From contig JOTC01000001.1 in NCBI GenBank assembly GCA_000746705.1, forward strand, positions 5,327-69,326: a stretch of 64,000 nt of DNA, in the 5' to 3' direction. The stretch's first letter is position 1. Every line of letters starts with the position of its first letter. Below, piece after piece: positions 1-64,000 of the stretch. The DNA is from Marine Group I thaumarchaeote SCGC AAA799-O18 (GTDB lineage Archaea > Thermoproteota > Nitrososphaeria > Nitrososphaerales > Nitrosopumilaceae). The translations under genes and the position numbers were made by a program. The notes under the pieces were generated by a model that saw only the letters and a list, made by a program, of their open reading frames with translations, had not been told where the DNA came from and made no database searches.

Positions 1-98
1 TTTGCCTCTGCCTTCTTCTTTGCCTCTGCCTTCTTCTTTGCCTCTGCCTTCTTCTTTGCCTCTGCCTTCTTCTTTGCCTCTGCCTTCTTCTTTGCCTC
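1..98. repeat. 18-bp tandem repeat, 5 full copies plus a partial
   Basis: The unit tttgcctctgccttcttc is repeated without change at 1-18, 19-36, 37-54, 55-72 and 73-90, then breaks down after about 98. The left edge of the window cuts the array, so its true length is unknown. Read on the minus strand it encodes the hexapeptide AKKKAE over and over inside the Lys-rich gene described next. Confidence 0.95.
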
Positions 99-242
99 TA
101 ATTTTTTAGGTTGAGGTTTTGAAATGTGTTTAGTTTTTTTATTACTAACATTTAATCGAGTTTTTAATTGGTTTAGCTCCTTTTTAATACCCGTAATTTT
201 CTGTGACTTGGTATTTCCTGATTCTTTTTTGCCCTCTACCAT
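1..242 (-). CDS. Lys/Ala/Glu-repeat basic protein, C-terminus off the left edge
   Basis: The minus-strand frame is open from an ATG at 242 to the window edge. It begins MVEGKKESGNTKSQK, continues with a basic helical stretch and then enters AKKKAE hexapeptide repeats. The same frame stays open further upstream to an ATG at 398, which would overlap the divergent ATPase gene, so 242 is the likelier start. Such Lys/Ala tails occur on archaeal ribosomal and nucleic-acid-binding proteins, but nothing visible identifies the family. The folded domain, if any, lies outside the window. Confidence 0.55.
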   Translation of the reverse strand, partial: MVEGKKESGNTKSQKITGIKKELNQLKTRLNVSNKKTKHISKPQPKKLEAKKKAEAKKKAEAKKKAEAKKKAEAKKKAEA

Positions 243-353
243 AAAATCACTTTCTTGTCTTGTATTTCTGCCATTATTATCTATTATGTGGGCTAGTTGT
301 CTAACTAACTCTGACGAATAAGTTAAATCGCAGTCGAATAAACACGCACTAGT

Positions 354-2411
354 TTGCGTCTTAGAAGATTTAGAGTTAGAGCTTTCCGTTGTGTTCATGA
401 TTCAGGCTATATCACAGTAGGAGATTTGGCTGCATTTGTTGGAAGAAACGAAAGTGGGAAAACAACTATCCTCCAAGCATTAACACTATTAAACAGGGAT
501 GAAATGGTTTCAGATCTCGATTTATGTGATGAAATGATTGAAGAGTTAAAATCAGAACTTAAACTTGTTGAAGGAGAATTTGACTTGAATGAAAATGAAC
601 GTGAATTAATTCGAGATGAATTTCCTAGTTTAGACATAAAAAAAATAACAATTTTTAGAACTAACAAAAATCCTGAAATACAATATGACTTTGGAGTTCT
701 TAAGACTAGTGAAACAACAAATACAGGTCTTAAATCCTGGAAAAACCTTACTGAATATTTGTTAGGTTTTGTTGAAACTATTCCAAACCATATACGTATA
801 CAACTAGATACAACATTTTTTGAAAGCCATACGCTAAAGGATAAAGAGACTTTAAGAACAGAATTATCGGGATTTGACAACAGTATTTGTGATAAAGCAT
901 CTCAAGAACAACAGGTAGTCTCTGAATGGAAAAAAATCTATGAGCAAATAATGGTTGAGTTAGAGAATATTTCATTTGAGAGCATAAAAAGAATTCCATT
1001 AGAACAATTTATTCTAGATAATTTACATCCACGTTTTGTTTATTTTTCTGATTATAAGAAAATTTTGGGAAACATAAATCTAAACGAATTCATTAAAGAT
1101 ACCACAAGACCTGAAGCTGGTGGTATCGAATATCTTGAAGAATTTGATAGGGCCGAAACTGTGAGAAATTTGCTTTATCTAGCAGAGTTAGAGTTAGGAA
1201 AATTGGAGGAGTTAAAAAGTAGTCCTTCAAAATTAATTAAATTTCTAAACATAGCAAGTAAAAAACTTACAGAACGACTAAACCCTTCATGGAAGGGTGA
1301 ACCAATTAATGTGGAATTAAGATATAATCCAGGAAATATTTTGAGTGTTGTCATTTCCGATGTTCATCAAGATGGAACTATCACAAATATGGGTTTGTTA
1401 AACAGAAGAGCTGAAGGCTTTAAATGGATATTCTCATTTATAGTAAATTTTGCTGCTGAAACACAAAAAGCAGAATTGAATGAGGCAATTTTGTTACTTG
1501 ATGAACCTGCTAGAAATCTACATCCAACACAACAACGAGGAATATCTGATTTGTTAAAAAATCTTGCTGGATCGAATCAAGTCTTATATGCCACACACTC
1601 ACCTTTTATGATATTTGATTACACACCAGGTAATCTTCTTGTTGTAGAACTTGATCAAAAAAAACATCTTAGTAGAATCTATTATGATTACTGGAAAGCT
1701 GATGATGACACTCTCACGCCAATTCTTTATGGGTTATCAAAGGGATTAGTTGACTCAATTATTGATAGAGAAATTGGTAGTAATTCACGCCCTCTCATCA
1801 TAGTTGAAACTATGTCCGATACAATGTACCTTAACGCCTTTGACAAGTTCCTCCAGGACCCAAATATATCTATGAATCCTCTTAATGTAGTACCAGCTTA
1901 CAACAAAAATTCAGTATTACCCCTGTCAATTTTTTATAGGGATCATGGGTATAATACTTTCATACTTCTTGACAATGATTATGAATCTCAACGAATTGAT
2001 GAACAATTAAAAAATAACAAGTTCACAGATGCACAAACTATATTTTTTGAGAGAGAAGGTAAACTTCTTCAGTCAATTGAGGATTATATCGTAATTGAAG
2101 ACTACCTCTATGCTGTGAACCAAACTTATGAGATAAAACTACGGAAAGTAGGATACACCAATATTACTAAAGAACAGGTATTATCTCAAGGTAAAAAAGG
2201 AATAATTGAGAATTTAAACGCACTATGGATAGAACAAGGTGATAATTGGGGTGGATTTGAAAAAGAAGAGGTCTGTAGATACATATGTGGAAAAATTGCC
2301 TTACAAGAAACAAGTTTTTTGACTGAAAAAACAAAGAATCAATTACGTACATTATACAGGTTAATTGCTGAGCGTATACGCCAATACCAAAACTTGACAC
2401 AAAATATTTAA
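354..2411 (+). CDS. OLD-family ATP-dependent endonuclease (AAA ATPase plus TOPRIM)
   Basis: A 685-residue protein starting at TTG 354. The N-terminus MRLRRFRVRAFR and Walker A GRNESGKT (about residues 30-37) are typical of RecF/SMC-like OLD ATPases. An ABC-type Walker B and D-loop (LLLDEPARNLHP, about 379) is followed by the switch histidine in YATHSPFM. The C-terminal part has a TOPRIM-like acidic pattern: VETMSD near 480 and LLDNDYE near 537. OLD proteins are nucleases linked to DNA repair or anti-phage defence; some (GajA type) need a UvrD-like partner, but the next gene is a surface protein, so this one looks stand-alone. It is divergent from the Lys-rich gene, sharing a short upstream region. 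Family assignment is firm; biological role is inferred. Confidence 0.85.
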   Translation: MRLRRFRVRAFRCVHDSGYITVGDLAAFVGRNESGKTTILQALTLLNRDEMVSDLDLCDEMIEELKSELKLVEGEFDLNENERELIRDEFPSLDIKKITIFRTNKNPEIQYDFGVLKTSETTNTGLKSWKNLTEYLLGFVETIPNHIRIQLDTTFFESHTLKDKETLRTELSGFDNSICDKASQEQQVVSEWKKIYEQIMVELENISFESIKRIPLEQFILDNLHPRFVYFSDYKKILGNINLNEFIKDTTRPEAGGIEYLEEFDRAETVRNLLYLAELELGKLEELKSSPSKLIKFLNIASKKLTERLNPSWKGEPINVELRYNPGNILSVVISDVHQDGTITNMGLLNRRAEGFKWIFSFIVNFAAETQKAELNEAILLLDEPARNLHPTQQRGISDLLKNLAGSNQVLYATHSPFMIFDYTPGNLLVVELDQKKHLSRIYYDYWKADDDTLTPILYGLSKGLVDSIIDREIGSNSRPLIIVETMSDTMYLNAFDKFLQDPNISMNPLNVVPAYNKNSVLPLSIFYRDHGYNTFILLDNDYESQRIDEQLKNNKFTDAQTIFFEREGKLLQSIEDYIVIEDYLYAVNQTYEIKLRKVGYTNITKEQVLSQGKKGIIENLNALWIEQGDNWGGFEKEEVCRYICGKIALQETSFLTEKTKNQLRTLYRLIAERIRQYQNLTQNI

Positions 2412-2509
2412 TCTAAAACAGTAACTGTGTATAATATACGGGTATTATAATCTCAAGTAATATGTAATTTAATTAAAGTTTAATTGTAGATGAACAATTT
2501 ATCAATAAT

Positions 2510-4666
2510 ATGAATGGTTATTCTAAATATGGAATTTTAATCTCGATCCTGTTAATGCTATCCATTTTTACAATGTTTTCAATATCAGAAGTACAAGCAG
2601 CTGAAAATTTTTCCGTAACTACCTATAGTTTTGAGAATACGATAATTTTTGAATTGGATAACGTAAAAGAAAATACATCAAATGTAAAAACGGTTAGGCT
2701 ATGGTTAAGCACAGACAATTCCTTCAAATCATTCAAATCGGAGTCGGGATGGGGTGGTGGAAAATATTCTGATGGACAGCTTTTAATATTCACCGCGTCT
2801 GACGCGTTAAAACCAGGTGAAGTAGTAAAATTTGGTGTTATAACAGAAAAGAAAGCTTCAGGTATTAACTGGAAACTACTTAATGCAGAAGATGAGCAAA
2901 TCGGGCTTGGCAAATCCTTACCTCAGGAAATTTCACAAGAAACATCAATTATTAAAGAAGATACCAAAATGATTGAGGAAATCAAAGAAACAGGAGACAT
3001 TCTTTACGGTACAAAAAAATTCATTCCGGAAAAATTCCGAATTAATTCAAATCTAAGATTTGTGGGTAATGGATTCAATTCAGAACAGACATTACAGTTT
3101 TACCTTGACAGTATTTTACTAAAATCCACTAAAACTAATGAGCAGGGAAATTTTATAACTACTTTACACATTCCGGACACAATTAGTACTGGAACAAGTG
3201 AATTTATTATAAAAAATGAATATGGAGATTTGCAAAGTACTACTGTTAACATATCTGAAGCAAAAAACAGATTTTTACGACAAATTGCCAACTTTGAAAT
3301 CTCCGATATTCCTAAAGAAATAAGATTAGGTGATACTTTATCCATCTCAGGCAATGGACCGCCTTTGAGTTCAGTCATATTAACAATAAATAATGAACAT
3401 GATGTTACAGAAAAAATTCGTGTGCTAGATATTAATTCAAACGGAAACTGGATTTATGAAGAATTGATAACCAATGATGAGGTTTTGGGTACAAAAAAAT
3501 ACCTTTTAAAAAATAATCAAAATCACATATTAAGAGATATTGAATTCAAGTCAGATAAAATATTAAATCTTTTTACTGCTGCAACAAGATATAGTCACGG
3601 AGACACTGTTACTTTTACTGGCAATGGTGAGCCTAATAAAGATCTTACATTGTATGTTAAAGATCCTAATGGTAAAATCATTCACTTTGATGTTGTAAAA
3701 ATTGATGCAACAGGGGAAATTCAATACGAATATTCAACCGATGATACATTTCTAACTGGAACATACGTCATGATTACGAAGCAGGAAAATGAATCAGACG
3801 CTCATTTGTTTGGTATCGGTCAATATCCAACAAACCAAATTGTTGTATTAACAGATAAAATAAATTATCTTGGTACTGGATCTACTACTGTATTCATAAA
3901 CATAATAGGACCTCCAACAACTACTTTACAGCTTACAGTTATTGACCCATCAGATAATACTAAACTTTCTGATGTGTTTACAACAAATTCTGTAGGTGAA
4001 TATAGATACGAATTAGATACAACTGGTTATTCTACAGGAGTGTACCGAGCTGTAGTTTCAAAAGCAAACCTTCAAGATTCGATCAAATTTGCGGTTGGGG
4101 TGCAAACAGGCTCTGGTGATATTTCATTAACTCCACTTAAAACAACTTATCTCCCTGGAGAGCAGCTTGTGATTAGTGGTTTTACACAAGAAAGTGATTC
4201 GATATTAACGGTTTCACTCGTTGATCCATTAGGAAATACTGTAAGCGAAATAGAAATCTTCTCAGATTCTTCGGGTAGTTTTTCAACAGATGTGTTTGGA
4301 ATCCCGACTGCTGGAGAAATAGGTGATTGGAAAATCACCATACACAGTAATTTAGATACTGCAGAAAGTACCGTCACTGTGTCTGAAACTGTAGGAAATG
4401 TATTATCAATAGATATAGAAGAAAAAAATTACTCTCCTGGGGTCACCTTGTTAATTCAGGGAACTGCTCCTACTACTGTGAGCAATGTTGATGTTAAGAT
4501 CATGAATTCTATTGGGGAGATGATTATAGAATTAGAGTCGCCTATTACGGGAAATGGTAGTTATTCACTTCCATGGATAATTCCTTCTGACTTACCATTT
4601 GGTGTGTATACCATAGAAGTAAATGCTGCCAGTAGCAGTGAAAGTACTCAAATAGATATTATCTAG
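2510..4666 (+). CDS. Secreted/surface protein with Ig-like repeats
   Basis: A 718-residue protein with an N-terminal signal peptide (hydrophobic residues about 9-27, likely cleavage after EVQA). The rest is a chain of about six beta-rich modules of roughly 90 residues. Each opens with a pattern such as K-x-Y-x-P/G-G-x-x-x-x-I/F-x-G and closes with G-x-Y-x-x-x-V; examples start near LTPLKTTYLPGE and IEEKNYSPG. These resemble the Ig-like stalk modules of archaeal cell-surface proteins. No transmembrane anchor or sorting tail is visible at the C-terminus (it ends ESTQIDII), so it may be released or bound to the S-layer. No enzyme domain is visible. Confidence 0.75.
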   Translation: MNGYSKYGILISILLMLSIFTMFSISEVQAAENFSVTTYSFENTIIFELDNVKENTSNVKTVRLWLSTDNSFKSFKSESGWGGGKYSDGQLLIFTASDALKPGEVVKFGVITEKKASGINWKLLNAEDEQIGLGKSLPQEISQETSIIKEDTKMIEEIKETGDILYGTKKFIPEKFRINSNLRFVGNGFNSEQTLQFYLDSILLKSTKTNEQGNFITTLHIPDTISTGTSEFIIKNEYGDLQSTTVNISEAKNRFLRQIANFEISDIPKEIRLGDTLSISGNGPPLSSVILTINNEHDVTEKIRVLDINSNGNWIYEELITNDEVLGTKKYLLKNNQNHILRDIEFKSDKILNLFTAATRYSHGDTVTFTGNGEPNKDLTLYVKDPNGKIIHFDVVKIDATGEIQYEYSTDDTFLTGTYVMITKQENESDAHLFGIGQYPTNQIVVLTDKINYLGTGSTTVFINIIGPPTTTLQLTVIDPSDNTKLSDVFTTNSVGEYRYELDTTGYSTGVYRAVVSKANLQDSIKFAVGVQTGSGDISLTPLKTTYLPGEQLVISGFTQESDSILTVSLVDPLGNTVSEIEIFSDSSGSFSTDVFGIPTAGEIGDWKITIHSNLDTAESTVTVSETVGNVLSIDIEEKNYSPGVTLLIQGTAPTTVSNVDVKIMNSIGEMIIELESPITGNGSYSLPWIIPSDLPFGVYTIEVNAASSSESTQIDII

Positions 4667-4714
4667 TCGTAATAATTCAAAATAATTTTTATTCTCATTA
4701 ATTGTAAAATTTGT

Positions 4715-5227
4715 ATGAATTTGAAGGAAAGAATTGCTGAGTATTCTGACTTTCCAAAAAAAGGTATATTGTTTAGGGATTTTAGTCCAATACTTAGGGA
4801 TTCAGCTGCATTATCATTTGTTGTAGAAGAATTTTCAAAACAATACAATCCAGAAGATGTTGATGTGTTTGTAGGAATTGAATCTAGAGGATTTATTCTT
4901 GCATGTGCACTTGCTCAAAGATATAACAAGGGAATGGTTATGCTTAGAAAAGAAGGCAAACTGCCGGGAAAAACTGAAAAAACCTCATATACAATTGAAT
5001 ATGGCAAGGCAGTAATGGAGATTCAAAAAACTGTATTACATGAAGGAGAAAAAGTAGTTATCTGTGATGACTTACTAGCTACGGGAGGAACTGCAAAAGC
5101 TGCTGCAGTTTTAGTTGAAAAAGTAAAAGCAAAAGTTACTGGCTTTGCATTTATCATTGAATTAACCGAGTTAAATGGAATCAAAGAAATAAACAACTAC
5201 AAAATAGTTTCATTGGTACGATATTAA
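4715..5227 (+). CDS. apt: Adenine phosphoribosyltransferase
   Basis: A 170-residue type I PRTase of normal APRT length. It starts with the APRT hallmark [15 protein letters not shown] and has the PRPP-binding motif [14 protein letters not shown] at about residues 114-127. It converts adenine plus PRPP to AMP in the cytoplasm (purine salvage). The stop overlaps the start of the methylthioadenosine phosphorylase gene by one base (TAATG), so the two are surely co-transcribed. The pairing makes sense, because MTAP releases the adenine that Apt recycles. Confidence 0.95.
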
Positions 5228-6033
5228 TGGTCAAGGATCAAGCAGAAATTGGTATTTTTGGTGGAACGGGAATTTATGATTCTGGTCTATTGCAAAATAG
5301 TGAAGAAATCACATTAGAAACACCTTATGGTAAAACATCTGATACAATAACAATTGGAAATTTTCAAGGAAGAAACATAGCATTCATGCCAAGACATGGC
5401 AAAAAACATTCTATTCCCCCACACTTGATAAATTATCGTGCAAACATTTGGGCTTTTAAAGAATTAGGAATTAAAGGAATACTTGCCCCATCAGCTGTTG
5501 GAAGCTTGAAAGAGGAAATTAAACCTGGAAATTTTGTCCTTCCGTCACAATTTATCGATTTTACAAAATCTAGAAAAAATTCATTTTCTGAGGACGGTAA
5601 GGTAATCCATATTTCAGTTGCTGAACCATTTTGTCCAGAACTACAAAAAATTGTTTCATCTGTAGCAGAAAATGTTGGTTTAACTATGCATGAAAATTGT
5701 ATATATGCCTGCATTGAGGGGCCTAGATTTTCAACAAAAGCTGAATCTAGATTCTACAAATCTACTGGATCTGATATTATTGGCATGACTTTGGTCCCAG
5801 AATGCCAACTTGCAAGAGAAGCACAAATATGTTATGTATCAATTTCTACGGTTACAGATTATGATGTTTGGGCAGAAAAACCGGTTACCGCAAAAGAAGT
5901 TATGGATACTTTGTCTAAGAATGTTAAAGTTACAAAAAAACTTCTCAAAGAATTATTTGATAAAATACCAACAGATTTTGCATCTAAAAGAACATGTTCT
6001 TGTGAGAAGGCATTAACTGAAGCAGAATTCTAA
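5227..6033 (+). CDS. mtnP: S-methyl-5'-thioadenosine phosphorylase
   Basis: A 268-residue PNP/MTAP-type phosphorylase. Diagnostic segments are [13 protein letters not shown] at the N-terminus, the phosphate-binding [26 protein letters not shown], and the purine-binding [16 protein letters not shown]. It cleaves methylthioadenosine, a by-product of polyamine and related AdoMet chemistry, to adenine and methylthioribose-1-phosphate. Its start ATG overlaps the apt stop. The last 4 bases overlap the convergent small gene that ends at 6030. A CSCEK tail near the C-terminus contains two cysteines, as in thermostable archaeal MTAPs. Confidence 0.95.
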
Positions 6034-6314
6034 TCATCTACAAATGATTCACGTTTTAGACCATCAGGAATACTAAGATTTCCTGAAATGAGTTTTTTTT
6101 GTAACTCGTCAACAACTTCGTCAACATTATATCCTTGTTCTTTCAGTTTATTTTTAATTTCTTCAGAAAGTTTTACTCCTATGTTTTGACCCCCTATACG
6201 TCCAAATGCTATTGCTAAAAACTCGAATGAGTTATCATCAAGTTCAAACATTCCCTCAATTTTTGCCGCCATTTGTGTACCATCCACATTGTTTACGTGT
6301 ATTTTTAGGTTCAA
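6030..6314 (-). CDS. Conserved hypothetical protein, 94 aa
   Basis: A small mixed alpha/beta protein (starts [14 protein letters not shown]) that I do not recognise as a named family. The N-terminal half looks like a beta-hairpin followed by a Phe-rich helix; the C-terminal half is a charged helix ([17 protein letters not shown]). No metal motif, signal or membrane segment. It lies 7 nt downstream of the zinc-ribbon gene and in the same direction as the TrmB-type regulator, so the three probably form one unit. Confidence 0.7.
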
Positions 6315-6321
6315 AGTAAAT

Positions 6322-6723
6322 CTAGATTTCTACTGCCTTATTCAAATGATCCTCTACAAGAAAACTAGTATGAAAATCATCAACTATTTTATAGTCTTCA
6401 ATTTTAAGATCTAAAATTTTTTCATCAGCAGTTTCATATTTTATAATTCCATTATTCCTTAATCTTACAAGTTTCCACTTATCCTTTCCTTTTTGAAGTT
6501 TGCTTACAATTACAGCCCATTTTTCGTCATTTTCTATTCTTGGCATTCCGACAACCTCAGTTAATGATTCAATTCCTAACTGTTTTTCTTCACAAAATTT
6601 TTTTTTACATACAGCACATCGCCAAACATCTACACTACCTATAGTTCTCTCGTTGATGTTAATATTAACAGGAGCCAAGTAAGTAATTTGAGGCTCCTTG
6701 CAACACTTATAGATTTCACCCAT
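6322..6723 (-). CDS. Hypothetical protein with zinc-ribbon cysteines, 133 aa
   Basis: The N-terminal third carries CC at residues 7-8 and CAVCKKKFC about 30 residues later, a plausible zinc-binding ribbon. The rest is a small beta-rich domain with no recognisable catalytic motif. It sits between the TrmB-type regulator (7 nt upstream) and the 94-aa hypothetical. Function unknown; a nucleic-acid or protein-binding adaptor is possible. Confidence 0.7.
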   Translation of the reverse strand: MGEIYKCCKEPQITYLAPVNININERTIGSVDVWRCAVCKKKFCEEKQLGIESLTEVVGMPRIENDEKWAVIVSKLQKGKDKWKLVRLRNNGIIKYETADEKILDLKIEDYKIVDDFHTSFLVEDHLNKAVEI

Positions 6724-6730
6724 ACGAAAC

Positions 6731-7099
6731 CTACGACATTTTGTTATATTTAGTCCTTACATCGTCGTATGGTTCTTCTAATACAATACCAATATTATCA
6801 AGGATTGAATTTTTTTTAAAAACAATATTTTCTCGCTCACACATTCTTCTGTACATATTTACCGCAGTGAACCTAGGATGCATCGCTTCGTATTCAATTT
6901 CAGACATATCTATAAAACCTCCTAATTCAACAAGTTTTAGAGACGTTTCTTTGGCTTCATCAACCGTCATACCGGAAAGTTCCGCAATTTGACTGACTGA
7001 CATTTTTCCTTTCAGTGTAACCAGTAAAAACACTTCAGCTTGATTTTGACTGAGCCCAATTTCAGATATTAGATCTTTCTTAATTTTTTCATAATTCAT
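6731..7099 (-). CDS. TrmB-like winged-helix transcriptional regulator
   Basis: The protein begins MNYEKIKKDLISEIGLSQNQ and has the TrmB-type helix-turn-helix: LSQNQAEVFLLVTLKGKMSVSQIAELSGMT and then a second recognition-helix region. At about 122 residues only the DNA-binding half is present, without the sugar-binding domain of full TrmB. I place the start at the ATG at 7099 rather than the in-frame TTG at 7114, because a TATA box (7121-7130) lies about 26 bp upstream, as expected for a leaderless transcript. It is divergent from the membrane Hsp20-like gene and may control it. Confidence 0.8.
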   Translation of the reverse strand: MNYEKIKKDLISEIGLSQNQAEVFLLVTLKGKMSVSQIAELSGMTVDEAKETSLKLVELGGFIDMSEIEYEAMHPRFTAVNMYRRMCERENIVFKKNSILDNIGIVLEEPYDDVRTKYNKMS

Positions 7100-7117
7100 G
7101 ATGATTATATTCAAAAA

Positions 7118-7132
7118 TACTTTATATTTGGT
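7118..7132. promoter_or_regulatory. Shared bidirectional TATA region
   Basis: The sequence actttatatttggtt lies about 26 bp from the ATG at 7099 on the minus strand and about 28 bp from the TTG at 7152 on the plus strand. Both distances suit leaderless archaeal promoters, so one AT-rich box may serve the regulator and its divergent neighbour. Confidence 0.5.
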
Positions 7133-7151
7133 TAAAGAATTTTGTTTTTAG

Positions 7152-7613
7152 TTGTCAAAATTTAGCAGAACTTCTATATCTTCAAACCAAAATTCACTGA
7201 ATTTTGTAGTGCCTATTATTGTTCTTCTTTTTATAGGAGCCATTTACGTCATGTCTCAGAGAGCTGATAGTAGTTTTGCAAATTTTATTTTAATAGGAGT
7301 AGCCGCTATTACCACAATTTATTGGGTACATATTCTTAAAAAAATGGCAAAAGATCAAAAACCAAAATACAAAGTCAATGAACCAGAAGCTAAGAATTGG
7401 GTTTACGATCTAATTAAGGGTGATAATCAATTTGTCTTTGTTGCTGAAGTACCTGGTCCTGATGATAGAATTATGGTGAGACTCATTGATGGTGTTTTAT
7501 ACGTTCGTGGTTCTGGTAGTTTTTCGAAAGAAGTTGTAATTGAGAATTCTAATGAAATGCAGATAACTGACTTCAAATATAGAAATGGTGTATTAACACT
7601 TCAAATAAGCTAA
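7152..7613 (+). CDS. Membrane-anchored Hsp20/p23-like protein
   Basis: A 153-residue protein starting at TTG 7152. Two hydrophobic helices (about residues 18-34 and 42-62) are followed by a soluble C-terminal domain. That domain (FVFVAEVPGPDDRIMVRLID, DGVLYVRG, FKYRNGVLTLQI) has the strand order and GVL signature of the alpha-crystallin/Hsp20 fold. Ordinary small heat-shock proteins are soluble, so a membrane-tethered version is unusual. Function as a membrane-protein chaperone is inference. It overlaps the end of the convergent top6A by 4 bp. Confidence 0.7.
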   Translation: MSKFSRTSISSNQNSLNFVVPIIVLLFIGAIYVMSQRADSSFANFILIGVAAITTIYWVHILKKMAKDQKPKYKVNEPEAKNWVYDLIKGDNQFVFVAEVPGPDDRIMVRLIDGVLYVRGSGSFSKEVVIENSNEMQITDFKYRNGVLTLQIS

Positions 7614-8707
7614 AGACTTTTTGCTAATTCAAGTTTGTGTGGTAAATATTTGTCAGTTATATTTGTAAGACCATACTTTGAGAATGCTTCCAGTTCCGCC
7701 TTTCTTTTAATTTTTAAGAATACCTCAAGTTCTTTCTTCCATATTCCTTCTTGGTATCTTGGATCTTTCTGTAGGTCATGACATCTCTTTATGTCAGACT
7801 CTGTCATTGGTATAGTAGGGAGTTTGTATTTTTCAATATCAGTAGCCCAAACACCAACCCATTTTGCATCAGGAACAGTTAGCTCTCTTAAATGCGCTGC
7901 ATTAGCAGAACCTGATTTTATCACCATTGCAATATGCTCACCATATACATCACCATCTGTTAAAATAACAACAGGAAGATCCAATTCATCATGAAGTCTT
8001 TTTAATAATGTCCTAGTTGAACGAGGAGCCTGACCGCCGGTGTCGACTATAATTGCTTTAAATTTTTTGTCTACCTGTTCTTCAACAAATCTAGTAAACA
8101 AACCGCCTTTCTCAATTGCAATTACAACTTCTGCACTTGTTTCTAATAATTCTGAAGAAGTTAAACTTGGACCTATGGCATAACCATCTGGGTGATCAGA
8201 CAAATTCATTTTTTTTCCCTCATATCCAGGAACAGTATATTCTATCGTTAAATCTCCAAATACACTACTTCGTTCTTCCGGAAATACATGAAACGATTCT
8301 CTTGGTTTTGTGAGTACTGCCTCAAGATCAACTATTATGTTATCAGATTCAGATTGATCCTCAAAGTCAATTTCAAATGCCTGAGATGAATAATACACAT
8401 CTCGAAGAGTTGAAGATTTTTTATCCTTTGTCAATCTATTAGCGAAAAATGCTAGCCATATTAATTGCGTAAATGAGCGGAGCTGTGAAGTGTTTCTTGA
8501 ACTTCGGATAGCTGCACTTGTTCCAAGTATATACTGCCGTAGTTTTTTATCATATACAATATTGCTTACTGAACGGCTAGGAATTGAAAATTTTGGAAAA
8601 TCCCCTTTATCAAGATCATCATAAATCTGTGTACCATGTTTTCTTAAAAGAGCAACCAGTGGGCTTTGCTTATTCTCTACAATTTTTTTCTTAGACTTTT
8701 TCTTCAA
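7610..8707 (-). CDS. top6A: DNA topoisomerase VI subunit A
   Basis: A 365-residue Spo11-like protein. The winged-helix domain carries the catalytic tyrosine in LRDVYYSSQ. The TOPRIM domain follows, with the metal-binding glutamate in AIEKGGLFTRF and the DGD motif in VILTDGDVYGEHI. With Top6B it forms the ATP-dependent type IIB enzyme that cuts both DNA strands and decatenates chromosomes. The start overlaps the end of top6B by 17 bp, the usual archaeal arrangement, which ensures equal subunits. Confidence 0.96.
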   Translation of the reverse strand: MKKKSKKKIVENKQSPLVALLRKHGTQIYDDLDKGDFPKFSIPSRSVSNIVYDKKLRQYILGTSAAIRSSRNTSQLRSFTQLIWLAFFANRLTKDKKSSTLRDVYYSSQAFEIDFEDQSESDNIIVDLEAVLTKPRESFHVFPEERSSVFGDLTIEYTVPGYEGKKMNLSDHPDGYAIGPSLTSSELLETSAEVVIAIEKGGLFTRFVEEQVDKKFKAIIVDTGGQAPRSTRTLLKRLHDELDLPVVILTDGDVYGEHIAMVIKSGSANAAHLRELTVPDAKWVGVWATDIEKYKLPTIPMTESDIKRCHDLQKDPRYQEGIWKKELEVFLKIKRKAELEAFSKYGLTNITDKYLPHKLELAKSL

Positions 8708-10529
8708 CTATAGGTTCCTCCACAATCATTTTCTTATAATCTGGTTCTTTCTTTTTGCCAGCTAACTCTGTACAAAATTGCGCTATCAATGGAATATATT
8801 TTGAGTAAAGGTTCTTCCTCCTTATTGCAGCCTCAGCTTGCCCTCTTTTAGACATGAATGATGATAATTTTCTAGACAGGGATAGTAATGCTAGCCTTAA
8901 TTCACGTTCAATTTCAGGTCTGTCCGCTACGTTTTCTTTTCCTACTGTTTTGTATGGAACTCTTGTAGAACAAATATGTGATACTATCACTAACGGTGGA
9001 TCACCCTTTATCTTATAACGTGTCCAATCAGTCTCATTCACAACCTTCAGAACTACATCACTTCCCTCATCATAAAGAAGTGGTATTCTATTAGCAAATC
9101 GATAAACTTTCATTCCATGGCTAGTAATTTTGCCTCCATATGCTATTCCCATCTCTATTATGAATGGGAATCCTGAATAAGCAGAAGCACCACGTTGTAC
9201 AACTGCAAGAAAATCTGGTTCAAAGAATCTCTCCATGCCTTTTTCTAGTGGAGATTCGCCTAGTGGAGCCAAACAACTTGGATCAGGTGCCAAAAACTCA
9301 TCAAATGATTGTAGTCCATCAGTAAGTTTTACAAGCTCCTGGTTTGTCATAGTACCAATCCTATGTTCAGGCTTAAACTTTGCAAATTCAGCAAACTTTA
9401 AAGCTGTGGTTGGTCCTACCCTTTGGAAACGTTTAGTCAAAAATGAAGTCAGTGTTTCTCCTTGTACTGTGTTTGCCAGTTGTTTATAGTAAAAACTTTC
9501 AGGATTCATATCAACAGAAACAGATTGTGATTCTCCGAAGTCCCAGTAGGTTAATTTCTTGTTTGCTATATCAATTTCTTCAATGGTAGTCTTACTTAAT
9601 TTTTCAAAATCCATTTTTAAAAACGACATCAAAGATATGACTATACGAATAGGTCGTGTCAAAGTTTTCCATTTTTTTTGTGCCTTATCCATTATTTCTG
9701 AGTAGCCAAGATTTTTGTTGGCTAATCCCAGCTCTTTTCTAACTTTTGAAATCATATTGTCATCAACCACTGGAATTTGATAATGAGTATCTAACAACAT
9801 TCGTCTAATTGTTTCAACGTCAATTCCATGTGGATGAGGTCTGATGATTGTTGGTGAGGGTGGCATTGTTCTGATAACTTTCGTATACCTATACTTGTCA
9901 CCTTTTGGATCATCAAAAGTGATTGTTGCATACGGTGTTATCAGTGAGGTTTGATACACATAATCACGTATTTTTGAACCCGCTTTTGAGTAATCACCCT
10001 CTAAACGTATACTAAGTGACAGTCCAGCTTTTGTGACTTCTTTTGTTTCATGTTTTAGTATTACGGGTTTATTCTTCTGTATATCCAACAACATTTCATA
10101 CTCATCTTGAATTTTTCCATCTGTGCTGCTTCTCACGATTAAGGGCTTGTTTGTTGTAATTTGGCCGTAAAGAATTGCCATTGTAGCGCCTAACCCAAAC
10201 ATTCCCCTTGCCTGCTTTAAACCAAATTTTGAACCATACAAGACTGTACCAAATGCCAAAGGAACGTGTTTAGATTCAATGCCAGGACCGTTATCTTTTA
10301 CACTCAAAATGTATTGTTTTGGGTCAGGTTTTTCTGCATCAACCGCCTTTATTGACATGTGAACATCAGGTAAAATTCCTTTTTCATCACATGCGTCAAG
10401 AGAATTTTCAACGAACTCACGAACTGCAGTATAAAGCGACCTTGATGGGTTACTAAAACCTGCAAGGTCTCTATTACGATAAAAAAATTCACTTGGGGAA
10501 ATTTGGCTAAAAGACTCTTTAGAAGACAT
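8691..10529 (-). CDS. top6B: DNA topoisomerase VI subunit B
   Basis: A 612-residue GHKL ATPase subunit. Bergerat-fold motifs are clear: FVENSLDACDE (N box), KDNGPGI (G1) and GMFGLGATM (G2). A helix-two-turn-helix and the transducer domain follow. ATP binding dimerises the B subunits and drives strand passage through the A2 gate. The ATG at 10529 overlaps the upstream KH-domain gene by 11 bp. The order KH protein, Top6B, Top6A with overlaps implies a single transcript with rio1 upstream. Confidence 0.96.
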   Translation of the reverse strand: MSSKESFSQISPSEFFYRNRDLAGFSNPSRSLYTAVREFVENSLDACDEKGILPDVHMSIKAVDAEKPDPKQYILSVKDNGPGIESKHVPLAFGTVLYGSKFGLKQARGMFGLGATMAILYGQITTNKPLIVRSSTDGKIQDEYEMLLDIQKNKPVILKHETKEVTKAGLSLSIRLEGDYSKAGSKIRDYVYQTSLITPYATITFDDPKGDKYRYTKVIRTMPPSPTIIRPHPHGIDVETIRRMLLDTHYQIPVVDDNMISKVRKELGLANKNLGYSEIMDKAQKKWKTLTRPIRIVISLMSFLKMDFEKLSKTTIEEIDIANKKLTYWDFGESQSVSVDMNPESFYYKQLANTVQGETLTSFLTKRFQRVGPTTALKFAEFAKFKPEHRIGTMTNQELVKLTDGLQSFDEFLAPDPSCLAPLGESPLEKGMERFFEPDFLAVVQRGASAYSGFPFIIEMGIAYGGKITSHGMKVYRFANRIPLLYDEGSDVVLKVVNETDWTRYKIKGDPPLVIVSHICSTRVPYKTVGKENVADRPEIERELRLALLSLSRKLSSFMSKRGQAEAAIRRKNLYSKYIPLIAQFCTELAGKKKEPDYKKMIVEEPIVEEKV

Positions 10530-11088
10530 CCTGATTTTCCCATAATTGTAATTTTTCTAGTTTTTCACGCCGCCTTACAGCTTCTAACTTGTTATAAACA
10601 GAACCATGCATACTTCCACTTGAAAGAGATGAAATTGCATCAATGACGTTTTTTAACCTGTTGGGTGATCCGATAATGGAAACAGTTTTCCCGTAAATAG
10701 AAATTGATGTGTTAGTAAGATTTTCCATGTTTATGCGTGCTTTGCCCTTTTCTCCAATAATACGTCCTTTTATCCGTTCTATCTGATCTGTAGATTTTCC
10801 AACAAACTCTTGCAAATTGATAACATGTAAAACATGGTCTTCCTTCAGTAGCGTCATAGCTTTGTTTGGTGAAAATCCACGACCTATAGCTGTAATAATT
10901 TCCATAGCCTTGAATGGTTGAATATCAGTTATACTTCCAGCACTATGAATATGAATTTCGCCAGAATCACTATCAATTTCTAACGATACTGAGCATTTTT
11001 TTTCAATTTCAGATTTGATATTTCCAGACTTGCCAATTAAAACTCCTATTCGGTCTTCTGGTATTCTTATTAATTTTTCAAAGCTCAT
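10519..11088 (-). CDS. KH-domain RNA-binding protein, Pno1/Dim2-like
   Basis: A 189-residue protein with two KH modules. The first contains the GxxG loop as LIGKSGNIK near residues 17-25; the second has IIGEKGKARINMENLTN near 90-106. This two-KH arrangement is that of archaeal homologues of Pno1/Dim2, which binds the 3' end of small-subunit rRNA during maturation. Position next to a Rio1-type kinase and close to aIF1A supports that role, since both act in late 40S/30S assembly. It overlaps rio1 by 11 bp. Confidence 0.88.
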   Translation of the reverse strand: MSFEKLIRIPEDRIGVLIGKSGNIKSEIEKKCSVSLEIDSDSGEIHIHSAGSITDIQPFKAMEIITAIGRGFSPNKAMTLLKEDHVLHVINLQEFVGKSTDQIERIKGRIIGEKGKARINMENLTNTSISIYGKTVSIIGSPNRLKNVIDAISSLSSGSMHGSVYNKLEAVRRREKLEKLQLWENQDVF

Positions 11089-11869
11089 TTGTTATTCTGT
11101 TAAATACATCAATTGGATTTTCTACAGTTAGCCCCCTTTTTACAAAGAACTTTGAGATATTATTAATGTCTCTTTTAAGAAGTTCTTTGGCGTTTGGATG
11201 TTCTAAATCTATGGCTGATCCCATATCAAAGAGAATTAAGCCTTTATTAGTTTTGAAGATATTGTACTCTGAAAAGTCACAATGAACAAGATTTGCTTGT
11301 TTGTAAAGTTGCTTAATTAAGGACATGGCTGATTTGTAGTCTTTTTCGTTAATTTGTGATTGAACAAGAGTTTTTGTTGGTACGCCTTTTTTTCCAATAA
11401 ATTCCATAGCAAGTACATTTTTTTTTACAGTTATTGGTTTTACAACTGAAATACCGTTTTCAATAGAATGAATTAGATTTTTATATTCTTTTTTTGCCCA
11501 TAGATAAACCAAACTTCTTGTATTTTTTTTTATTCTAGAAAATCGAGGGTCACCTTCAATGTATATAGAGCGTTTTTTAAAACTTGAAGTTGAAGTAAGG
11601 TAAACTTTTAGTGCAATATCATGCTTATCTGGGGACATTCCCCAAAATACTACTGATTCCTTTCCAGCACTAACAATTCCATTAACATAAGAAATTATTT
11701 TAGTACGTATCATATCATGGAGTATCATGACAGTTGATTTATCTAATACTTCATTAACTGTTTTATTTTTTTTGAATCCATCAGATAGAAAATGTTTTTT
11801 TATTTTTGAGAAATCGTTTGCATTTAAAAACAGTTCTTCGTTTTCAAAGTTCTCAGAAAATGATGTCAT
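11078..11869 (-). CDS. rio1: RIO1-type serine protein kinase
   Basis: A 263-residue RIO kinase. The nucleotide loop is GKESVVFWG, the catalytic loop VHCDFSEYNIF and the metal-binding loop LFDMGSAIDLEHPNA, matching Rio1 rather than Rio2. In archaea and eukaryotes Rio1 acts as an ATPase switch in maturation of the small ribosomal subunit. It is first in the run rio1, KH protein, top6B, top6A, with each start overlapping the previous gene. A short gap separates it from aIF1A upstream. Confidence 0.94.
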   Translation of the reverse strand: MTSFSENFENEELFLNANDFSKIKKHFLSDGFKKNKTVNEVLDKSTVMILHDMIRTKIISYVNGIVSAGKESVVFWGMSPDKHDIALKVYLTSTSSFKKRSIYIEGDPRFSRIKKNTRSLVYLWAKKEYKNLIHSIENGISVVKPITVKKNVLAMEFIGKKGVPTKTLVQSQINEKDYKSAMSLIKQLYKQANLVHCDFSEYNIFKTNKGLILFDMGSAIDLEHPNAKELLKRDINNISKFFVKRGLTVENPIDVFNRITNEL

Positions 11870-11895
11870 TTAATACCAAACAGAAGACAAAATAT

Positions 11896-12207
11896 TCAGA
11901 AATCTTTTGGGATGTGTTTATTATCTTTTAGCCAATCCACTTGGCTCAATGTAAATCGCCATATAATGTCACCCCTCTCAGTTGCTTTAAAATCCCATGG
12001 TGCTATTATAACAATATCATTATCACGAATCCAAATTCTTCGTTTTAGTTTTCCACGAATTCTGCCACGTCGGGTAATATCATCTGTACATTTAACTAAC
12101 ACTTGATCACTACCGAGTAATTTAATCACCCTTCCAAGTAGTTCTCCCTCTTCTGGTAATCTGATTTCTTTTAATGCACTTTCGTTTAAGACTTTGCGCT
12201 TACCCAC
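11896..12207 (-). CDS. eif1A: Translation initiation factor aIF1A
   Basis: A 103-residue S1/OB-fold protein: LPEEGELLGRVIKLLGSDQVLVKC, GRIRGKLKRRIWIRDNDIVIIAPWDF. It binds the A site of the small subunit and stabilises initiator-tRNA and mRNA scanning or placement. The highly basic segment and length are those of archaeal aIF1A. It lies in a translation block with DUF424 and aIF2-beta on the same strand. Confidence 0.96.
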   Translation of the reverse strand: MGKRKVLNESALKEIRLPEEGELLGRVIKLLGSDQVLVKCTDDITRRGRIRGKLKRRIWIRDNDIVIIAPWDFKATERGDIIWRFTLSQVDWLKDNKHIPKDF

Positions 12208-12245
12208 GAAAGAAACTATAAATTTTTGTATATAATTGTGGTGTT

Positions 12246-12539
12246 TTACATTTTGAAAACAATCAGAAAAGGAATTCCATCAATTTCTTTAACTCCATCT
12301 TGTGATCCTACTCCTATACTAACCGACAGAGAAATTATCTCTTTTCCAACCATATTGATGTTATCACATTTCCTCAACAAGTTTTCTGCCTCATCTTTTT
12401 CAACTATTCTTTCTCCATAATACGACTCGCTAATTTTAATAGAAAATTTATCACGGATAAGAGTCCTACCTAACAGGTTGGAATCACAAATATTCAGCAG
12501 TTGTGTATTACTGTGATTAATCAAACGTGCAGAAAACAT
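12246..12539 (-). CDS. DUF424 family protein
   Basis: A 97-residue protein with the DUF424 signature: an N-terminal MFSARL strand, NICDSNLLGRTL, YYGERIVEKDEAENLLRKC and GKEIISLSVSIGVG. The family is restricted to archaea and is usually next to aIF2-beta or other translation genes, as here: its ATG overlaps the aIF2-beta stop by one base. Its biochemical role is not established; the linkage suggests a role in translation. Confidence 0.88.
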   Translation of the reverse strand: MFSARLINHSNTQLLNICDSNLLGRTLIRDKFSIKISESYYGERIVEKDEAENLLRKCDNINMVGKEIISLSVSIGVGSQDGVKEIDGIPFLIVFKM

Positions 12540-12961
12540 TATGCATATTTGCCCTTAATAGTAGATTTTGCTCCACATGCCTCACAAATAAGAAAAGATA
12601 TTCGCTTTTCCTTTTCAATTTTTGTATCTGGGCTTTTACAAGTTGGGCATTCAATGTAATCACTAACATAAATTTTGAGCAACCGCGTAAAATCATCAGG
12701 ATCTCTTTTTCCAACAAACATTGCAGAATCACCAATTCTTTCCGCGGGAACTGCAAATTCTTTTGATAAATATTGCAGTAATTTAGTAGAATCACGACGC
12801 AGCATTTTTGGAAATTCAGCAAAATTTCGAAAGAAAGTTCTTTGACCTTCCCACATAACGTCTACAGGCGGAAGTTCAAATCTTGTATCAGTAGAATCAG
12901 AAGTTTTAGACAAGTTTTTTTCAATTCTTTTTAACAGCTTTTCATAATCACTCTTTACCAT
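12539..12961 (-). CDS. eif2b: Translation initiation factor aIF2 subunit beta
   Basis: A 140-residue protein with the aIF2-beta layout: N-terminal helix that contacts the gamma subunit, central alpha/beta domain (RTFFRNFAEFPKMLRRD), and C-terminal zinc finger CPTCKSPDTKIEK...CEACGA. The heterotrimer delivers initiator Met-tRNA to the small subunit. The gene begins the aIF2-beta, DUF424 pair. Confidence 0.96.
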   Translation of the reverse strand: MVKSDYEKLLKRIEKNLSKTSDSTDTRFELPPVDVMWEGQRTFFRNFAEFPKMLRRDSTKLLQYLSKEFAVPAERIGDSAMFVGKRDPDDFTRLLKIYVSDYIECPTCKSPDTKIEKEKRISFLICEACGAKSTIKGKYA

Positions 12962-13015
12962 TAAGATGAAAAACTCTAGTTCCCCTATATGGATTTAAGG
13001 GAAAAAGTAAATGTA

Positions 13016-13159
13016 TTAAGGCTTACCTATACGGAAAACATTAGTTCCACATTCTGGACAAACACCTTTTACAGCTGGTCTGCCATTTTTTAGTTTAGTT
13101 TCTTGTGGGTTTTTAATTTCCCTTTTCTCTCTACATTTTACGCAATATGCAGTTGTCAT
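13016..13159 (-). CDS. Small zinc-ribbon protein, DUF5679-like, 47 aa
   Basis: ATG at 13159, stop TAA at 13016. The peptide reads MTTAYCVKCREKREIKNP at its start and contains a second pair in GVCPECGTNVFRIGK. The two CxxC pairs and the KNGRPAVKG stretch between them match the small DUF5679 zinc-ribbon proteins common in archaea and some bacteria, some annotated as DNA-binding. It lies 54 bp upstream of aIF2-beta on the same strand. Confidence 0.8.
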   Translation of the reverse strand: MTTAYCVKCREKREIKNPQETKLKNGRPAVKGVCPECGTNVFRIGKP

Positions 13160-13351
13160 TCTAACATTTGATAAACCAAGTCGTATTTAGGAAGATGCTG
13201 TAAAAATTTTTTAACTAGAGACTATATACACGTATGATTTTTTGGGTCGTAATTTGATCATATATAAAATATTATGGTAAAAATTGACATTCTTAGATTT
13301 ATCATGCTCTAAGTAATAATTAATTTTTTTAAATTGCTCCAAATAAAGGAC

Positions 13352-13367
13352 TTGTTATAAATAACAA
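13352..13367. promoter_or_regulatory. 16-bp palindrome over the TATA box of the 13385 gene
   Basis: TTGTTAT-AA-ATAACAA is a perfect inverted repeat. Its centre, ttataaata, is a good TATA box about 26 bp upstream of the ATG at 13385, which suits a leaderless transcript. Part of the symmetry comes from the AT-rich box itself, so an operator function is only a possibility. Confidence 0.4.
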
Positions 13368-13384
13368 ATTTTTATATTTTTTAT

Positions 13385-13882
13385 ATGGGATCGAAAAAAG
13401 GTATTGGAATAACTATAGCTATTCTAGTTGGTGTTGTAGCAGCTAGTTTTCTGGTTTATCTGATTCCGGAGAATACTGAGATGAAATTTGTTGTATCAGA
13501 TTTTGAAAAGAATCTAGATGATGTCGATGAAAGAACCTCAATGTTATCAACAGGTATTGAAAAATCATTTGATGATTTGATTAATCATAAATTATCCCCC
13601 GAAGAATACTTTATTACTGCAGGAGTTACTCAGTCACAAGTAAATTCATTAATAATTGAACTGACTTTAAGTAATCCACCACAAGAATGGGCAGCGAGTT
13701 ATAAAACTTATGCTGATGCATTGAAAATTCTAAACGAGCAAATTAGGGAATCAGTCGTTGTTGCAAATTTGATGAAAGACGATAATAATTCAGATTCTAT
13801 TAATGAAATAATTTCTAAAATTTATGAATTAAGGGCAGAGTTACTGAACCTCATTGAAAAATCAGATAATTTGAGACCGTGA
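13385..13882 (+). CDS. Membrane-anchored helical protein, 165 aa
   Basis: One N-terminal transmembrane helix (about residues 7-27, GIGITIAILVGVVAASFLVYLI) follows a short basic start (MGSKKG), so the rest probably faces outside. The outer part is acidic and mostly helical (ERTSMLSTGIEKSFDDLI, EQIRESVVVANLM). No recognised domain or cysteine. The start is supported by the TATA box 26 bp upstream. About 225 bp on its upstream side (13160-13384) holds no gene that I can see beyond this promoter. Confidence 0.7.
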   Translation: MGSKKGIGITIAILVGVVAASFLVYLIPENTEMKFVVSDFEKNLDDVDERTSMLSTGIEKSFDDLINHKLSPEEYFITAGVTQSQVNSLIIELTLSNPPQEWAASYKTYADALKILNEQIRESVVVANLMKDDNNSDSINEIISKIYELRAELLNLIEKSDNLRP

Positions 13883-13958
13883 AACACAGTCATAAATACT
13901 AGTAATAATATTCAGAATAGTGGGAAATATTAAAAACTAATTTTTGTATAATATCGTA

Positions 13959-15086
13959 ATGCCTCAAAGTAAGCTCAAAAGGGATATTGAAGCCTCGGTT
14001 GCCACCAATTTACTGGTTATTTGTGTAGACAGAGATGATGATGTAGGAAAAAAGGCTGGAATTTCAACTCCTGTGGTTGGAAGAAATGCTTGTATCGAAG
14101 CAGCTCAAAGACTGGCGCTGGAAGATCCTGAAGATGCGGACTCTAATGCAATATTTTCTGCAATAAAAACATATGAAGACTTGATTAGCGATGGTTACAA
14201 AGCTGAGGTAATTACAGTAGCTGGTGTGGAAAGTAGAAGTGTACAAGGAGATGAAAAAATTGCTTCAGAAATCAAATCAGTATTAAAGAAATTTTCTGCA
14301 GACGGAGCTGTGATAGTTTCTGATGGTGAAGATGACGAAATGGTTATTCCTATTATTCAAAATGTAATTCCTGTTGTATCAGTACAAAGAGTGGTTATGA
14401 AAGTTAGTAGAACGATTGAGCATTCCTATGCGTTATTTGGTAAATTCCTAAAAATGGTAGTATATGATCCAAGATATTCAAAGTTCTTTTTAGGCGTACC
14501 GGGAATTTTGTTATTGATTGGTGGAGTTGGTGCTGTTACTGGATACACAGCCGAAATTTTTGCCGTACTAGTTAGTATTCTTGGTGGTGCATTCTTGATC
14601 AGAGCATTTGATATTGATAAAGCATGGTCTAACTGGGCTAAGCCTACGCCAGAAGGATTTATTCGACTGTTTACACTAATCACTGGACTGATTTTAATAG
14701 CTGGATCAATACCTGCCGGTATAACTAGTGTTGATGTAGAAAATCTTTCTGCTGATCTAGGAATTGTTAACATTATCACTGACAATATTGTTATGGGGCA
14801 ATTCGTTTCTGGCATGATTCCATTTTTGTGGATCGGTATTGGAACAATATTTGTAGGAATTCTGTTTAACAATTGGTTAAACAGAAAATTAAGACATATC
14901 AGTGATATTCTTAGAATAATTGTCCTAGTTTCTCTATATCCAACTGTATACCAGTTTACAAACATCCTGAGATTTGACGAAAGTTCGTTTTCCTTAATCT
15001 TACCTTTAATAGCAGGTTTTGGAGTAACAGCTGCATCTGCAACTCTCTTGATACGTAGATATAGAAAAAAGAAAGACAACCAATAA
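13959..15086 (+). CDS. DUF373 family membrane protein
   Basis: I start at ATG 13959 (MPQSKLKRDIEASVATNLLV), rather than the in-frame upstream start at 13944. The soluble N-terminal half (VICVDRDDDVGKKAGISTPVVGR, VIVSDGEDDEMVIP) is the DUF373 alpha/beta domain with many acidic residues. The C-terminal half has about five or six transmembrane helices and ends RRYRKKKDNQ. DUF373 is an archaeal family of unknown function. It lies upstream of the cis-prenyltransferase gene on the same strand. Confidence 0.85.
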   Translation: MPQSKLKRDIEASVATNLLVICVDRDDDVGKKAGISTPVVGRNACIEAAQRLALEDPEDADSNAIFSAIKTYEDLISDGYKAEVITVAGVESRSVQGDEKIASEIKSVLKKFSADGAVIVSDGEDDEMVIPIIQNVIPVVSVQRVVMKVSRTIEHSYALFGKFLKMVVYDPRYSKFFLGVPGILLLIGGVGAVTGYTAEIFAVLVSILGGAFLIRAFDIDKAWSNWAKPTPEGFIRLFTLITGLILIAGSIPAGITSVDVENLSADLGIVNIITDNIVMGQFVSGMIPFLWIGIGTIFVGILFNNWLNRKLRHISDILRIIVLVSLYPTVYQFTNILRFDESSFSLILPLIAGFGVTAASATLLIRRYRKKKDNQ

Positions 15087-15177
15087 TCAGAATAATAAAA
15101 CTCTTTCTTTTTGACTAGAATCTTTTTGCAATAACACATATCTGTATCTTTCTAATCTAAAATATAGAATATGGTGA

Positions 15178-15975
15178 GTGAATATTAACGGTATATTAGA
15201 TATTGCATTGAATATATCTGGACTCTATAGATTCTATGCTAAAAGACTAGAAAAAGAAGTTGTGAATGGTGATAGACCTAACCATATAGCCATAGTGTTA
15301 GACGGCAACCGTAGATGGGCAAAACGAAATTTGGTTATGCGAGAACATGGTCATTTTAAGGGTGCTGATACAGTTGAAGACCTTCTTGACTGGTGTGAAG
15401 AATTTGATATAAAAATTATAACTTTGTATGTTCTGTCAGCTGAAAATCTGGATCGAAAAAATGAAGAACTTGATTATATTTATGATTTAATCAAAACGAG
15501 ATTAGAGAAACTCTACAATGATCCTAGAATTCACAAAAACGAAATGAGAGTCAAAGCAATAGGACGAATTGAACTGTTACCAGATTCGATAAAAGATGTA
15601 CTATCAAGATTGGATAATGCTACAAAGGACTACAGTAATCATTTTCTCAATATTGCGATTGCATATGGTGGTCAGAATGAACTAGTTGATGCGGTTAAAA
15701 AGATTGGCACTAAGATAAAAGAAGGCAAACTAGATACAAATGACATTAACAAAGATATAATTGAAGAAAATTTGTATACTTCCCATCTTCCTCAACCGTC
15801 AGCTGATATGATTTTAAGAACATCTGGAGAAAAAAGAATGAGCGGATTTTTGATGTGGCAAAGCGCATATAGTGAATTGGTTTTTCTGGATATTTTTTGG
15901 CCAGAATTTAGAAAAATTGATCTTATGCGGGCTATACGCACATTTCAGAAAAGAAAAAGACGTGTAGGAAAATAA
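15178..15975 (+). CDS. uppS: cis-Prenyltransferase (polyprenyl diphosphate synthase, UppS family)
   Basis: A 265-residue enzyme starting at GTG 15178. The catalytic Asp lies in IVLDGNRRWAKR near residue 41. Other family motifs are LYVLSAENL, IAYGGQNELVDAV and the C-terminal MILRTSGEKRMSGFLMWQSAYSEL and FWPEF. It adds isopentenyl units in cis to make the long polyprenyl carrier lipid used in archaeal N-glycosylation. Length and motif order are normal. Confidence 0.95.
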   Translation: MNINGILDIALNISGLYRFYAKRLEKEVVNGDRPNHIAIVLDGNRRWAKRNLVMREHGHFKGADTVEDLLDWCEEFDIKIITLYVLSAENLDRKNEELDYIYDLIKTRLEKLYNDPRIHKNEMRVKAIGRIELLPDSIKDVLSRLDNATKDYSNHFLNIAIAYGGQNELVDAVKKIGTKIKEGKLDTNDINKDIIEENLYTSHLPQPSADMILRTSGEKRMSGFLMWQSAYSELVFLDIFWPEFRKIDLMRAIRTFQKRKRRVGK

Positions 15976-16005
15976 CATAATAAACTAAGACAAACTCTTC
16001 AATCC

Positions 16006-16425
16006 ATGATAAATGAAATATCTGCCGGTATAGTTTTTGTCCAAAATATTTTAGGTGAAAACAAATTTCTACTGCTAAATTATCCTCAAGGACATTGGGA
16101 TTTTGTGAAAGGAAAAATCGAAAAAAATGAGGAACTATATGAAACTGCAAGAAGAGAGGCAAAAGAAGAGACTGGTATTACCGATTTTCAATTCATTGAT
16201 GGCTTTGAAGAATATGTAGAATATGATTTTTGGTTTAAAAACGAAAAAATTCATAAAAAGGTTATCTTTTTTCTAGCAAAAACAGATACAAAAAAAATAA
16301 CGTTATCTAATGAACATTTTGATTATATTTGGTTAGTTTACAATGACGCTTTGCAAAAAATTACATATGAGAATGCTAAAAATGTGTTATCAAAAGCAAA
16401 CAAATTCTTGTTAAACACAAGATAA
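16006..16425 (+). CDS. NUDIX hydrolase, diadenosine-tetraphosphatase-like
   Basis: A 139-residue NUDIX protein. The Nudix box begins at the glycine of GKIEKNEELYETARREAKEE and runs on to TGI (about residues 36-58), fully intact. The preceding YPQGHWDFVKG and short length match asymmetric Ap4A hydrolases. It would cleave dinucleoside polyphosphates or related NDP-X compounds. Its 3' end overlaps convergent pyrF by 15 bp. Confidence 0.85.
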   Translation: MINEISAGIVFVQNILGENKFLLLNYPQGHWDFVKGKIEKNEELYETARREAKEETGITDFQFIDGFEEYVEYDFWFKNEKIHKKVIFFLAKTDTKKITLSNEHFDYIWLVYNDALQKITYENAKNVLSKANKFLLNTR

Positions 16426-17151
16426 CTGTAATTGTTTTACTGTATTTACAGGATCTTTTGAATTAAGAATTGTTCTTCCCACAATTAAAAAATCACTGCC
16501 ATTAGAAATAGTCTCTTTTGCTTTTCCCCCCTGTGTTCCAATACCAGGTGAATAAATATTCAATTTTTTACCAGTAATTTTTTTGCAGTTGCTTATAATT
16601 CTTGGAAAAGTTGCACCAACAATTATCCCATCCGCTTTGCTGGATATGGCCCACTTTAGGAATAATTGGTATAATGGTTTAGTTTTAGAATTATTTGAGG
16701 ATTTTACATTTATGTTGTAAGATGTTTTAGCTTCAGGCGCACTCATATGACATAATGCAATTACACCCTTATCCTGCCTATGTGCAACAGTAACAATTTT
16801 TTTTAGACTTTCAAGACCCATGATTGGATTAACGATAACAGCATCAAATCCAAAACTCCACAGTGCATTTGTGGCTATTTCATTTGTGTTACCTATATCA
16901 TTTAGCTTAACATCAGCTATTGTTTGGAGTCCATATTGATGCGCAGTTTTATTAATTCTAGCAATTTCTTTTTTTCCTAATGGCAAAAGCAGATGGAAGT
17001 TTAGTTTTATTGCACATAGATACTTGTGCAATGTTTTGATGTTTCGGATTGTGTGTGGAACAAGTTTCTCATCTAGTGTATCATAATCATTAGCAAGAAT
17101 AATTCTACTTTGCGTAGAAGATTTGTGAATTCTAGTTTTGAATTTGGTCAT
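16411..17151 (-). CDS. pyrF: Orotidine 5'-phosphate decarboxylase
   Basis: A 246-residue TIM-barrel enzyme. The substrate aspartate is in ILANDYD, the catalytic tetrad DxKxxD is in IADVKLNDIGNT, and the phosphate-binding GIGTQGG and FLIVGRTI follow near the end. It converts OMP to UMP, the last pyrimidine step. The 5' end overlaps the upstream hypothetical gene by 20 bp, so the two are co-transcribed. Confidence 0.92.
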   Translation of the reverse strand: MTKFKTRIHKSSTQSRIILANDYDTLDEKLVPHTIRNIKTLHKYLCAIKLNFHLLLPLGKKEIARINKTAHQYGLQTIADVKLNDIGNTNEIATNALWSFGFDAVIVNPIMGLESLKKIVTVAHRQDKGVIALCHMSAPEAKTSYNINVKSSNNSKTKPLYQLFLKWAISSKADGIIVGATFPRIISNCKKITGKKLNIYSPGIGTQGGKAKETISNGSDFLIVGRTILNSKDPVNTVKQLQLSCV

Positions 17152-17797
17152 AATTGACCAGTGGATGTGTCTCGTGTAGTTTAACTATTTTGATATAAGA
17201 ATAACCATGTTCGGTAGTATTAGCTACAAAAACAGGCTGTGATGCATTAGTTGTTGTATACTTTAAAAACGGTTTATTTGGTTCTTCGTTTAGTGATACA
17301 TAACAGTAATATGAATCGCCATCCTCATTGAAGTTCAGAAATACACCAATCAACCATTTTCCTTTAAATGGAAATGAAAATAGAGGAAATGGTGCTTCCT
17401 CAAAACCATAACTAAGTTTTGCTAGGCTTCCCAAATCTTCGAATTCAATTGGTTGATATTTTTCAGTTTTGTTATTAGGTAATGCTTGAAGAGACTGTGG
17501 TAACGATTTAATTTTTACAATTGGTGAATAAAGTTTTGAATTATCAATAGTACAATCAACCATTAAAGACTCTTCTCTACCTGATTTGAAACCATAGCTA
17601 AGAAAATGACCAAATTTTTCAATGGGTGTATAGTAAATAACAGGACTTTCTTTAAGCATATCCATCTGCACTGAAAGTACTTTCTTGCCATTATGCTCAT
17701 GAAGAAATGATACCCTAGTAGATCTTTCTAACGCACAAACTAGTCTGCCGAATTCTAAAGGTGAGTTTACCTCAATATAGTTTGGAAATTTATTCAC
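17132..17797 (-). CDS. Conserved hypothetical protein, 221 aa
   Basis: A soluble, beta-rich protein (starts MNKFPNYIEVNSPLEFGRLV) with many aromatic residues and no signal peptide, membrane helix, cysteine cluster or known motif. I do not recognise the family. The 20-bp overlap with pyrF suggests translational coupling, but nothing visible ties it to pyrimidine synthesis. Confidence 0.7.
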   Translation of the reverse strand: MNKFPNYIEVNSPLEFGRLVCALERSTRVSFLHEHNGKKVLSVQMDMLKESPVIYYTPIEKFGHFLSYGFKSGREESLMVDCTIDNSKLYSPIVKIKSLPQSLQALPNNKTEKYQPIEFEDLGSLAKLSYGFEEAPFPLFSFPFKGKWLIGVFLNFNEDGDSYYCYVSLNEEPNKPFLKYTTTNASQPVFVANTTEHGYSYIKIVKLHETHPLVNYDQIQN

Positions 17798-17842
17798 AAA
17801 AAATTAAGGATAGATACCAAATTAAAGTATAACCGAAAATGA

Positions 17843-18844
17843 TTATGGTCTAAGGTCTATAATATCGTCTACTAGCGGACCAGTACCAATAAGCGTGACT
17901 GATACCTTAAGTTTATCTTCAATATTTTTTATGAAAGATTTAGCCTCATTACCCAAATCGCTAATAGTTTTTACGCCTGCACATTCAGGAAACAGTACGT
18001 CTAATTTTGTTATTGCTATCTGAGTTGCGGAATTAAGCATGATTGATCTTAGTGCCAAATCAAAATCGAATTCAGCAGCACGTCTAGGTCTACCAGTGAC
18101 TGTACCAAACTCAGCCCAACCTTTTTGCTTAGTTTCATCTGCATCAAGCTCATTAGGCATAGGTCCAGTTCCAACACGTGTCAAATACGCTTTAAAAACC
18201 ACTAAAACTTCATTAACATTTTTTGGACCAAGTCCAATATCAGCACATATACCAGATGCAGTTACATCTTTAGACGTAACAAATGGATAAGTACCGTGCC
18301 ATAATGAAAGATGAGTACCCTGAGTACCTTCTACTAGAATGTTTTCTTGATTTTTCAGTGCAGTATTAATTTGATCCGGTACATCAGTAACGTATGAAGA
18401 AAGTGACTCTACATCTTTTGCCATCTTCAAGGTTCGCATTGCACGTTCAGCGTTTGCAGGACCAGTTCCTGAACCAGTACTTCCAATCTTTTCCTTTAGT
18501 CTACCTTTAGAGTCTTGATCTAGATGATTTTGTTCAATTATTCCACAATGCCTATCCAAAAATGCTCTGTCTGAAACTCCAAATTCTTGTATTTCTTTAA
18601 AAAAGACTTGAGGATCAACAACTACACCAGGTCCGATCATAACTCTTGCGTGTTTATTTAGAAATCCACTTGGTAGCATTCGTACTTTATAGGTGGTCTT
18701 ACCATCCTTGATAGTATGCCCCGCATTTGGTCCAGCTCCTCCACGAACAACAATTGTAGGATTATCATTTTTTGACAAATACGAGATGATTTTTCCCTTT
18801 CCTTCATCACCAAAAAAGCCACCTACAGCAACAGTTGAAGGCAT
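17843..18844 (-). CDS. purA: Adenylosuccinate synthetase
   Basis: A 333-residue enzyme, the short archaeal form (bacterial enzymes are about 430). The GTP-binding loop GGFFGDEGKGKI and the IMP/Mg region GGAGPNAGHTI are at the N-terminus; EGTQGTHLSLWHGTYPFVTS and GTGPMPNEL follow in order. It joins IMP and aspartate with GTP to make adenylosuccinate. It is not overlapping its neighbours, and a divergent promoter region of about 70 bp separates it from the gene at 18914. Confidence 0.95.
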   Translation of the reverse strand: MPSTVAVGGFFGDEGKGKIISYLSKNDNPTIVVRGGAGPNAGHTIKDGKTTYKVRMLPSGFLNKHARVMIGPGVVVDPQVFFKEIQEFGVSDRAFLDRHCGIIEQNHLDQDSKGRLKEKIGSTGSGTGPANAERAMRTLKMAKDVESLSSYVTDVPDQINTALKNQENILVEGTQGTHLSLWHGTYPFVTSKDVTASGICADIGLGPKNVNEVLVVFKAYLTRVGTGPMPNELDADETKQKGWAEFGTVTGRPRRAAEFDFDLALRSIMLNSATQIAITKLDVLFPECAGVKTISDLGNEAKSFIKNIEDKLKVSVTLIGTGPLVDDIIDLRP

Positions 18845-18913
18845 ACAAAGATACTACAATTTTCATCTATTTAATTCAACAACAAGTTATGATTAATACC
18901 CAAGTTACAAACA

Positions 18914-19384
18914 GTGGTTATATTGTCTGAACCGAATTACGCGGGAAATATAATAATAAATCTTGCAAGCCTGCCAGATTTTCTTAGAAAGCCGATTCTT
19001 AAGAAAAGAATGACGGAGTTTTTCTCAATGTCAGATTCCGATAAATCAGAAATCATCAATAATGCACTGGAGGCTGGACCAACTATACCTTTTCCAAATT
19101 TTTCAAAGTTGTTCAAGACATGGCTCGAAGTATTATGCACAGTTTCTGAAGAAAATAGGTATGCAATGTTTTTAAATTATATCAAGCTGATAATCAATTC
19201 ACCTCAAAAGATAATTGCGTTTAACTTAGATGGAATTCTTGAGATATTTTTGAGTTTGGAACACTCAAATCAGAAGATTTTATCAGTTTCAGTTCAAAAT
19301 GTGTTTAAAAACATGGATCAAGATTCAAAAAGAAAAATAATTCTGTTAGTTCCAGAAAATGCTAGAAAACTAATTGGTTTTTAG
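18914..19384 (+). CDS. Conserved hypothetical helical protein, about 156 aa
   Basis: Mostly alpha-helical with no cysteine motif, signal peptide or membrane segment. GTG 18914 is the longest start; a TTG at 18923 gives MSEPNYAGNIIINLASLPDF, which looks more natural. The C-terminal part (KNMDQDSKRKIILLVPENARKLI) is basic. It overlaps the convergent YggX-like gene by 4 bp. Function unknown. Confidence 0.65.
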   Translation: MVILSEPNYAGNIIINLASLPDFLRKPILKKRMTEFFSMSDSDKSEIINNALEAGPTIPFPNFSKLFKTWLEVLCTVSEENRYAMFLNYIKLIINSPQKIIAFNLDGILEIFLSLEHSNQKILSVSVQNVFKNMDQDSKRKIILLVPENARKLIGF

Positions 19385-19659
19385 GCAGGTTGTTCTTCTG
19401 GATTTCTATTTTCTTCGTTTGTATAATCTACAACATCTCCCTCAGGAGTTAATACACCAACGAACACCTTTTCGTGTTTTTTTAGTAGTTTTCGATGATC
19501 CTTTAATGACATATCTAACCTCATTTCATTTATTACCATAACACGGTTTTCTTTCCATTCACCCCAACATTTTGTACAGCAAGGATAAGAAGATGGAATG
19601 GGTTCCAACTCCTCATTATCAGGGATTTCATTTTTACATTTAGTACAAATACGAGTCAT
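19381..19659 (-). CDS. YggX-like Fe(II)-trafficking family protein with added N-terminal cysteines
   Basis: A 92-residue protein. The central part CWGEWKENRVMVINEMRL followed by SLKDHRKLLKK closely follows bacterial YggX (W-x-x-W, MLINEKKLNM, EHRKLLE). YggX is a small protein linked to protection of Fe-S clusters and iron handling. Unlike the bacterial proteins as I know them, this one has an N-terminal CTKC (residues 5-8) and a CC-x-x-C (27-31), a potential zinc or iron site. The C-terminus is acidic. Family call rests on motif recall, not on a search. Confidence 0.7.
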   Translation of the reverse strand: MTRICTKCKNEIPDNEELEPIPSSYPCCTKCWGEWKENRVMVINEMRLDMSLKDHRKLLKKHEKVFVGVLTPEGDVVDYTNEENRNPEEQPA

Positions 19660-19733
19660 ATTTTGGTTAATTTGTTACTCCTTTTATTTTTTGAGATCAA
19701 CAATAATAATAGATAACATAGTAGATATAATGT

Positions 19734-19943
19734 ATGAAGATAAAGTGCCCAAAGTGTAAAGAGAATGCAGAATTAACTCCTGATTTTTCTCTAGTCGCTT
19801 GCACAAAATGTGATTTGGAAATGAGTTATGGGGAATATGTTAGATATATTGCACATGCTGATTCAACATATTCTGACATACTTGGAGATTATACTGGAAG
19901 TACTGAAGGTGAAAAAGCTGGTACGCTGGATGAATGGGATTAA
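19734..19943 (+). CDS. Small zinc-ribbon protein, 69 aa
   Basis: The N-terminal ribbon is CPKCKENAELTPDFSLVACTKC, with two CxxC pairs 15 residues apart. An acidic tail ending EKAGTLDEWD follows. No other feature. Such mini-ribbons are common in Thaumarchaeota and may bind nucleic acid or a partner protein. ATG at 19734. Confidence 0.75.
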   Translation: MKIKCPKCKENAELTPDFSLVACTKCDLEMSYGEYVRYIAHADSTYSDILGDYTGSTEGEKAGTLDEWD

Positions 19944-20013
19944 TATTATGAAATTAGAAAGTAAGAAAACTTGTTCTCAAACCTTATTTAAAACGTATAC
20001 TCAGTTAGCGTAA

Positions 20014-20652
20014 TTGGAATTTTTACATGAAAGTGTTTTAAATTTAGTTGGACTTGCTGTTGGCATTATAATTGGCTGTATTTCATATTTTGGTTTCAAA
20101 AATACTGGAAGTCCTACATTATTCAGATTATCTATAGCATTCATTGCTATTGGTATTGGTTTCGGAATTCTGGCGTTTGGATATATTCTTGATGATTCGG
20201 TTACACAAACAGGAAAGATCAATCGTGGTATTACAACGCTTGGTGTTGCTTCTCAGGCGGTAGGATACTGGTTTATTGCATTTTCTCACACAATCAAAAC
20301 TTTCTTTCCAAAATCAAGATATCTTAGGTCGGTGGGAATCATGCCATTATTTTTAGTATCATTTGTTTCTGTTGAGCACATATTGCGTGCAGTTTCATTC
20401 ATTTTGTTGGTATACGGTTCAATAGAGACTATGATATCATATCTTAATGGGAAAAAAAAGACTACACTTTTTGTTGCAGTAGGTCTAGCCCTCCTAGGAT
20501 TTGGAGAATTTGTCAGCTGGTATTCATTTGTATTTCCTGAAACTATTTTGTACGTTGGCTCAATTATTATAAAAATTTGTGGCTTGTTCTCATTAGGTAT
20601 TCCAATATTCAAAATTCCGCTACGGAAGATTACATTTGATGAAAATATGTAG
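20014..20652 (+). CDS. Polytopic membrane protein, about 6-7 helices, 212 aa
   Basis: Nearly the whole length is hydrophobic, with helices near residues 8-26, 36-56, 75-92, 105-130, 145-165 and 175-200. No transporter or enzyme signature is recognisable. I keep the TTG at 20014 because a TATA-like cttatttaaaacg at 19983-19995 lies about 25 bp upstream, the leaderless spacing. Confidence 0.7.
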   Translation: MEFLHESVLNLVGLAVGIIIGCISYFGFKNTGSPTLFRLSIAFIAIGIGFGILAFGYILDDSVTQTGKINRGITTLGVASQAVGYWFIAFSHTIKTFFPKSRYLRSVGIMPLFLVSFVSVEHILRAVSFILLVYGSIETMISYLNGKKKTTLFVAVGLALLGFGEFVSWYSFVFPETILYVGSIIIKICGLFSLGIPIFKIPLRKITFDENM

Positions 20653-20766
20653 ATTTCAGCCTATTACAGTAAGAATCTGAAGATTGTCAAAATATTTTGT
20701 CTTCATGGTATACTGAAAAATATGGTCCTAGATCATATACTAAAAATCACAACAGTATCAAGGATC

Positions 20767-21054
20767 ATGGCTTCATATAGAACACATATCAAAATAGTTG
20801 GAGAAATTTTAGATACAACTCTGGAAAGTGTTGATGAATATGATGGTACAAGTATTACACATTTAATAAGAAAAGCAAATATTTCACATGGAAGGCTTTC
20901 AGTAATTTTGAATAATTTAGTTTCGCAGGGTCTTTTAGAACAGGTCAATTCAGAAGGATGTTGTAGATACAAAATTAGTTCATCTGGTCAAGAATTTCTT
21001 TCAGCTTACAAAACTTTTAGGGATTTTTCAGAAGATTTTGGATTAACTATTTAG
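20767..21054 (+). CDS. Winged-helix DNA-binding protein (HTH_45-like)
   Basis: About 95 residues from ATG 20767 (MASYRTHIKIVGEIL); an in-frame ATG at 20722 is possible, but a TATA-like catatacta at 20737-20745 lies about 28 bp before 20767. The helix-turn-helix is SITHLIRKANISHGRLSVILNNLVSQGLLEQV in two parts, followed by a beta-wing and YKTFRDFSEDFGLTI. A paralogue with the same layout is at 27394. Probable one-component regulator; target unknown. It precedes sua5 by 30 bp. Confidence 0.8.
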   Translation: MASYRTHIKIVGEILDTTLESVDEYDGTSITHLIRKANISHGRLSVILNNLVSQGLLEQVNSEGCCRYKISSSGQEFLSAYKTFRDFSEDFGLTI

Positions 21055-21084
21055 TTAGAAGCAATTTATTAAAAATGTCAAGAC

Positions 21085-21684
21085 TTGAGAGTTTCATGCA
21101 CTGATTCAGATATCAAAATAGCAATCAAAAAAATCAAAGCTGGTCAAATTATAGTTTTTCCTACTGATACAGTTTACGGTATAGGATGTGACCCATACAA
21201 TAAGAAAGCAGTATTACATTTGTATGAAATCAAAAAAAGAGAAAAAACAAACGCATTTCCAGTATTAGGTTTGTCTAAAACAGAATTAGAAAAAATCGCA
21301 GATTTCAATATGCTTGAAGAAAAAATCGCAGAAAAATTTTGGCCTGGTCAGGTTACATTGGTCTTAAAAGTAAAAGATGAAAAAATTCGGAAATCATTGG
21401 GTCTTGATAAAAAAATTGCTGTACGTGTGCCTGATAATCAATGTGTTTTATCACTTCTGAAAGAATGTAAACTATTAGTAGGAACAAGTGCTAATATTTC
21501 TGGTACTGTTCCATTCATTGATCCTAATGAATGCGTTAATGGTCTAACAGGATACGACTTGTTGATTGATGGGGGAATCATTTCGAGCCAAGGCGAGTCA
21601 ACAATTGTTGAAATTGAAGGTGATAATATCAATATTCTAAGAAATGGAAGTGTTACAGAAGAGGAGATAAGAAAACTAGATTGA
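21085..21684 (+). CDS. sua5: Threonylcarbamoyl-AMP synthase, Sua5/YrdC family
   Basis: A 199-residue YrdC-domain protein from TTG 21085. The family marks are IVFPTDTVYGIGCDPYN, KKREKTNAFPVL, FWPGQVTLVL, IAVRVPDN, LVGTSANISG and STIVEI near the end. It makes the TC-AMP precursor of t6A37 in ANN-decoding tRNAs. It lacks the extra C-terminal Sua5 domain, so it is the short YrdC form. The stop overlaps the THUMP gene start, and the convergent gene after that encodes a KEOPS subunit of the same pathway. Confidence 0.92.
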   Translation: MRVSCTDSDIKIAIKKIKAGQIIVFPTDTVYGIGCDPYNKKAVLHLYEIKKREKTNAFPVLGLSKTELEKIADFNMLEEKIAEKFWPGQVTLVLKVKDEKIRKSLGLDKKIAVRVPDNQCVLSLLKECKLLVGTSANISGTVPFIDPNECVNGLTGYDLLIDGGIISSQGESTIVEIEGDNINILRNGSVTEEEIRKLD

Positions 21685-22199
21685 ATCTGTTCATTACTTG
21701 TGCAAAAAACCTTGAATCAGAAACAGAAGGTGAGATAAAGAAAATATTAAACGAATATGGTGATCAGAGACCAGAAATTTACAGAAGTGAAATGAGAGGT
21801 ATTTTATTTGTTAACACAAGCAAAGACACGTCAAAAATTATAGATTGGGTAAAGATTAGGATAAGCGAAGAACCTTGGTTTATACGATATTGCCTGAGAA
21901 TAATTCCCATTCAAACAGAAGCTGATACGGACATAGAAAAAATAAAACAAAGTGTGCAAAAACTAAAAAACATAATTCAGAAAACTGATTCTTACCGAAT
22001 AACAATTGAAAAGAGAAATTCGGATATATCATCAAAAGAAATAATTGTTGAGGTTGCAAACATATTTCTCAACAAAGTTTCGTTGAATGAACCAGATTGG
22101 ATTGTATTGATTGAAATATTTGGGAATAAAACAGGTGTATCAATTTTAAAAAATAATGGTATGTTTAGTTTAGAAAAATCAAAGCGGGAATCAGAATAA
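21681..22199 (+). CDS. THUMP-domain protein, Tan1-like
   Basis: A 172-residue protein, translationally coupled to sua5 (4-bp overlap, TTG start). The N-terminal FITCAKNLESETEGEIKKIL and the C-terminal VEVANIFLNKVSLNEPDWIVLIEIFGNKTGVSIL are characteristic of the THUMP fold; there is no methyltransferase or thiouridylase domain. Stand-alone THUMP proteins such as Tan1 help acetylate cytidine 12 of tRNA. The context, next to a t6A enzyme, supports a tRNA-modification role. Confidence 0.82.
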   Translation: MNLFITCAKNLESETEGEIKKILNEYGDQRPEIYRSEMRGILFVNTSKDTSKIIDWVKIRISEEPWFIRYCLRIIPIQTEADTDIEKIKQSVQKLKNIIQKTDSYRITIEKRNSDISSKEIIVEVANIFLNKVSLNEPDWIVLIEIFGNKTGVSILKNNGMFSLEKSKRESE

Positions 22200-22967
22200 T
22201 AATGCAGCCTTTTCAACAATAATATCGTCTAATGGATTTTTAGAGGAAACTGTAGATATTTGTTTTTTGGATATTTTAAACTGCTTTTTAAGGTACTGTT
22301 GATTGGCTTTTGAAAATTGTTTTGAATTAAGCGATGTTTTAACTTCGGAGTAAAGCTTGTTTAAAGTAGGTTTTTTACCTATCGCAATTATAAAAAAATC
22401 CCTATTTGGTTTTCTGCCAGCAGTTTTAATTGCATGAGAAATTTGCGTAGTACAGGCAAATCTCATTAATATATCAATTTCAATTTTTTTTGATAGCAAT
22501 GTTTTATTTTTTTTTGCATAAAGAGATATTGCAAGTATTTTTTTAGCGTGGTTTACACCAAGTATAAACTGAGAACTCAGCGCTTGAATAATTAGTTGAG
22601 GATGTTTATTCCTCAATTCTTTCAAAAATTCAATATGAAATTTCTTATCATTTAACATATGAAATATTTCCGCGTTTGAATGCATTATTGAAAATTGTAT
22701 TCTAGAATGTGTTCCTCCATGAATTATTGGAATAATGCTAACCACATCATTATCATTTAATTTAGTATCATAACCTTGCAAAGCCGAAGAGTCTATTCCA
22801 TTTACAGCAATAAGCAAGTTTTTTGTGTCAAATTCTAGGCTGTTCTTTGGTTTGATTTGGATTAGATAGTCAATTAATTCATTTATTGTCAGGCTACTTT
22901 CTTCCAATGTTATACTATCAGTAGAAAATGATTTTTTGGCGCCACCCATTAATTTTACAGTAATCAA
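22191..22967 (-). CDS. MoaD/ThiS-like ubiquitin-fold domain fused to KEOPS subunit Cgi121
   Basis: A 258-residue fusion. Residues 1-85 look like a MoaD/ThiS protein: MITVKLMGGAKKSF, LTINELIDYLIQ, LLIAVNGI, LNDNDVVSIIPIIHGG, with the Gly-Gly (84-85) where MoaD would end. The remainder is a Cgi121/TPRKB-like domain: IIQALSSQFILGVNHAKKIL, KIEIDILMRFACTTQISHAI, KPNRDFFIIAIG. Cgi121 helps KEOPS bind tRNA during t6A formation. The gene ends 9 bp inside the convergent THUMP gene, and sua5 is just beyond. Both halves are intact. Whether the diglycine is ever exposed by cleavage is unknown. Confidence 0.82.
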   Translation of the reverse strand: MITVKLMGGAKKSFSTDSITLEESSLTINELIDYLIQIKPKNSLEFDTKNLLIAVNGIDSSALQGYDTKLNDNDVVSIIPIIHGGTHSRIQFSIMHSNAEIFHMLNDKKFHIEFLKELRNKHPQLIIQALSSQFILGVNHAKKILAISLYAKKNKTLLSKKIEIDILMRFACTTQISHAIKTAGRKPNRDFFIIAIGKKPTLNKLYSEVKTSLNSKQFSKANQQYLKKQFKISKKQISTVSSKNPLDDIIVEKAALLF

Positions 22968-23001
22968 TACACTAACTAGTCACTAGTTTGAAATTAATCT
23001 T

Positions 23002-23340
23002 CTAGTCGGTGACCTCGGCGTCCTTCGTTGACGCCTTATCGTCATGAGATTTCGTACGTTCAACTGTTACAGTTTTTTTAGATGCAGGCTCTGTATCCAG
23101 ATCTGCTAGCTCATTTTGATCTTCTGCTTGTTCTTGCATCTCCATATTTTTCGCCTTTTCTAATTCAATTTTTTCATTCTTAAGGAATCTAGTAATATAT
23201 CCAGCCAACTTATTTCTGAGTGGTTTTGAACGAATTGTGGTTATATCGTTGAGAGTATTTTTATTTTGATCAAAATCAATTCCAAATTTCTCCTTATTTT
23301 CCTTTAAGACCTTCATTGAAAGTAGTTTTATTCTATCCAC
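23002..23340 (-). CDS. rps17e: Ribosomal protein S17e with long charged tail
   Basis: The first 65 residues are S17e (IKLLSMKVLKENKEKFGIDF, KPLRNKLAGYITRFLKNE). A further 45 or so residues form a low-complexity acidic/basic tail (AEDQNELADLDTEPASKK, ending KDAEVTD), longer than archaeal S17e as I know it. It is a small-subunit protein. The start is the only sensible one, MDRIKLL. Confidence 0.9.
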   Translation of the reverse strand: MDRIKLLSMKVLKENKEKFGIDFDQNKNTLNDITTIRSKPLRNKLAGYITRFLKNEKIELEKAKNMEMQEQAEDQNELADLDTEPASKKTVTVERTKSHDDKASTKDAEVTD

Positions 23341-23371
23341 TAATCCGAGAAATTTTGTGGGTTTTTTATAT

Positions 23372-24127
23372 CTATAGAATAAGAAATCGTTGAGAATTTT
23401 CTTCTAATATTCTACACATATTTTCATAATTAATACCTAAAACCTTGGATGCACAAAATATCACGCTTGGAATGAAGCTAATCTGAGCAATTCGATTACT
23501 AAAGCATCTAGAAAATCTGACAGGTCCATCAGTTTCTACCAGAATTTTATCTTTATTTGATTTTGATAGTAATACTTGCTTGTCTTTTGAATAGACCATT
23601 ACTGGACCAAAGGAAACATAGTAGTCTAAACCCATTGCCTGTTGTAGTTGTTTTTTGCTTCCATCAAACCAGTGTAATAAAATGCTAGGAATGTTATATG
23701 ATGGTAAGATTTCGAGTATCTCATCAAGTGTTTTTCTAGAATGAATTGAAACTGGTTTTCTAAATTTTTCTGCAAAAGAAAGATGAGTTCTGAAAACTTC
23801 TTTTTGTTTTAACAACTCCTCTTCTGAATTTGAATATGTATGATCTAACCCAATCTCACCTATTCCTGAAATTTTTTCATTGTTTTCTTCAATTAACCTG
23901 AACATCGATTCCGTATCATCCTGTGCTTTTTCCGGGTGCATGCCTATGAAAGGTAAAATAGAGTCACTTTCATTTCCAAGCTCAAGGGTTTTTTTTGAGG
24001 AATCATAATCCATCGAAACACAACATGCTTTGATGTGAAGTTTTTTCATTGAGTTAAGAATTAGTGGAATGTCCTGTTCGTATTCTAAATCAGAAAGGTG
24101 GATATGAGCATCATAAAGCCAAGTCAT
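23372..24127 (-). CDS. TatD-family metal-dependent hydrolase
   Basis: About 251 residues from ATG 24127 (MTWLYDAHIHLSDLEYEQD); an in-frame ATG at 24136 is also possible. The metal-binding HxH is in DAHIHL. GIGEIGLDHTYS, KPVSIHSRKTLDEIL, LLHWFDG and LVETDGPVRFS follow in the order of TatD. TatD enzymes are 3'-5' DNases or related phosphohydrolases. It lies just downstream of the divergent histone promoter and upstream of S17e on the same strand. Confidence 0.88.
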   Translation of the reverse strand: MTWLYDAHIHLSDLEYEQDIPLILNSMKKLHIKACCVSMDYDSSKKTLELGNESDSILPFIGMHPEKAQDDTESMFRLIEENNEKISGIGEIGLDHTYSNSEEELLKQKEVFRTHLSFAEKFRKPVSIHSRKTLDEILEILPSYNIPSILLHWFDGSKKQLQQAMGLDYYVSFGPVMVYSKDKQVLLSKSNKDKILVETDGPVRFSRCFSNRIAQISFIPSVIFCASKVLGINYENMCRILEENSQRFLIL

Positions 24128-24229
24128 ATAACGCATAACCTTGACTGCCTAAAATAGTCTGTTTTACTCATACTTGTATTGGAATTTTTTTACTAGTGAT
24201 CTTTTATCATAGATTTAATAAAAAGAACC

Positions 24230-24451
24230 ATGAAGTCGTCGGAATTGGGGCTGTCAGCTATGTATCGTATTTTAAAAAAATCAGGTGCAGAGCGGGTAAG
24301 TGATGAATCCGCTAATGAGCTTAGAAGGGTTATAGAAGAAATAGCTGAGGTAGTTGCTAAGAATGCCGTGGATATGGCAAACCATGCAGGACGAAAAACT
24401 GTCAAGGCAGAGGATGTTAAACTAGCTTCTAAACAATTTAACAAGTATTAA
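24230..24451 (+). CDS. Archaeal histone
   Basis: A 73-residue histone-fold protein, slightly longer than the 67-69 of Euryarchaeota. The three-helix pattern is clear: LGLSAMYRILKKSGAERVSD, ANELRRVIEEIAEVVAKNAV, HAGRKTVKAEDVKLA. It dimerises and wraps DNA. It lies between the divergent tatD gene and tRNA-Cys. Confidence 0.96.
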   Translation: MKSSELGLSAMYRILKKSGAERVSDESANELRRVIEEIAEVVAKNAVDMANHAGRKTVKAEDVKLASKQFNKY

Positions 24452-24492
24452 TCTAAAGAGTTAATTGTTGATTTTGTGTTTTTTTTTACTGC

Positions 24493-24566
24493 GGTGAGGT
24501 AGTACAGTCCGGTAGTGCATGGGCCTGCAAAGCCCAGAGTCGGGGGTTCAAATCCCTCTCTCACCT
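24493..24566 (+). tRNA. tRNA-Cys (GCA)
   Basis: Seven-bp acceptor ggtgagg/tctcacc, D stem gtac/gtgc, anticodon stem tgggc/gccca with loop ctgcaaa (anticodon GCA), T arm ggggg-ttcaaat-ccctc, and discriminator U73, as expected for tRNA-Cys. No intron and no encoded CCA. It marks the left border of the accessory island with the AIPR gene. Confidence 0.95.
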
Positions 24567-24632
24567 CTTTGATCTTGGTTATTTCATAATCACCCACCAT
24601 TTCTTAAGTGGAATAAAAAAGCAAGAGCAAAA

Positions 24633-26384
24633 TTGACATCTAAAGAAGCAACTCTCTTAGATTATAGTGAAGAGGGACGTGCTCTTCTATCTCAACAATC
24701 AAGTGTACCCCTTGAAGGATTCGCAACACATACCGTAGATGCAAGCATTGCTGAATTCATGAAGGATGCAAAAAACGAAGTAGAGAAAGGACATTTCTAT
24801 CTTTTATGGCATTTGCTATACGTTGAAGAAGTACTAGAAGATGTTGCGGAAAATGCAGTAATTGATGGTGCATATGATTGTGGAATTGACGCGTATTTGG
24901 TGGATACTTCAGAAAAAAGAATCAGGTTATTTCAATCAAAGTATGGTGAGGCTCACTCTATAGGAGCAATTGACAAATTCGTCAAGGATGTAGAGCGGTT
25001 CAAAAAATCAGAACAGTCAAAGATCAGACGGGATGAATTGCAATATCTTTGGAAGCATCTTCATGAAAAAAACATGAAGACAGAATTGGTTTACGTAACT
25101 GATAATGATGTAGATGAGTATGAAAGTAATGAAGTGAAGGTTATGGGAAAGGAACAGGTCTATCAAGAATTATGGGAACGTATCAAAAAACCAGCCAAAG
25201 GAGAAAAGTCTAGTTTAAGGATTAAAAAATGCCTTGAACATTATAATGCATATTTCTGTATTGTTTCTGCATTTGACTATGCTGATTTCGTAGAAAGGAA
25301 CGAACACTATGTTTTCGAGTCAAATATTAGAAAGCATCTTGGTGGAAAAGGATCAATTAACAAAGGAATTACAAAAACTCTAGAAGAAGATCCGCATAAT
25401 TTCTTTGAATGGAATAATGGGATTACCATAACTGCAGATGACCGCTCGAGGAAAAATGATTTTGTAAATATGACAGGAGCACAAATTGTCAATGGTGCGC
25501 AAACATCTAAGAGCATTCTTGATAGAAAAAAGAAGACAAACAATCTAGATGCGGAAGTTCTAGTTACAATTATCAAAACCAAAGATGAGGAACACCAGAG
25601 AAATATCACAAAGTACAGGAACTCCCAGAATTCCATTAAAGGTAAAGACTATGTCTCACTAGAGGATTATCATATAGCATTACATACCATGTTGCAAAGA
25701 ATAGGATATTTCTATGAGCACCAACAGGGTTCTTGGCTAAATCTTCCATCTTCAGAAAAAGCTAAATTCAATGGTAATGAAATTTACAACAAATACCTAT
25801 CAGATAAAAAAGAAAAATGTAGAATCAAAGATGATACTGCGATTGCATCATTTGTATCATATTTTGAACAGAAACCAAATGACGTGTATGGCGGCATAAG
25901 CAAATATCTTCCCAAGGGTGCAAAATATGAAACTGTTTTTGATGATGAACTAGAATGTGATTATCGATACTTCCTATTTCCACACTTAATTCGTGAATAT
26001 GCCAAAAATGAATTAGGATATGATAGTAGTGCACAAAATAGATACAAGAGATATGCACAGAATATTTTTGTTGCAGTTACTGCAAGAATAATTCACAAAA
26101 ACATTCTAGGCAAAAATGACGACTTTAAGAAGGACATTACTGAGTTAGAAAAGATGATCCAGAATGTTGGATTATTCACAAAGATTCTAAAGGTCGCAGA
26201 CGAAGTTATGACAAAATTTCTTGAAGATTCTAAGGTTGAAGATAAGATAGAAGAGGCTAACACTGCTCACAACTTTTTCTCAAATCAGGTTTATGGCAAG
26301 TCCATGTTAGAAGTAATAGATTCAAAAATTAGACATGAACAAATAGAAATAGATTATATCAAAAAAACAATTTCTGGAATATAA
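24633..26384 (+). CDS. AIPR family abortive-infection/phage-resistance protein
   Basis: A 583-residue protein from TTG 24633, 66 bp after tRNA-Cys. The AIPR core is clear: VFESNIRKHLG, FFEWNNGITITA (about 255-267) and GAQIVNGAQTSKSI (about 281-294). The N-terminal part has a restriction-like nuclease pattern, YDCGIDAYLVD then FQSKYGE (about 80-105), a plausible D...QxK site. AIPR proteins occur in phage-defence loci and act in abortive infection. It has its own upstream region and no modification gene next to it. Nuclease activity is inferred from the motif. Confidence 0.85.
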   Translation: MTSKEATLLDYSEEGRALLSQQSSVPLEGFATHTVDASIAEFMKDAKNEVEKGHFYLLWHLLYVEEVLEDVAENAVIDGAYDCGIDAYLVDTSEKRIRLFQSKYGEAHSIGAIDKFVKDVERFKKSEQSKIRRDELQYLWKHLHEKNMKTELVYVTDNDVDEYESNEVKVMGKEQVYQELWERIKKPAKGEKSSLRIKKCLEHYNAYFCIVSAFDYADFVERNEHYVFESNIRKHLGGKGSINKGITKTLEEDPHNFFEWNNGITITADDRSRKNDFVNMTGAQIVNGAQTSKSILDRKKKTNNLDAEVLVTIIKTKDEEHQRNITKYRNSQNSIKGKDYVSLEDYHIALHTMLQRIGYFYEHQQGSWLNLPSSEKAKFNGNEIYNKYLSDKKEKCRIKDDTAIASFVSYFEQKPNDVYGGISKYLPKGAKYETVFDDELECDYRYFLFPHLIREYAKNELGYDSSAQNRYKRYAQNIFVAVTARIIHKNILGKNDDFKKDITELEKMIQNVGLFTKILKVADEVMTKFLEDSKVEDKIEEANTAHNFFSNQVYGKSMLEVIDSKIRHEQIEIDYIKKTISGI

Positions 26385-26533
26385 TCAAACAATCCTCAAG
26401 AAAGGCAGACGTCCAGCCAAGAAACTTCTTGCAGGAGGTTCACATGACCAGACGATCTACCGGTAATTTATAAAAAAAACTTCTATATAACAAAATATGG
26501 TTTTTATAATGAATTGAAAAAGTGCTGTTGGGT

Positions 26534-26701
26534 ATGACACCAAATGATAAATGTGCATTATGCAATGAAAATATGGATCATACTTACGTCCCTATGAAAG
26601 AATGGTATATAGATGGTCACGTTTGCGGAAAGTGTTATTCAAAAAAAATTGCCGAGTTTTATCCTGGCAAACATGAGAGAGTAAATCTTTCAGACCAGTG
26701 A
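26534..26701 (+). CDS. Small Cys-rich zinc-binding protein, 55 aa
   Basis: ATG 26534 to TGA 26701. The peptide has CALC (7-10) and CGKC (31-34) around a short charged segment, with a TYVPMKEWYIDGHVCG core, a classic four-Cys zinc knuckle. It is preceded by an AT-rich promoter-like stretch (atataacaaaatatggttttt, 26484-26504 region). It ends 4 bp before the convergent gene at 26706. Between 26385 and 26533 I see no gene. Confidence 0.6.
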   Translation: MTPNDKCALCNENMDHTYVPMKEWYIDGHVCGKCYSKKIAEFYPGKHERVNLSDQ

Positions 26702-26705
26702 TAGT

Positions 26706-27347
26706 TCATTTATCAGCATCTTTTTCCTTCTTGCTGTATTTGTTGACTGATAAGCAATTCCAGGCAAGTACATCTTCTTTTATTTCAACTTCTGTAAGAA
26801 ATTTGATGTCAGTAACTGTTTTTTTCTTTTTTAGCAAGTTTATCTGAAAACTTTCAAATTTTTTGCAGTCACAATCCTCGAAAAGGCAGCTGTCATCATC
26901 TTTTTCCTCTGCATGATCCTCTTTGATATGACCACAATCACATTTTGCATCATTTTTGACATCCTTTTTGTATTTTTTTGTGTATACACCCAACCTAAGA
27001 AACGCAGTACCCTCGTGACCTTTTTTGAACCGTTCATAATGAGAGGATATTGGTAGAATTTTGAAAAGAAATCTGTTATTTTCTACTCTTGTTGACTCTG
27101 CACCCATAATGAACCAGTAATTATTTCCTGTTTCAACAAAGCGAATTTTGATCGAGTGATCGTTCCACCACTTGATCGTTTCTCTCCAAAAGGTCTGTGC
27201 TTGCTTAAAATCATGAAATAAAGGCACTAGATTCATTCGTAGATCATAATAACGATAAGCAACGCCTATCAGATCATCAAACCATTTAGCTGGCGAGTCC
27301 GAAGACAATATAACAAAATCATGCTGAGTGTATATGTACCTGATCAT
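26706..27347 (-). CDS. Hypothetical protein with CxCGH/CDC metal-binding insert, 213 aa
   Basis: An alpha/beta protein rich in Trp and Tyr (AKWFDDLIGVAYRYYDLR, FWRETIKWWNDHSIK). Near residues 137-165 there is CDCGHIKEDH followed by CLFEDCDCKKF, a motif seen in many thaumarchaeal proteins and likely to bind zinc. I do not recognise the main domain. It is part of the tRNA-bracketed island, convergent with the 55-aa zinc protein and divergent from the winged-helix gene. Confidence 0.7.
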   Translation of the reverse strand: MIRYIYTQHDFVILSSDSPAKWFDDLIGVAYRYYDLRMNLVPLFHDFKQAQTFWRETIKWWNDHSIKIRFVETGNNYWFIMGAESTRVENNRFLFKILPISSHYERFKKGHEGTAFLRLGVYTKKYKKDVKNDAKCDCGHIKEDHAEEKDDDSCLFEDCDCKKFESFQINLLKKKKTVTDIKFLTEVEIKEDVLAWNCLSVNKYSKKEKDADK

Positions 27348-27393
27348 AATTTTGAGTTATACTCTTATATCAGAGAAAATTCTGTGTTATGAT

Positions 27394-27675
27394 ATGGTAG
27401 CTTATCGAACCAGTATGCAAATTGTAGCCGATCTTTTGGTTGCAACAGAAGAATGCGGGCAAGATGGAATCAAAACTACCTCACTACTGTCAAAGGCTAA
27501 TCTTTCACATTCAAGATTCGAGAAATTTGTGAGTAACCTAACAGGGGCTGGACTGGTCAACAAAATTGAGTATGATGGCAGAAATGTGTTTGTAATTACT
27601 CCAAAAGGCACACAGTATCTTGAACAATACAAAAAATTTTCAGATATTGCGGAATCTTTTGGACTAGAAATGTAA
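27394..27675 (+). CDS. Winged-helix DNA-binding protein, paralogue of the 20767 gene
   Basis: About 93 residues from ATG 27394 (MVAYRTSMQIVADLLVATEE); a TATA-like ctcttatatcag around 27362-27372 lies about 27 bp upstream. It shares the layout of the protein at 20767: YRT-x-x-x-IV at the start, KANLSHSRFEKFVSNLTGAGL as recognition region, YEQYKKFSDIAESFGLEM-type ending. Probable regulator, possibly of the membrane genes or island next to it. It is 4 bp from the convergent 27679 gene. Confidence 0.8.
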   Translation: MVAYRTSMQIVADLLVATEECGQDGIKTTSLLSKANLSHSRFEKFVSNLTGAGLVNKIEYDGRNVFVITPKGTQYLEQYKKFSDIAESFGLEM

Positions 27676-27678
27676 AAA

Positions 27679-27897
27679 TTATCTCTTAAATTTTCTTCTT
27701 CTCTCTCTATTAGCTCTTTGTCTTTCTTTCTTTGCTTTATAAGAACCATAAATAATAACTGCAATTATGCCGCCTATTGATGCATAGAACAATGGAATAA
27801 ACGGTGCTTCTCTAAGTTCACCTGTTGTTGGTGATACGAATGCTATTGGTATTCCAATAAGCAAGAAGCCTAGAACTACCAATAGATACTTATCCAT
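27679..27897 (-). CDS. Two-helix membrane protein, 72 aa
   Basis: Two transmembrane helices (about 4-21 and 35-52) with a short loop FVSPTTGELREAPFI between them, and a very basic cytoplasmic tail (KAKKERQRANRERRRKFKR). No recognised family. Its start is 6 bp from a perfect 14-bp palindrome and about 25 bp from a TATA-like box shared with the divergent gene. Confidence 0.7.
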   Translation of the reverse strand: MDKYLLVVLGFLLIGIPIAFVSPTTGELREAPFIPLFYASIGGIIAVIIYGSYKAKKERQRANRERRRKFKR

Positions 27898-27902
27898 GCG
27901 AA

Positions 27903-27916
27903 TTTGTGATCACAAA
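27903..27916. promoter_or_regulatory. Perfect palindrome TTTGTGATCACAAA
   Basis: Both half-sites match without a mismatch. It lies between the shared TATA-like box (27919-27927) and the start codon at 27897, where a bound repressor would block initiation. A winged-helix gene is 220 bp away. Likely operator, by position and symmetry only. Confidence 0.55.
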
Positions 27917-27918
27917 GC

Positions 27919-27927
27919 AATATATCT
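27919..27927. promoter_or_regulatory. Shared TATA-like box for divergent membrane genes
   Basis: The stretch aatatatct lies about 25 bp from ATG 27897 (minus) and about 28 bp from TTG 27951 (plus). The spacing suits leaderless transcription in both directions. Confidence 0.4.
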
Positions 27928-27950
27928 TTTTGAAGCACTACCATGTTAGA

Positions 27951-28124
27951 TTGGGAAAAATTTTAGAAATAGTTGGGCTGTCGCTGATTGCTGGGACTAT
28001 TTACTCATTTGTCGGAATGACCGAATCAGAACTTCGATGGCCAGTGTTTTGGGGTTGTGCAGGAGGTGCATTAGCAATCATAGTCTATAGAAATTATATG
28101 AGAAAAAAACAAAAAAACATTTAG
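27951..28124 (+). CDS. Two-helix membrane protein, 57 aa (72 aa from an upstream GTG)
   Basis: The longest frame starts at GTG 27906, but that codon lies inside the palindrome and upstream of the TATA-like box. TTG 27951 (MGKILEIVGLSLIAGTIYSF) is 28 bp from the box and fits better. Two hydrophobic helices are separated by VGMTESELRWPVFWG, with a basic tail ending RKKQKNI. The topology mirrors the divergent 27679 protein, which suggests a paired function. Confidence 0.6.
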   Translation: MGKILEIVGLSLIAGTIYSFVGMTESELRWPVFWGCAGGALAIIVYRNYMRKKQKNI

Positions 28125-28204
28125 CTACATTACGATCATTGTTAACGAAATTAAACAAACCGACAGATCTATAAAGGAGCATCTTAGTTTATTTCAAGGG
28201 GAGC

Positions 28205-28297
28205 ATGACAGAACAAACTGATGAATGGTGGAAAGGACTAGGCGAAGAACTTGAGACCGACATAGAAGCTTTATCTGATAAAACAAAAGATCTCTGA
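28205..28297 (+). CDS. Possible 30-aa acidic peptide
   Basis: ATG 28205, preceded by the good Shine-Dalgarno-like aggggag, encodes MTEQTDEWWKGLGEELETD and a further acidic helix ending KTKDL. A TATA-like ctataaag lies upstream at about 28170. Too short for family recognition; kept because the ribosome-binding site and promoter are both well placed. Confidence 0.4.
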   Translation: MTEQTDEWWKGLGEELETDIEALSDKTKDL

Positions 28298-28366
28298 AAT
28301 TATTTTTACAAAATCTAGCGAAGAATACTATATTAGATTAAACAGTAGATAGATAAATTTTATAAA

Positions 28367-28440
28367 AGCCTCGAGCGAGATTCGATCTCGCGACCTAACG
28401 CTTACGAGGCGTTCGCTCTACCAGGCTGAGCTATCGAGGC
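28367..28440 (-). tRNA. tRNA-Thr (CGU)
   Basis: Acceptor gcctcga/tcgaggc, D stem gctc/gagc, anticodon stem aacgc/gcgtt with loop ctcgtaa (anticodon CGT, codon ACG), T stem gcgag/ctcgc and discriminator U73. The T loop reads atcgaat, so position 54 is A instead of the usual U. No intron. It closes the island that starts at tRNA-Cys. Confidence 0.93.
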
Positions 28441-28491
28441 ACTGATCAATTCCTCTCAGAGTTTATAAAAAGCGTATCTAAGTTTGAATCA

Positions 28492-29790
28492 TTGAAAATA
28501 TCTATTTCAGGAATTAGGGGTGTTTTTGGAAAGGATTTAACAATTCGTGATGTCTTGAAATTTTCAAAGAATTTTTCTGCATTAACAAGTTCAAAAAAAT
28601 GTGTTATAGCAACTGATACAAGACCATCTGGACGTATAATAGCAGAAACTGTTAAAGCTAGTCTTATGGAATCAGGTATGGATGTTTATGATCTAGGAGT
28701 AGCACCTACTCCAGTCGCATTTAGAGAATCACGTAAATATGGTGCTGGACTCATAGTTACCTCCTCACATAATCCTATAGAATGGAATGGGCTAAAAATG
28801 ATAATTGGTGGAAGGGGTATAAACAACGAGGAACTTGATACTGTAATCAACGACCAAACAACAGACAAATCAAAAATTGGTACTGAATTCAACATTAAAT
28901 CTGACTATGTTAATGATGCAGAAAAAATCATAGGAAAGATATCAGGTAACCCTAAAGTTACTGTTGATATAGGTGGGGGCGCTGCAAAGTTTGTTTCATC
29001 ACAATTATTAAGAAAAATCGGCTGTGATGTAAATACAATCAATGATGATTTAGTAAAAAGTTCTAGGGGACCAGATCCTACAACAGATCAGTTAGAGGAA
29101 CTCGTATCAAATACTAAAGACAGAGACATTGGATTTGCTTTCGACTTAGATGCGGATCGTCTTGTTATTGTAATGAATGGGGAAAAAAAGATACCTGATG
29201 TTACATTAGGATTAGGCGTAGTTAAAGCGCTAGAATTAGGTTACAAAAATTTTGTTTTGAGCCAAGACACCAGTATATCTATTGAGAAGCACATAATACA
29301 AAAAGGTGGAACTGTTTTTCATTCTAAAGTAGGAGAAGCAAATGTTGCCGAGAAAATGATCAGCACTAAATCTCAGGTTGGTGGTGAGGGTAGTAGTGGC
29401 GGATTTATTCTTTCTGACTTTAACTATTGCCGTGATGGAATTTTAACGAGTGGACTAATAGCTTCTATTATTAGAAAGGATAGTTTTCGTGAGATGTTGA
29501 ATTTTATGAAAAATTATCATATTATAAGAGACAAGGTAGAGTGTGAATCACAGTATCATGACGAGTTAATGAAAATACTACATGTCAAAATTAAAGAAAA
29601 ATATGGTAATTTACAAACTTTTGACGGTCTAAAGGCTACAATTGACAAAGATAGCTGGGTTTTGGTCAGAAAATCAAATACGGAAAACATTATCCGAATA
29701 TCAGCAGAATCTAACAGATTAGAAATGGTAAGAAATATTCATCTGCAGATGAAAGAACTAATCAAAGAAAGCTATGAGCAGATTAAGTGA
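28492..29790 (+). CDS. glmM: Phosphoglucosamine/phosphomannose mutase
   Basis: A 432-residue alpha-D-phosphohexomutase from TTG 28492. The N-terminus ISGIRGVFGKD, the phosphoserine loop VTSSHNPIEWNG (about 89-101), the metal loop FDLDADRLVIV (about 217) and the sugar loop GGEGSSGGFI are all intact. It interconverts hexose-6- and hexose-1-phosphates, providing precursors for glycan synthesis. The 3' end overlaps thiL by 17 bp. Substrate (glucosamine or mannose) is not settled by sequence alone. Confidence 0.9.
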   Translation: MKISISGIRGVFGKDLTIRDVLKFSKNFSALTSSKKCVIATDTRPSGRIIAETVKASLMESGMDVYDLGVAPTPVAFRESRKYGAGLIVTSSHNPIEWNGLKMIIGGRGINNEELDTVINDQTTDKSKIGTEFNIKSDYVNDAEKIIGKISGNPKVTVDIGGGAAKFVSSQLLRKIGCDVNTINDDLVKSSRGPDPTTDQLEELVSNTKDRDIGFAFDLDADRLVIVMNGEKKIPDVTLGLGVVKALELGYKNFVLSQDTSISIEKHIIQKGGTVFHSKVGEANVAEKMISTKSQVGGEGSSGGFILSDFNYCRDGILTSGLIASIIRKDSFREMLNFMKNYHIIRDKVECESQYHDELMKILHVKIKEKYGNLQTFDGLKATIDKDSWVLVRKSNTENIIRISAESNRLEMVRNIHLQMKELIKESYEQIK

Positions 29791-30724
29791 AAAAAAAATA
29801 ATTAAGATTTTTCAGAATAAATTAAACAACGGAAGTTTTGTTCCGGAGGATGTTGAGTTATTTAAAACAGGAAAAAAACACTTTGTTGTAAAAGTAGATA
29901 CCCTAGTTGAAAGTACTGATATTCCGCCTAAAGCAAAATTGCAAGATTCAGTAAGAAAAAGCTTAGTTTCATGTATTAGTGATTTTGCAGCAAAGGGAGT
30001 AAAACCTGTTTTTGGTATAGTGTCACTTACTATTCCTAAACGATATTCAAAATTAAATATAGTAAACTTGGCTGTTGGGGTTAAAAAAACTGCAAAGGAG
30101 TTTCAGATAAAAATACTGGGCGGAGATACTAACGAAGGAAAGGAGCTTGTCATAAGTTTCTCTTTGTTTGGTTTTTCCAAAAAAATTGTAAAACGAAATG
30201 GTGCAAAGATAAATGATTTAATTATTTGTTCTGGACCATTTGGATATTCTAAAGCAGGTCTTTCTATCTTATTAAAAAATAAGAAATGTTTGAAAAAATT
30301 TGAAACAAAAGCAAAAAGAGCAGTATTTAGACCAAGTTGCAGATTGGATTTTGGATTAAAAAATAAAAATTACTTTTCATCGTCTATGGATTCAAGCGAT
30401 GGATTATCCACTACTCTTAATGAGATGTCAAATCAGAGTAAAAGAAAATTTGTTATTACTCAATTACCATCGGAAAAAGATGTTTTTGTATTCGCTAATT
30501 CAAACAGATTGAATGTAAATGATTTGGTCTTTAACGGTGGAGAAGAATATGAAATCGTTGCAACAGTAAATCCAACTCATATAGCAAAAATAAAAAAATA
30601 TGCAAAAAGGAACAAAATTAGATTATATGAAATTGGATATGTTACAAAGGGTAGGGGTGTATTTCATCAAAAAAATGGAAAATTGATTAGGATTAGGGAT
30701 GAAGGGTGGCGGCATTTTCAATAG
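29774..30724 (+). CDS. thiL: Thiamine-monophosphate kinase
   Basis: A 316-residue AIR-synthase/ThiL-fold protein. The pattern KVDTLVESTDIPP, SCISDFAAKGVKPVFGIVSL, ILGGDTNEGKELVISF, DSSDGLSTTLNEM and LVFNGGEEYEIVA is that of ThiL. It phosphorylates thiamine monophosphate to the diphosphate cofactor. Some residues in the first metal motif (VDTLVEST for the usual DxxVExxHF) are divergent. Overlaps glmM by 17 bp. Confidence 0.88.
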   Translation: MSRLSEKKIIKIFQNKLNNGSFVPEDVELFKTGKKHFVVKVDTLVESTDIPPKAKLQDSVRKSLVSCISDFAAKGVKPVFGIVSLTIPKRYSKLNIVNLAVGVKKTAKEFQIKILGGDTNEGKELVISFSLFGFSKKIVKRNGAKINDLIICSGPFGYSKAGLSILLKNKKCLKKFETKAKRAVFRPSCRLDFGLKNKNYFSSSMDSSDGLSTTLNEMSNQSKRKFVITQLPSEKDVFVFANSNRLNVNDLVFNGGEEYEIVATVNPTHIAKIKKYAKRNKIRLYEIGYVTKGRGVFHQKNGKLIRIRDEGWRHFQ

Positions 30725-30783
30725 CCTAGATAAATATAGTACAGTGAATATGTTTTTTAAACCCTTCAAGGCGTGTGTATGCA

Positions 30784-31362
30784 TTGTCTGAAACAGATAC
30801 TGTTGTAGAAAAAAAAGAGGATGTGAAAGATATACTGAAGGAAACCACGTCTGAAAAAGCTGTAGAATCTGAAAAAGCTGTAGAATCTGAAAAAGCTGTA
30901 GAATCTGAAAAAGCTGTAGAATCTGAAAAAGCTGTAGAATCTGAAACTGAAGTTAAATCAGAAGCAAAAAAGGAAGTTAAGGAAAAATGGGGTGTTGCTC
31001 ACATTTACAGTAGTTACAATAACACAATTATCCATATTACTGATCTTACGGGTGCTGAAACAGTGTCAATCAGTTCTGGAGGTCACCATGTAAATGCAGA
31101 TAGATATGAATCATCGCCGTTTGCATCTATGAAAGCTGCTGGGACAGTGGTTGAAGCTGCTAAAACAAAGGGATTCAATGGACTGCATATCAAGGTACGA
31201 GCAGTTGGTGGTGTTGATTCGAGAGTACCAGGACCTGGTGCTCAAGCTGCAATAAGAACACTAGCTAGGGGAGGATTCAAAATTGGACGAATTGATGACG
31301 TTACGCCTATTCCACATGATACAACTAGAAAGAAAGGCGGCAAGCGCGGAAGAAGAGTCTAG
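30784..31362 (+). CDS. rps11: Ribosomal protein S11 with repeat-bearing N-terminal extension
   Basis: The C-terminal 125 residues are S11: [60 protein letters not shown] and the basic end [12 protein letters not shown]. Before it lies an acidic leader of about 65 residues with five EKAVES repeats. I favour TTG 30784 ([13 protein letters not shown]), which is about 27 bp from the TATA-like ttttttaaac at 30752-30761; GTG 30775 gives three more residues. S11 binds the 690 loop of 16S rRNA. It is away from rpoD (61069), its usual archaeal neighbour. Confidence 0.93.
30853..30942 (+). repeat. 18-bp tandem repeat, 5 copies, in rps11
   Basis: The unit gaaaaagctgtagaatct occurs five times without change (30853, 30871, 30889, 30907, 30925) and encodes EKAVES each time. 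A degenerate sixth copy (gaaactgaag...) follows. Confidence 0.97.
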
Positions 31363-31670
31363 TCTTTTTTCATCTTTACTTTAACATTACAGCCCCTTGA
31401 TTCAAAATAGCTAGTAAGAAAGTCAGTGAATTTTTCATCCTGATTACTCCCTTTGCATTTTCTAATCATGTCTGAGAATTTATCCTCAATTCCAAAATAA
31501 AGTTCCTGATTTACGAGTATTTGGAAAAAAGTCCATCCAAATTTTGAAATGGGCTCTCCAAGTTTAAACCCACTATCAATATCACAAAGAGCTGCCATCT
31601 TAGTTATTGCAACTTGAATAGTTTTGACGTCCTCATCATATTTAGTTGTACTAATTTCAAAATATGGCAT
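31359..31670 (-). CDS. Hypothetical protein, 103 aa
   Basis: A small alpha/beta protein ([20 protein letters not shown]) with two or three cysteines and a Lys-rich end. Not recognised. It directly follows the PDCD5-like gene (stop and start separated by 1 bp) and overlaps the convergent rps11 stop by 4 bp, so it is probably in the rtcB/PDCD5 transcript. Confidence 0.65.
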
Positions 31671-32060
31671 TTAGCTTCCGTTTGAAGATAATTTTGTTCC
31701 AAGTTTGTCTGAAAGTGAGATAAACTTCCCATCCTCCTCTACGTTGATTTTAGTTTTCATTCTAACATTAATACCAATACTTCTGAATAATGCCAAAAGA
31801 TGACCACCATCAAGTATTTCTAAAACTTGATTAGAAGATATTAGTTCTGCAAGTTTTGCTACAACAATCTGAGTTTCCCTTGGAAATTGGTATTCGGCAT
31901 TTTCCAAGACTTCCAAACCCCTAAAACCTAATTTAGAAATAACAATTTCACGTGGTGATAGCGTGTCGTTTTTTTGTTCTTGCTTGGAGGAAAAATTTTT
32001 TTGCATTTCAGCTAGGCGTTTTGCTTTAAGCTTCTCTAACTCGTTATCTTCTTCACTCAT
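31671..32060 (-). CDS. PDCD5/TFAR19-like DNA-binding protein
   Basis: A 129-residue protein. LEKLKAKRLAEMQKN at the start, a Gln/Lys-rich helix, and TQIVVAKLAELISSNQVLEI then GHLLALF give the helical order of PDCD5-family proteins. The C-terminal part is longer and less basic than in Euryarchaeota. Archaeal PDCD5 proteins are small nucleic-acid-binding proteins of unclear role. It overlaps the downstream half of rtcB by 4 bp. Confidence 0.65.
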   Translation of the reverse strand: MSEEDNELEKLKAKRLAEMQKNFSSKQEQKNDTLSPREIVISKLGFRGLEVLENAEYQFPRETQIVVAKLAELISSNQVLEILDGGHLLALFRSIGINVRMKTKINVEEDGKFISLSDKLGTKLSSNGS

Positions 32061-32713
32061 CCTTTGATTACACCTATTGGTACTAATTTCGCTACTTTTG
32101 TGGCAATTCCCAGTTCATGTGAAACATTAACTACTGCATCAACATCTTTGTAAGCCTGCGGAGTTTCCTCTACAACCCCATCACGCGTCAATGATTTAAT
32201 AAAAATACCCTTATCGTTCAGTGATTTTTTCACTTCAGATTCCTTGAAGTTTCGTCTTGCTTTTGTACGAGACATCATTCTCCCTGCACCATGTGCGGTT
32301 GAACCAAAACTTAAACTCATAGAATTTTCCTTGCCTAATAATATCCAGCTGCCAGTTCCCATAGAACCTGGAACTAAAACTGGCTGTCCAAGATCTCTGT
32401 ATTTTGCTGGAACCTCATCTCTGTTAGCAGGAAATGCTCGTGTAGCTCCCTTCCTATGTACCACGACTGATTTTAGTTTTCCATCGATTTTGTATTTTTC
32501 TACCTTTGCTATATTGTGGGCTACATCATAAACAAGACGCATATCTAGATCAGATTCTGATTGTTTGAAAACTCTTTCAAAAGATTTTCTTGTCCAATGA
32601 GTAATCATTTGTCTATTACTCCATGCAAAATTTAGCGCTGCAAACATTGCAGCTCTATATGATTCACCCTCCTCAGATTTGTTTGGAACACATGCCAATT
32701 CTCTATCTGCCAA
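32057..32713 (-). CDS. rtcB: RtcB RNA ligase, C-terminal part (split by in-frame stop)
   Basis: 218 residues from TTG 32713. It starts at LADRELACVPNKSEEGESYR, the middle of normal RtcB, and contains VVHRKGATRAFPA, with the histidine that is guanylylated in RtcB, GSMGTGSWIL and STAHGAGRMMSR. RtcB seals 2',3'-cyclic-phosphate and 5'-OH RNA ends in tRNA splicing. It is in the same frame as the upstream part and separated only by TAA at 32732 plus six codons, which still read KKYNIE like the family. Alone it lacks the metal-binding Cys and Asp. Confidence 0.9.
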   Translation of the reverse strand: MADRELACVPNKSEEGESYRAAMFAALNFAWSNRQMITHWTRKSFERVFKQSESDLDMRLVYDVAHNIAKVEKYKIDGKLKSVVVHRKGATRAFPANRDEVPAKYRDLGQPVLVPGSMGTGSWILLGKENSMSLSFGSTAHGAGRMMSRTKARRNFKESEVKKSLNDKGIFIKSLTRDGVVEETPQAYKDVDAVVNVSHELGIATKVAKLVPIGVIKG

Positions 32714-32731
32714 TTCAATATTGTATTTTTT

Positions 32732-33523
32732 TTATTCTGAAATTCTAAGATAATCACTACATACTTGGTGACCGAATCCTCGTGAACCACAATGAATCAA
32801 TACAGTAACACTGTCTTTTTTAATTCCCATCCTTTTTGCAGCTTCCTCATCATGAATTTCTGCAACTTTTTGCACTTCAAGAAAGTGGTTACCTGAACCA
32901 AGACTTCCTAGCTGAGGTGAACCTCTTTTTCTAGCACGATCTGATACTCTATTTGGATCAGCGTTTGCAATTTGCCCGTTTTCCTCACAAACATCAGCGT
33001 CGTCATTTGAACCGTATCCATGATCAACTGCCCAACTTACTCCACGTACCAAAACTTCATCCAGTTGTGAAGGATTCAGTCGAATAGCTCCTTTGGAACC
33101 AACGCCAGATGGAATTGAATTAAAAAGATCAGTGACAAGATCCTTAAGCTTTTGTCTAACATTATCTTCAGATAAATTAGTTCTAAGAAGTCTAACACCG
33201 CAATTAATATCATAACCAACACCTCCTGGGCTAATCATCCCTTCTTCTGCATCCATAGCAGCGACACCACCAACAGGGAATCCATATCCTTCATGACCAT
33301 CAGGTAGAACTATTGCATGTTCTTGAATTCCGGGAAGAGTTGACACGTTTACAGCTTGCTTGATTGTTCTATCAGTCATCATTTTGTTTAGCAATTTTTC
33401 GTCGGCATAAATTGTAACGGGCACCTTCATTCCTATAGAAGAATCTGCATCAATTTGGTACTTGTAGTCCCCAATTTTTTTAGGTGTCATGCTTGACATA
33501 CCAGTTTGAATCAGTTTTGACAA
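32732..33523 (-). CDS. rtcB: RtcB RNA ligase, N-terminal part (split by in-frame stop)
   Basis: 263 residues; TTG 33523 is the longest start, with ATGs at 33499 and 33490 (MTPKKIGDYKYQI) also possible. It has LPDGHEGYGFPVGGVAAMD, GVGYDINCGVRLLR (metal Asp and Cys), GSGNHFLEVQ and HCGSRGFGHQVCSDYLRISE, then TAA. The stop lies by a run of eight A on the coding strand (T at 32726-32733). The ligand set for the two manganese ions and the guanylylation site is completed only by adding the downstream part. Confidence 0.92.
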   Translation of the reverse strand: MSKLIQTGMSSMTPKKIGDYKYQIDADSSIGMKVPVTIYADEKLLNKMMTDRTIKQAVNVSTLPGIQEHAIVLPDGHEGYGFPVGGVAAMDAEEGMISPGGVGYDINCGVRLLRTNLSEDNVRQKLKDLVTDLFNSIPSGVGSKGAIRLNPSQLDEVLVRGVSWAVDHGYGSNDDADVCEENGQIANADPNRVSDRARKRGSPQLGSLGSGNHFLEVQKVAEIHDEEAAKRMGIKKDSVTVLIHCGSRGFGHQVCSDYLRISE

Positions 33524-33554
33524 TTTAAATCATAATTTAATTCCTAGTTCTACA

Positions 33555-33794
33555 CTAACCCTCTAATGGATCAGGTAATCCCCACTTCGCATTAAAATCC
33601 CTGTGGAATTTTATAGCCTCACGAAGATTATCAAAATCCCAGTAATGAGTAAAACCATCTGGAAAATCGTCAAGCCATTTATCTGGAGTGGAAGCTATGG
33701 CATCAATCCAAATGCGAACTCGGAAAATCAATTTTCCTTTTTTTAGTTCGCCACGAAACTGTAGCGCCGTTGAGGTCATTACGTTTTCTTTCAT
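33555..33794 (-). CDS. Hypothetical protein, 79 aa
   Basis: Starts MKENVMTSTALQFRG; the ATG overlaps the TGA of the upstream gene (TGATG). Beta-rich first half (KLIFRVRIWIDAIAS), then Trp-rich PDKWLDDFPDGFTHYWDFD and a helix. Not recognised. Last of five overlapping genes; rtcB begins 32 bp further on. Confidence 0.65.
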   Translation of the reverse strand: MKENVMTSTALQFRGELKKGKLIFRVRIWIDAIASTPDKWLDDFPDGFTHYWDFDNLREAIKFHRDFNAKWGLPDPLEG

Positions 33795-34009
33795 CACAGA
33801 TCTTCATCATATTGTCCTGTTCGATTTTTCCATTGACAGTCTTCAGCCAACTTTGGATATTGAGCAAATGCATCCTCAACTTTCATCTGTATCATTTCTC
33901 TTACTGCATCTAAATGAATGCCATTCTTATTCAAATATAGTATCATTGAGATTATTGTTTCAAATAATTCTTGTTCAGCTTTTTTCAAGTCTTTTTGTTG
34001 CTCATTCAA
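33794..34009 (-). CDS. Hypothetical helical protein, 71 aa
   Basis: Two or three amphipathic helices (KKAEQELFETIISMILYL, LDAVREMIQMKVEDAF) and an acidic end. Overlaps the upstream zinc-finger gene by 8 bp and the downstream gene by one base. No recognised family; size and charge recall small phage-type accessory proteins, but that is only an impression. Confidence 0.65.
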   Translation of the reverse strand: MNEQQKDLKKAEQELFETIISMILYLNKNGIHLDAVREMIQMKVEDAFAQYPKLAEDCQWKNRTGQYDEDL

Positions 34010-34532
34010 GAGGATTCCCCATTTTTTTCTTCAACACCCCACCAATTGGAGACCAACTCTTACCATACTTTCGTTTCAATGCATGATAGATCTTCCTGTC
34101 TAGATCCACTATGTCGCCTTGCTTCTTTCCTTTCTTCTTATTTTGCTCTACTACCTGTAATGTAACAGCCGCTAGTTTCTTCCACTTCGACAGACTTCTC
34201 TCAGATTCTCCTAACCATTTTGCTGGCTTGAAGTTTGGATCTAAAAGACTATTCAAGCAAGTCAACGCATCATGTTCAACCTCCTTTGAATTAAAATTCA
34301 GAGATACTCTGGCAAACCACCAAATACTAGTGGGGTTCCGATAATCTGAATACTTTATCGCTGCCGCAAGCGCCTCGAAGGAAAGCATTTCAAAGAAAAT
34401 AGCGTTGGTGCAGGCTAAATGTATCCCTTCTTTCAGGCAGTTTTTCGCATGTTTGTACTTGTGATCTAAACATGGCGTTTCCCAGTAGAACGCGGGTTCT
34501 TTCTTCTTAGTGCACAAATAACATCGAGTCAT
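34002..34532 (-). CDS. Hypothetical protein with CxxC and Cys-rich N-terminus, 176 aa
   Basis: Begins MTRCYLCTKKKEPAFYWETP, with further Cys/His (CLDHKYKHAKNC, HLACTNAIF) that could form a zinc site. The rest is helical and basic (KYGKSWSPIGGVLKKKMGN at the end). I choose ATG 34532, one base after the stop of the upstream small membrane gene (TAAAATG), over the longer start at 34565 which would overlap it. Not recognised. Confidence 0.7.
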   Translation of the reverse strand: MTRCYLCTKKKEPAFYWETPCLDHKYKHAKNCLKEGIHLACTNAIFFEMLSFEALAAAIKYSDYRNPTSIWWFARVSLNFNSKEVEHDALTCLNSLLDPNFKPAKWLGESERSLSKWKKLAAVTLQVVEQNKKKGKKQGDIVDLDRKIYHALKRKYGKSWSPIGGVLKKKMGNPLE

Positions 34533-34533
34533 T

Positions 34534-34677
34534 TTATTTTCCTCTGAAAACCTTCTGCCCACCACCGGAGCTATCGTTGTGGAAGAACCGCTTGTCAGTT
34601 AGCAGCTTGTAGACTAGGAGTAAACCACCGCCTACCAAACCCACTGTTGCTATCACCTGTGCTACTACCAGAATCAA
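34534..34677 (-). CDS. Small single-helix membrane protein, 47 aa
   Basis: TTG 34677 to TAA 34534. The peptide MILVVAQVIATVGLVGGGLL continues to a helix end at about residue 24, then a basic/glycine tail ending SSGGGQKVFRGK. Start overlaps the metallopeptidase stop (TTGA) and its stop is one base before the next ATG. The precise fit between two genes is the main evidence that it is real. Function unknown. Confidence 0.6.
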   Translation of the reverse strand: MILVVAQVIATVGLVGGGLLLVYKLLTDKRFFHNDSSGGGQKVFRGK

Positions 34678-35171
34678 TTGATCACCTTGTAGTGGTTGGT
34701 GTACCAAGTGTAGTAGTTACCAGATATTACTTCAAGAACCATTTGTCGTAGAAATTTTTGATATATATCCAGCCATTTTTTGCCGTGTATGCTATGAGCA
34801 CTGCTCCCAGCAAAATGTGCAATTTCATGGCAGATCAAATCTATTATGGCCCAAGTTCCTTCAAGCCACACTGAATGTGGTTTTTTATCAACATAATCAT
34901 TGTATGTGGAAGATACGAAAGGAAAAAACAAAAACTCTTGCCTGATGCAGATACCAGATGGGTTACTAGGACAGAAATCCCAGTGCTGGTGTGCGATGGA
35001 ATCTTTACTCAGTCTATGATAGGGACAACAGAGTTTACTGTCTTTTCTATAAACTACAATCGTATTAGAGTTTAAATCCATAACAAGTTTTGGATTTTTT
35101 TGCTTTAGGATCATTGTAATCTTTCTGCATTTTCCAAGATTAGCGTCGATTTCAATCCATCTGCCTGGCAT
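34674..35171 (-). CDS. SprT/WLM-like zinc metallopeptidase
   Basis: A 165-residue protein. The zinc motif HEIAH lies in IDLICHEIAHFAGSSAHSIH, and HGKKW after it supplies the third histidine, the arrangement HExxH-(n)-HGxxW of SprT-like and phage-type predicted peptidases. The N-terminal half is beta-rich with several cysteines (LCCPYHR, FCPSNPSGIC) that could form a zinc ribbon. SprT/Wss1 relatives cut DNA-protein crosslinks; that role here is inference. First gene of five overlapping ones. Confidence 0.75.
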   Translation of the reverse strand: MPGRWIEIDANLGKCRKITMILKQKNPKLVMDLNSNTIVVYRKDSKLCCPYHRLSKDSIAHQHWDFCPSNPSGICIRQEFLFFPFVSSTYNDYVDKKPHSVWLEGTWAIIDLICHEIAHFAGSSAHSIHGKKWLDIYQKFLRQMVLEVISGNYYTWYTNHYKVIN

Positions 35172-35277
35172 TTTTTATTTACGCTATTTACAATATTAAC
35201 AAACTCGATGATACTATTGATACTATTGATAGTTAGATTTCAATTAGATTAAAATGAAATGAAATTATTGGACAGTT

Positions 35278-35925
35278 ATGAAAACTGCCATAGTTTTGGG
35301 AGGCTCGAGGGGAATTGGAAAAGCAATTGCTGATTCATTGAAGTCAATCAATTGTAATGTAATAGCAACTTCAAAAAACGATTTAGACACATCAAATTTA
35401 GAAAATGTTTCAAGTTTTGCTGAAAAACATAAGGAGACTGACATTCTAGTTCTCAATACAGGCGGACCTGAGCCAAAAGAATTTTTTTCTGTAACTGAAG
35501 ACGATTGGAAACGTTATCACAACCAATTGTTTTTGGGATTCTGCACACTTTTACAAAAGATCAAAATCAATGATAATGGCTATGTCTTTTTGATATCTTC
35601 CGGTGTGATTAAGGAGCCAGACTCGAAACTAATCATATCTAGTGCTTATCGCTCTGCATTTTCTAGCGTGTTTAAAATCCTTAGCAAACAATTTGCAGGT
35701 AAACAAATTAGTTGTATCAATATTGCTCCTGGACCAATCCAAACTGACAGGACAAAAGAACTAATTGATGATGTTGAAGCGTTTGCAAAAACCCTCCCAA
35801 TGAAAAGACTAGGCAAACCAGAGGAAATTGGTGATTTTGTAAAATCAATAGTTGAAAATGATATCAAATATCTTTCAGGTGCAGTCATAGATTTTGATGG
35901 CGCAAACTCTAATTTTGTTTTCTAG
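35278..35925 (+). CDS. Short-chain dehydrogenase/reductase
   Basis: A 215-residue Rossmann protein. The cofactor loop GGSRGIGKAIA (about residues 8-18) and LVLNTGGPEP for the NNAG region are clear, as is the catalytic-region serine in LISSGVI. The active-site tyrosine (SSAYRSAFSSVFK) has Phe rather than Lys four residues later, so catalysis may differ. C-terminal APGPIQTDRT and LSGAVIDFDGANS are normal. Substrate unknown. The gene at 35928 follows by 2 bp. Confidence 0.85.
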   Translation: MKTAIVLGGSRGIGKAIADSLKSINCNVIATSKNDLDTSNLENVSSFAEKHKETDILVLNTGGPEPKEFFSVTEDDWKRYHNQLFLGFCTLLQKIKINDNGYVFLISSGVIKEPDSKLIISSAYRSAFSSVFKILSKQFAGKQISCINIAPGPIQTDRTKELIDDVEAFAKTLPMKRLGKPEEIGDFVKSIVENDIKYLSGAVIDFDGANSNFVF

Positions 35926-35927
35926 TA

Positions 35928-36230
35928 ATGGCGTTCAAGGCATATTTAGAGACAAAGGGAAGGAAAACAGGAAAAATTCACAAAGTCGAGTTGCTTGTTG
36001 TTCAATATAATAACAGATTTTATTTCTCGCGGAGAAATCCAAATTGTGACTGGTTAAAAAATGCAATAGTGAATCCGAATGTGACAGTATCATTCAATAG
36101 GCAGACTTTTTCCGGAAAAGCTAAACTTGTAACCAATATCTTGTTGAACAAAAAAATATGTCAGTTAAAGTACGAGGATGAAAAACGCGCAAATGAAGAG
36201 AGGGTAGTCTTAGAAGTAGACTGCAACTAA
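35928..36230 (+). CDS. F420-dependent (Ddn-type) nitroreductase-family protein
   Basis: A 100-residue split-barrel protein: LETKGRKTGKIHKVELLVVQ and RFYFSRRNPNCDWLKNAI then NPNVTVSF match the Ddn/DUF385 family, whose members bind the deazaflavin F420 and reduce quinones or nitro compounds. Thaumarchaeota make F420. Co-transcribed with the SDR gene. Shorter than mycobacterial Ddn (about 150), lacking part of the N-terminus. Confidence 0.75.
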   Translation: MAFKAYLETKGRKTGKIHKVELLVVQYNNRFYFSRRNPNCDWLKNAIVNPNVTVSFNRQTFSGKAKLVTNILLNKKICQLKYEDEKRANEERVVLEVDCN

Positions 36231-36436
36231 GTAAATTGTGCAGAATATGCTAAACCAAATCCTATAGCTATAAGAATATACCATTTTACATTCTTTTTAT
36301 CCAAGAATATGTTTGGATGTCCTACACCACTCTCGCCGTAAGTTCTTATGCGAATTTTTCGCATCTCTATTCCTTGCCCTATTAACGCAACAGTAATTGC
36401 AATTAACCCAGCTATTGCCAGAATTGCTTGTGGCAT
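36227..36436 (-). CDS. Two-helix membrane protein, 69 aa
   Basis: Helices at about 4-21 and 51-67 flank a basic, polar loop (MRKIRIRTYGESGVGHPN). No known family. Convergent with the Ddn-like gene by 4 bp and divergent from the AMMECR1 gene. Confidence 0.65.
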   Translation of the reverse strand: MPQAILAIAGLIAITVALIGQGIEMRKIRIRTYGESGVGHPNIFLDKKNVKWYILIAIGFGLAYSAQFT

Positions 36437-36509
36437 ATCTTATTCAATATTTTGTAAAATTTAATGTTTTTTTAATACATACTAGTTGATTATATTCAGG
36501 AGAATAGAC

Positions 36510-37130
36510 ATGCCAGACGATACTAGGTTAACAGATTCGGATGGAGTTCTTTTAGTCAAGACTGCAAGACAAGCAGTTACTGAATTTCTTTCAACTGGGA
36601 ATAGAATAAAGTTGGAAGCAGAACATGAAAAAAAATTCTCTTTTGACTCTGGAGTGTTTGTGACGCTGAACAAGCATGACGGGTTGCGAGGATGTATTGG
36701 ATTTCCCATGCCGGAAAAAAAACTATCACGTGCAATAATAGAAGGAGCTATTGCTGCTGCTACTGAGGATCCCAGGTTCCCTGTAGTAACAACAAAGGAA
36801 TTGGATGACATTACGTTTGAAGTCACGGTTCTAACGCAGCCGATGGAAATTGATGTATCTAATCCCATGGAATACTTGACAAAAATCAAGGTTGGTAGAG
36901 ATGGTCTCATTATAAGACACTCTTTTTACTCCGGATTACTTCTACCGCAAGTTCCCGGTGAATACGGCTGGAATGTGGAGGAGTTTCTTCAACATACATG
37001 TCACAAGGCTGGGCTGGAAAAGGACTTTTGGAAAAGCGGCAAGGCAAAGATTGAAAAATTTGAGGGTATCGTATTCAAAGAAGAAACACCCAAGGGTGAA
37101 ATTATGAGGGAGAAACCACATGGAAGTTAG
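36510..37130 (+). CDS. AMMECR1 family protein (AmrA domain)
   Basis: About 206 residues from ATG 36510 (MPDDTRLTDSDG), which has the Shine-Dalgarno-like caggaga upstream; an ATT-region start at 36486 is less likely. The family signature LRGCIGFPMPEK is exact, followed by EDPRFPVVTTKELDDI and the C-terminal PGEYGWNVEEFLQHTC. AMMECR1 genes accompany Memo and a radical SAM enzyme. Overlaps the Memo gene by 11 bp. Cellular function of the system in archaea is not established. Confidence 0.93.
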   Translation: MPDDTRLTDSDGVLLVKTARQAVTEFLSTGNRIKLEAEHEKKFSFDSGVFVTLNKHDGLRGCIGFPMPEKKLSRAIIEGAIAAATEDPRFPVVTTKELDDITFEVTVLTQPMEIDVSNPMEYLTKIKVGRDGLIIRHSFYSGLLLPQVPGEYGWNVEEFLQHTCHKAGLEKDFWKSGKAKIEKFEGIVFKEETPKGEIMREKPHGS

Positions 37131-37956
37131 AACTCCTGCAGTCTCTGGAACGTTTTATCCAGATGATGAAAAGGAATTGAAAAGTCTCATACATGACTGC
37201 TTTACACATCCGATTGGTCCGGGCAAAATGCCTCCTACAGGTTTAGATCAAAAAATTTATGGAGTGATTTGTCCCCACGCTGGGTTTGTGTACTCGGGTC
37301 CAGTTGCATGTCATTCATTTTATTCAATTTCATCATCAACAAGCAAGTTGGCAATCATTACAGGACCAAATCACTACGAAGTTGGTCAAAACATAGCATC
37401 AATGATTGATGTAAGCTGGAAAACCCCTCTTGGATTAGTGGAAGTAGATTCAGAATCTGCACTGGAACTAAGAGATGGCTTAGACATCTTGGAGCTTGAT
37501 TCATTTTCTCACTCGAAAGAGCACAGCATTGAGGTACAGATACCAATGTTGCAGGAAACATTTTCTCATGAAATGAAAATTCTCCCTGTCTCGCTGATTA
37601 ATCAGGAGCAACAAACTGCAACCAATGTAGGTACTGCAATTGCAAAAATTGCACAAAAGAAAGATGCTATATTGATTGGCTCGTCCGACTTTACACATTA
37701 TGAGGAAAACGAGTTTGCTCACAGACAAGACTTGGCGCTAATTGATCCCATCTTAAAACTTGATGTTGACGAGTTTTACAAGATTTTGTATGAAAGAAAA
37801 GTTACTGCGTGTGGCTTTGGTGCAATTGCTTCCATCATGACTGCCTGTAAGGAATTGGGCGCTACCAAGGGAAAATTACTAAAGTATGCAACAAGCGGAG
37901 ATGTCTCTGGGGACAAAAGTTCTGTTGTTGGCTATGCGTCTATAATTTTTGTCTAA
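37120..37956 (+). CDS. MEMO family protein (AmrB)
   Basis: A 278-residue protein resembling class III extradiol dioxygenases: AVSGTFYPDDEKEL, VICPHAGFVYSGPVA, ITGPNHYEVG, HSKEHSIEVQIPMLQ, IGSSDFTHYE and the end SSVVGYASIIFV. The histidines of the putative metal site are retained. It follows AMMECR1 with an 11-bp overlap and is convergent (4 bp) with the plastocyanin gene. Confidence 0.93.
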   Translation: MEVRTPAVSGTFYPDDEKELKSLIHDCFTHPIGPGKMPPTGLDQKIYGVICPHAGFVYSGPVACHSFYSISSSTSKLAIITGPNHYEVGQNIASMIDVSWKTPLGLVEVDSESALELRDGLDILELDSFSHSKEHSIEVQIPMLQETFSHEMKILPVSLINQEQQTATNVGTAIAKIAQKKDAILIGSSDFTHYEENEFAHRQDLALIDPILKLDVDEFYKILYERKVTACGFGAIASIMTACKELGATKGKLLKYATSGDVSGDKSSVVGYASIIFV

Positions 37957-38849
37957 AGTTTTGGTATTAGTGCTATCTTTGTCTTTGCAGTGATTACTAT
38001 GATGCTGACTATGGCTACTGCCAACACAATCATGGCTATTGTTCCAAACTCTGGAACTACGTGACTGCCCACTATTTCAATTCTTTCTGCACCTGAATAA
38101 TATGGGATATGTAGTGTCTTACCCATTTGTTCAAATTCAACCTGTTCGTTATCTACAAGTACAAAGTAACTACCGTCATCAAATGCAGTTATGATATCAG
38201 GATTTAGAACAATCTTCAGTTCGCCGTCATCATCTGCGCCGAACAAGTGAACAAGTAGTGTATCATCGTCAGAGTTTGCGCCAATGTGGTGAATTACACC
38301 GGATGTAACTGAGGCTGTAAACTGGTCAGATATGTCTTCTATTCCACTTGCAGCATGGTCATCACCGTGTCCCATCTCATCACCGTGTTTCATCTCATCA
38401 CCGTGTTTCATCTCATCACCGTGTTTCATCTCATCACCGTGGTCATCACCGTGCTCCTCTTCAGCACCAACCATTACAGTTCCCGCCATCCATGGGTGAA
38501 CCATACAAAAGTAATCAAATGTTCCCGCATCATCAAATACGTGAGAAAATGTAGAACCTGCCATGATTAAGCTGCTGTCAAACACTCCATCTGGTCCATC
38601 TGTTGCTGATCCAGATGTTACTGTGTGAGCCGCAGTATCATTGTTCTCCCAAGTAACCTCACCACCTACATCAAGCGTAACCATACTTGGAATGAAACAA
38701 CCTTCTGCTGTTTCCTCACAGCCCGGAACTGATGAGCCTGGTGCGTTTGTTACTGTGACGCTCATATGGTCTGCAAATGCTGACGGAGTAACAGCTATAA
38801 TTGAAAAAATTGCGAGTAAACCAAATAATGTGTATAATTTCTTCTGCAT
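37953..38849 (-). CDS. Plastocyanin-like blue copper protein with His-rich repeats and PEFG-type tail
   Basis: A 298-residue secreted protein. Signal peptide ends at AFA-DHM (about residue 26). The cupredoxin domain has the copper ligands His in DTAAHTVTSG and Cys/His/Met in YFCMVHPWMAG. Then HGDEMK repeats, a second beta-rich domain, and a C-terminal VVPEFGTIAMIVLAVAIVSI transmembrane segment with basic end, the PEFG-type archaeosortase-like signal of Thaumarchaeota. Small copper proteins are thought to carry electrons in ammonia oxidisers. It follows the regulator gene at 38923 by 73 bp. Confidence 0.92.
   Translation of the reverse strand: MQKKLYTLFGLLAIFSIIAVTPSAFADHMSVTVTNAPGSSVPGCEETAEGCFIPSMVTLDVGGEVTWENNDTAAHTVTSGSATDGPDGVFDSSLIMAGSTFSHVFDDAGTFDYFCMVHPWMAGTVMVGAEEEHGDDHGDEMKHGDEMKHGDEMKHGDEMGHGDDHAASGIEDISDQFTASVTSGVIHHIGANSDDDTLLVHLFGADDDGELKIVLNPDIITAFDDGSYFVLVDNEQVEFEQMGKTLHIPYYSGAERIEIVGSHVVPEFGTIAMIVLAVAIVSIIVITAKTKIALIPKL
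38373..38441 (-). repeat. 18-bp tandem repeat, 3.8 copies, in the plastocyanin gene
   Basis: On the plus strand catctcatcaccgtgttt is found at 38373, 38391 and 38409, with a last copy at 38427 that ends ggtc. On the coding strand it encodes HGDEMK. Histidine, acidic and methionine residues make it a likely copper-binding linker. Confidence 0.95.
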
Positions 38850-38922
38850 TTTAGATTAATTCCTTGAAATGTATAATATAATCTGATTGGTACAATGATC
38901 AAAAATCTGATTATTTTTTACA

Positions 38923-39420
38923 TTAAAGTGATGAAATAATATCTGCATAGTTTTCAATTGTTCTATCCATCAAATCTGGATGATATTTTGAAATTAATTT
39001 ATCGACAGTATTCTTGTCTGGAAGTGAAAAAAATCTTTTTCCATTCTCAAACCTATCTTTGATAATACCATCGTCAACTAATTCAGTCACATAACGTGAT
39101 GTAGTACCAGGTGATCTTTTTATTCTTAAGAACATTTCAGAGAAATTTACCTCGTCCATATCCAACAATAGGCGTAAAATTCTACGTGGTGTTTCCTGCC
39201 TTAGTCTTTTGATAATTGAAATCTCTTCGTCCTTTACAGAAAGAGGATAGAATCTTGCTACTCTTGGTGTCCTTTCAACTCGTAAGACTGATTGTTGCTC
39301 TAATTTTTGTATATGATGGCTTAATGTACCATTTTTTAACCCTAATTCATCCATGATCTCACGGAATCTAATCCCTGGGTTTTTTTCGATTGTCCTTAGA
39401 ATTAGTTCTGGTCTAGCCAT
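38923..39420 (-). CDS. Double winged-helix transcriptional regulator
   Basis: About 165 residues from ATG 39420 (MARPELILRTIEKNPGIRF); a TTG at 39429 is three codons upstream. The first winged helix, GIRFREIMDELGLKNGTLSH, is MarR/ArsR-like, and a second, VNFSEMFLRIKRSPGTTSRY, follows. Two tandem wHTH domains are typical of thaumarchaeal and haloarchaeal regulators. It lies between a membrane-protein gene (upstream, 12 bp) and the plastocyanin gene, its likely target. Confidence 0.83.
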   Translation of the reverse strand: MARPELILRTIEKNPGIRFREIMDELGLKNGTLSHHIQKLEQQSVLRVERTPRVARFYPLSVKDEEISIIKRLRQETPRRILRLLLDMDEVNFSEMFLRIKRSPGTTSRYVTELVDDGIIKDRFENGKRFFSLPDKNTVDKLISKYHPDLMDRTIENYADIISSL

Positions 39421-39432
39421 ATCCCACAATTT

Positions 39433-39816
39433 TTAATCACCCCTAAATATACCATATGCAAAAATTCCAATCATGCAAATCATAAGCATATGTGCAATCT
39501 CGTATCCAGGTATGTCATAATAATGTACAGTAGTTGCATCTAACAATGATATTATTTCTGCAATGGCAAATACAAAAAATGCTACAGATGTAATTGCAAG
39601 TTTTTTTGTTTTTATCTTCGAATATGCATTTATGCCCAAAATTGTTAGGAACACAGCCAAAATAATTCCTCCTGTGTGAAGCAGTAAATGGAAAATATGA
39701 GTGCCATGACCGAAATGTGGTATAAGCACGGGGATAGATAATGCGGCAACTACACAAATTACAACCAAAGTAAGTAGTGTTGGCTTGTTATCTACTATTG
39801 AAGAGTATTTTGACAA
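39433..39816 (-). CDS. Four-helix membrane protein, 127 aa
   Basis: Helices at about 13-32, 40-62, 71-92 and 104-124. Several histidines lie near the membrane face (HFGHGTHIFHLLLHTGG, HYYDIPGYEIAHML), which could bind heme or copper. No recognised family. Co-transcribed with the wHTH regulator; together with the plastocyanin gene it looks like a small redox or metal unit, by context only. Confidence 0.7.
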   Translation of the reverse strand: MSKYSSIVDNKPTLLTLVVICVVAALSIPVLIPHFGHGTHIFHLLLHTGGIILAVFLTILGINAYSKIKTKKLAITSVAFFVFAIAEIISLLDATTVHYYDIPGYEIAHMLMICMIGIFAYGIFRGD

Positions 39817-39872
39817 TATGAAATGGTATTAAAAATAACATATAATGAAAGTGGTTCAAACATCAAAAATGA

Positions 39873-40931
39873 TTAAACTACAAACTGGAATCTTTCTTGC
39901 TTGTAGTCTTTGGCTAGCGAGCCTGTTATGGGTATCTGGTTTCCACAAAACTTACACTTGTTGTTTTTATCAAGATGCCACTGCTGAATGTCAAACCCAA
40001 ATCTTTTGACAACAATTTCATTGCATCCTGCACAGTATGTATGCTCCCATGGATGTCCCGGAACGTTCCCAAGATATACATATTTGAGTCCCTCGCTTTT
40101 TGCAATTTCATAATGCTTTTCCAAAGTCTTTATCGGTGTAGATGGATATTCCATCATCTTGTAATCAGGATGAAAGCGCAAAAAGTGAATTACAGTTTCT
40201 GGACCAAGCTCGTCATAGACAAACTTTGTAAGCTTTCTTGCATGATCCAAGTTATCGCCTGCCTGCGGAACTATCAAGTCTGTAATCTCCATGTGAATCT
40301 TTGTCTTATCCCTGATTTCTAGAATTGTGTCAAATATGGGCTGGGGATCAGGTACGCCGATAAATTTCCTAGTAAACTCTGGCTCTGCACTTCCCTTAAA
40401 GTCAACAGTGATACAGTCCAAAAACTCGTCCATCATCTTAACTGATTCTGGTGTGTCATATCCATTTGAGACAAAGATGTTAAAGAGACCTTTTTTCCTT
40501 GCAGCTACACCACAGTCTCGAGCAAATTCGATGAATATTGAAGGTTCGTTGTATGTGTACGCAATTCCTTGTGCACCATGTTCAATTGCTGTGTTTGCTA
40601 CCTGCTCTGGCGTCATGTCAACGCCTTCTACTTTGCGTCTCTGGCTAATGTCAGAATTCTGGCAATACCTACATAGCCAATTACATCCAGTGGTTGCAAT
40701 TGAGAAAATACTGCTTCCCGGATTATAATGAATTACGGGTTTTTTTTCAATAGGATCAACATGACCTGCAATAACTTTTCCATAAACATAAAGATCAAGC
40801 TGACCGTTTTCATTTCCTCTTATACCACAGAGACCAATCTGTCCCTTTCCTATCTCACAATATCTGGCACAGGCTGTACATAGAACTTTATCATTGGGTC
40901 TCTTTTCATAAAGTATTGCCTCCCTGCTCAT
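39873..40931 (-). CDS. amrS: AmmeMemoRadiSam system radical SAM enzyme (AmrS)
   Basis: A 352-residue radical SAM protein. The iron-sulfur motif is GCNWLCRYCQNSDIS (CxxxCxxC). An N-terminal CTACARYCEIGKGQIGLCG and the C-terminal zinc-ribbon CAGCNEIVVKRFG...CKFCG flank it. IAYTYNEPSIFIEF and FHPDYKM are typical of AmrS. It forms a genomic trio with AMMECR1 and Memo, here 2 kb away on the opposite strand instead of adjacent. Product not known. Confidence 0.94.
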   Translation of the reverse strand: MSREAILYEKRPNDKVLCTACARYCEIGKGQIGLCGIRGNENGQLDLYVYGKVIAGHVDPIEKKPVIHYNPGSSIFSIATTGCNWLCRYCQNSDISQRRKVEGVDMTPEQVANTAIEHGAQGIAYTYNEPSIFIEFARDCGVAARKKGLFNIFVSNGYDTPESVKMMDEFLDCITVDFKGSAEPEFTRKFIGVPDPQPIFDTILEIRDKTKIHMEITDLIVPQAGDNLDHARKLTKFVYDELGPETVIHFLRFHPDYKMMEYPSTPIKTLEKHYEIAKSEGLKYVYLGNVPGHPWEHTYCAGCNEIVVKRFGFDIQQWHLDKNNKCKFCGNQIPITGSLAKDYKQERFQFVV

Positions 40932-40993
40932 GGTTCTGATATATGGTGTTATTATATCAAGACTGTTATTAGTAACAAGTAATAAAGAAATCC

Positions 40994-41422
40994 GTGAACA
41001 GAAAATCTGAGGAATTTTTCATCAATTATCTAAAATCACTTCCAAATAGTCACATTAAACAATTCTACAATGATGTTGAATGGACACCGTATCCTGTACT
41101 TGTCATAAAGGAATTTCAAAGAAGATTCAAGCCAAAGGATACTGAATTTTTGGATAAACTTTTGGAATCCGTCGACGATGCAAAAAAGAAAGGACAAAAA
41201 ATTGGAAAGTTAGCAAAAATAAGAGGTATTAAACTGAGTAAACGGGTCAAGACACGGACTAAAAAAACAGTCTTAAAAAAGATTACAAAGGCAAAACGAA
41301 TGATTAGACCTTCAGATGATAATGTAGAATTGATCAAAAAACTTGGTGAATTAAAAAAGGTGGGTATTATTACCAATAAGGAATTTCAGGCGAAAAAGAA
41401 GCAATTGCTTGATAAAATATAA
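40994..41422 (+). CDS. Basic protein with C-terminal SHOCT-like domain, 142 aa
   Basis: GTG start at 40994. A helical N-terminus (EEFFINYLKSLPNSHIKQFY) and a Lys-rich middle (KKGQKIGKLAKI, KTRTKKTVLKKITKAKR) precede ELIKKLGELKKVGIITNKEF, the SHOCT-type short helical hairpin. Function unknown. Divergent from amrS with 62 bp between. Confidence 0.7.
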   Translation: MNRKSEEFFINYLKSLPNSHIKQFYNDVEWTPYPVLVIKEFQRRFKPKDTEFLDKLLESVDDAKKKGQKIGKLAKIRGIKLSKRVKTRTKKTVLKKITKAKRMIRPSDDNVELIKKLGELKKVGIITNKEFQAKKKQLLDKI

Positions 41423-41436
41423 TTGTTAAATCAAAA

Positions 41437-42081
41437 CTAAACAATGTGTATCACTGTACTTACTCCACGCCTGTCAGACTCTGACCCATCTTGAATTTCA
41501 CTCACAACAACTGTAAACGAAATTACGTCACGTTGCGTACATTTTTCAGCATTTAGTTTCAAGTTAATATCCAATAGATCAGACTCATCTTCTGTAATAC
41601 TAGTTTCATCAAAAAATGCCGTCCCAGTTGTTTCAAACCTGAACCTTTCCTCCTTGCCATGAAATCCAAGCTTTGCCTTCCTTCCCTCTCTGCACATAGC
41701 CTTTACGTTTACATCAATTATTCCAGGGCTAGCCATAGTATACCCAGATTTTTTATTTACAAAAACACCAATCTGAAATGGTTTTCCCGCTGTGGCTTCA
41801 GCCATCTTTTGTATACCATCATTCATTACCACGTCAACAGCCTTGAAAGTTTGCGGAACCTTTGCAATCCATTCATTAGTTCGCTCAATTATACTCGCTA
41901 TCTCTGTACGCCTCGTTTTGTCTTCCTCCTCCGGCAGCTTGTAACGATCAACCCAAGCAAGATAGTCGTGTGAAATATCCTTAATAAAATCAATACAGGT
42001 AATTCTATAACTGTCTACATTAGGTGCCCGCTCTGAATTTTCATCATCAGGGACAAAACTATCATCCGATGGCATTGCCAT
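41437..42081 (-). CDS. Conserved hypothetical protein, about 214 aa
   Basis: Starts MAMPSDDSFVPDDENSERAP (ATG 42081); a TTG at 42090 is three codons further. Acidic helical N-terminal part (DKTRRTEIASIIERTNEWIAK) and a beta-rich C-terminal part with IDVNVKAMCREGRKAKLGF. No known motif. Convergent with the SHOCT gene. Confidence 0.65.
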   Translation of the reverse strand: MAMPSDDSFVPDDENSERAPNVDSYRITCIDFIKDISHDYLAWVDRYKLPEEEDKTRRTEIASIIERTNEWIAKVPQTFKAVDVVMNDGIQKMAEATAGKPFQIGVFVNKKSGYTMASPGIIDVNVKAMCREGRKAKLGFHGKEERFRFETTGTAFFDETSITEDESDLLDINLKLNAEKCTQRDVISFTVVVSEIQDGSESDRRGVSTVIHIV

Positions 42082-42152
42082 GGTTTTCAAATAATGTTAA
42101 GACTAAAAAAACCAATCTCAATTAATATATTTAGAAAAATTCATAGTTTTAT

Positions 42153-42659
42153 ATGATCTTCACTACAATTACAAAAGATCTACAAAAGGAATTGAAATCA
42201 AATTTACCGCAAATTATGATTTTATTAAAAAAACAACCTGCAATTGCATACAAAAAGATAGGGGATATTGGAAAAGAAGTTGGGAAAAAATACAACATAG
42301 AATTATTAGTAAATTTTCCTCACAGGGGAAAAATAGAAAAATTTGACATGTATGGAAAACAAGATCTAAGCTTCATTGTGGACATGGAAAAGACAAGGTT
42401 TCCCATTGAACGTGAATTAATCAAAGAGAAAGCGAGGGAAATTTTTGGGGAAGTGGAAACAGAAGATGCTTACATGTATGAAGGTAAAGAAGGCGTCAAA
42501 GTATTTCTTGGTCCTGCAAATGAAAGTGGAAGGAAAGAAGATCGAATTGATATTCTGCCACATTCCTTACACGTATGGTATGAATTCACAGATAAGGTAA
42601 CAGAATTTTGTGATTGGCTTTTAAAAAATGTGTATTTGATGAAAGTAACTCAGCCTTAA
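42153..42659 (+). CDS. Conserved hypothetical protein, 168 aa
   Basis: Alpha/beta protein with a helical start (TKDLQKELKSNLPQIMILLK) and VNFPHRGKIEKFDMYGKQDL in the centre. No catalytic motif that I recognise, no signal or membrane helix. ATG 42153 follows an AT-rich promoter-like region (aattaatatatttag) about 30 bp upstream. Confidence 0.65.
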   Translation: MIFTTITKDLQKELKSNLPQIMILLKKQPAIAYKKIGDIGKEVGKKYNIELLVNFPHRGKIEKFDMYGKQDLSFIVDMEKTRFPIERELIKEKAREIFGEVETEDAYMYEGKEGVKVFLGPANESGRKEDRIDILPHSLHVWYEFTDKVTEFCDWLLKNVYLMKVTQP

Positions 42660-42677
42660 AATCATTAAACTAGAAAA

Positions 42678-43037
42678 TTAATTTCCTTCCAACTTGTTAA
42701 GAATATCCCTAACCTCATATGCGTCAGAATCAATTTTTAGAATTCTTTTACAACAATCTATTACCCTGTCATTTTCTTTAAAATACTGATGTATCCTTAA
42801 TTTAAGGGCAAGTGCGTCAGTGTCAAATTCGTTTATTTCTAAAACTCGATCAACATAATGAAGGGTTTTTTTTGCATCTTCAAGAATGTAAAAAATCCCT
42901 GCCATGATAAAAAGAAAATCAGGATCATACCTATATTCTTCTTCCATGGTATTTCCAAAATCAACAGCTGCCTTGTATTCCCCTTCTTTGATTAGTTTCT
43001 TCAGTTTTCTTTTTGGATAAGATAATAAACCAACCAA
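42678..43037 (-). CDS. TPR-repeat protein, 119 aa
   Basis: Three TPR-like helical hairpins: EGEYKAAVDFGNTMEEEYRY, DPDFLFIMAGIFYILEDAKK, and DTDALALKLRIHQYFKENDR, each followed by a DP or NEFD turn. A basic N-terminus (SYPKRKLKKLI) precedes them. Protein-protein adaptor of unknown partner. Confidence 0.75.
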   Translation of the reverse strand: MVGLLSYPKRKLKKLIKEGEYKAAVDFGNTMEEEYRYDPDFLFIMAGIFYILEDAKKTLHYVDRVLEINEFDTDALALKLRIHQYFKENDRVIDCCKRILKIDSDAYEVRDILNKLEGN

Positions 43038-43087
43038 AATTTTTCACTGCTTATATAACTTAACCAACCAATTTTAATAATTTGATT

Positions 43088-44602
43088 TTAAGAAATTGTT
43101 ATTATTCCGTTTGTTATCAACCATTGAAGCCCTGAAACAAATGCCGAGTCAGGAATCTGCCCGCTTGCCCACCATCCGGCGTTGTTTTTTATCCAGTTAG
43201 GTATGATGTTTGCTCCAGTTCCTGCATCCTGTTCAGTGGGAGGTATTACGATGATATTATTTGTGATCAACCACTGAATGCCGGAAACAAATGCAGAGTC
43301 AGGAATCTGCCCACTTGCCCACCATTCCGCATTATTTTTTATCCAGTCAGGAATTGAAGTTTCAGGCTCCGTCATTACCGTTGGTTTTGGTGCTAATTTA
43401 GATGGCATAAGCTCAATATCAAAAGTGAAATAACCAAAATACGCAGCGTCTGGAACAGAAAATTCTGGTCCTACACCATAGACAATTATAGCAAATGTTT
43501 CTAATCCAGGCTCTCCTTGCATTAACCAAAACCGCTCAGTTTGCCCTGATGTGGTAAAAAATTTGTCACGACCTTCGTCATCAGCTGCAGAAGCTTTTGG
43601 TATAGTTTTACCATCAACGATATCAACCCTTAAAATGTCATAATGAACTTGACCTTCCCATAATTCACTAGCATAAGCTTTCTTGAATTGTATTCTCAAT
43701 TCAAGCTCACATTCAATTCTAGGTTTTTCAGGACCGTAAAACACAGTAACAGACATTGAATTTGTATTTGTATTTTTTACAAGTTTTACCAAATCATATT
43801 CAGTAGTGCATCCAGATGCTGCATGCATCTGCCCAGTATCCACCACATCGATAAACGGATTTACAGAAACGTTTTGTTCATATTCGTATAACGAAAATCT
43901 ATATTCTTGTGGTGGAATTCCTTCCGTAACCTGTTGCCATGTACTGGCCTTTATTGGGAAAGGAAATTCATCAACAACGTAAATGTGACTTGTCTTGCCG
44001 CCACTCTTCCATCCAATAACTACTGTGTCATATTCACCTGCAGGAACTCTCATAGTTTCCTCACCTATGGGTGATACTTGTTCACCACCGATATTTCCAA
44101 TCTTGCCCCAAGATACAATGTTAAATGCTTTTGGTCCTTTACCTGGCTGATCAATATCTCCAGTAACAAAGCTAGAAAGCCACGCTATTGATGATTTATA
44201 TACAGAACTATACCGAATAATATTTTCACTGACAGTACCTCCAAGAGGTTCAGGTACAACTGTGCCCATATCCATCTGCCCTTTTAGTACCTTGTTTCCA
44301 TCTTCAATTACTACTTGTGCACGTAATTTTTCTTCACCACCTTCAAAAACTGCTTTTTCTATCCAGATTGACATCCAAAACTCTGTGCAATCCTTGAATG
44401 AAGCATGACAAGTTTTAAACTTGAAATAATCACCTACCTTTAGATTTTCTCCTAAAAACCAAGTTCCCGGATTATTCACACCACCAAGACCTGCACCGAT
44501 ACCAGAACCAGCTGTTAGGTGATCCGCAAATACTGCAGGAGCAACACTACCACTAACAAGTACGATAGAGAAAAAAATTACAGATAGTTGTTGGAATCTC
44601 AA
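43088..44602 (-). CDS. Secreted surface protein with two PDWIKNNA C-terminal repeats
   Basis: About 504 residues from TTG 44602 (MRFQQLSVIFFSIVLVSGSV, signal peptide to VFA-DHL); a longer frame runs to 44695. The central part is beta-rich, without enzyme motifs (KVGDYFKFKTCHASFKDC near the start). It ends with two copies of a ~45-residue module, PDWIKNNAEWWASGQIPDSA and PNWIKNNAGWWASGQIPDSA, each followed by FVSG-x-QWLITN. This module is widespread on thaumarchaeal surface proteins. Presumably cell-wall associated. Confidence 0.82.
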   Translation of the reverse strand: MRFQQLSVIFFSIVLVSGSVAPAVFADHLTAGSGIGAGLGGVNNPGTWFLGENLKVGDYFKFKTCHASFKDCTEFWMSIWIEKAVFEGGEEKLRAQVVIEDGNKVLKGQMDMGTVVPEPLGGTVSENIIRYSSVYKSSIAWLSSFVTGDIDQPGKGPKAFNIVSWGKIGNIGGEQVSPIGEETMRVPAGEYDTVVIGWKSGGKTSHIYVVDEFPFPIKASTWQQVTEGIPPQEYRFSLYEYEQNVSVNPFIDVVDTGQMHAASGCTTEYDLVKLVKNTNTNSMSVTVFYGPEKPRIECELELRIQFKKAYASELWEGQVHYDILRVDIVDGKTIPKASAADDEGRDKFFTTSGQTERFWLMQGEPGLETFAIIVYGVGPEFSVPDAAYFGYFTFDIELMPSKLAPKPTVMTEPETSIPDWIKNNAEWWASGQIPDSAFVSGIQWLITNNIIVIPPTEQDAGTGANIIPNWIKNNAGWWASGQIPDSAFVSGLQWLITNGIITIS

Positions 44603-44679
44603 ACACTGTGAATATGTTGAAACATCAGTTAAATGTTTCAAATAAGCAAATATAGAGGAATAGTGATGAATTATTAGAC

Positions 44680-44847
44680 ATGTGCGAATGCCCAAAAATC
44701 CATTTTTACGAGGTTGAATTCAAGCTTGACGGAATGATAGTAGTCCCAACCCATAAAAACTGTGGGGATAGACTTAACGAAAAACAAGCAGATAATTTCC
44801 AAAAGGAACTAGTGAAGTCTTGGGGATTTCAGGAAGAAGAAGATTAA
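44680..44847 (+). CDS. Small protein, 55 aa
   Basis: ATG 44680, TAA 44847. The peptide MCECPKIHFYEVEFKLDGMI continues to VVPTHKNCGDRLNEK and an acidic end EEED. Cys2, Cys4, His8, His25 and Cys28 could bind a metal. It is divergent from the surface-protein gene with 77 bp between, and an AT-rich stretch (caaatatagagg) about 30 bp upstream may be its promoter. Confidence 0.55.
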   Translation: MCECPKIHFYEVEFKLDGMIVVPTHKNCGDRLNEKQADNFQKELVKSWGFQEEED

Positions 44848-44902
44848 TAAAAATTATCTACAAAACTAAATCTCATTATAAAATTAAAAAGGAAAAAAGA
44901 GA

Positions 44903-45046
44903 TTATAGTTGAGATACTGCTTCCTTACAAACACTGCATTTACATTTACAGTCATGGCTGCAAATACAATGACCTTGCATTTCACAGTCACATGCGTAAG
45001 TTGAATCTCCAGTGTCAGCTTCGCAACCACATGCTTGATCTGTCAT
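44903..45046 (-). CDS. Metallothionein-like Cys-rich peptide, 47 aa
   Basis: ATG 45046, TAA 44903. Ten of 47 residues are Cys: CGC (6-8), CDC (19-21), CIC (27-29), then CKCKC (33-37) and C40, plus two His. CxC spacing in the second half (HCICSHDCKCKCSVCKEA) is that of metallothioneins. It would bind copper, zinc or other soft metals in the cytoplasm. Family not established by me. Confidence 0.7.
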   Translation of the reverse strand: MTDQACGCEADTGDSTYACDCEMQGHCICSHDCKCKCSVCKEAVSQL

Positions 45047-45139
45047 GAAAAGTAGATCGTGGAGTATGTTTTAAAACTTTATTGAAAAAATTACACCGTT
45101 ATAATGAATTCTGTTCATTTTTGATAATTAATACAAAGA

Positions 45140-46015
45140 TTATTCGTGAATTAAAGAAAGTAAAGAATTTGTTGCCTGTTTCAGTTTATTAGCCTGTGAT
45201 TCAATCCTGGCGGGATCACTTTCCAGATCAAACGCAGTTTTTAGTATATGAATCAACTCTGGCTTTCTGTGTAGGTTTTTTATTTTTATGAAATTATTTC
45301 GATTTATGTATCCTAAGTAAAAATAACAATCAGTAAACAGTGAACGATTTTTCAGGTAATGGTATTTTTGACTAATAATTCTTGAATGTGAGTTGTTTTC
45401 GATCATATCTGAAAATCCCATGGTTGACTTTGACATTCTTGAAAGGAGAGAGGGGGTTGCACGCTCAATTCCAATTGATTCTGTTAGAACTGAGATAAAC
45501 TCATTAATTTTATTCTTGTCGAATTCACGTAAAAATTTTAACATATGTGTAGGGCTTGGACGTAGAAAATTTTTTGCAGATATTGCATCAGCTAAAAAAT
45601 ATGCTGCACATTTTAGCCAAGAAGAAGCATATGCATCAATATCAAGTCCATTTTTTGCTTTCGTAATACAAACTCCTGCTTCAATCAGACAATTTTTTAC
45701 ATATGAGTTGAATAATTGCTCCTGCTTTTCTTTGATTTTAGATAATAGTATACGAAGTTCCCATTGATCATCTAACAGTATAGTCATATTATGATATTGT
45801 AATAAAATCTCAGGAGAAGTTTCTGTCAATGTTCCGTGATAAATTTGATAAAATGTTCCATCATATTCAAGAATAGATTCACTCTGGTTTTTGCCATCAA
45901 ATATCGTTAAATCAAATTCACAGCAATCATACCATAGATCGTTGTTCCTGCAACCACCTATACCAACTGGATAGTCTTTTATGGAAAGCCTCTCTAGTAG
46001 TTTTTTAACATCCAT
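45140..46015 (-). CDS. Conserved hypothetical protein, 291 aa
   Basis: The N-terminal part (VGIGGCRNNDLWYDCCEFDLTIFDG) faintly recalls nucleotidyltransferases, with acidic residues in FDLTIFD; the rest is helical (KEKQEQLFNSYVKNCLIEAG, ASSWLKCAAYFLADAISAKN). No firm family. ATG 46015 follows an AT-rich region. Single-gene unit next to tRNA-Glu. Confidence 0.65.
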   Translation of the reverse strand: MDVKKLLERLSIKDYPVGIGGCRNNDLWYDCCEFDLTIFDGKNQSESILEYDGTFYQIYHGTLTETSPEILLQYHNMTILLDDQWELRILLSKIKEKQEQLFNSYVKNCLIEAGVCITKAKNGLDIDAYASSWLKCAAYFLADAISAKNFLRPSPTHMLKFLREFDKNKINEFISVLTESIGIERATPSLLSRMSKSTMGFSDMIENNSHSRIISQKYHYLKNRSLFTDCYFYLGYINRNNFIKIKNLHRKPELIHILKTAFDLESDPARIESQANKLKQATNSLLSLIHE

Positions 46016-46158
46016 ACAGAAATTATATAAATAAATTTTCTATAAACTTTCAAAGTTACAACTTTTAACCATTAATGTAATATCGAGCAAGTTTTATTGA
46101 GTGATGGAAAAATAAACTATCAATTGCTTTAAATTGTGATAATTTCTGATTTTTACAA

Positions 46159-46234
46159 GCTCCTGTGGTGTAGTCCGGTCAAGCATACTGCCCTCTCAAG
46201 GCAGTGATCTCGGGTTCAAATCCCGACGGGAGCA
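46159..46234 (+). tRNA. tRNA-Glu (CUC)
   Basis: Acceptor gctcctg/cgggagc, D stem gtgt/gcat, anticodon stem ctgcc/ggcag with loop ctctcaa (CTC, Glu), T arm tcggg-ttcaaat-cccga, discriminator A. No intron. The next gene, 47 bp downstream, is a lone degenerate PLD-like domain. Confidence 0.94.
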
Positions 46235-46281
46235 GTTCAATTTTTAATTGATTGCTTAAATAACTCAAAATTATTTTTACA

Positions 46282-46995
46282 ATGTTGGCATTACGTGATT
46301 TGTCATTAAAACAGGAGTATAGGTCAGATAAGGATAATGTTGTCTCAGAATTTTTTATTCCTTGCTTAACCAATAGTATTCAATACGATAGGACGATAGA
46401 ATATATTTCGGTAAAAAGCCTTTCAACACTTACTTTTGGATTAGAAAACATCAAGGATCACCATGCGAAGATTAGGCTAATTTCAGGTCATAGGTTTACT
46501 ACTAGTGACTTGAATTCAATAACAAAACTGTTTGACCATAGTAAACGTAGATTTAATGGTAATATTATTCGAGATAACAAAATTGGTAAGATTATACTTG
46601 ACAAAAAAGTTAAAAATCTAATTAAAGATGATAAAATCCTACAGTTAGAGGAAATAATAAAAGATTTCAAGCTTGAAATAAAAGTCGCCATTCCAAATTC
46701 AGAATATGTAGATGGAGTTTTTGAGGAACGTCTTGGGATATTTAGAGATTCGAATGATGATGTTGTTGCTTTTTCAGGTACATCAAACGCTACATTTGAT
46801 GCTGAAAATCGAAACTTTGAGTCTGTTGATGTTTTTACCTCATGGGATGATAAATCACGTGTGGATCAGAAGATAAAAAATTTTGAGGACTTGTGGACTA
46901 ACAATACAAATTATGTAGAAGTCTATGACTTATCATACGCAGAAAGAAGTAATCTCTTAAAATACTCGAATGATTGGGTAATGGACAGATGTTAG
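46282..46995 (+). CDS. Lone PLD-like domain, probable remnant of a helicase/nuclease
   Basis: A 237-residue protein whose IEYISVKSLSTLTFGLENI, KIRLISGHRFTTSDL and AFSGTSNATFDAENRNFESVDVF resemble the N-terminal phospholipase-D-like domain of defence-type DEAD/SNF2 helicases. In the place of the catalytic HxK there is EERLGIF, with the His and Lys replaced by Glu and Arg. Nothing after residue 237, and no helicase in the window. Likely a catalytically dead stand-alone relic or adaptor, next to tRNA-Glu. Family call is from memory of the motif. Confidence 0.65.
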   Translation: MLALRDLSLKQEYRSDKDNVVSEFFIPCLTNSIQYDRTIEYISVKSLSTLTFGLENIKDHHAKIRLISGHRFTTSDLNSITKLFDHSKRRFNGNIIRDNKIGKIILDKKVKNLIKDDKILQLEEIIKDFKLEIKVAIPNSEYVDGVFEERLGIFRDSNDDVVAFSGTSNATFDAENRNFESVDVFTSWDDKSRVDQKIKNFEDLWTNNTNYVEVYDLSYAERSNLLKYSNDWVMDRC

Positions 46996-46996
46996 G

Positions 46997-47590
46997 CTAG
47001 AAATCAAAATACTTCATCTCCATTTTTGGGACGTTTTGATTAAAGTTAATCCTTGAGATTTTGTAATAGATTATTTCACCACGTCTTTCTATTACCGCAA
47101 TGATTGGTTCCTTTCCCATCTTAGTTATTTCTTCAATCTTTTTTTGTAATTTCCCTACCTTTTCCTGTTTGCCTTCATTAAGACTAAATACCAAAAACTT
47201 GGCTCCTTTTTCTCCAAAATCTCCTTTGCCATAAACTCTAAAGTCTGAACCAAAACCAAATCCATCCTTAACCGTATATCCCCTAGTCCTAAGATCTCTA
47301 TAAACTAGAAATTTTGTTAAAATATTCTCATCTTGCTTTTTGAAAATTTGTAAAAGTGAATCAAAATCTATGTTCTTTTTTGCTTTGTAAATAATTAGCT
47401 TATTTGTGTATAAAAGATAAAGTGCTTCAAATGGTTTTAAGAGTAATTCATTTTTCTCCATTTCACCATAACCCCTGTGTTCAAGCTCCCGTTGGATATC
47501 AGGATCTAAGATAACAGTCCGGTTTTTTAGCAAAACTCCTTGCATCAAGTCTGTTTCAATTGACATAGAAAATTTCCTATTGCTCTCCAT
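46997..47590 (-). CDS. endA: tRNA-splicing endonuclease, probable structural subunit
   Basis: A 197-residue EndA-family protein. FLVYRDLRTRGYTVKDGFGF and GSDFRVYGKGDFGE show the conserved catalytic-domain fold and tyrosine. However, no histidine occurs after residue 38, so the usual catalytic His of the RNase-A-like triad is missing. This suggests a structural partner in a heteromeric enzyme whose active subunit is elsewhere. A lysine-rich helix follows. Separated by 1 bp from the convergent PLD gene. Confidence 0.85.
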   Translation of the reverse strand: MESNRKFSMSIETDLMQGVLLKNRTVILDPDIQRELEHRGYGEMEKNELLLKPFEALYLLYTNKLIIYKAKKNIDFDSLLQIFKKQDENILTKFLVYRDLRTRGYTVKDGFGFGSDFRVYGKGDFGEKGAKFLVFSLNEGKQEKVGKLQKKIEEITKMGKEPIIAVIERRGEIIYYKISRINFNQNVPKMEMKYFDF

Positions 47591-47642
47591 ATAAGGTATT
47601 TAGATAACCGTTAAAATATGGGCGAAATGGCATATGTAAATC

Positions 47643-48137
47643 ATGCATGGTGAATGTTATAGAAGAGCAAATGGACAACCGTATACCAGAAAGGAGTACA
47701 TAAAGGGTAAACCTCAAATTAAAATTGCCAAATTTGAGAGTGGTCAAAAAGGTAATTATGATTTTATTGTTCAACTTTTGATCAATGAAAAAATTCAGAT
47801 AACACATATGGCTCTAGAGTCAACTAGATTAACTGCAAACAAAACACTAGAGAAAACAACAGGCGAAACAGGTTATTTTTCAAAACTGCGACTATTTCCA
47901 CATATCTTACTTAGGGAAAATAAGATGATTGCTGCTGCTGGTGCGGATCGTTTACAAGAAGGTATGAGAAGAGCATTTGGAAAAGCAGTAAGCCTAGCAG
48001 CACGCGTAGAGCATGGTCAATGTATAATGGAGATGCATGTAAAAAAAGAACATGTAGAAGTAGCTAAAAAGGCGCTGAAAGGAGCATGTGTAAAATTACC
48101 TGGAACGCCATCAATTAAGGTTGTTCCACTAAATTAG
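47643..48137 (+). CDS. rpl10e: Ribosomal protein L10e (uL16)
   Basis: A 164-residue protein with MHGECYRRANGQPYTRKEYI, RLFPHILLRENKMIAAAGAD, RLQEGMRRAFGKAVSLAARV and KKALKGACVKLPG. It lines the tRNA path near the peptidyl-transferase centre. ATG 47643, divergent from endA. Normal length. Confidence 0.95.
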   Translation: MHGECYRRANGQPYTRKEYIKGKPQIKIAKFESGQKGNYDFIVQLLINEKIQITHMALESTRLTANKTLEKTTGETGYFSKLRLFPHILLRENKMIAAAGADRLQEGMRRAFGKAVSLAARVEHGQCIMEMHVKKEHVEVAKKALKGACVKLPGTPSIKVVPLN

Positions 48138-48180
48138 GAAAAAGAAATATCTAAAAATTTACTTTGAAGTGTGACTAAAG

Positions 48181-48504
48181 CTACGGATCAAGCGGATCAT
48201 CCAAACTACCCAAGTCCTCCCACAATGTGTGTTGTTTATTTATAAATTCTATAAAATCGGTAAATTCATCTGATGTCGGTTGTCTTTTTAAAACTCTTCT
48301 AGTTTGATAATAAAATGAATTGTAAAGCCTTCCAATCACTATACCATAACCAAATGCGGTTGTAGGTGAGACTGTGTATGAGTCATCATCTGGGTCTTCT
48401 GGCTCATAAAAAGGTAATAATTTAATTAATAATTTAATTTGATTTTTTTTCCCCATGGTTTCATGTATTTTTTCTTGCATGATTTTTTCAATTTTTTCAT
48501 CCAT
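48181..48504 (-). CDS. Hypothetical protein, 107 aa
   Basis: Helical, acidic protein (KIEKIMQEKIHETMGKKN, EPEDPDDDSYTVSPTTAFG, FTDFIEFINKQHTLWEDLG). No recognised domain. Located between rpl10e and tRNA-Gly. Confidence 0.65.
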   Translation of the reverse strand: MDEKIEKIMQEKIHETMGKKNQIKLLIKLLPFYEPEDPDDDSYTVSPTTAFGYGIVIGRLYNSFYYQTRRVLKRQPTSDEFTDFIEFINKQHTLWEDLGSLDDPLDP

Positions 48505-48585
48505 GATTTTCTTGTGTTGGTTATAGTTAAAAAGAATATGAAAAAATCATTACGCTTTAATAGACTTGGGCAAAATTATCGGTAA

Positions 48586-48659
48586 GCAGTCGTAGTATAG
48601 TTTGGTTATTATTCTAGCTTGCCAAGTTAGTGACCCGGGTTCAAATCCCGGCGACTGCA
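48586..48659 (+). tRNA. tRNA-Gly (GCC)
   Basis: Acceptor gcagtcg/cgactgc, anticodon stem ctagc/gttag with loop ttgccaa (anticodon GCC), T arm ccggg-ttcaaat-cccgg, discriminator A. No intron, no encoded CCA. Confidence 0.94.
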
Positions 48660-48667
48660 TGAAATTT

Positions 48668-49102
48668 TTAATCGCGTTTTTTTTGTATGCCATTTTTTAT
48701 CATCTCTAGAGCCTGGAATGCTTTCTCTGGTTTAGGTAACTGAACCATGAAAATTTTGTCCTGGTTGACTTCGGAATACTGCGGTGGAGATAAGGCAAAC
48801 ATTGTGGTATTTGCTAATGACTCGAAAAATTCAACTGAATCATTTGCATAAATTAAGAATTCTTCATGTATGTCTCCAGAGGAAAAATTCAATATAATTT
48901 CGACAAAAACATGGCCCAGACCATCTTGTAATATGTTAAGATCAGTATTAACAGAAACTGGTTTTCCACTAATTTTTGACATGATTTCATCAAACCGTCT
49001 ATCGGTTAGTATGATTCTAGGCACATTTTTTCCATTAAAATCAATAACACCAATATCCTTATGAACGCGTTCAAGCAGCTGTTTGATTTCCTTATTAGCC
49101 AT
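48668..49102 (-). CDS. Hypothetical protein, 144 aa
   Basis: Alpha/beta protein (ANKEIKQLLERVHKDIGVID, LGHVFVEIILNFSSGDIHEE). Not recognised. ATG 49102 lies 3 bp downstream of the antiporter stop, so it is in the same operon and may be a regulator of the transporter. Confidence 0.65.
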   Translation of the reverse strand: MANKEIKQLLERVHKDIGVIDFNGKNVPRIILTDRRFDEIMSKISGKPVSVNTDLNILQDGLGHVFVEIILNFSSGDIHEEFLIYANDSVEFFESLANTTMFALSPPQYSEVNQDKIFMVQLPKPEKAFQALEMIKNGIQKKRD

Positions 49103-49105
49103 CTT

Positions 49106-50428
49106 CTAAGATTTTGAAAGTTTTGGGATTATTTTATCGCCTATCTTAACAAGGAAAGGTGACATAAATGCAGTAATTATGGATATCAACCCTATTAATG
49201 GGAAAAGGAATGCACTGACTACGCCAACATCTACTCCAACTTTCACAATAACAATTGAGAACTCTCCACGTGGCGCAGATAGAGCGAATGCAACACGCAG
49301 TGATTTTTCTTTGGATTGTCTGAATATGACATTCCCAAGAAGATTTCCTCCTAACTTCATCGCAGTAGTTACTGCAATCAATACAATTGCAATGAAAATG
49401 TAACTTTCTAATTGTGTGATATCCATCAAGGCACCAACTGAAACAAAGAAAATCGCAACAAACATGTCCTTGATGGGACTAGATAAAATTTTTGAAACCT
49501 CAGAAGATTTGGATTCCGCAACTAAAACACCTGCCAAAAATGCGCCTATAGCTACAGAAAGTCCCACCACATTTGCCAAAAGCGCGTAACCAAAACAAAC
49601 ACCAAGAACACTAAGTAGTAAAATTTCCCTATTTTCAGCACTAGCAACCCTATCAATTAATGGGGGAATTACTTTTCTTCCAATTGTAAATGTTCCAACA
49701 ATGAGACCAGTTGCTACAAGTGCAACTAAAACTACAGCTTCAATCGAAACAGTTCCAACTAAGGCAATTGATTCAAGAGATGCAATTAGTATAACTGCAA
49801 TAACGTCTTCAACTATTAAAACGCCCAAAACAAGTATGGATGATTCCTTTTTAATTTTCCCAGCATCTTCAAGGATTTTGATAATTATTGCTGTACTACT
49901 GATTGAAAGTGCAGCTGCAATGAATAATGAATCCATAAAGTTCAGGCCCAATGCGCTTGCTACCAGAAAAACCACACCCAACGTAGCAAAGAGCCCCAAT
50001 GTACCAGCACCCACTGCTACTTTTCCAATTGAACGAATTTTTGCAAATGGAAACTCAATCCCAATAACAAAAAGTAGTAGAATTACACCGATATCAGCAA
50101 AAAGGTTTAATGCTGAAATATCAGACAAAATTCCAATCCCAGTAACTGCACTTGTGCCCCCATTTTCACCCAAAAATGATGTCCATAAAGGAGAAAGAGG
50201 ACCTATTAACATTCCAGCAAACAAATATCCTATAATCAATGGTTGACGAATTTTAAAAAATGCAAGTGTTACTATTGCTGCTAAGATCATTATAATCGCT
50301 AGATCAGTTACAAAAGATTCATGGGGTAGCTGTAAAGGATTAATTCTATCAACAAAATTAGATATATTTTCACTCATAGTAGACTGAACTGTATCTTGAG
50401 ATTGAATTTGTAAAAAAAAATCTTTCAC
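49106..50428 (-). CDS. Kef-type cation/proton antiporter (CPA2 family)
   Basis: A 440-residue protein with about twelve hydrophobic helices. IRQPLIIGYLFAGMLIGPLS is the CPA2 start, GVILLLFVIGIEF and GLSVAIGAFLAGVLVAESKS with VSVGALMDI are core motifs. It lacks the cytosolic TrkA-N domain of full KefC. GTG 50428 is the longest start; ATG 50377 (MSENISNF) removes 17 polar residues. It exchanges K+ or Na+ for H+ across the membrane. Confidence 0.9.
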   Translation of the reverse strand: MKDFFLQIQSQDTVQSTMSENISNFVDRINPLQLPHESFVTDLAIIMILAAIVTLAFFKIRQPLIIGYLFAGMLIGPLSPLWTSFLGENGGTSAVTGIGILSDISALNLFADIGVILLLFVIGIEFPFAKIRSIGKVAVGAGTLGLFATLGVVFLVASALGLNFMDSLFIAAALSISSTAIIIKILEDAGKIKKESSILVLGVLIVEDVIAVILIASLESIALVGTVSIEAVVLVALVATGLIVGTFTIGRKVIPPLIDRVASAENREILLLSVLGVCFGYALLANVVGLSVAIGAFLAGVLVAESKSSEVSKILSSPIKDMFVAIFFVSVGALMDITQLESYIFIAIVLIAVTTAMKLGGNLLGNVIFRQSKEKSLRVAFALSAPRGEFSIVIVKVGVDVGVVSAFLFPLIGLISIITAFMSPFLVKIGDKIIPKLSKS

Positions 50429-50537
50429 CTATTAATTTAATATTTGGTTCTTAAAAGTGATCTATGCTCTATTGCCTAAATAATTTGATTTTTTACACAT
50501 CTATATGGTAATCTTATAATGACCATATTATTAATAG

Positions 50538-50554
50538 TACGGTACCATACCGTA
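50538..50554. promoter_or_regulatory. Inverted repeat TACGGTA-CCA-TACCGTA before the zinc-finger gene
   Basis: Perfect 7-bp arms with a 3-bp spacer, ending 5 bp before the ATG at 50559. A TATA-like tattaata (50527-50534) sits just upstream, so the palindrome covers the transcription-start region. GC-richer than its surroundings, which argues against chance. Confidence 0.6.
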
Positions 50555-50558
50555 ATAT

Positions 50559-50666
50559 ATGATTCAATGTGAATACTGTTCGAGAAATTTTGTAGAAAGC
50601 ATGAACGGTCTAGCTGAAAAAACATTTCATGAGTTACTACATGCACCAAAAATTGTCAATCAGTAA
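50559..50666 (+). CDS. Mini C2H2 zinc-finger protein, 35 aa
   Basis: ATG 50559 to TAA 50666. CEYC (4-7) and H-x-x-x-H (FHELLH, 24-28) enclose a helix (SMNGLAEKT), a compact C2H2 finger without a long loop. It lies 5 bp after a perfect palindrome. Small C2H2 proteins of archaea bind DNA; here it may bind its own promoter. Confidence 0.6.
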   Translation: MIQCEYCSRNFVESMNGLAEKTFHELLHAPKIVNQ

Positions 50667-50729
50667 AGCCTAACTCTTTTATTTTATTTTATCGAGCTTT
50701 TTAACAATATCAAATCACATTTAGATATA

Positions 50730-51368
50730 ATGTGTGATAAAACAGATAGTAAAAAAATTCCAGATATTTCCCCACTTTTAAAGAATCTTGATAATATAAA
50801 ATCTGAATTTGTAACCCTCAGGGAATATGTAGGTAGTAGTGCTGATGAATTAGAAGAAAAAATTTCTGGCGTGATAGAGATGTTAGACAGATCTAATGCA
50901 TCTTCTGCCGAGTTTCATAAGAAAGCAGACTCGATTATCCAAGAATTACAAAAAATAAGAAATGCTGCGAATAAGGCATCAAGTACTACCTCAAAAGAAG
51001 TTATTGGTTTATTGAAATTATCAGAATACCAATCAAACATACGTATGCAGGCTGAATCAAAATATGGTTCACTGCAAGATATAGAAAAAATGGCGGAACA
51101 AACGGCGGAAATTGTTAATGTTTTTGACAAATTATCTATTGAATCAGAAAATAAAATTCCGCTACCACATGAGGTTAGACAGTGGGCTATAAACACTATT
51201 ATTGATTGCGCTGATAGGTGGGAAATCAGATTTGCTGATGTATTTAATAGGTTGCTAGAATCATTGGGTAAAAATTTACTAAAGGAATCTATAAGGATAC
51301 AACAAGTTAGAGATATTTTTGGTACTAGGGCAGTTGATCAAATTAAAAATGAATTAGATCTATCTTAG
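50730..51368 (+). CDS. Coiled-coil hypothetical protein, 212 aa
   Basis: A long helical protein with heptad-like stretches (LKNLDNIKSEFVTLREYVGS, KADSIIQELQKIRNAANKAS). The C-terminal part (PHEVRQWAINTIIDCADRWE, QQVRDIFGTRAVDQI) is helical too. No family recognised. Convergent with GT2 by 4 bp. Confidence 0.65.
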   Translation: MCDKTDSKKIPDISPLLKNLDNIKSEFVTLREYVGSSADELEEKISGVIEMLDRSNASSAEFHKKADSIIQELQKIRNAANKASSTTSKEVIGLLKLSEYQSNIRMQAESKYGSLQDIEKMAEQTAEIVNVFDKLSIESENKIPLPHEVRQWAINTIIDCADRWEIRFADVFNRLLESLGKNLLKESIRIQQVRDIFGTRAVDQIKNELDLS

Positions 51369-53395
51369 ACGCCTTGTGACTTGTCAAAGGACTCCAAACG
51401 TTGTTTTTTCCTTTTAAGAATGGCAAATATTCCAATTATTGCAGCAATCCAGAGACATGCAAAAAGGATATTCGAAACACTTGCATACATGTATGGGATT
51501 ATGTCCATCATATTTTCCTGCATTATCTCTGCCCGGAGGCTAATATCCATCATTCCTGTATGAAACGCTGAGCTATCCCTAGGAACAGCTGAAATTTTTT
51601 CAGCGCTCACAGCCATAACATCCAAGTCAGCCTGAATTCTTGCAAAGTTAGTAGTCTCAGTTGGGAATATCCATACAGCATTTCCCTCAGTAGGAATAAA
51701 ACCCTTGATTACGTTAATGTCTGCTATGATGGTTTTTGGTTCAGAACTTGCCATAATCCTATCGAACAGTCCTATTGATTGATCCATAGGATAAACATCA
51801 TTTTGATAACCAGCGTATGATGTATACGCACCAAAACAAATTATTGCTACTATTCCAGCCATTGCAAGTTTATGTACGATATCAACCATCTTTTCCTCTT
51901 TTGTTTTAGTATAAGCAATTTTTGAATCACCTCTTTTAAATCTTGTATGCGATAAACTCAAACAAGCAATATACAAGAATCCTACTGTCTGCAAAGCAAT
52001 TATTGGAACCCATATAGGATTTCCTGAGTAAATTGCAATGAAAATCCCTAGAATACCATAAACGCCAAAGAAAAGCTCTAGCAACGTAGTTTGAGAGAAT
52101 GGTAGACTGTAAGCTTTGGCTCTCCAATCATCCGTGTTTTTAACAATACCATATTTTGGAGTGCGTAGAAATTCATTCTTCTTTCCTAATACCGCATCTA
52201 ACACAGCCACAGTATTGTTAACCGACATTCCTATAGAATAAACTATCAGATATGGCATGGTCTTTGCCTTTTCTTTCCAATTCTTGTCATACATGTTATG
52301 AATTATGTACAAGTATGCTCCTGGTCCCATAGCAAAATACGTTGCAAGTGTAACCACCGGTAGAAAGCTAACAACATATAGATTCACTTGAGACGCTAAA
52401 AGAATTGGAAGTGTAAGAAACTGGATCAGCATTAATGGGAATACAATGTGACGAGTAAGCTGCACGAAAGCCTGGAGTTTTGCATCAAATGCAATTTTTC
52501 GCTTAGCTAGAATCCCACCGAGAAGTTTCAGAGCACATTGAATAGAGCCCTTTGCCCATCGGAATTGTTGTCTTTTCGCACCATTCATCTGCACTGGAAG
52601 TTCTGCATTAACAACTATGTCTGGCACGAAAAGACATTTCCAGCCCTTCATCTGCGCTCTATAACTCAAATCCAAGTCTTCAACAAGGGTTGCAGTATGC
52701 CACCCTCCAGAATCCTCTATGCATTTTTTTCTCCAAATCCCAGCAGTTCCGTTAAAATTCATGAATAGGTGAGAATTACTTTTTGCTCTTTGTTCAACTA
52801 AGAAATGAAAGTCTAAACTTAATGCTTGGGCCTGTGTTAAGGCTGAATAATTTTCGTTCACATGTCCCCATCTACACTGAACAAGTCCTATGTTTGGCTT
52901 CGTAAAATAAGGAATTGTTTTTTTCAAATACCATTTTGGTGGAATAAAGTCAGCGTCAAAAATAGCAACAAATTCACTCTTTGTATATTTCATAGCATAT
53001 TTTAGCGCTCCAGCTTTGTATCCAGCCCTAGTACCGCGTCTAATATGAGAAATGTCAAAGCCTCTACTCTTGTAATTGTGTACAATAGACGCTACTTGTT
53101 CTGTAGTATCGTCATCAGAATCATCTAGGACCATAATACGCATTTTTTCTTTTGGATAATCAAGCTCACAAACAGAATTTATCAGACGCTTGGTTACATA
53201 TTTTTCATTATAAATCGGAAGGTGAATTGTAACAGTTGGTTCGCCCATTATCGAAATATCTAGGTTTTCCTTTCTACGTCCAGAAAGGAATGCTAAATAA
53301 TAAAAATTACACGTATATGCAATTATGATGATCGCACAAGCTATGAAAATATCAAAAATAAACCCAGTAAAAGGATTAGGTGTTAATGGTTCCAT
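51365..53395 (-). CDS. Family 2 glycosyltransferase, cellulose-synthase-like
   Basis: A 676-residue membrane enzyme. One N-terminal helix (FIFDIFIACAIIIIAYTCNF), then the GT-A domain: VLDDSDDDTT, FDADFIPPKWYL (DxD), TLVEDLDLSYR (ED) and QQFRWAKGS (QxxRW), all catalytic motifs. About six further helices follow, and a C-terminal extracytoplasmic segment. Processive GT2 enzymes extrude beta-glycans; substrate is not clear. Convergent with the coiled-coil gene. Confidence 0.92.
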   Translation of the reverse strand: MEPLTPNPFTGFIFDIFIACAIIIIAYTCNFYYLAFLSGRRKENLDISIMGEPTVTIHLPIYNEKYVTKRLINSVCELDYPKEKMRIMVLDDSDDDTTEQVASIVHNYKSRGFDISHIRRGTRAGYKAGALKYAMKYTKSEFVAIFDADFIPPKWYLKKTIPYFTKPNIGLVQCRWGHVNENYSALTQAQALSLDFHFLVEQRAKSNSHLFMNFNGTAGIWRKKCIEDSGGWHTATLVEDLDLSYRAQMKGWKCLFVPDIVVNAELPVQMNGAKRQQFRWAKGSIQCALKLLGGILAKRKIAFDAKLQAFVQLTRHIVFPLMLIQFLTLPILLASQVNLYVVSFLPVVTLATYFAMGPGAYLYIIHNMYDKNWKEKAKTMPYLIVYSIGMSVNNTVAVLDAVLGKKNEFLRTPKYGIVKNTDDWRAKAYSLPFSQTTLLELFFGVYGILGIFIAIYSGNPIWVPIIALQTVGFLYIACLSLSHTRFKRGDSKIAYTKTKEEKMVDIVHKLAMAGIVAIICFGAYTSYAGYQNDVYPMDQSIGLFDRIMASSEPKTIIADINVIKGFIPTEGNAVWIFPTETTNFARIQADLDVMAVSAEKISAVPRDSSAFHTGMMDISLRAEIMQENMMDIIPYMYASVSNILFACLWIAAIIGIFAILKRKKQRLESFDKSQGV

Positions 53396-53460
53396 CTTAC
53401 AATATTGTCAAAATAATATACAATATTAACAGTTACGGAATTTTCTACTAAAATTAGAGT

Positions 53461-54417
53461 TTAATCCATTGGATAAATCTTGATTGCCTGCGGTGGGCAA
53501 ACACCCTCACATGCAAGGCAGAATATGCAATCCGGCTCGTTAATTTGGAGTGGTTTTTTTGTAGATGCCACATTCCCAGGAAAGTCAAAGAATTCATAAA
53601 CAGCCACAGGGCATGCGTCAATGCAGGCTCCATCTCCTATACAAATGTCGAAGTCTACAGAACAAAACTCACCCCAAACACCCATGACCTTATTATCAGT
53701 ACCATCACGTCCCCAAGTTTGAATCATATTACCTGTTTTGGTTTTGAATGGTGCAGAAGAATTCATTTTATCTTTATATTCAATATCAATTGGTCCTGGA
53801 ACTGCCTCCTCTCCGTCTCTCACTATTACCTGTTTTTTGCCTTCAACTGCTGGCTTAGGTTTCTCCACCTTAGCTATTGGTTTTGCATCCGGTACAATCT
53901 GTGCCAAAGGTGTTAATTCTTCTAACCTTACCAATGATCTGTCTTCAGATATTTTTTCAATTTTCATAAGAGACTCAATCATCTTATCAGAAAGTATAGT
54001 GTTTCGTAGAAGTGTGTCAATAATCATTTTTGCAAAATGATCAGCTTTTTTCCTATAATCTTGTACCCATTGAGGCGCACCAAATTTTTCAACTGGATAA
54101 ATTTGATAAATAACATCAATCACTTCTCCTGTTACAATTTCAACAGTAACGCTAAGTTCTACCTGTTCGTATCCATCAGCGTCTGGATCAGGTATATTTT
54201 CTTCTGTCCATCTATAAGTTACATAGATCCTGTCAGCATACGAATCCATCTCAAATGTCTTTTTCATTCCTTCAAGAATGGATTTTATTTCAGCTGGATC
54301 TTCAAGTTTTATTGGTATTCTATACAAGCCAAGTTTGTATCCATGCATCGGATAAACTCCCCGTTTAGCGGTAGGAGACTCCATTGTGTAAACTCTGTCC
54401 TTAAGAAGCAGTGACAT
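53461..54417 (-). CDS. Zinc-type ferredoxin with large N-terminal domain
   Basis: A 318-residue protein. The C-terminal 90 residues match the Sulfolobus zinc ferredoxin: CIGDGACIDACPVAVYEFFD, GNVASTKKPLQINEPDCIFC, LACEGVCPPQAIKIYP, with two Fe-S cluster sites (the first CxxxxxCxxxCP). The N-terminal ~200 residues (beta-rich EQVELSVTVEIVTGEVIDVI and helical DHFAKMIIDTLLR) have no match I know; a linker with Lys/Pro (AKVEKPKPAVEG) joins them. Soluble electron carrier. ATG 54417; an in-frame ATG lies at residue 12. Confidence 0.85.
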   Translation of the reverse strand: MSLLLKDRVYTMESPTAKRGVYPMHGYKLGLYRIPIKLEDPAEIKSILEGMKKTFEMDSYADRIYVTYRWTEENIPDPDADGYEQVELSVTVEIVTGEVIDVIYQIYPVEKFGAPQWVQDYRKKADHFAKMIIDTLLRNTILSDKMIESLMKIEKISEDRSLVRLEELTPLAQIVPDAKPIAKVEKPKPAVEGKKQVIVRDGEEAVPGPIDIEYKDKMNSSAPFKTKTGNMIQTWGRDGTDNKVMGVWGEFCSVDFDICIGDGACIDACPVAVYEFFDFPGNVASTKKPLQINEPDCIFCLACEGVCPPQAIKIYPMD

Positions 54418-54520
54418 AGTTTACTTGGGTATGAAATTAGTTAAAAATCTTTGTTCATGAATTCATGAGCCTTTTACTAAAAAATTAAATTTTTAAGAAG
54501 CATTTTCAAAAGAGATCGGC

Positions 54521-55336
54521 TTGAAAATCAACAAAATTGCCATAGTTAGTAAATTTGGATCAAAAGAATCTGAAAAGGCAGCCGCAAAAATAGCAAAAAA
54601 ATTACTAAAGTCAAAATCTCAAATCTTCACTATTGCACCAGTATCTGTCGAAGGGGCAAAAAAAGTACGTTCCTTAGATGACTTGAAAAGAATAAAACTT
54701 GATCTTGCTATAACGTTAGGCGGTGATGGAACCACTCTACGTACATTCAGAAATCTTGAAAACGAAACTCCTCTTTTAGCAATCAATGTTGGTGGTAACA
54801 GAGGAATCTTATCAGAAATAACTTTAAGTGAAATTGACAAAGCTATCCAACACATAAGGAAAAACGAAATATGGATTGATAAAAGAACAAGAGTAACAGC
54901 CTCTTGTAATAATCAGACATTTCAACCTGCGTTAAATGAAATATATGTTAATAGAAAAAATTTAACAAAAACAGCAGAATTTGAAATAAAATTCCAAAAT
55001 GATACAGTAAAACAAAAGATGGATGGCGTTATCATTTCAACACCTAGTGGTTCAACTGGTCACTCTTTATCAATTGGTGGACCTGTGCTTCATGAGAGTT
55101 TGGATGTACTGATAATCACTCCAGTTGCACCTGTTCATAGATTACCTTCTATAGTTGTTCCCGACGAAAAAATTGAGATAACATGTTCGCATGATTGTAA
55201 CATAGTAATGGACGCCCAAGTAATCAAGTCAGCTGGCTTCGGAGAACTTGTAACTATAAAAAAATTCAAAAAGCAAGCAGTTTTTGTTAGGCTGAAAAAG
55301 AAAGGTCTGAGACAGATGAACAAACTTGGTTTTTAG
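54521..55336 (+). CDS. nadK: NAD(+) kinase
   Basis: A 271-residue NAD kinase from TTG 54521. The nucleotide-binding GGDGTTLRTF lies near residue 67. INVGGNRGILSEI (usually NxGxxGFL), TPSGSTGHSLSIGGPVLH and MDAQVIK also fit. It makes NADP from NAD and ATP or polyphosphate. Overlaps nob1 by 11 bp. Confidence 0.93.
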   Translation: MKINKIAIVSKFGSKESEKAAAKIAKKLLKSKSQIFTIAPVSVEGAKKVRSLDDLKRIKLDLAITLGGDGTTLRTFRNLENETPLLAINVGGNRGILSEITLSEIDKAIQHIRKNEIWIDKRTRVTASCNNQTFQPALNEIYVNRKNLTKTAEFEIKFQNDTVKQKMDGVIISTPSGSTGHSLSIGGPVLHESLDVLIITPVAPVHRLPSIVVPDEKIEITCSHDCNIVMDAQVIKSAGFGELVTIKKFKKQAVFVRLKKKGLRQMNKLGF

Positions 55337-55805
55337 AGTCCTTGATTCTAGTGCATTTTATGCGGGAATTCCGTTTAGTTCAAATAAATCTAGTTATATC
55401 ACGCCACTTGTATATGAAGAAATTGAACACATCAAAAAAGATCATGATGCAGTTCAGATTTTAATTGAGACAAAAAGATTAACAGTTTGTGATCCCGAGT
55501 CTCTATTTACAATTGCCGTAAATGATGCTGCAAAAAAATCAGGTGATTTTCCTAATCTTTCACTGGAAGATATATCTACTATCGCATTAAGTCTTCAGTT
55601 AAATGCGGAACTTATCACTGATGATTTTGCGGTTTCAAATGTAGCAAAAAATCTCAACATAAAAGTTATTCCTGTGATGACAAATGGAATAAAAAATATT
55701 GTAACTTGGGTATATTATTGTCCGGGGTGTAAAAGAAACTTTTCTAAAACAACGGAATGCCCAAATTGTGGAAATATGTTAAAAAGAAAGCCCCACAGAA
55801 ATTAA
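55326..55805 (+). CDS. nob1: rRNA maturation endonuclease Nob1
   Basis: A 159-residue PIN-domain plus zinc-ribbon protein: RVLDSSAFYAGIPF at the start, SLEDISTIALSLQL and ELITDDFAVSNVAKNL carry the acidic catalytic residues, and CPGCKRNFSKTTECPNCG is the C-terminal ribbon. It cuts the 3' end of pre-16S rRNA. TTG 55326 start overlaps nadK. The Pno1-like KH protein and Rio1, its partners in eukaryotes, are at 10.5-11.9 kb. Confidence 0.9.
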   Translation: MVFRVLDSSAFYAGIPFSSNKSSYITPLVYEEIEHIKKDHDAVQILIETKRLTVCDPESLFTIAVNDAAKKSGDFPNLSLEDISTIALSLQLNAELITDDFAVSNVAKNLNIKVIPVMTNGIKNIVTWVYYCPGCKRNFSKTTECPNCGNMLKRKPHRN

Positions 55806-55806
55806 T

Positions 55807-56493
55807 TTAAGAATCGTGAAGTGTTTTTTGACTGGTTTTTTTCAGATGTTTGCTTCTTACCTGCAACATTTTTTTTATCTTTTTTGCTCTCGCTTCACCA
55901 AGACCGATAATTTTTGAAAGTTCAATGGTTGAAGCACTAAATACCTTCAGCGGAGTTCCAAATTTTTCTAACATCCGTGTAGCGGTTTTTTCTCCTACTC
56001 CGGGTAAGCTACATAACACAGATAATTGCTGCTTTTGAAGATCATCAGATTTTCTAATTTTTTTTATGAACGGGCCTTTAGTTACGTCTTTTCTTGAACA
56101 CATAGAAACCAATAATTTAGCTGTATGGGAGGCATTAGGAGTAGAAATTATTGGGATTTTAAAATCAATTGCTACAGATGAAACTGCACCGTAAAACACA
56201 AATGGGTTTTCCGTTAGTTCTTCAATTTCACCCACATTTCCCTCAATTACTATAATTGGAAATTGAAAATGTTCTTTAAGTCTATTACATTGGTCAAATA
56301 AACGTCCATCAAAAATTGATGAAACTAAATCAGAAATACTTTTTCTTTCAACTATAGTTTCTGGGGCGACAATATAATCACCTACAGGCAGCATTTTTAT
56401 TTCTAAATTTATACCAATACCATTTAGAAGATCTGGTATGCCACTTTTTTTCTCTCTTTCATCTACTACTATGCGTAACTTGCTTAGATTCAC
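55807..56493 (-). CDS. xpf: XPF/ERCC4-type structure-specific nuclease
   Basis: A 228-residue short XPF without helicase domain, like crenarchaeal XPF. The nuclease motif GDYIVAPETIVERKSISDLV has the ERKxxSD signature. A C-terminal double helix-hairpin-helix follows (LCSLPGVGEKTATRMLEKFG, SKIIGLGEARAKKI). It cleaves branched DNA, often with PCNA. Transcribed last in the exosome operon direction, with 42 bp after prefoldin; convergent with nob1. Confidence 0.94.
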   Translation of the reverse strand: MNLSKLRIVVDEREKKSGIPDLLNGIGINLEIKMLPVGDYIVAPETIVERKSISDLVSSIFDGRLFDQCNRLKEHFQFPIIVIEGNVGEIEELTENPFVFYGAVSSVAIDFKIPIISTPNASHTAKLLVSMCSRKDVTKGPFIKKIRKSDDLQKQQLSVLCSLPGVGEKTATRMLEKFGTPLKVFSASTIELSKIIGLGEARAKKIKKMLQVRSKHLKKTSQKTLHDS

Positions 56494-56535
56494 AAAATAA
56501 TACTAGTTTCTTTTGTTAATATTTTCTTAGGAAGT

Positions 56536-56922
56536 TTACCCACTTGGGGATTGCTGTGTGCCTCCAGCAGACTGTTTTTTTATCATTTCTTGAATTTTTG
56601 TCTCTAGTTCTTTCAGGCTAGTTTTCAATCTTTCCTCTTGTTTCGCTAGAAGGGAAGCTTTTGTTTTTGATAATTCCTTTTTTTCCTCAAGTTCTTCAAC
56701 AAGATCTTTTTTGTTTGATTTTATCAGTATGGTTCCAGCATGTTTGAAAACTGCGTCACCATCGTTTGTTTTATTTAGTTCTTCCAATGCCTTTTCTGTT
56801 TCCAGTTGTTCTAATTCTAATTGCTGTTTTTGTGCAAGAATCATCTGAAGGTTTTGTTGTGTTTGTTGAAGTTTAGCTATCTGCTCTTGAACCACAGGAG
56901 GAATTTGTTGATTTTGTGACAT
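56536..56922 (-). CDS. pfdB: Prefoldin subunit beta
   Basis: A 128-residue coiled-coil protein: PPVVQEQIAKLQQTQQNLQM, the beta-hairpin DAVFKHAGTILIKSNKKDLV and a second helix. Glu/Lys/Gln-rich. It forms the hexameric jellyfish chaperone with alpha subunits. Standard member of the archaeal exosome operon, 24 bp after pcc1. Confidence 0.94.
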   Translation of the reverse strand: MSQNQQIPPVVQEQIAKLQQTQQNLQMILAQKQQLELEQLETEKALEELNKTNDGDAVFKHAGTILIKSNKKDLVEELEEKKELSKTKASLLAKQEERLKTSLKELETKIQEMIKKQSAGGTQQSPSG

Positions 56923-56946
56923 AAAACACTTACAATTCTAGATTAA

Positions 56947-57192
56947 TTATATATTTAGTGATTCTATTGAATCGTAGCTTGCCTGAATAAGGCGAAGACA
57001 AGAATTGATGTTAGCACGCATATGTGCCAATTGGTTTGATTCAATCAGTATTGTGATTTTTTCATTACAAAACATGTCTGTTTTTGTTGGATTTTCAGGG
57101 TAGAATTTATTATCTATATTGATCGAGTTAAAAACCGCTTTTGTTTTTTCTTCTGCGTCTATTTCTATTTTAGTATTAAAGATTAACGTCAT
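56947..57192 (-). CDS. pcc1: KEOPS complex subunit Pcc1
   Basis: An 81-residue protein with the Pcc1 mark LAHMRANINSCLRLIQASYD and a beta-rich N-terminus (MTLIFNTKIEIDAEEKTKAV). It dimerises KEOPS for t6A37 synthesis. Overlaps rpl37ae by 17 bp. The Cgi121 partner is at 22191, and Kae1/Bud32 are outside the window. Confidence 0.9.
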   Translation of the reverse strand: MTLIFNTKIEIDAEEKTKAVFNSINIDNKFYPENPTKTDMFCNEKITILIESNQLAHMRANINSCLRLIQASYDSIESLNI

Positions 57193-57388
57193 AGGCAGAA
57201 CCCGCTATCTTATATCCACATTTCTTACAACCCCATATTCCCACAGCATGTCGGCTAAATTGAAGAGAACCACAATCAGGACACCTTCTGCTTGCTTTCA
57301 GAGTTTTGTGAATCTGGGTAAACTGCTTTCTAGGTTTTATGCCATATCTTGCGCCAAGACCCTTAAGTGATACTTTCTTTTTTGCCAA
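57176..57388 (-). CDS. rpl37ae: Ribosomal protein L37Ae
   Basis: A 70-residue zinc protein: GLGARYGIKPRKQFTQIHKT, with CPDCGSLQF...GCKKCGYKIAG as the zinc ribbon. Large-subunit protein. One base after the rrp42 stop region. Confidence 0.95.
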   Translation of the reverse strand: MAKKKVSLKGLGARYGIKPRKQFTQIHKTLKASRRCPDCGSLQFSRHAVGIWGCKKCGYKIAGSAYDVNL

Positions 57389-57389
57389 C

Positions 57390-58208
57390 TTATTGATTAA
57401 CTTCTGTTGCTTGTTTTATAATTTCTCTGATTTTTGAACCTGTTGAAATTGATAGTTCTGAGCATTTTACAAGTTGTTCAAAGGTAAATCCAGCACTGCC
57501 ACCCTTTTGAAGTGCCACAATATTTCCGTCAGAGTTAGTTGTGATTGTTATTCGTGCATCCATACAACCCCATTCATCAAGATTTGGATCAATCATGATG
57601 AATTCACCAATACGACCCATGGTAATTGATATTGGAATAGTAGTAATTGGTGCATCTAATGTCTCACCATCAACTATGGCTGGCTTGTCATTTTTCATTT
57701 CCCATTTTGGAATCTTTGACGTCATAACTGCAGCGACAGAAGCATATGAACAAGCATCAAACAAGTTACCATCATGGTCAGTTACTACATTATCAGCGAA
57801 CAGACCAATGACAAACTTGTCTTCTTCTAAAACCATCTGAGATAAATCAATCATACCACTTTCCCGAATTCCTCTATCAACCACCCTTGCAAGCTCTATC
57901 ACATCAGGAGTAGGTGGACCTGTTTCTGCACTTGGATGAGCTAGTGGAAGAATTTCTGCTGTACAAATAAAGATTCCCTTATCACCCATATCAGGAAAAG
58001 GTTTGTCTGGTTGAATTTTGACTCCGCATACAATCTCAGTATCACCCAATCTAGCTCGTGCAGAACCATTAGCATTTGGTACAACGCCAGTATCAATAGA
58101 TAATGGTCTTACTTCATCTAAACCACGACCATCAATTCTCTTGCCTTCTTGGAGTAAATCTAGAATTTTAGATCTTTTTAGTTTGTCTACAATTGATAGT
58201 TCTACCAT
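57390..58208 (-). CDS. rrp42: Exosome subunit Rrp42
   Basis: A 272-residue RNase PH-fold protein: EGKRIDGRGLDEVRPLSIDT, GSARARLGDTEIVCGVKI and AGFTFEQLVKCSELSI. It forms the hexameric ring with Rrp41 but is catalytically inactive itself. ATG 58208 overlaps the rrp41 stop by one base. Confidence 0.94.
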   Translation of the reverse strand: MVELSIVDKLKRSKILDLLQEGKRIDGRGLDEVRPLSIDTGVVPNANGSARARLGDTEIVCGVKIQPDKPFPDMGDKGIFICTAEILPLAHPSAETGPPTPDVIELARVVDRGIRESGMIDLSQMVLEEDKFVIGLFADNVVTDHDGNLFDACSYASVAAVMTSKIPKWEMKNDKPAIVDGETLDAPITTIPISITMGRIGEFIMIDPNLDEWGCMDARITITTNSDGNIVALQKGGSAGFTFEQLVKCSELSISTGSKIREIIKQATEVNQ

Positions 58209-58945
58209 TAACTATTACCACCTGATGAAAAATATTTTTCACGTAACGAGCTTTTCTGTATTTCATATACTTGTTTACAGCCATCTATACCAATCTCAAT
58301 ACATTTTTTAAATTCATCTGCAGTCAGAATACCATCTAATTGCAAAAGAGTAATTTGACCAAGATTCGGCATATATCCAATTGGCATGTCAGCTTGACCC
58401 GCCTGGTCTTCTTCGTTATTGACATCAAGTATTAAAGTATCAGCAGCTTTTCCTGCAGCACAAGCACATACTAAATCTCGCATTGGAATCCCAGCATCAG
58501 CTAATGCAACCGATGCTGCATCTAATGCAGCACATCTAGTTCCACCATCAGCCTGTAATATTTCAAGATAAACATCAACTGCGGTTCGAGGAAATTTTTC
58601 AAGTATTACAGCGGGTTCTAATGCTTCCTTTACAACTTTACTAATCTCAATTTCTCGTCGTGACGGTGCTGGGTTTTTTCTTTCAGTAACAGAAAAAGGT
58701 TCCATATGATATCTAACTCTTAAAATCCCAGTATCTGGATTTGACATGTGTTTAGGATGAACATCTCTTGGACCAAAAACTCCAGCAAGAATTTTGTTTC
58801 CACCAAATTCAATATATGCAGATCCGTCAGCGTTTTTTAAAACTCCTGTTTTTATAGAAACCTTTCTTGTTTCATTTACTTTACGCCCATCACACCTAAT
58901 CCCATTGTCATCCAGTAATACTACGTCTGTTTTTCTTCCACCCAT
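58208..58945 (-). CDS. rrp41: Exosome catalytic subunit Rrp41
   Basis: A 245-residue RNase PH-fold subunit: DDNGIRCDGRKVNETRKVSI, GSAYIEFGGNKILAGVFGPR, LEILQADGGTRCAALDAASV, with the DAGIPMRDLVCACAAG and DQAGQADMPIGYMPN acidic active-site region. It degrades RNA phosphorolytically from the 3' end. 3 bp after the second rrp4. Confidence 0.95.
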   Translation of the reverse strand: MGGRKTDVVLLDDNGIRCDGRKVNETRKVSIKTGVLKNADGSAYIEFGGNKILAGVFGPRDVHPKHMSNPDTGILRVRYHMEPFSVTERKNPAPSRREIEISKVVKEALEPAVILEKFPRTAVDVYLEILQADGGTRCAALDAASVALADAGIPMRDLVCACAAGKAADTLILDVNNEEDQAGQADMPIGYMPNLGQITLLQLDGILTADEFKKCIEIGIDGCKQVYEIQKSSLREKYFSSGGNS

Positions 58946-58948
58946 TAA

Positions 58949-59140
58949 TTATACACCGTTAGATCCTAACATTTTTTTCACTTTATCTGTCAAATCAGCA
59001 ATATGCGCTTGCTCTTCAACCATTCGAATTGCTGCAAGTGCCTTTAATAATCCATTTGTTTCACTAGAAGAAACTACAATTAACCCATTTTGCCCAATGG
59101 TAATAGTTGTATTAGTAGATGCTTCTATTGTCTGTATCAT
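58949..59140 (-). CDS. rrp4: rrp4 copy 2, KH-domain part in a shifted frame
   Basis: 63 residues from ATG 59140: MIQTIEASTNTTITIGQNGL then VVSSSETNGLLKALAAIRMV. In this frame the coding sense continues upstream as PRLIGKHGS, the KH GxxG loop, until a stop inside the S1/KH linker. It is one base out of frame with the 59112-59633 part. Either a one-base indel broke the gene, or recoding joins them, or a sequencing error is present. Confidence 0.75.
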   Translation of the reverse strand: MIQTIEASTNTTITIGQNGLIVVSSSETNGLLKALAAIRMVEEQAHIADLTDKVKKMLGSNGV

Positions 59141-59233
59141 AGAACCATGTTTTCCTATCAGACGTGGAATTTTTGTATGAGATTTTGATTAATTCTCCAG
59201 AGTCAATCTTTCCCAAGTTCTGACCTGCAATAG
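59079..59233 (-). repeat. Direct repeat, copy B of ~152 bp rrp4 core
   Basis: Identical to 59757-59908 except for three extra bases (tga after tttttgta). It covers the end of the S1 domain, the linker with the frame change, and the KH GxxG region. Flanks are diverged. Confidence 0.95.
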
Positions 59234-59633
59234 ATAACAATGGTTCACGAGTTCTATCACAATTAGCGATTCTTGCTAAAATAAGATCAGATTTATCAAG
59301 CCTTGTTTTCATGTCAATTAGATTAGTATTAGAACCTCTACCAAACACATCTTTAGCTAAAAGCATTCCTTCATAACACGAATTGATATCTGCAAACCAT
59401 GAATTACCATGAATATATTTAATCTTCCCAATTACCAAGTCATCAATTTTTGGTAGATAAATCCCAGTTAATGAGATTACTCTAACACTATCATAAGAAA
59501 CATCAGACAATCCAATAGCAGTAGCTAAAATTCGCTTTCCCTCTAATGTAACGTTTTCACGTAGCCTAAGTGGTGCGGTAGTAATTACATCACCTGGAAG
59601 AACATAACGTTTTTTCTTATCTAAATTTTTCAA
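59112..59633 (-). CDS. rrp4: Exosome cap subunit Rrp4 copy 2, N-terminal and S1 part
   Basis: 173 residues: RYVLPGDVITTAPLRLRENV, GLSDVSYDSVRVISLTGIYL, DINSCYEGMLLAKDVFGRG and REPLLSIAGQNLGKIDSGEL. This is the N-terminal plus S1 part of Rrp4. After GELIKIS the frame leaves the family and ends in a foreign tail (YKNSTSDRKTWFYDT...). The KH domain continues in the +1 frame. Rrp4 caps the exosome ring and binds RNA. ATG 59633 overlaps the stop of copy 1 by 4 bp. Confidence 0.85.
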   Translation of the reverse strand: MKNLDKKKRYVLPGDVITTAPLRLRENVTLEGKRILATAIGLSDVSYDSVRVISLTGIYLPKIDDLVIGKIKYIHGNSWFADINSCYEGMLLAKDVFGRGSNTNLIDMKTRLDKSDLILARIANCDRTREPLLSIAGQNLGKIDSGELIKISYKNSTSDRKTWFYDTDNRSIY

Positions 59634-59818
59634 TTTTTTTCATCCAAAATATTTTGAATACATTCTTCAAGATTAGTATCATCTAATGTTTTATCCATCA
59701 TTTTAATCAATGCAATGGCTTTTTTTAAATCGACATCATTATCAGATTTCAAAATGATTAACCCATTTTGCCCAATGGTAATAGTTGTATTAGTAGATGC
59801 TTCTATTGTCTGTATCAT
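59630..59818 (-). CDS. rrp4: rrp4 copy 1, KH-domain part in a shifted frame
   Basis: 62 residues from ATG 59818: MIQTIEASTNTTITIGQNGL then IILKSDNDVDLKKAIALIKM. The KH loop PRLIGKHGS lies upstream in the same frame, which is +1 relative to the 59790-60296 part. Same situation as copy 2, at the same place in the gene. Confidence 0.75.
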   Translation of the reverse strand: MIQTIEASTNTTITIGQNGLIILKSDNDVDLKKAIALIKMMDKTLDDTNLEECIQNILDEKN

Positions 59819-59908
59819 AGAACCATGTTTTCCTATCAGACGTGGAATTTTTGTAGATTTTGATTAATTCTCCAGAGTCAATCTTTCCCAAGTTCTGACC
59901 TGCAATAG
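59757..59908 (-). repeat. Direct repeat, copy A of ~152 bp rrp4 core
   Basis: Partner of 59079-59233, about 675 bp away in the same orientation. Every base matches apart from the 3-bp gap. Confidence 0.95.
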
Positions 59909-60296
59909 TAATCAAAGGGTCTCTTGTATCACCTGCATTTACAATTCTTGCAGCTATAATGTCACCTACACCAAGCTTTAAGGAAAGATCATCATTAGCA
60001 GGCGAATAATCTCTTCCAAAGATATCACTTGCTGGAAGCATGGATGAATAGTAAGAATTTATGTCTACTTCCCATGATAATGAGCTATGTGATATGACTT
60101 TCCCAATAACAAAATTATCAATTTCAGGAATGTAAAATCCAGTCAAAGGAATAACATTGACTCGGTTATCTTCTATCTCACAAAATCCAATTGCAGTAGA
60201 CATAATCTTATCACCTTCAAGTATCACATTTTGTTCTGGAGTGTAGGAACCAGTGACAATGATATCACCAGGTATTACAAATTCGTTTTGGATCAT
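59790..60296 (-). CDS. rrp4: Exosome cap subunit Rrp4 copy 1, N-terminal and S1 part
   Basis: 168 residues: QNEFVIPGDIIVTGSYTPEQ, RVNVIPLTGFYIPEIDNFVI, DINSYYSSMLPASDIFGRDY and DPLITIAGQNLGKIDSGELI. Then, as in copy 2, the frame runs into a foreign tail while the KH domain continues in +1. The N-terminal halves of copies 1 and 2 are clearly paralogous but far from identical. ATG 60296 overlaps the SBDS stop by 4 bp, the usual archaeal SBDS-rrp4-rrp41-rrp42 order. Confidence 0.85.
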   Translation of the reverse strand: MIQNEFVIPGDIIVTGSYTPEQNVILEGDKIMSTAIGFCEIEDNRVNVIPLTGFYIPEIDNFVIGKVISHSSLSWEVDINSYYSSMLPASDIFGRDYSPANDDLSLKLGVGDIIAARIVNAGDTRDPLITIAGQNLGKIDSGELIKIYKNSTSDRKTWFYDTDNRSIY

Positions 60297-60982
60297 TTCA
60301 GCATCTCAACAAAGGCAGTGCCTTTAGTTATAGCACCTAACCTATCAATCACATTTGGTCTTGCTGCAGCTGGTATTTCTAGTATCGCTTTCAAGGACCC
60401 GTTTGGTTGCCAATCTTCTTTTTTCAAAACGCCTGTTGACTTTAAGACGGAATAAGATTGTGCAACATACTGAGCTGGGATAGAAATTTCTAATAAAAGA
60501 TTTTCAGATTTTAATGGGATGATTGAACGTAAATTCTCAATAATATCTTTGACTTGTTCTTCCACTCTTTTAAATGGATCAATGCTAACACTAGCTTCCT
60601 TCAAAGCCTGCTCAACTCTAAGTGGGGGGTGAGGTAAATGAGAACGTGGATCAACAAAAGTCTTAGTAATAAATGTGATTAACTGTTTACGTTTTTCTAT
60701 AGTCATCTTCCGACGCTGCTCAGTAGTTAGGTTAAGATCTCCTTTCTGTAAGATTTTTTCGGCAATAGTTAATGCATCTTCTGTTTTAAACGCCTTCTGT
60801 AATTTTTCAGATGAGGCTCTAGTACCCTTACTTGAATCCGAATAGATTTCATCAGATACTAGAACAGATGCTATTTCTTTTATTTTCCCAAGTTTATAAT
60901 CAAGAGCTGAATCAGGTTTAACCAATATCTCAAATTTGTTACCCTCAAACGTGTATTTTACCACAGTAAGCTTCACAGTCAT
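60293..60982 (-). CDS. sbds: Ribosome maturation protein SBDS
   Basis: About 229 residues from ATG 60982 (MTVKLTVVKYTFEGNKFEIL); an in-frame ATG at 61003 adds seven residues. KLQKAFKTEDALTIAEKILQ, LTTEQRRKMTIEKRKQLITF and PHPPLRVEQALKEASVSIDP are the SBDS marks. It helps release aIF6 from the large subunit. First gene of the exosome operon; divergent from rpoD with 65-90 bp between. Confidence 0.93.
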   Translation of the reverse strand: MTVKLTVVKYTFEGNKFEILVKPDSALDYKLGKIKEIASVLVSDEIYSDSSKGTRASSEKLQKAFKTEDALTIAEKILQKGDLNLTTEQRRKMTIEKRKQLITFITKTFVDPRSHLPHPPLRVEQALKEASVSIDPFKRVEEQVKDIIENLRSIIPLKSENLLLEISIPAQYVAQSYSVLKSTGVLKKEDWQPNGSLKAILEIPAAARPNVIDRLGAITKGTAFVEMLK

Positions 60983-61068
60983 GTTGATAACAATTTGTGA
61001 CATGAATATTTATCTATAGTTTACACCAGCTAGATTTTTATTTGGATTTTTGGATTTTTTAATAAGAT

Positions 61069-61668
61069 TTGTATTCTATTAAAGTTCTTAATGATGATGA
61101 TAAAAAAATTTCTATCAGGCTAAAAGGTGTTTCGTTACAATATGCTAATGCATTAAGAAGAATTTGTTTGAATGGTGTTCCAGTTTTTGCCATAGACACC
61201 GTAGATATGATAGAAAATTCGTCTGTTATAGCGGACGAGGATATTAGCCATAGACTTGGTATGATTCCACTTAAAACAGAACTTTCAAGTTTTAATGAAT
61301 CAGATTCCAGAGTTATGCTTGTCCTTGATTCTGGTGATATACAATCTCCTAGAACAATTACCACTGCTGAGCTTTCATCACAGGATGAAGTAGTAAAGCC
61401 AATTTCTGATAAAATCCCAATTGCGTATTTAGCACCTGGACAACGAGTTAGGCTTGAAGCATATGCTAGACTTGGGAGAGGTACTGAACATGCTAAGTGG
61501 AATTCAGCTAACATCTCAGTACTAACAAACACTGACAAGGAAGATGAGCATGTTTTAACTGTGGAAACTACTGGTGCGCTTAAACCAAGTGAGATTATTC
61601 TAACTGGTATTGATGAACTTTCTAAACGATTAGAAGAATTTAAAGAAAATCTTGGTAACTTGAAATAA
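61069..61668 (+). CDS. rpoD: RNA polymerase subunit D
   Basis: A 199-residue alpha-like subunit from TTG 61069: GVSLQYANALRRICLNGVPV, GMIPLKTELSSFN, PGQRVRLEAYARLGRGTEHA and KWNSANI. There is no cysteine-bearing Fe-S cluster domain in the middle, unlike the D subunits of Sulfolobus. It dimerises with subunit L to start RNA polymerase assembly. It heads rpl18e, rpl13 and rps9. Confidence 0.94.
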   Translation: MYSIKVLNDDDKKISIRLKGVSLQYANALRRICLNGVPVFAIDTVDMIENSSVIADEDISHRLGMIPLKTELSSFNESDSRVMLVLDSGDIQSPRTITTAELSSQDEVVKPISDKIPIAYLAPGQRVRLEAYARLGRGTEHAKWNSANISVLTNTDKEDEHVLTVETTGALKPSEIILTGIDELSKRLEEFKENLGNLK

Positions 61669-61713
61669 TAATGATCATACTGTTATATTTGGGCTACAGA
61701 GGGCGTTAATCTA

Positions 61714-62061
61714 ATGATAAATCGAGCAGTCTTATCTTTAGTCAAGGAACTTAAACAAGCCTCAAAGAAAAATAAAGCTCCGCTTTGGGCCAAACTTGCA
61801 AACCTTGCTTTAAAACCATCTTCATCAATGCGAGTTGTAAACTTGACAAGAATAGATAAGGTTACAAAAAATGATGACGTTCTCATTGTACCTGGAAAAG
61901 TACTTGGAACTGGAAATATATCTCATAAAATCACTCTTTGTTCATTTTCTATCTCCACAACAGCTGCAAAGAAGATAATTAAATCTGGAGGAAAAATAAT
62001 AAGATCATCTGATATGATTCAAAAATATCCAACAGGAAAAGGTGTGATGCTAATTGGTTAA
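61714..62061 (+). CDS. rpl18e: Ribosomal protein L18e
   Basis: A 115-residue protein: LKQASKKNKAPLWAKLANLA, VVNLTRIDKVTKNDDVLIVP, GKVLGTGNISHKITLCSFSI. Large-subunit protein. ATG 61714; the stop TAA at 62059-62061 overlaps a TTG (62054) that starts the next frame, the coupling expected between rpl18e and rpl13. Confidence 0.94.
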   Translation: MINRAVLSLVKELKQASKKNKAPLWAKLANLALKPSSSMRVVNLTRIDKVTKNDDVLIVPGKVLGTGNISHKITLCSFSISTTAAKKIIKSGGKIIRSSDMIQKYPTGKGVMLIG

Positions 62062-62212
62062 CCAACAAAAAAAACCAGTAGATAAACCTGCTGCAAAAGC
62101 TAAACCTGCTGCAAAAGCTAAACCTGCTGCAAAAGCTAAACCTGCTGCAAAAGCTAAACCTGCTGCAAAAGCTAAACCTGCAAAGCTAAACCTGCTGCAA
62201 AAGCTAAACTAG
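62054..62212 (+). CDS. Repeat leader that starts rpl13 but goes out of frame
   Basis: TTG 62054 overlaps the rpl18e stop and reads MVNQQKKPVDK, then PAAKAK repeats; after a repeat that lacks four bases the frame becomes PAKLNLLQKLN and ends at TAG 62212. Without the 4-bp loss the leader would read directly into TPIVVDGTNHIAGR of L13. So this is the natural N-terminus of L13, either truly frameshifted or mis-sequenced in the repeat. Confidence 0.6.
   Translation: MVNQQKKPVDKPAAKAKPAAKAKPAAKAKPAAKAKPAAKAKPAKLNLLQKLN
62084..62205 (+). repeat. 18-bp tandem repeat before rpl13, one copy shortened to 14 bp
   Basis: The unit aaacctgctgcaaaagct occurs at 62084, 62102, 62120, 62138 and 62156, then a 14-bp version aaacctgcaaagct at 62174-62187, then a full copy at 62188-62205. 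The short copy changes the frame. Confidence 0.97.
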
Positions 62213-62238
62213 TTGACAAAACTAGTACGCCTATTGTT

Positions 62239-62652
62239 GTGGATGGAACAAACCATATTGCTGGAAGGCTTTCTTCAAATGTTGCAAAATTACTACTTCA
62301 AGGAAATAGAGTCACAATAATAAATTCTGATAAAATAATGATTAGTGGAGAAAAAAATTCTATTGTTGGTGAATACAAAGATTTTCTTAGAATTGCAAGT
62401 ATTTTACATCCAAAACATGGTCCATTTCATCCTCGTAGACCGGATACTATAATCAGTAGAATGATACGAGGTATGTTGCCAAGGAAAAAACCATCAGGTA
62501 AGGAAGCTCTTAAAAGGTTAAGAGCTTATGTTGGTGCTCCAAAAGAATTAAAAACATTCAAAAAAATACAGTTTGAAAAGGCAAGGATTAGAAAATCAAG
62601 TGCATATTATGTGAGCATGAGTGAACTTAGTAAAAACGTAGGGTGGAATTAA
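62239..62652 (+). CDS. rpl13: Ribosomal protein L13
   Basis: 137 residues from GTG 62239, the only start in this frame after the repeat: MDGTNHIAGRLSSNVAKLLL, RVTIINSDKIMISGEKNSIV, HPRRPDTIISRMIRGMLPRK. L13 normally has a first strand (IVVD) just before this, which would lie upstream of the GTG. The frame continues upstream through TPIVV and KLVDKTS to the last full repeat, so the real start is probably 62054. Large-subunit protein; stop overlaps rps9 ATG by one base. Confidence 0.88.
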   Translation: MDGTNHIAGRLSSNVAKLLLQGNRVTIINSDKIMISGEKNSIVGEYKDFLRIASILHPKHGPFHPRRPDTIISRMIRGMLPRKKPSGKEALKRLRAYVGAPKELKTFKKIQFEKARIRKSSAYYVSMSELSKNVGWN

Positions 62653-63095
62653 TGGCTAGAGATGAAATTTATTTTGCAACAAGAAAAACTGCCAAAGCAC
62701 ATGTATACATTACTAAAGGTAATGGTAAAATTAGAATAAACAACGTACCGATTGAAATGTTTCAACCAAAAATTGCTCAAGAGGTGATTTTAATCCCTAT
62801 TGAAATTTCCGAAGATTTGAGAAATAAAGTGAATATTTCAGTCAGAGTTAGAGGTGGTGGTTTTATGGGTCAAGCATATGCATCTGCTTCAGGTATATCA
62901 CGTGCATTAATAGGATGGACTAAAAACAAAAAAGATGTTAAGGAACACCCATTTACAAAATCTCAGAGAAATATTCTCAAAACGAAGATTGATGAATTTG
63001 ATAGATATCTCATAAAAGGTGATGCGAGAAGAAAAGAACCAAAGAAATTTGGTGGACCAGGCGCTAGAACAAGAAAGCAAAAATCATACCGTTAG
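62652..63095 (+). CDS. rps9: Ribosomal protein S9
   Basis: 147 residues from ATG 62652 (MARDEIYFATRKTAKAHVYI), which overlaps the rpl13 stop (TAATG). VRVRGGGFMGQAYASASGIS and the basic end KKFGGPGARTRKQKSYR are S9. Its C-terminal tail contacts tRNA in the P site. The archaeal operon order L13-S9 is kept; rpoN, often next, is not present here. Confidence 0.95.
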   Translation: MARDEIYFATRKTAKAHVYITKGNGKIRINNVPIEMFQPKIAQEVILIPIEISEDLRNKVNISVRVRGGGFMGQAYASASGISRALIGWTKNKKDVKEHPFTKSQRNILKTKIDEFDRYLIKGDARRKEPKKFGGPGARTRKQKSYR

Positions 63096-63117
63096 AGGAT
63101 GAAAGACATGATTTGTA

Positions 63118-63600
63118 TTATGGTTTGTATTTAAATAGACCGCCAGCTTCGATTATTTTTCTAATAAGATCTGGAAATGGTTTCATAGTATATTTTTGAT
63201 TCTTTGTGAGATTTTTTATCTCATTTTTTGCCGTGTCTATTTCTAATTCATCTTTTTCTGAAATGCTAGCATAAGTCTTTTCATCAATTTCAATTGGAAG
63301 TAAATATGCACCATCAACTGAATTTCTATAAAAAATTCTTGCAAATGACAGCGCTAAAACTGCCTGTATTCCACAAGCACTAATTGCAATTGGTGCATGT
63401 TCACGTGAAGAACCACAACCAAAGTTCTTTCCGGTTACAATTATGTTAGCTTCCTTCGCCTTGGAATGAAAATTTGGATCCATTCCTTCCATTGCATGTT
63501 CTCCAAGCTCTGCGTAATCATGTAATTTGAGATATTGACCAGGCAGAATTACATCCGTATCTATATTATCTTGTTCGTACTTGATGACTCGTCCTTTCAT
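63118..63600 (-). CDS. leuD: 3-isopropylmalate dehydratase small subunit
   Basis: A 160-residue swivel-domain subunit: [40 protein letters not shown] and [20 protein letters not shown]. With LeuC it isomerises isopropylmalate in leucine synthesis (or a related homoaconitase reaction). ATG 63600 abuts the leuC stop (1-bp overlap). Confidence 0.92.
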
Positions 63601-64000
63601 TACAAATCCCTTGGATCAGTCAATTTACCTGTTACTGCTGAAGCAGCAGCAACTAATGGCGATGTAAGATATGTCTTAGAATCAATATGTCCCATTCTTC
63701 CAGGAAAATTACGATTAGTGGTACTAACACAAACTTCATCTTTTGCTAATACACCCATATGTGCGCCACAACATGCCCCACAGGTTGGAGCACCTATTAC
63801 TGCTCCAGCATCCAAGAAAATTTTATCTAGTCCATTTTCAGCAGCTTTTTTATAAATAGATATTGCTGCTGGAACAACTTCTGTTCTAACTTTTACTTTT
63901 CTACCCTTGAGAATTTTTGCTACAGCTTCTAAATCCTCATATTTTGCGCCAGTGCACGAACCAATGTAAGATTTATCAATTTCAATACCAGTTGTTTCCT
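63600..64000 (-). CDS. leuC: 3-isopropylmalate dehydratase large subunit, 5' end off the right edge
   Basis: The frame is open from the right edge (ETTGIEIDKSYIGSCTGAKY) to the stop at 63600. It has the cluster-ligand cysteines in GAPTCGACCGAHMG, plus CVSTTNRNFPGRMGH, the C-terminal third of the aconitase-type large subunit. About 133 residues are visible. Co-transcribed with leuD. Confidence 0.9.
   Translation of the reverse strand, partial: ETTGIEIDKSYIGSCTGAKYEDLEAVAKILKGRKVKVRTEVVPAAISIYKKAAENGLDKIFLDAGAVIGAPTCGACCGAHMGVLAKDEVCVSTTNRNFPGRMGHIDSKTYLTSPLVAAASAVTGKLTDPRDL

What the first reader, a model, noticed from the sequence alone, without database searches (positions are those of the whole stretch)
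58949..60296. Tandem rrp4 genes share a near-identical 152-bp core and the same frame change
Two Rrp4 paralogues with clearly different N-terminal halves and different ends are identical over ~152 bp (59757-59908 and 59079-59233, apart from a 3-bp gap). In both, the KH domain (PRLIGKHGS) is +1 to the S1 part at the same point. Gene conversion explains the identity. The shared frame change means either that a broken copy was spread, that a programmed +1 shift or internal start makes a separate KH protein, or that the assembly is wrong. Two Rrp4 types could give mixed exosome caps.
Basis: partly seen in the sequence, partly recalled or inferred. Interest (0 to 1): 0.8.

Follow-up and report, generated by a model that had tools for sequence, protein, structure and literature searches.

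The report
Twin exosome genes swapping KH core
A marine archaeon carries two neighbouring, clearly different versions of the RNA-exosome cap gene rrp4 that appear to copy a short RNA-binding segment between each other; the frame break seen in both copies is most likely an assembly fault, because near-identical proteins from other public sequence are unbroken.

Summary
In detail: tandem rrp4A (59630-60296, -) and rrp4B (58949-59633, -) share a 152/155-bp core identical but for a 3-bp gap, and in both the KH part lies in the +1 frame. The pair is real: 8 of 250 related genomes carry SBDS-rrp4A-rrp4B-rrp41-rrp42, both genes in frame in 8 of 8. Gene conversion of the core is supported: third-codon positions match 50/50 in the core against 53/129 in the N-half, and 6 of 9 pairs have an identical run longer than in any of 1000 shuffles. 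The frame change is probably not biology: intact proteins P0001 and P0121 equal the window's two frames at 221/221 and 227/227 residues; the window lacks 5 nt (A) and 2 nt (B). None of 120 listed hits to the shifted protein has its tail. A third break nearby lies in another repeat (uL13). Programmed shifting and a separate KH protein are not supported. What remains interesting: a second Rrp4 type under purifying selection whose KH GXXG loop is altered in 8 of 8 relatives' A copies.

The parts
59630..60296 (-). rrp4A: first Rrp4 paralogue (NTD-S1-KH); read in two frames in this sequence
   Evidence: twin P0001 intact at 223 aa
58949..59633 (-). rrp4B: second Rrp4 paralogue, next to rrp41; read in two frames in this sequence
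   Evidence: twin P0121 intact at 228 aa
59757..59908 (-). shared core in rrp4A (end of S1, linker, front half of KH with the GXXG loop)
   Evidence: corresponds to residues 134-186 of P0121
59079..59233 (-). shared core in rrp4B, identical to the A core but for a 3-bp gap
59855..59855 (-). frame break in rrp4A (5 nt fewer than the intact twin)
59177..59177 (-). frame break in rrp4B (2 nt fewer than the intact twin)
60293..61003 (-). SBDS ribosome assembly factor, upstream neighbour; overlaps the rrp4A start
   Evidence: TIGR00291, 212.9 bits, cut-off 126.55
58208..58945 (-). rrp41 (exosome ring)
   Evidence: TIGR02065, 365.6 bits, cut-off 318.7
57390..58208 (-). rrp42 (exosome ring)
   Evidence: NF003282, 281.4 bits, cut-off 280
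62083..62209 (+). 18-bp tandem array in the uL13 N-terminal extension; one unit is 14 bp, which breaks the frame: a third frame break in a repeat of this stretch

Best explanation
In the organism both rrp4 genes are intact. They are an old tandem duplication inside the SBDS-rrp4-rrp41-rrp42 operon of one clade of marine group I archaea. The segment around the KH GXXG loop has been overwritten between the copies by gene conversion, in this lineage so recently that the two cores are identical. The near-identical ~155-bp repeat then confused the assembly or its consensus, which dropped 5 nt in one copy and 2 nt in the other at the same spot and so broke both frames. Shown: the pair, its conservation, the conversion signature, the intact twin proteins. 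Inferred: that the lesion is technical, and that both proteins enter the exosome cap.
For: Pair in the order SBDS-A-B-41-42 with both frames open in 8 of 8 pair genomes, out of 250 searched. Flank tree: A and B are separate clades with 100/100 support and joining W_A with W_B is rejected (p-AU 6e-62); core tree: W_A joins W_B (91/82) and the A label needs 6 changes instead of 1. Third-position identity within a genome is 81-86% in the core against 35-40% in the N-half for G055, G001, G060, G002, and 50/50 against 53/129 in the window (codon phase taken from one reference row). Exact runs exceed all 1000 shuffles in 6 of 9 pairs: window, G055, G001, G060, G002, G080; the best 150-column window is reached by 0 to 6 of 5000 shuffles in all 9. 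P0001 and P0121 equal the window's two frames residue for residue, 221/221 and 227/227, and only add the junction residues; both rows name a longest contig of 9606 bases. P0002 (210 aa, a different front) also reads through the junction. No row of the 120 listed aligns to more than 88% of the shifted 168-aa protein, and none of 274 proteins held contains the shifted tail. In 37.4-64.0 kb (24,168 bp covered by relatives' proteins) the screen found no other true break; the one further break lies in the uL13 tandem repeat.
Against: No reads were at hand, so the artefact is inferred. Three other repeats (30850-30946, 38359-38441, 43110-43354) lie in open frames, so repeats do not always break here; 1-37.4 kb was not screened for breaks. 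Why both lesions fall at one spot inside the repeat rather than at its edges is not explained. On conversion: G074, G078 and G079 show no long identical run; in the core tree one A clade is not formally rejected (p-AU 0.059) and starred branches force only 1 change; bases shared by A and B of one lineage and by no other copy number 6 of 152 core columns in the window but only 0 or 1 in each of the other six lineages, so repeated conversion elsewhere rests on runs and third positions, not on private sites.
Confidence: 0.82

Rival explanations
1. The frame breaks are real in this strain: one copy suffered a small deletion, conversion carried it to the other, and a further 3-bp change followed; the cell lives with C-terminally truncated Rrp4s or Csl4 caps.
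For: The lesions sit at the same place inside the converted segment, as conversion of a broken copy would give. Csl4 is present in 7 of the 8 pair genomes, so a cap without intact Rrp4 is conceivable.
Against: Lesions differ (2 against 5 nt). Proteins identical to both halves are intact elsewhere. None of the 120 listed hits has the shifted tail.
Confidence: 0.12
2. Programmed +1 frameshifting at TCAAAATCT(CAT)ACAAAAA makes full-length Rrp4 from both genes.
For: Both genes have the same +1 offset despite a 3-bp length difference.
Against: Not conserved: 8 of 8 pair genomes and the twins P0001 and P0121 need no shift. No stop codon sits at the site in the upstream frame: that frame runs 21 further codons in each gene.
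Confidence: 0.02
3. An internal start makes a separate KH protein from each gene.
For: ORFs of 62 and 63 aa begin with ATG in the KH frame.
Against: They begin at MIQTIEAS, after the GXXG loop, so no whole KH domain results; no ATG, GTG or TTG lies earlier in that frame. The 8 pair genomes make one uninterrupted protein from each gene.
Confidence: 0.02
4. The identity of the two cores is itself an assembly artefact (a collapsed repeat copied into both genes), not conversion. This concerns the identity, not the frame, and can hold together with the best explanation of the frame.
For: Hybrid proteins suggest that the repeat may trouble assemblies: by a crude pattern sort 47 of 274 held proteins look like A-front/B-tail and 2 like B-front/A-tail; true deletions would look the same.
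Against: The twin proteins, apparently from one 9606-bp contig, also share the core; relatives with their own, different sequences show excess identity in the same segment.
Confidence: 0.08

Closest known systems
mtrA-1/mtrA-2 of methanogens (PMC4632066; abstract, opening text and outline seen)
   Same: Ancient duplicates in an operon for one complex; only the shared domain is homogenised by long-lasting gene conversion while other parts differ.
   Different: Different gene and complex; here the tract is ~155 bp around the KH GXXG loop, and A copies of other lineages have altered that loop.
Archaeal exosome Rrp4 cap protein (solved chains 3l7z, 2jeb, 2je6, 2z0s, 2ba0, 8xie)
   Same: Three-domain Rrp4 (NTD, S1, KH), here encoded next to rrp41 and rrp42; P0121 matches these chains at E 4.2e-36 to 2e-31.
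   Different: Two Rrp4 types in one operon. A passage of PMC4227792 says that in vivo the exosome holds both Rrp4 and Csl4, and that complexes with homotrimeric Rrp4 or Csl4 caps are reconstituted in vitro.
Set of 26 prokaryotic genes with long-lasting concerted evolution (PMC6053082; abstract and found passages)
   Same: Recurrent conversion between paralogues, 22 of 26 in stable protein complexes.
   Different: The terms exosome and Rrp4 occur 0 times in its main text; its supplements were not looked at.

Membership tests
Archaeal Rrp4 (NF003181) | Score over the curated cut-off (200 bits) | tested here: met
   Intact twins P0001 218.4 and P0121 226.7 bits; the window's own two-frame genes were not scored whole.
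Archaeal Rrp4 (NF003181) | NTD, S1 and KH in one open frame | tested here: not met
   Not met in the window: the N-part ORFs hit ECR1_N_2 and S1 models but no KH. Met in twins P0001 and P0121; open full-length frames in 8 of 8 pair genomes.
Archaeal Rrp4 (NF003181) | KH loop of the VPRVIGXXG kind (PMC11201974, passages; the same passage says that the loop is absent in the S. sol and S. cer structures) | tested here: met
   IPRLIGKHG in both window copies, in the +1 frame. B copies keep GKHG or GKRG in 8 of 8 relatives, A copies a GXXG in 0 of 8.
Archaeal Rrp4 (NF003181) | Assembly into the Rrp41/Rrp42 ring cap | not testable with these tools
   Only gene order and family membership.
Gene conversion / concerted evolution | Paralogues more alike within a genome at silent sites, limited to a tract | tested here: met
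   Window, G055, G001, G060, G002 clearly; G080 by run length; G074, G078, G079 not by run length; private shared sites 6 in the window, 0 or 1 in other lineages.
Programmed +1 frameshift gene | Frame offset conserved in relatives | tested here: not met
   0 of 8 pair genomes and neither twin has it.

The most novel reading that the evidence does not exclude
This marine archaeal clade builds its exosome cap from two Rrp4 types: B with a complete KH domain, and A, which keeps the ring-binding NTD and S1 under purifying selection but in the sampled relatives alters or deletes the KH GXXG loop. Gene conversion in the KH core competes with that decay, so lineages switch A between RNA-gripping and loop-less forms, and mixed caps (with Csl4 as a third kind) tune RNA choice.
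Probability: 0.35. Interest if true: 0.55.

Novelty: new variant of a known kind. Interest (0 to 1): 0.33.

Why it matters
The eukaryotic exosome has three different S1/KH cap proteins (start of abstract of PMC10411580, listing), whereas archaeal caps are described with Rrp4, Csl4 and DnaG (PMC4227792, start of abstract). A clade that keeps a second, partly divergent Rrp4 is a natural case of cap diversification in progress. The conversion tract is also a warning: sequence records show broken or hybrid rrp4 genes at this segment, which can mislead frameshift or marker-gene surveys.

Tried and rejected
Considered and rejected: programmed +1 shift, internal start, spread of one broken copy (see rivals). 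Replacement of Csl4 by the second Rrp4: Pfam PF10447 was uninformative (9 of 250 genomes, 5 over its cut-off); NCBIfam NF034126 (Csl4) matches 219 of 250, 212 over its cut-off, and 7 of the 8 pair genomes over the cut-off (G001 had no match; it may be incomplete), so A does not replace Csl4. That model also rings in 11 of 14 control genomes, over the cut-off in 2. A generally error-rich assembly was looked for and not found: no other true break in 24,168 covered bp of 37.4-64.0 kb; rows near 63090 are antisense ORFs and those at 59610 and 59670 cross-hits between the two copies. One search masked low complexity and could not see the uL13 break, which came. Rrp4 genes in two frames also occur in other assemblies (second copy of G028, G162, G186), but their pieces meet near residues 52-64 or 128-130 of P0001, not at the window's 147. 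dN/dS is my own Nei-Gojobori script on short regions.

Paper searches for a tandem rrp4 pair in these archaea: titles and abstract starts of the listed rows were seen, 3 of 3, 10 of 10, 15 of 208, 10 of 15, 12 of 42, 10 of 585; none reports one there. Only open-licence texts are held, so this is weak. Read: PMC4632066 abstract, opening and outline; PMC6053082, PMC4227792 and PMC11201974 found passages only.

Full report
What is there. The stretch 57.4-61.0 kb on the minus strand is an exosome operon: SBDS (60293-61003), rrp4A (59630-60296), rrp4B (58949-59633), rrp41 (58208-58945), rrp42 (57390-58208). The four named loci found with the A front (66-70% identical) are three marine group I thaumarchaeotes and one thaumarchaeote MAG. 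rrp4A and rrp4B share a core at 59757-59908 and 59079-59233 that is identical but for a 3-bp gap, while the N-halves are 56% and the C-tails 46% identical.

The pair is real and old. Of 250 genomes of the same family, 237 have a match to P0001. Eight (G001, G002, G055, G060, G074, G078, G079, G080) carry two full-length Rrp4 types side by side. The other 18 genomes with more than one match were listed row by row: the extra matches are Csl4, other KH-domain proteins, or partial or split Rrp4 pieces. All eight have the order SBDS-A-B-41-42 and both frames open. On the flanks, the nine A copies and the nine B copies (eight genomes plus the window) are two clades, each with 100/100 support. A N-halves show dN well below dS between genomes (for example 0.064 against 0.435, G055 and G060), so A is a kept gene; the A tail looks relaxed (0.138 against 0.143 in that pair), unlike the B tail (0.03 against 0.115).

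The core is a conversion tract. In the window, third codon positions agree at 50/50 in the core against 53/129 in the N-half and 18/43 in the tail. In G055, G001, G060 and G002 the core agrees at 81-86% of third positions against 35-40% in the N-half, in G080 at 67% against 37%; G074, G078 and G079 are weaker, 48-59% against 40-44%. Runs of identity exceed each of 1000 shuffles in six of nine pairs; G074, G078 and G079 fail that test. In the core tree W_A and W_B are sisters (91/82) and the A/B label needs six changes instead of one, though one A clade is not formally rejected (p-AU 0.059) and starred branches force only one change. Sites private to one lineage yet shared by its A and B number 6 of 152 in the window's core against 4 of 388 in its N-half, and 0 or 1 in the core of each other lineage. 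So a recent conversion in the window's lineage is strongly supported; conversion in the relatives is supported by runs and silent sites but not by private sites. The direction was not tested. The tract covers residues 134-186 of P0121; the KH_1 model matches 149-204 of that protein, so it holds the front of the KH domain with the GXXG loop.

The frame break is seen only in this sequence, as far as the searches went. Searching with the read-through proteins gave P0001 (223 aa) and P0121 (228 aa), which equal the window's two frames at 221 of 221 and 227 of 227 residues and add only the junction residues; the window lacks 5 nt in A and 2 nt in B against them. Both rows name a longest contig of 9606 bases, so they probably come from one contig (inference). 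Searching with the shifted 168-aa protein, none of the 120 listed rows (of 2060 matches) aligns to more than 88% of it; a record with the same shift should rank at the top of that list (inference). None of 274 held proteins contains the shifted tail. A screen of 24,168 covered bp between 37.4 and 64.0 kb found no other genuine break, but the uL13 gene is broken in its 18-bp tandem repeat, where one unit is 14 bp long; relatives read through. So the three breaks known in this stretch lie in repeats, though three other repeats in the window lie in open frames. I conclude that the breaks are technical, most likely at the assembly or gap-closing step (inference; no reads were at hand).

Why not recoding. 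A programmed shift should be conserved; it is absent in 8 of 8 pair genomes and in both twins. The upstream frame has no stop at the site. An internal start would begin after the GXXG loop. Lesions of two lengths at one site speak against simple spreading of one broken copy.

What is left. A copies in 0 of 8 relatives keep a GXXG loop (five lack three residues there, three have changed residues), while B copies keep it in 8 of 8 (alignment). P0001 and most of the near metagenomic A proteins that I viewed do have GKHG. PMC11201974 (passages) says that the NTD mainly binds the ring and that the KH loop is kept only to a degree, being absent in two other Rrp4 structures, so loss of the motif need not mean loss of function. 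It is reasonable, but untested, that A is a second cap protein with a weakened KH domain, and that conversion with B now and then restores it. Csl4 is found in 7 of 8 pair genomes, so A does not replace it. The closest precedent in kind is mtrA-1/mtrA-2 in methanogens (PMC4632066, abstract).

Noticed in passing
window 62054-62652: The uL13 gene's N-terminal extension is an 18-bp (AKAKPA) tandem array in which one unit is 14 bp, putting the start and the body in different frames; relatives have one open frame.
   Followed up: partly
metagenome proteins P0036, P0054, P0064 and others; P0135, P0138: Proteins that join an A-type front to a B-type tail (47 of 274 held by a crude sort) and 2 the reverse, joined in the shared core: deletions by recombination or assembly chimeras. 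Rows for P0064 and P0054 name contigs of 21,845 and 12,971 bases.
   Followed up: partly
L042 (G074) rrp4B: The G074 B copy is close to that of G002 in core and tail (dS 0.055 and 0.073) but not in its N-half (dS 0.646), and a third Rrp4 gene lies at the start of contig C77: recombination or a chimeric bin.
   Followed up: no
P0139, P0141, P0241: Other rrp4 copies with in-frame losses right at the KH GXXG loop (PRLI-IESST; PRLI-NATIT), again inside the shared core.
   Followed up: no
G028 contig C7, G162 contig C61, G186 contig C14: Rrp4 genes read in two frames in other assemblies, at other places than in the window; G028 has a full-length copy as well.
   Followed up: no
window 43110-43354: A 95-bp direct repeat (86% identical, 150 bp apart) within one open frame at 43088-44695; by eye richer in G+C than its surroundings.
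   Followed up: no
window 1-99: The window begins inside an 18-bp tandem array (5.5 exact copies).
   Followed up: no
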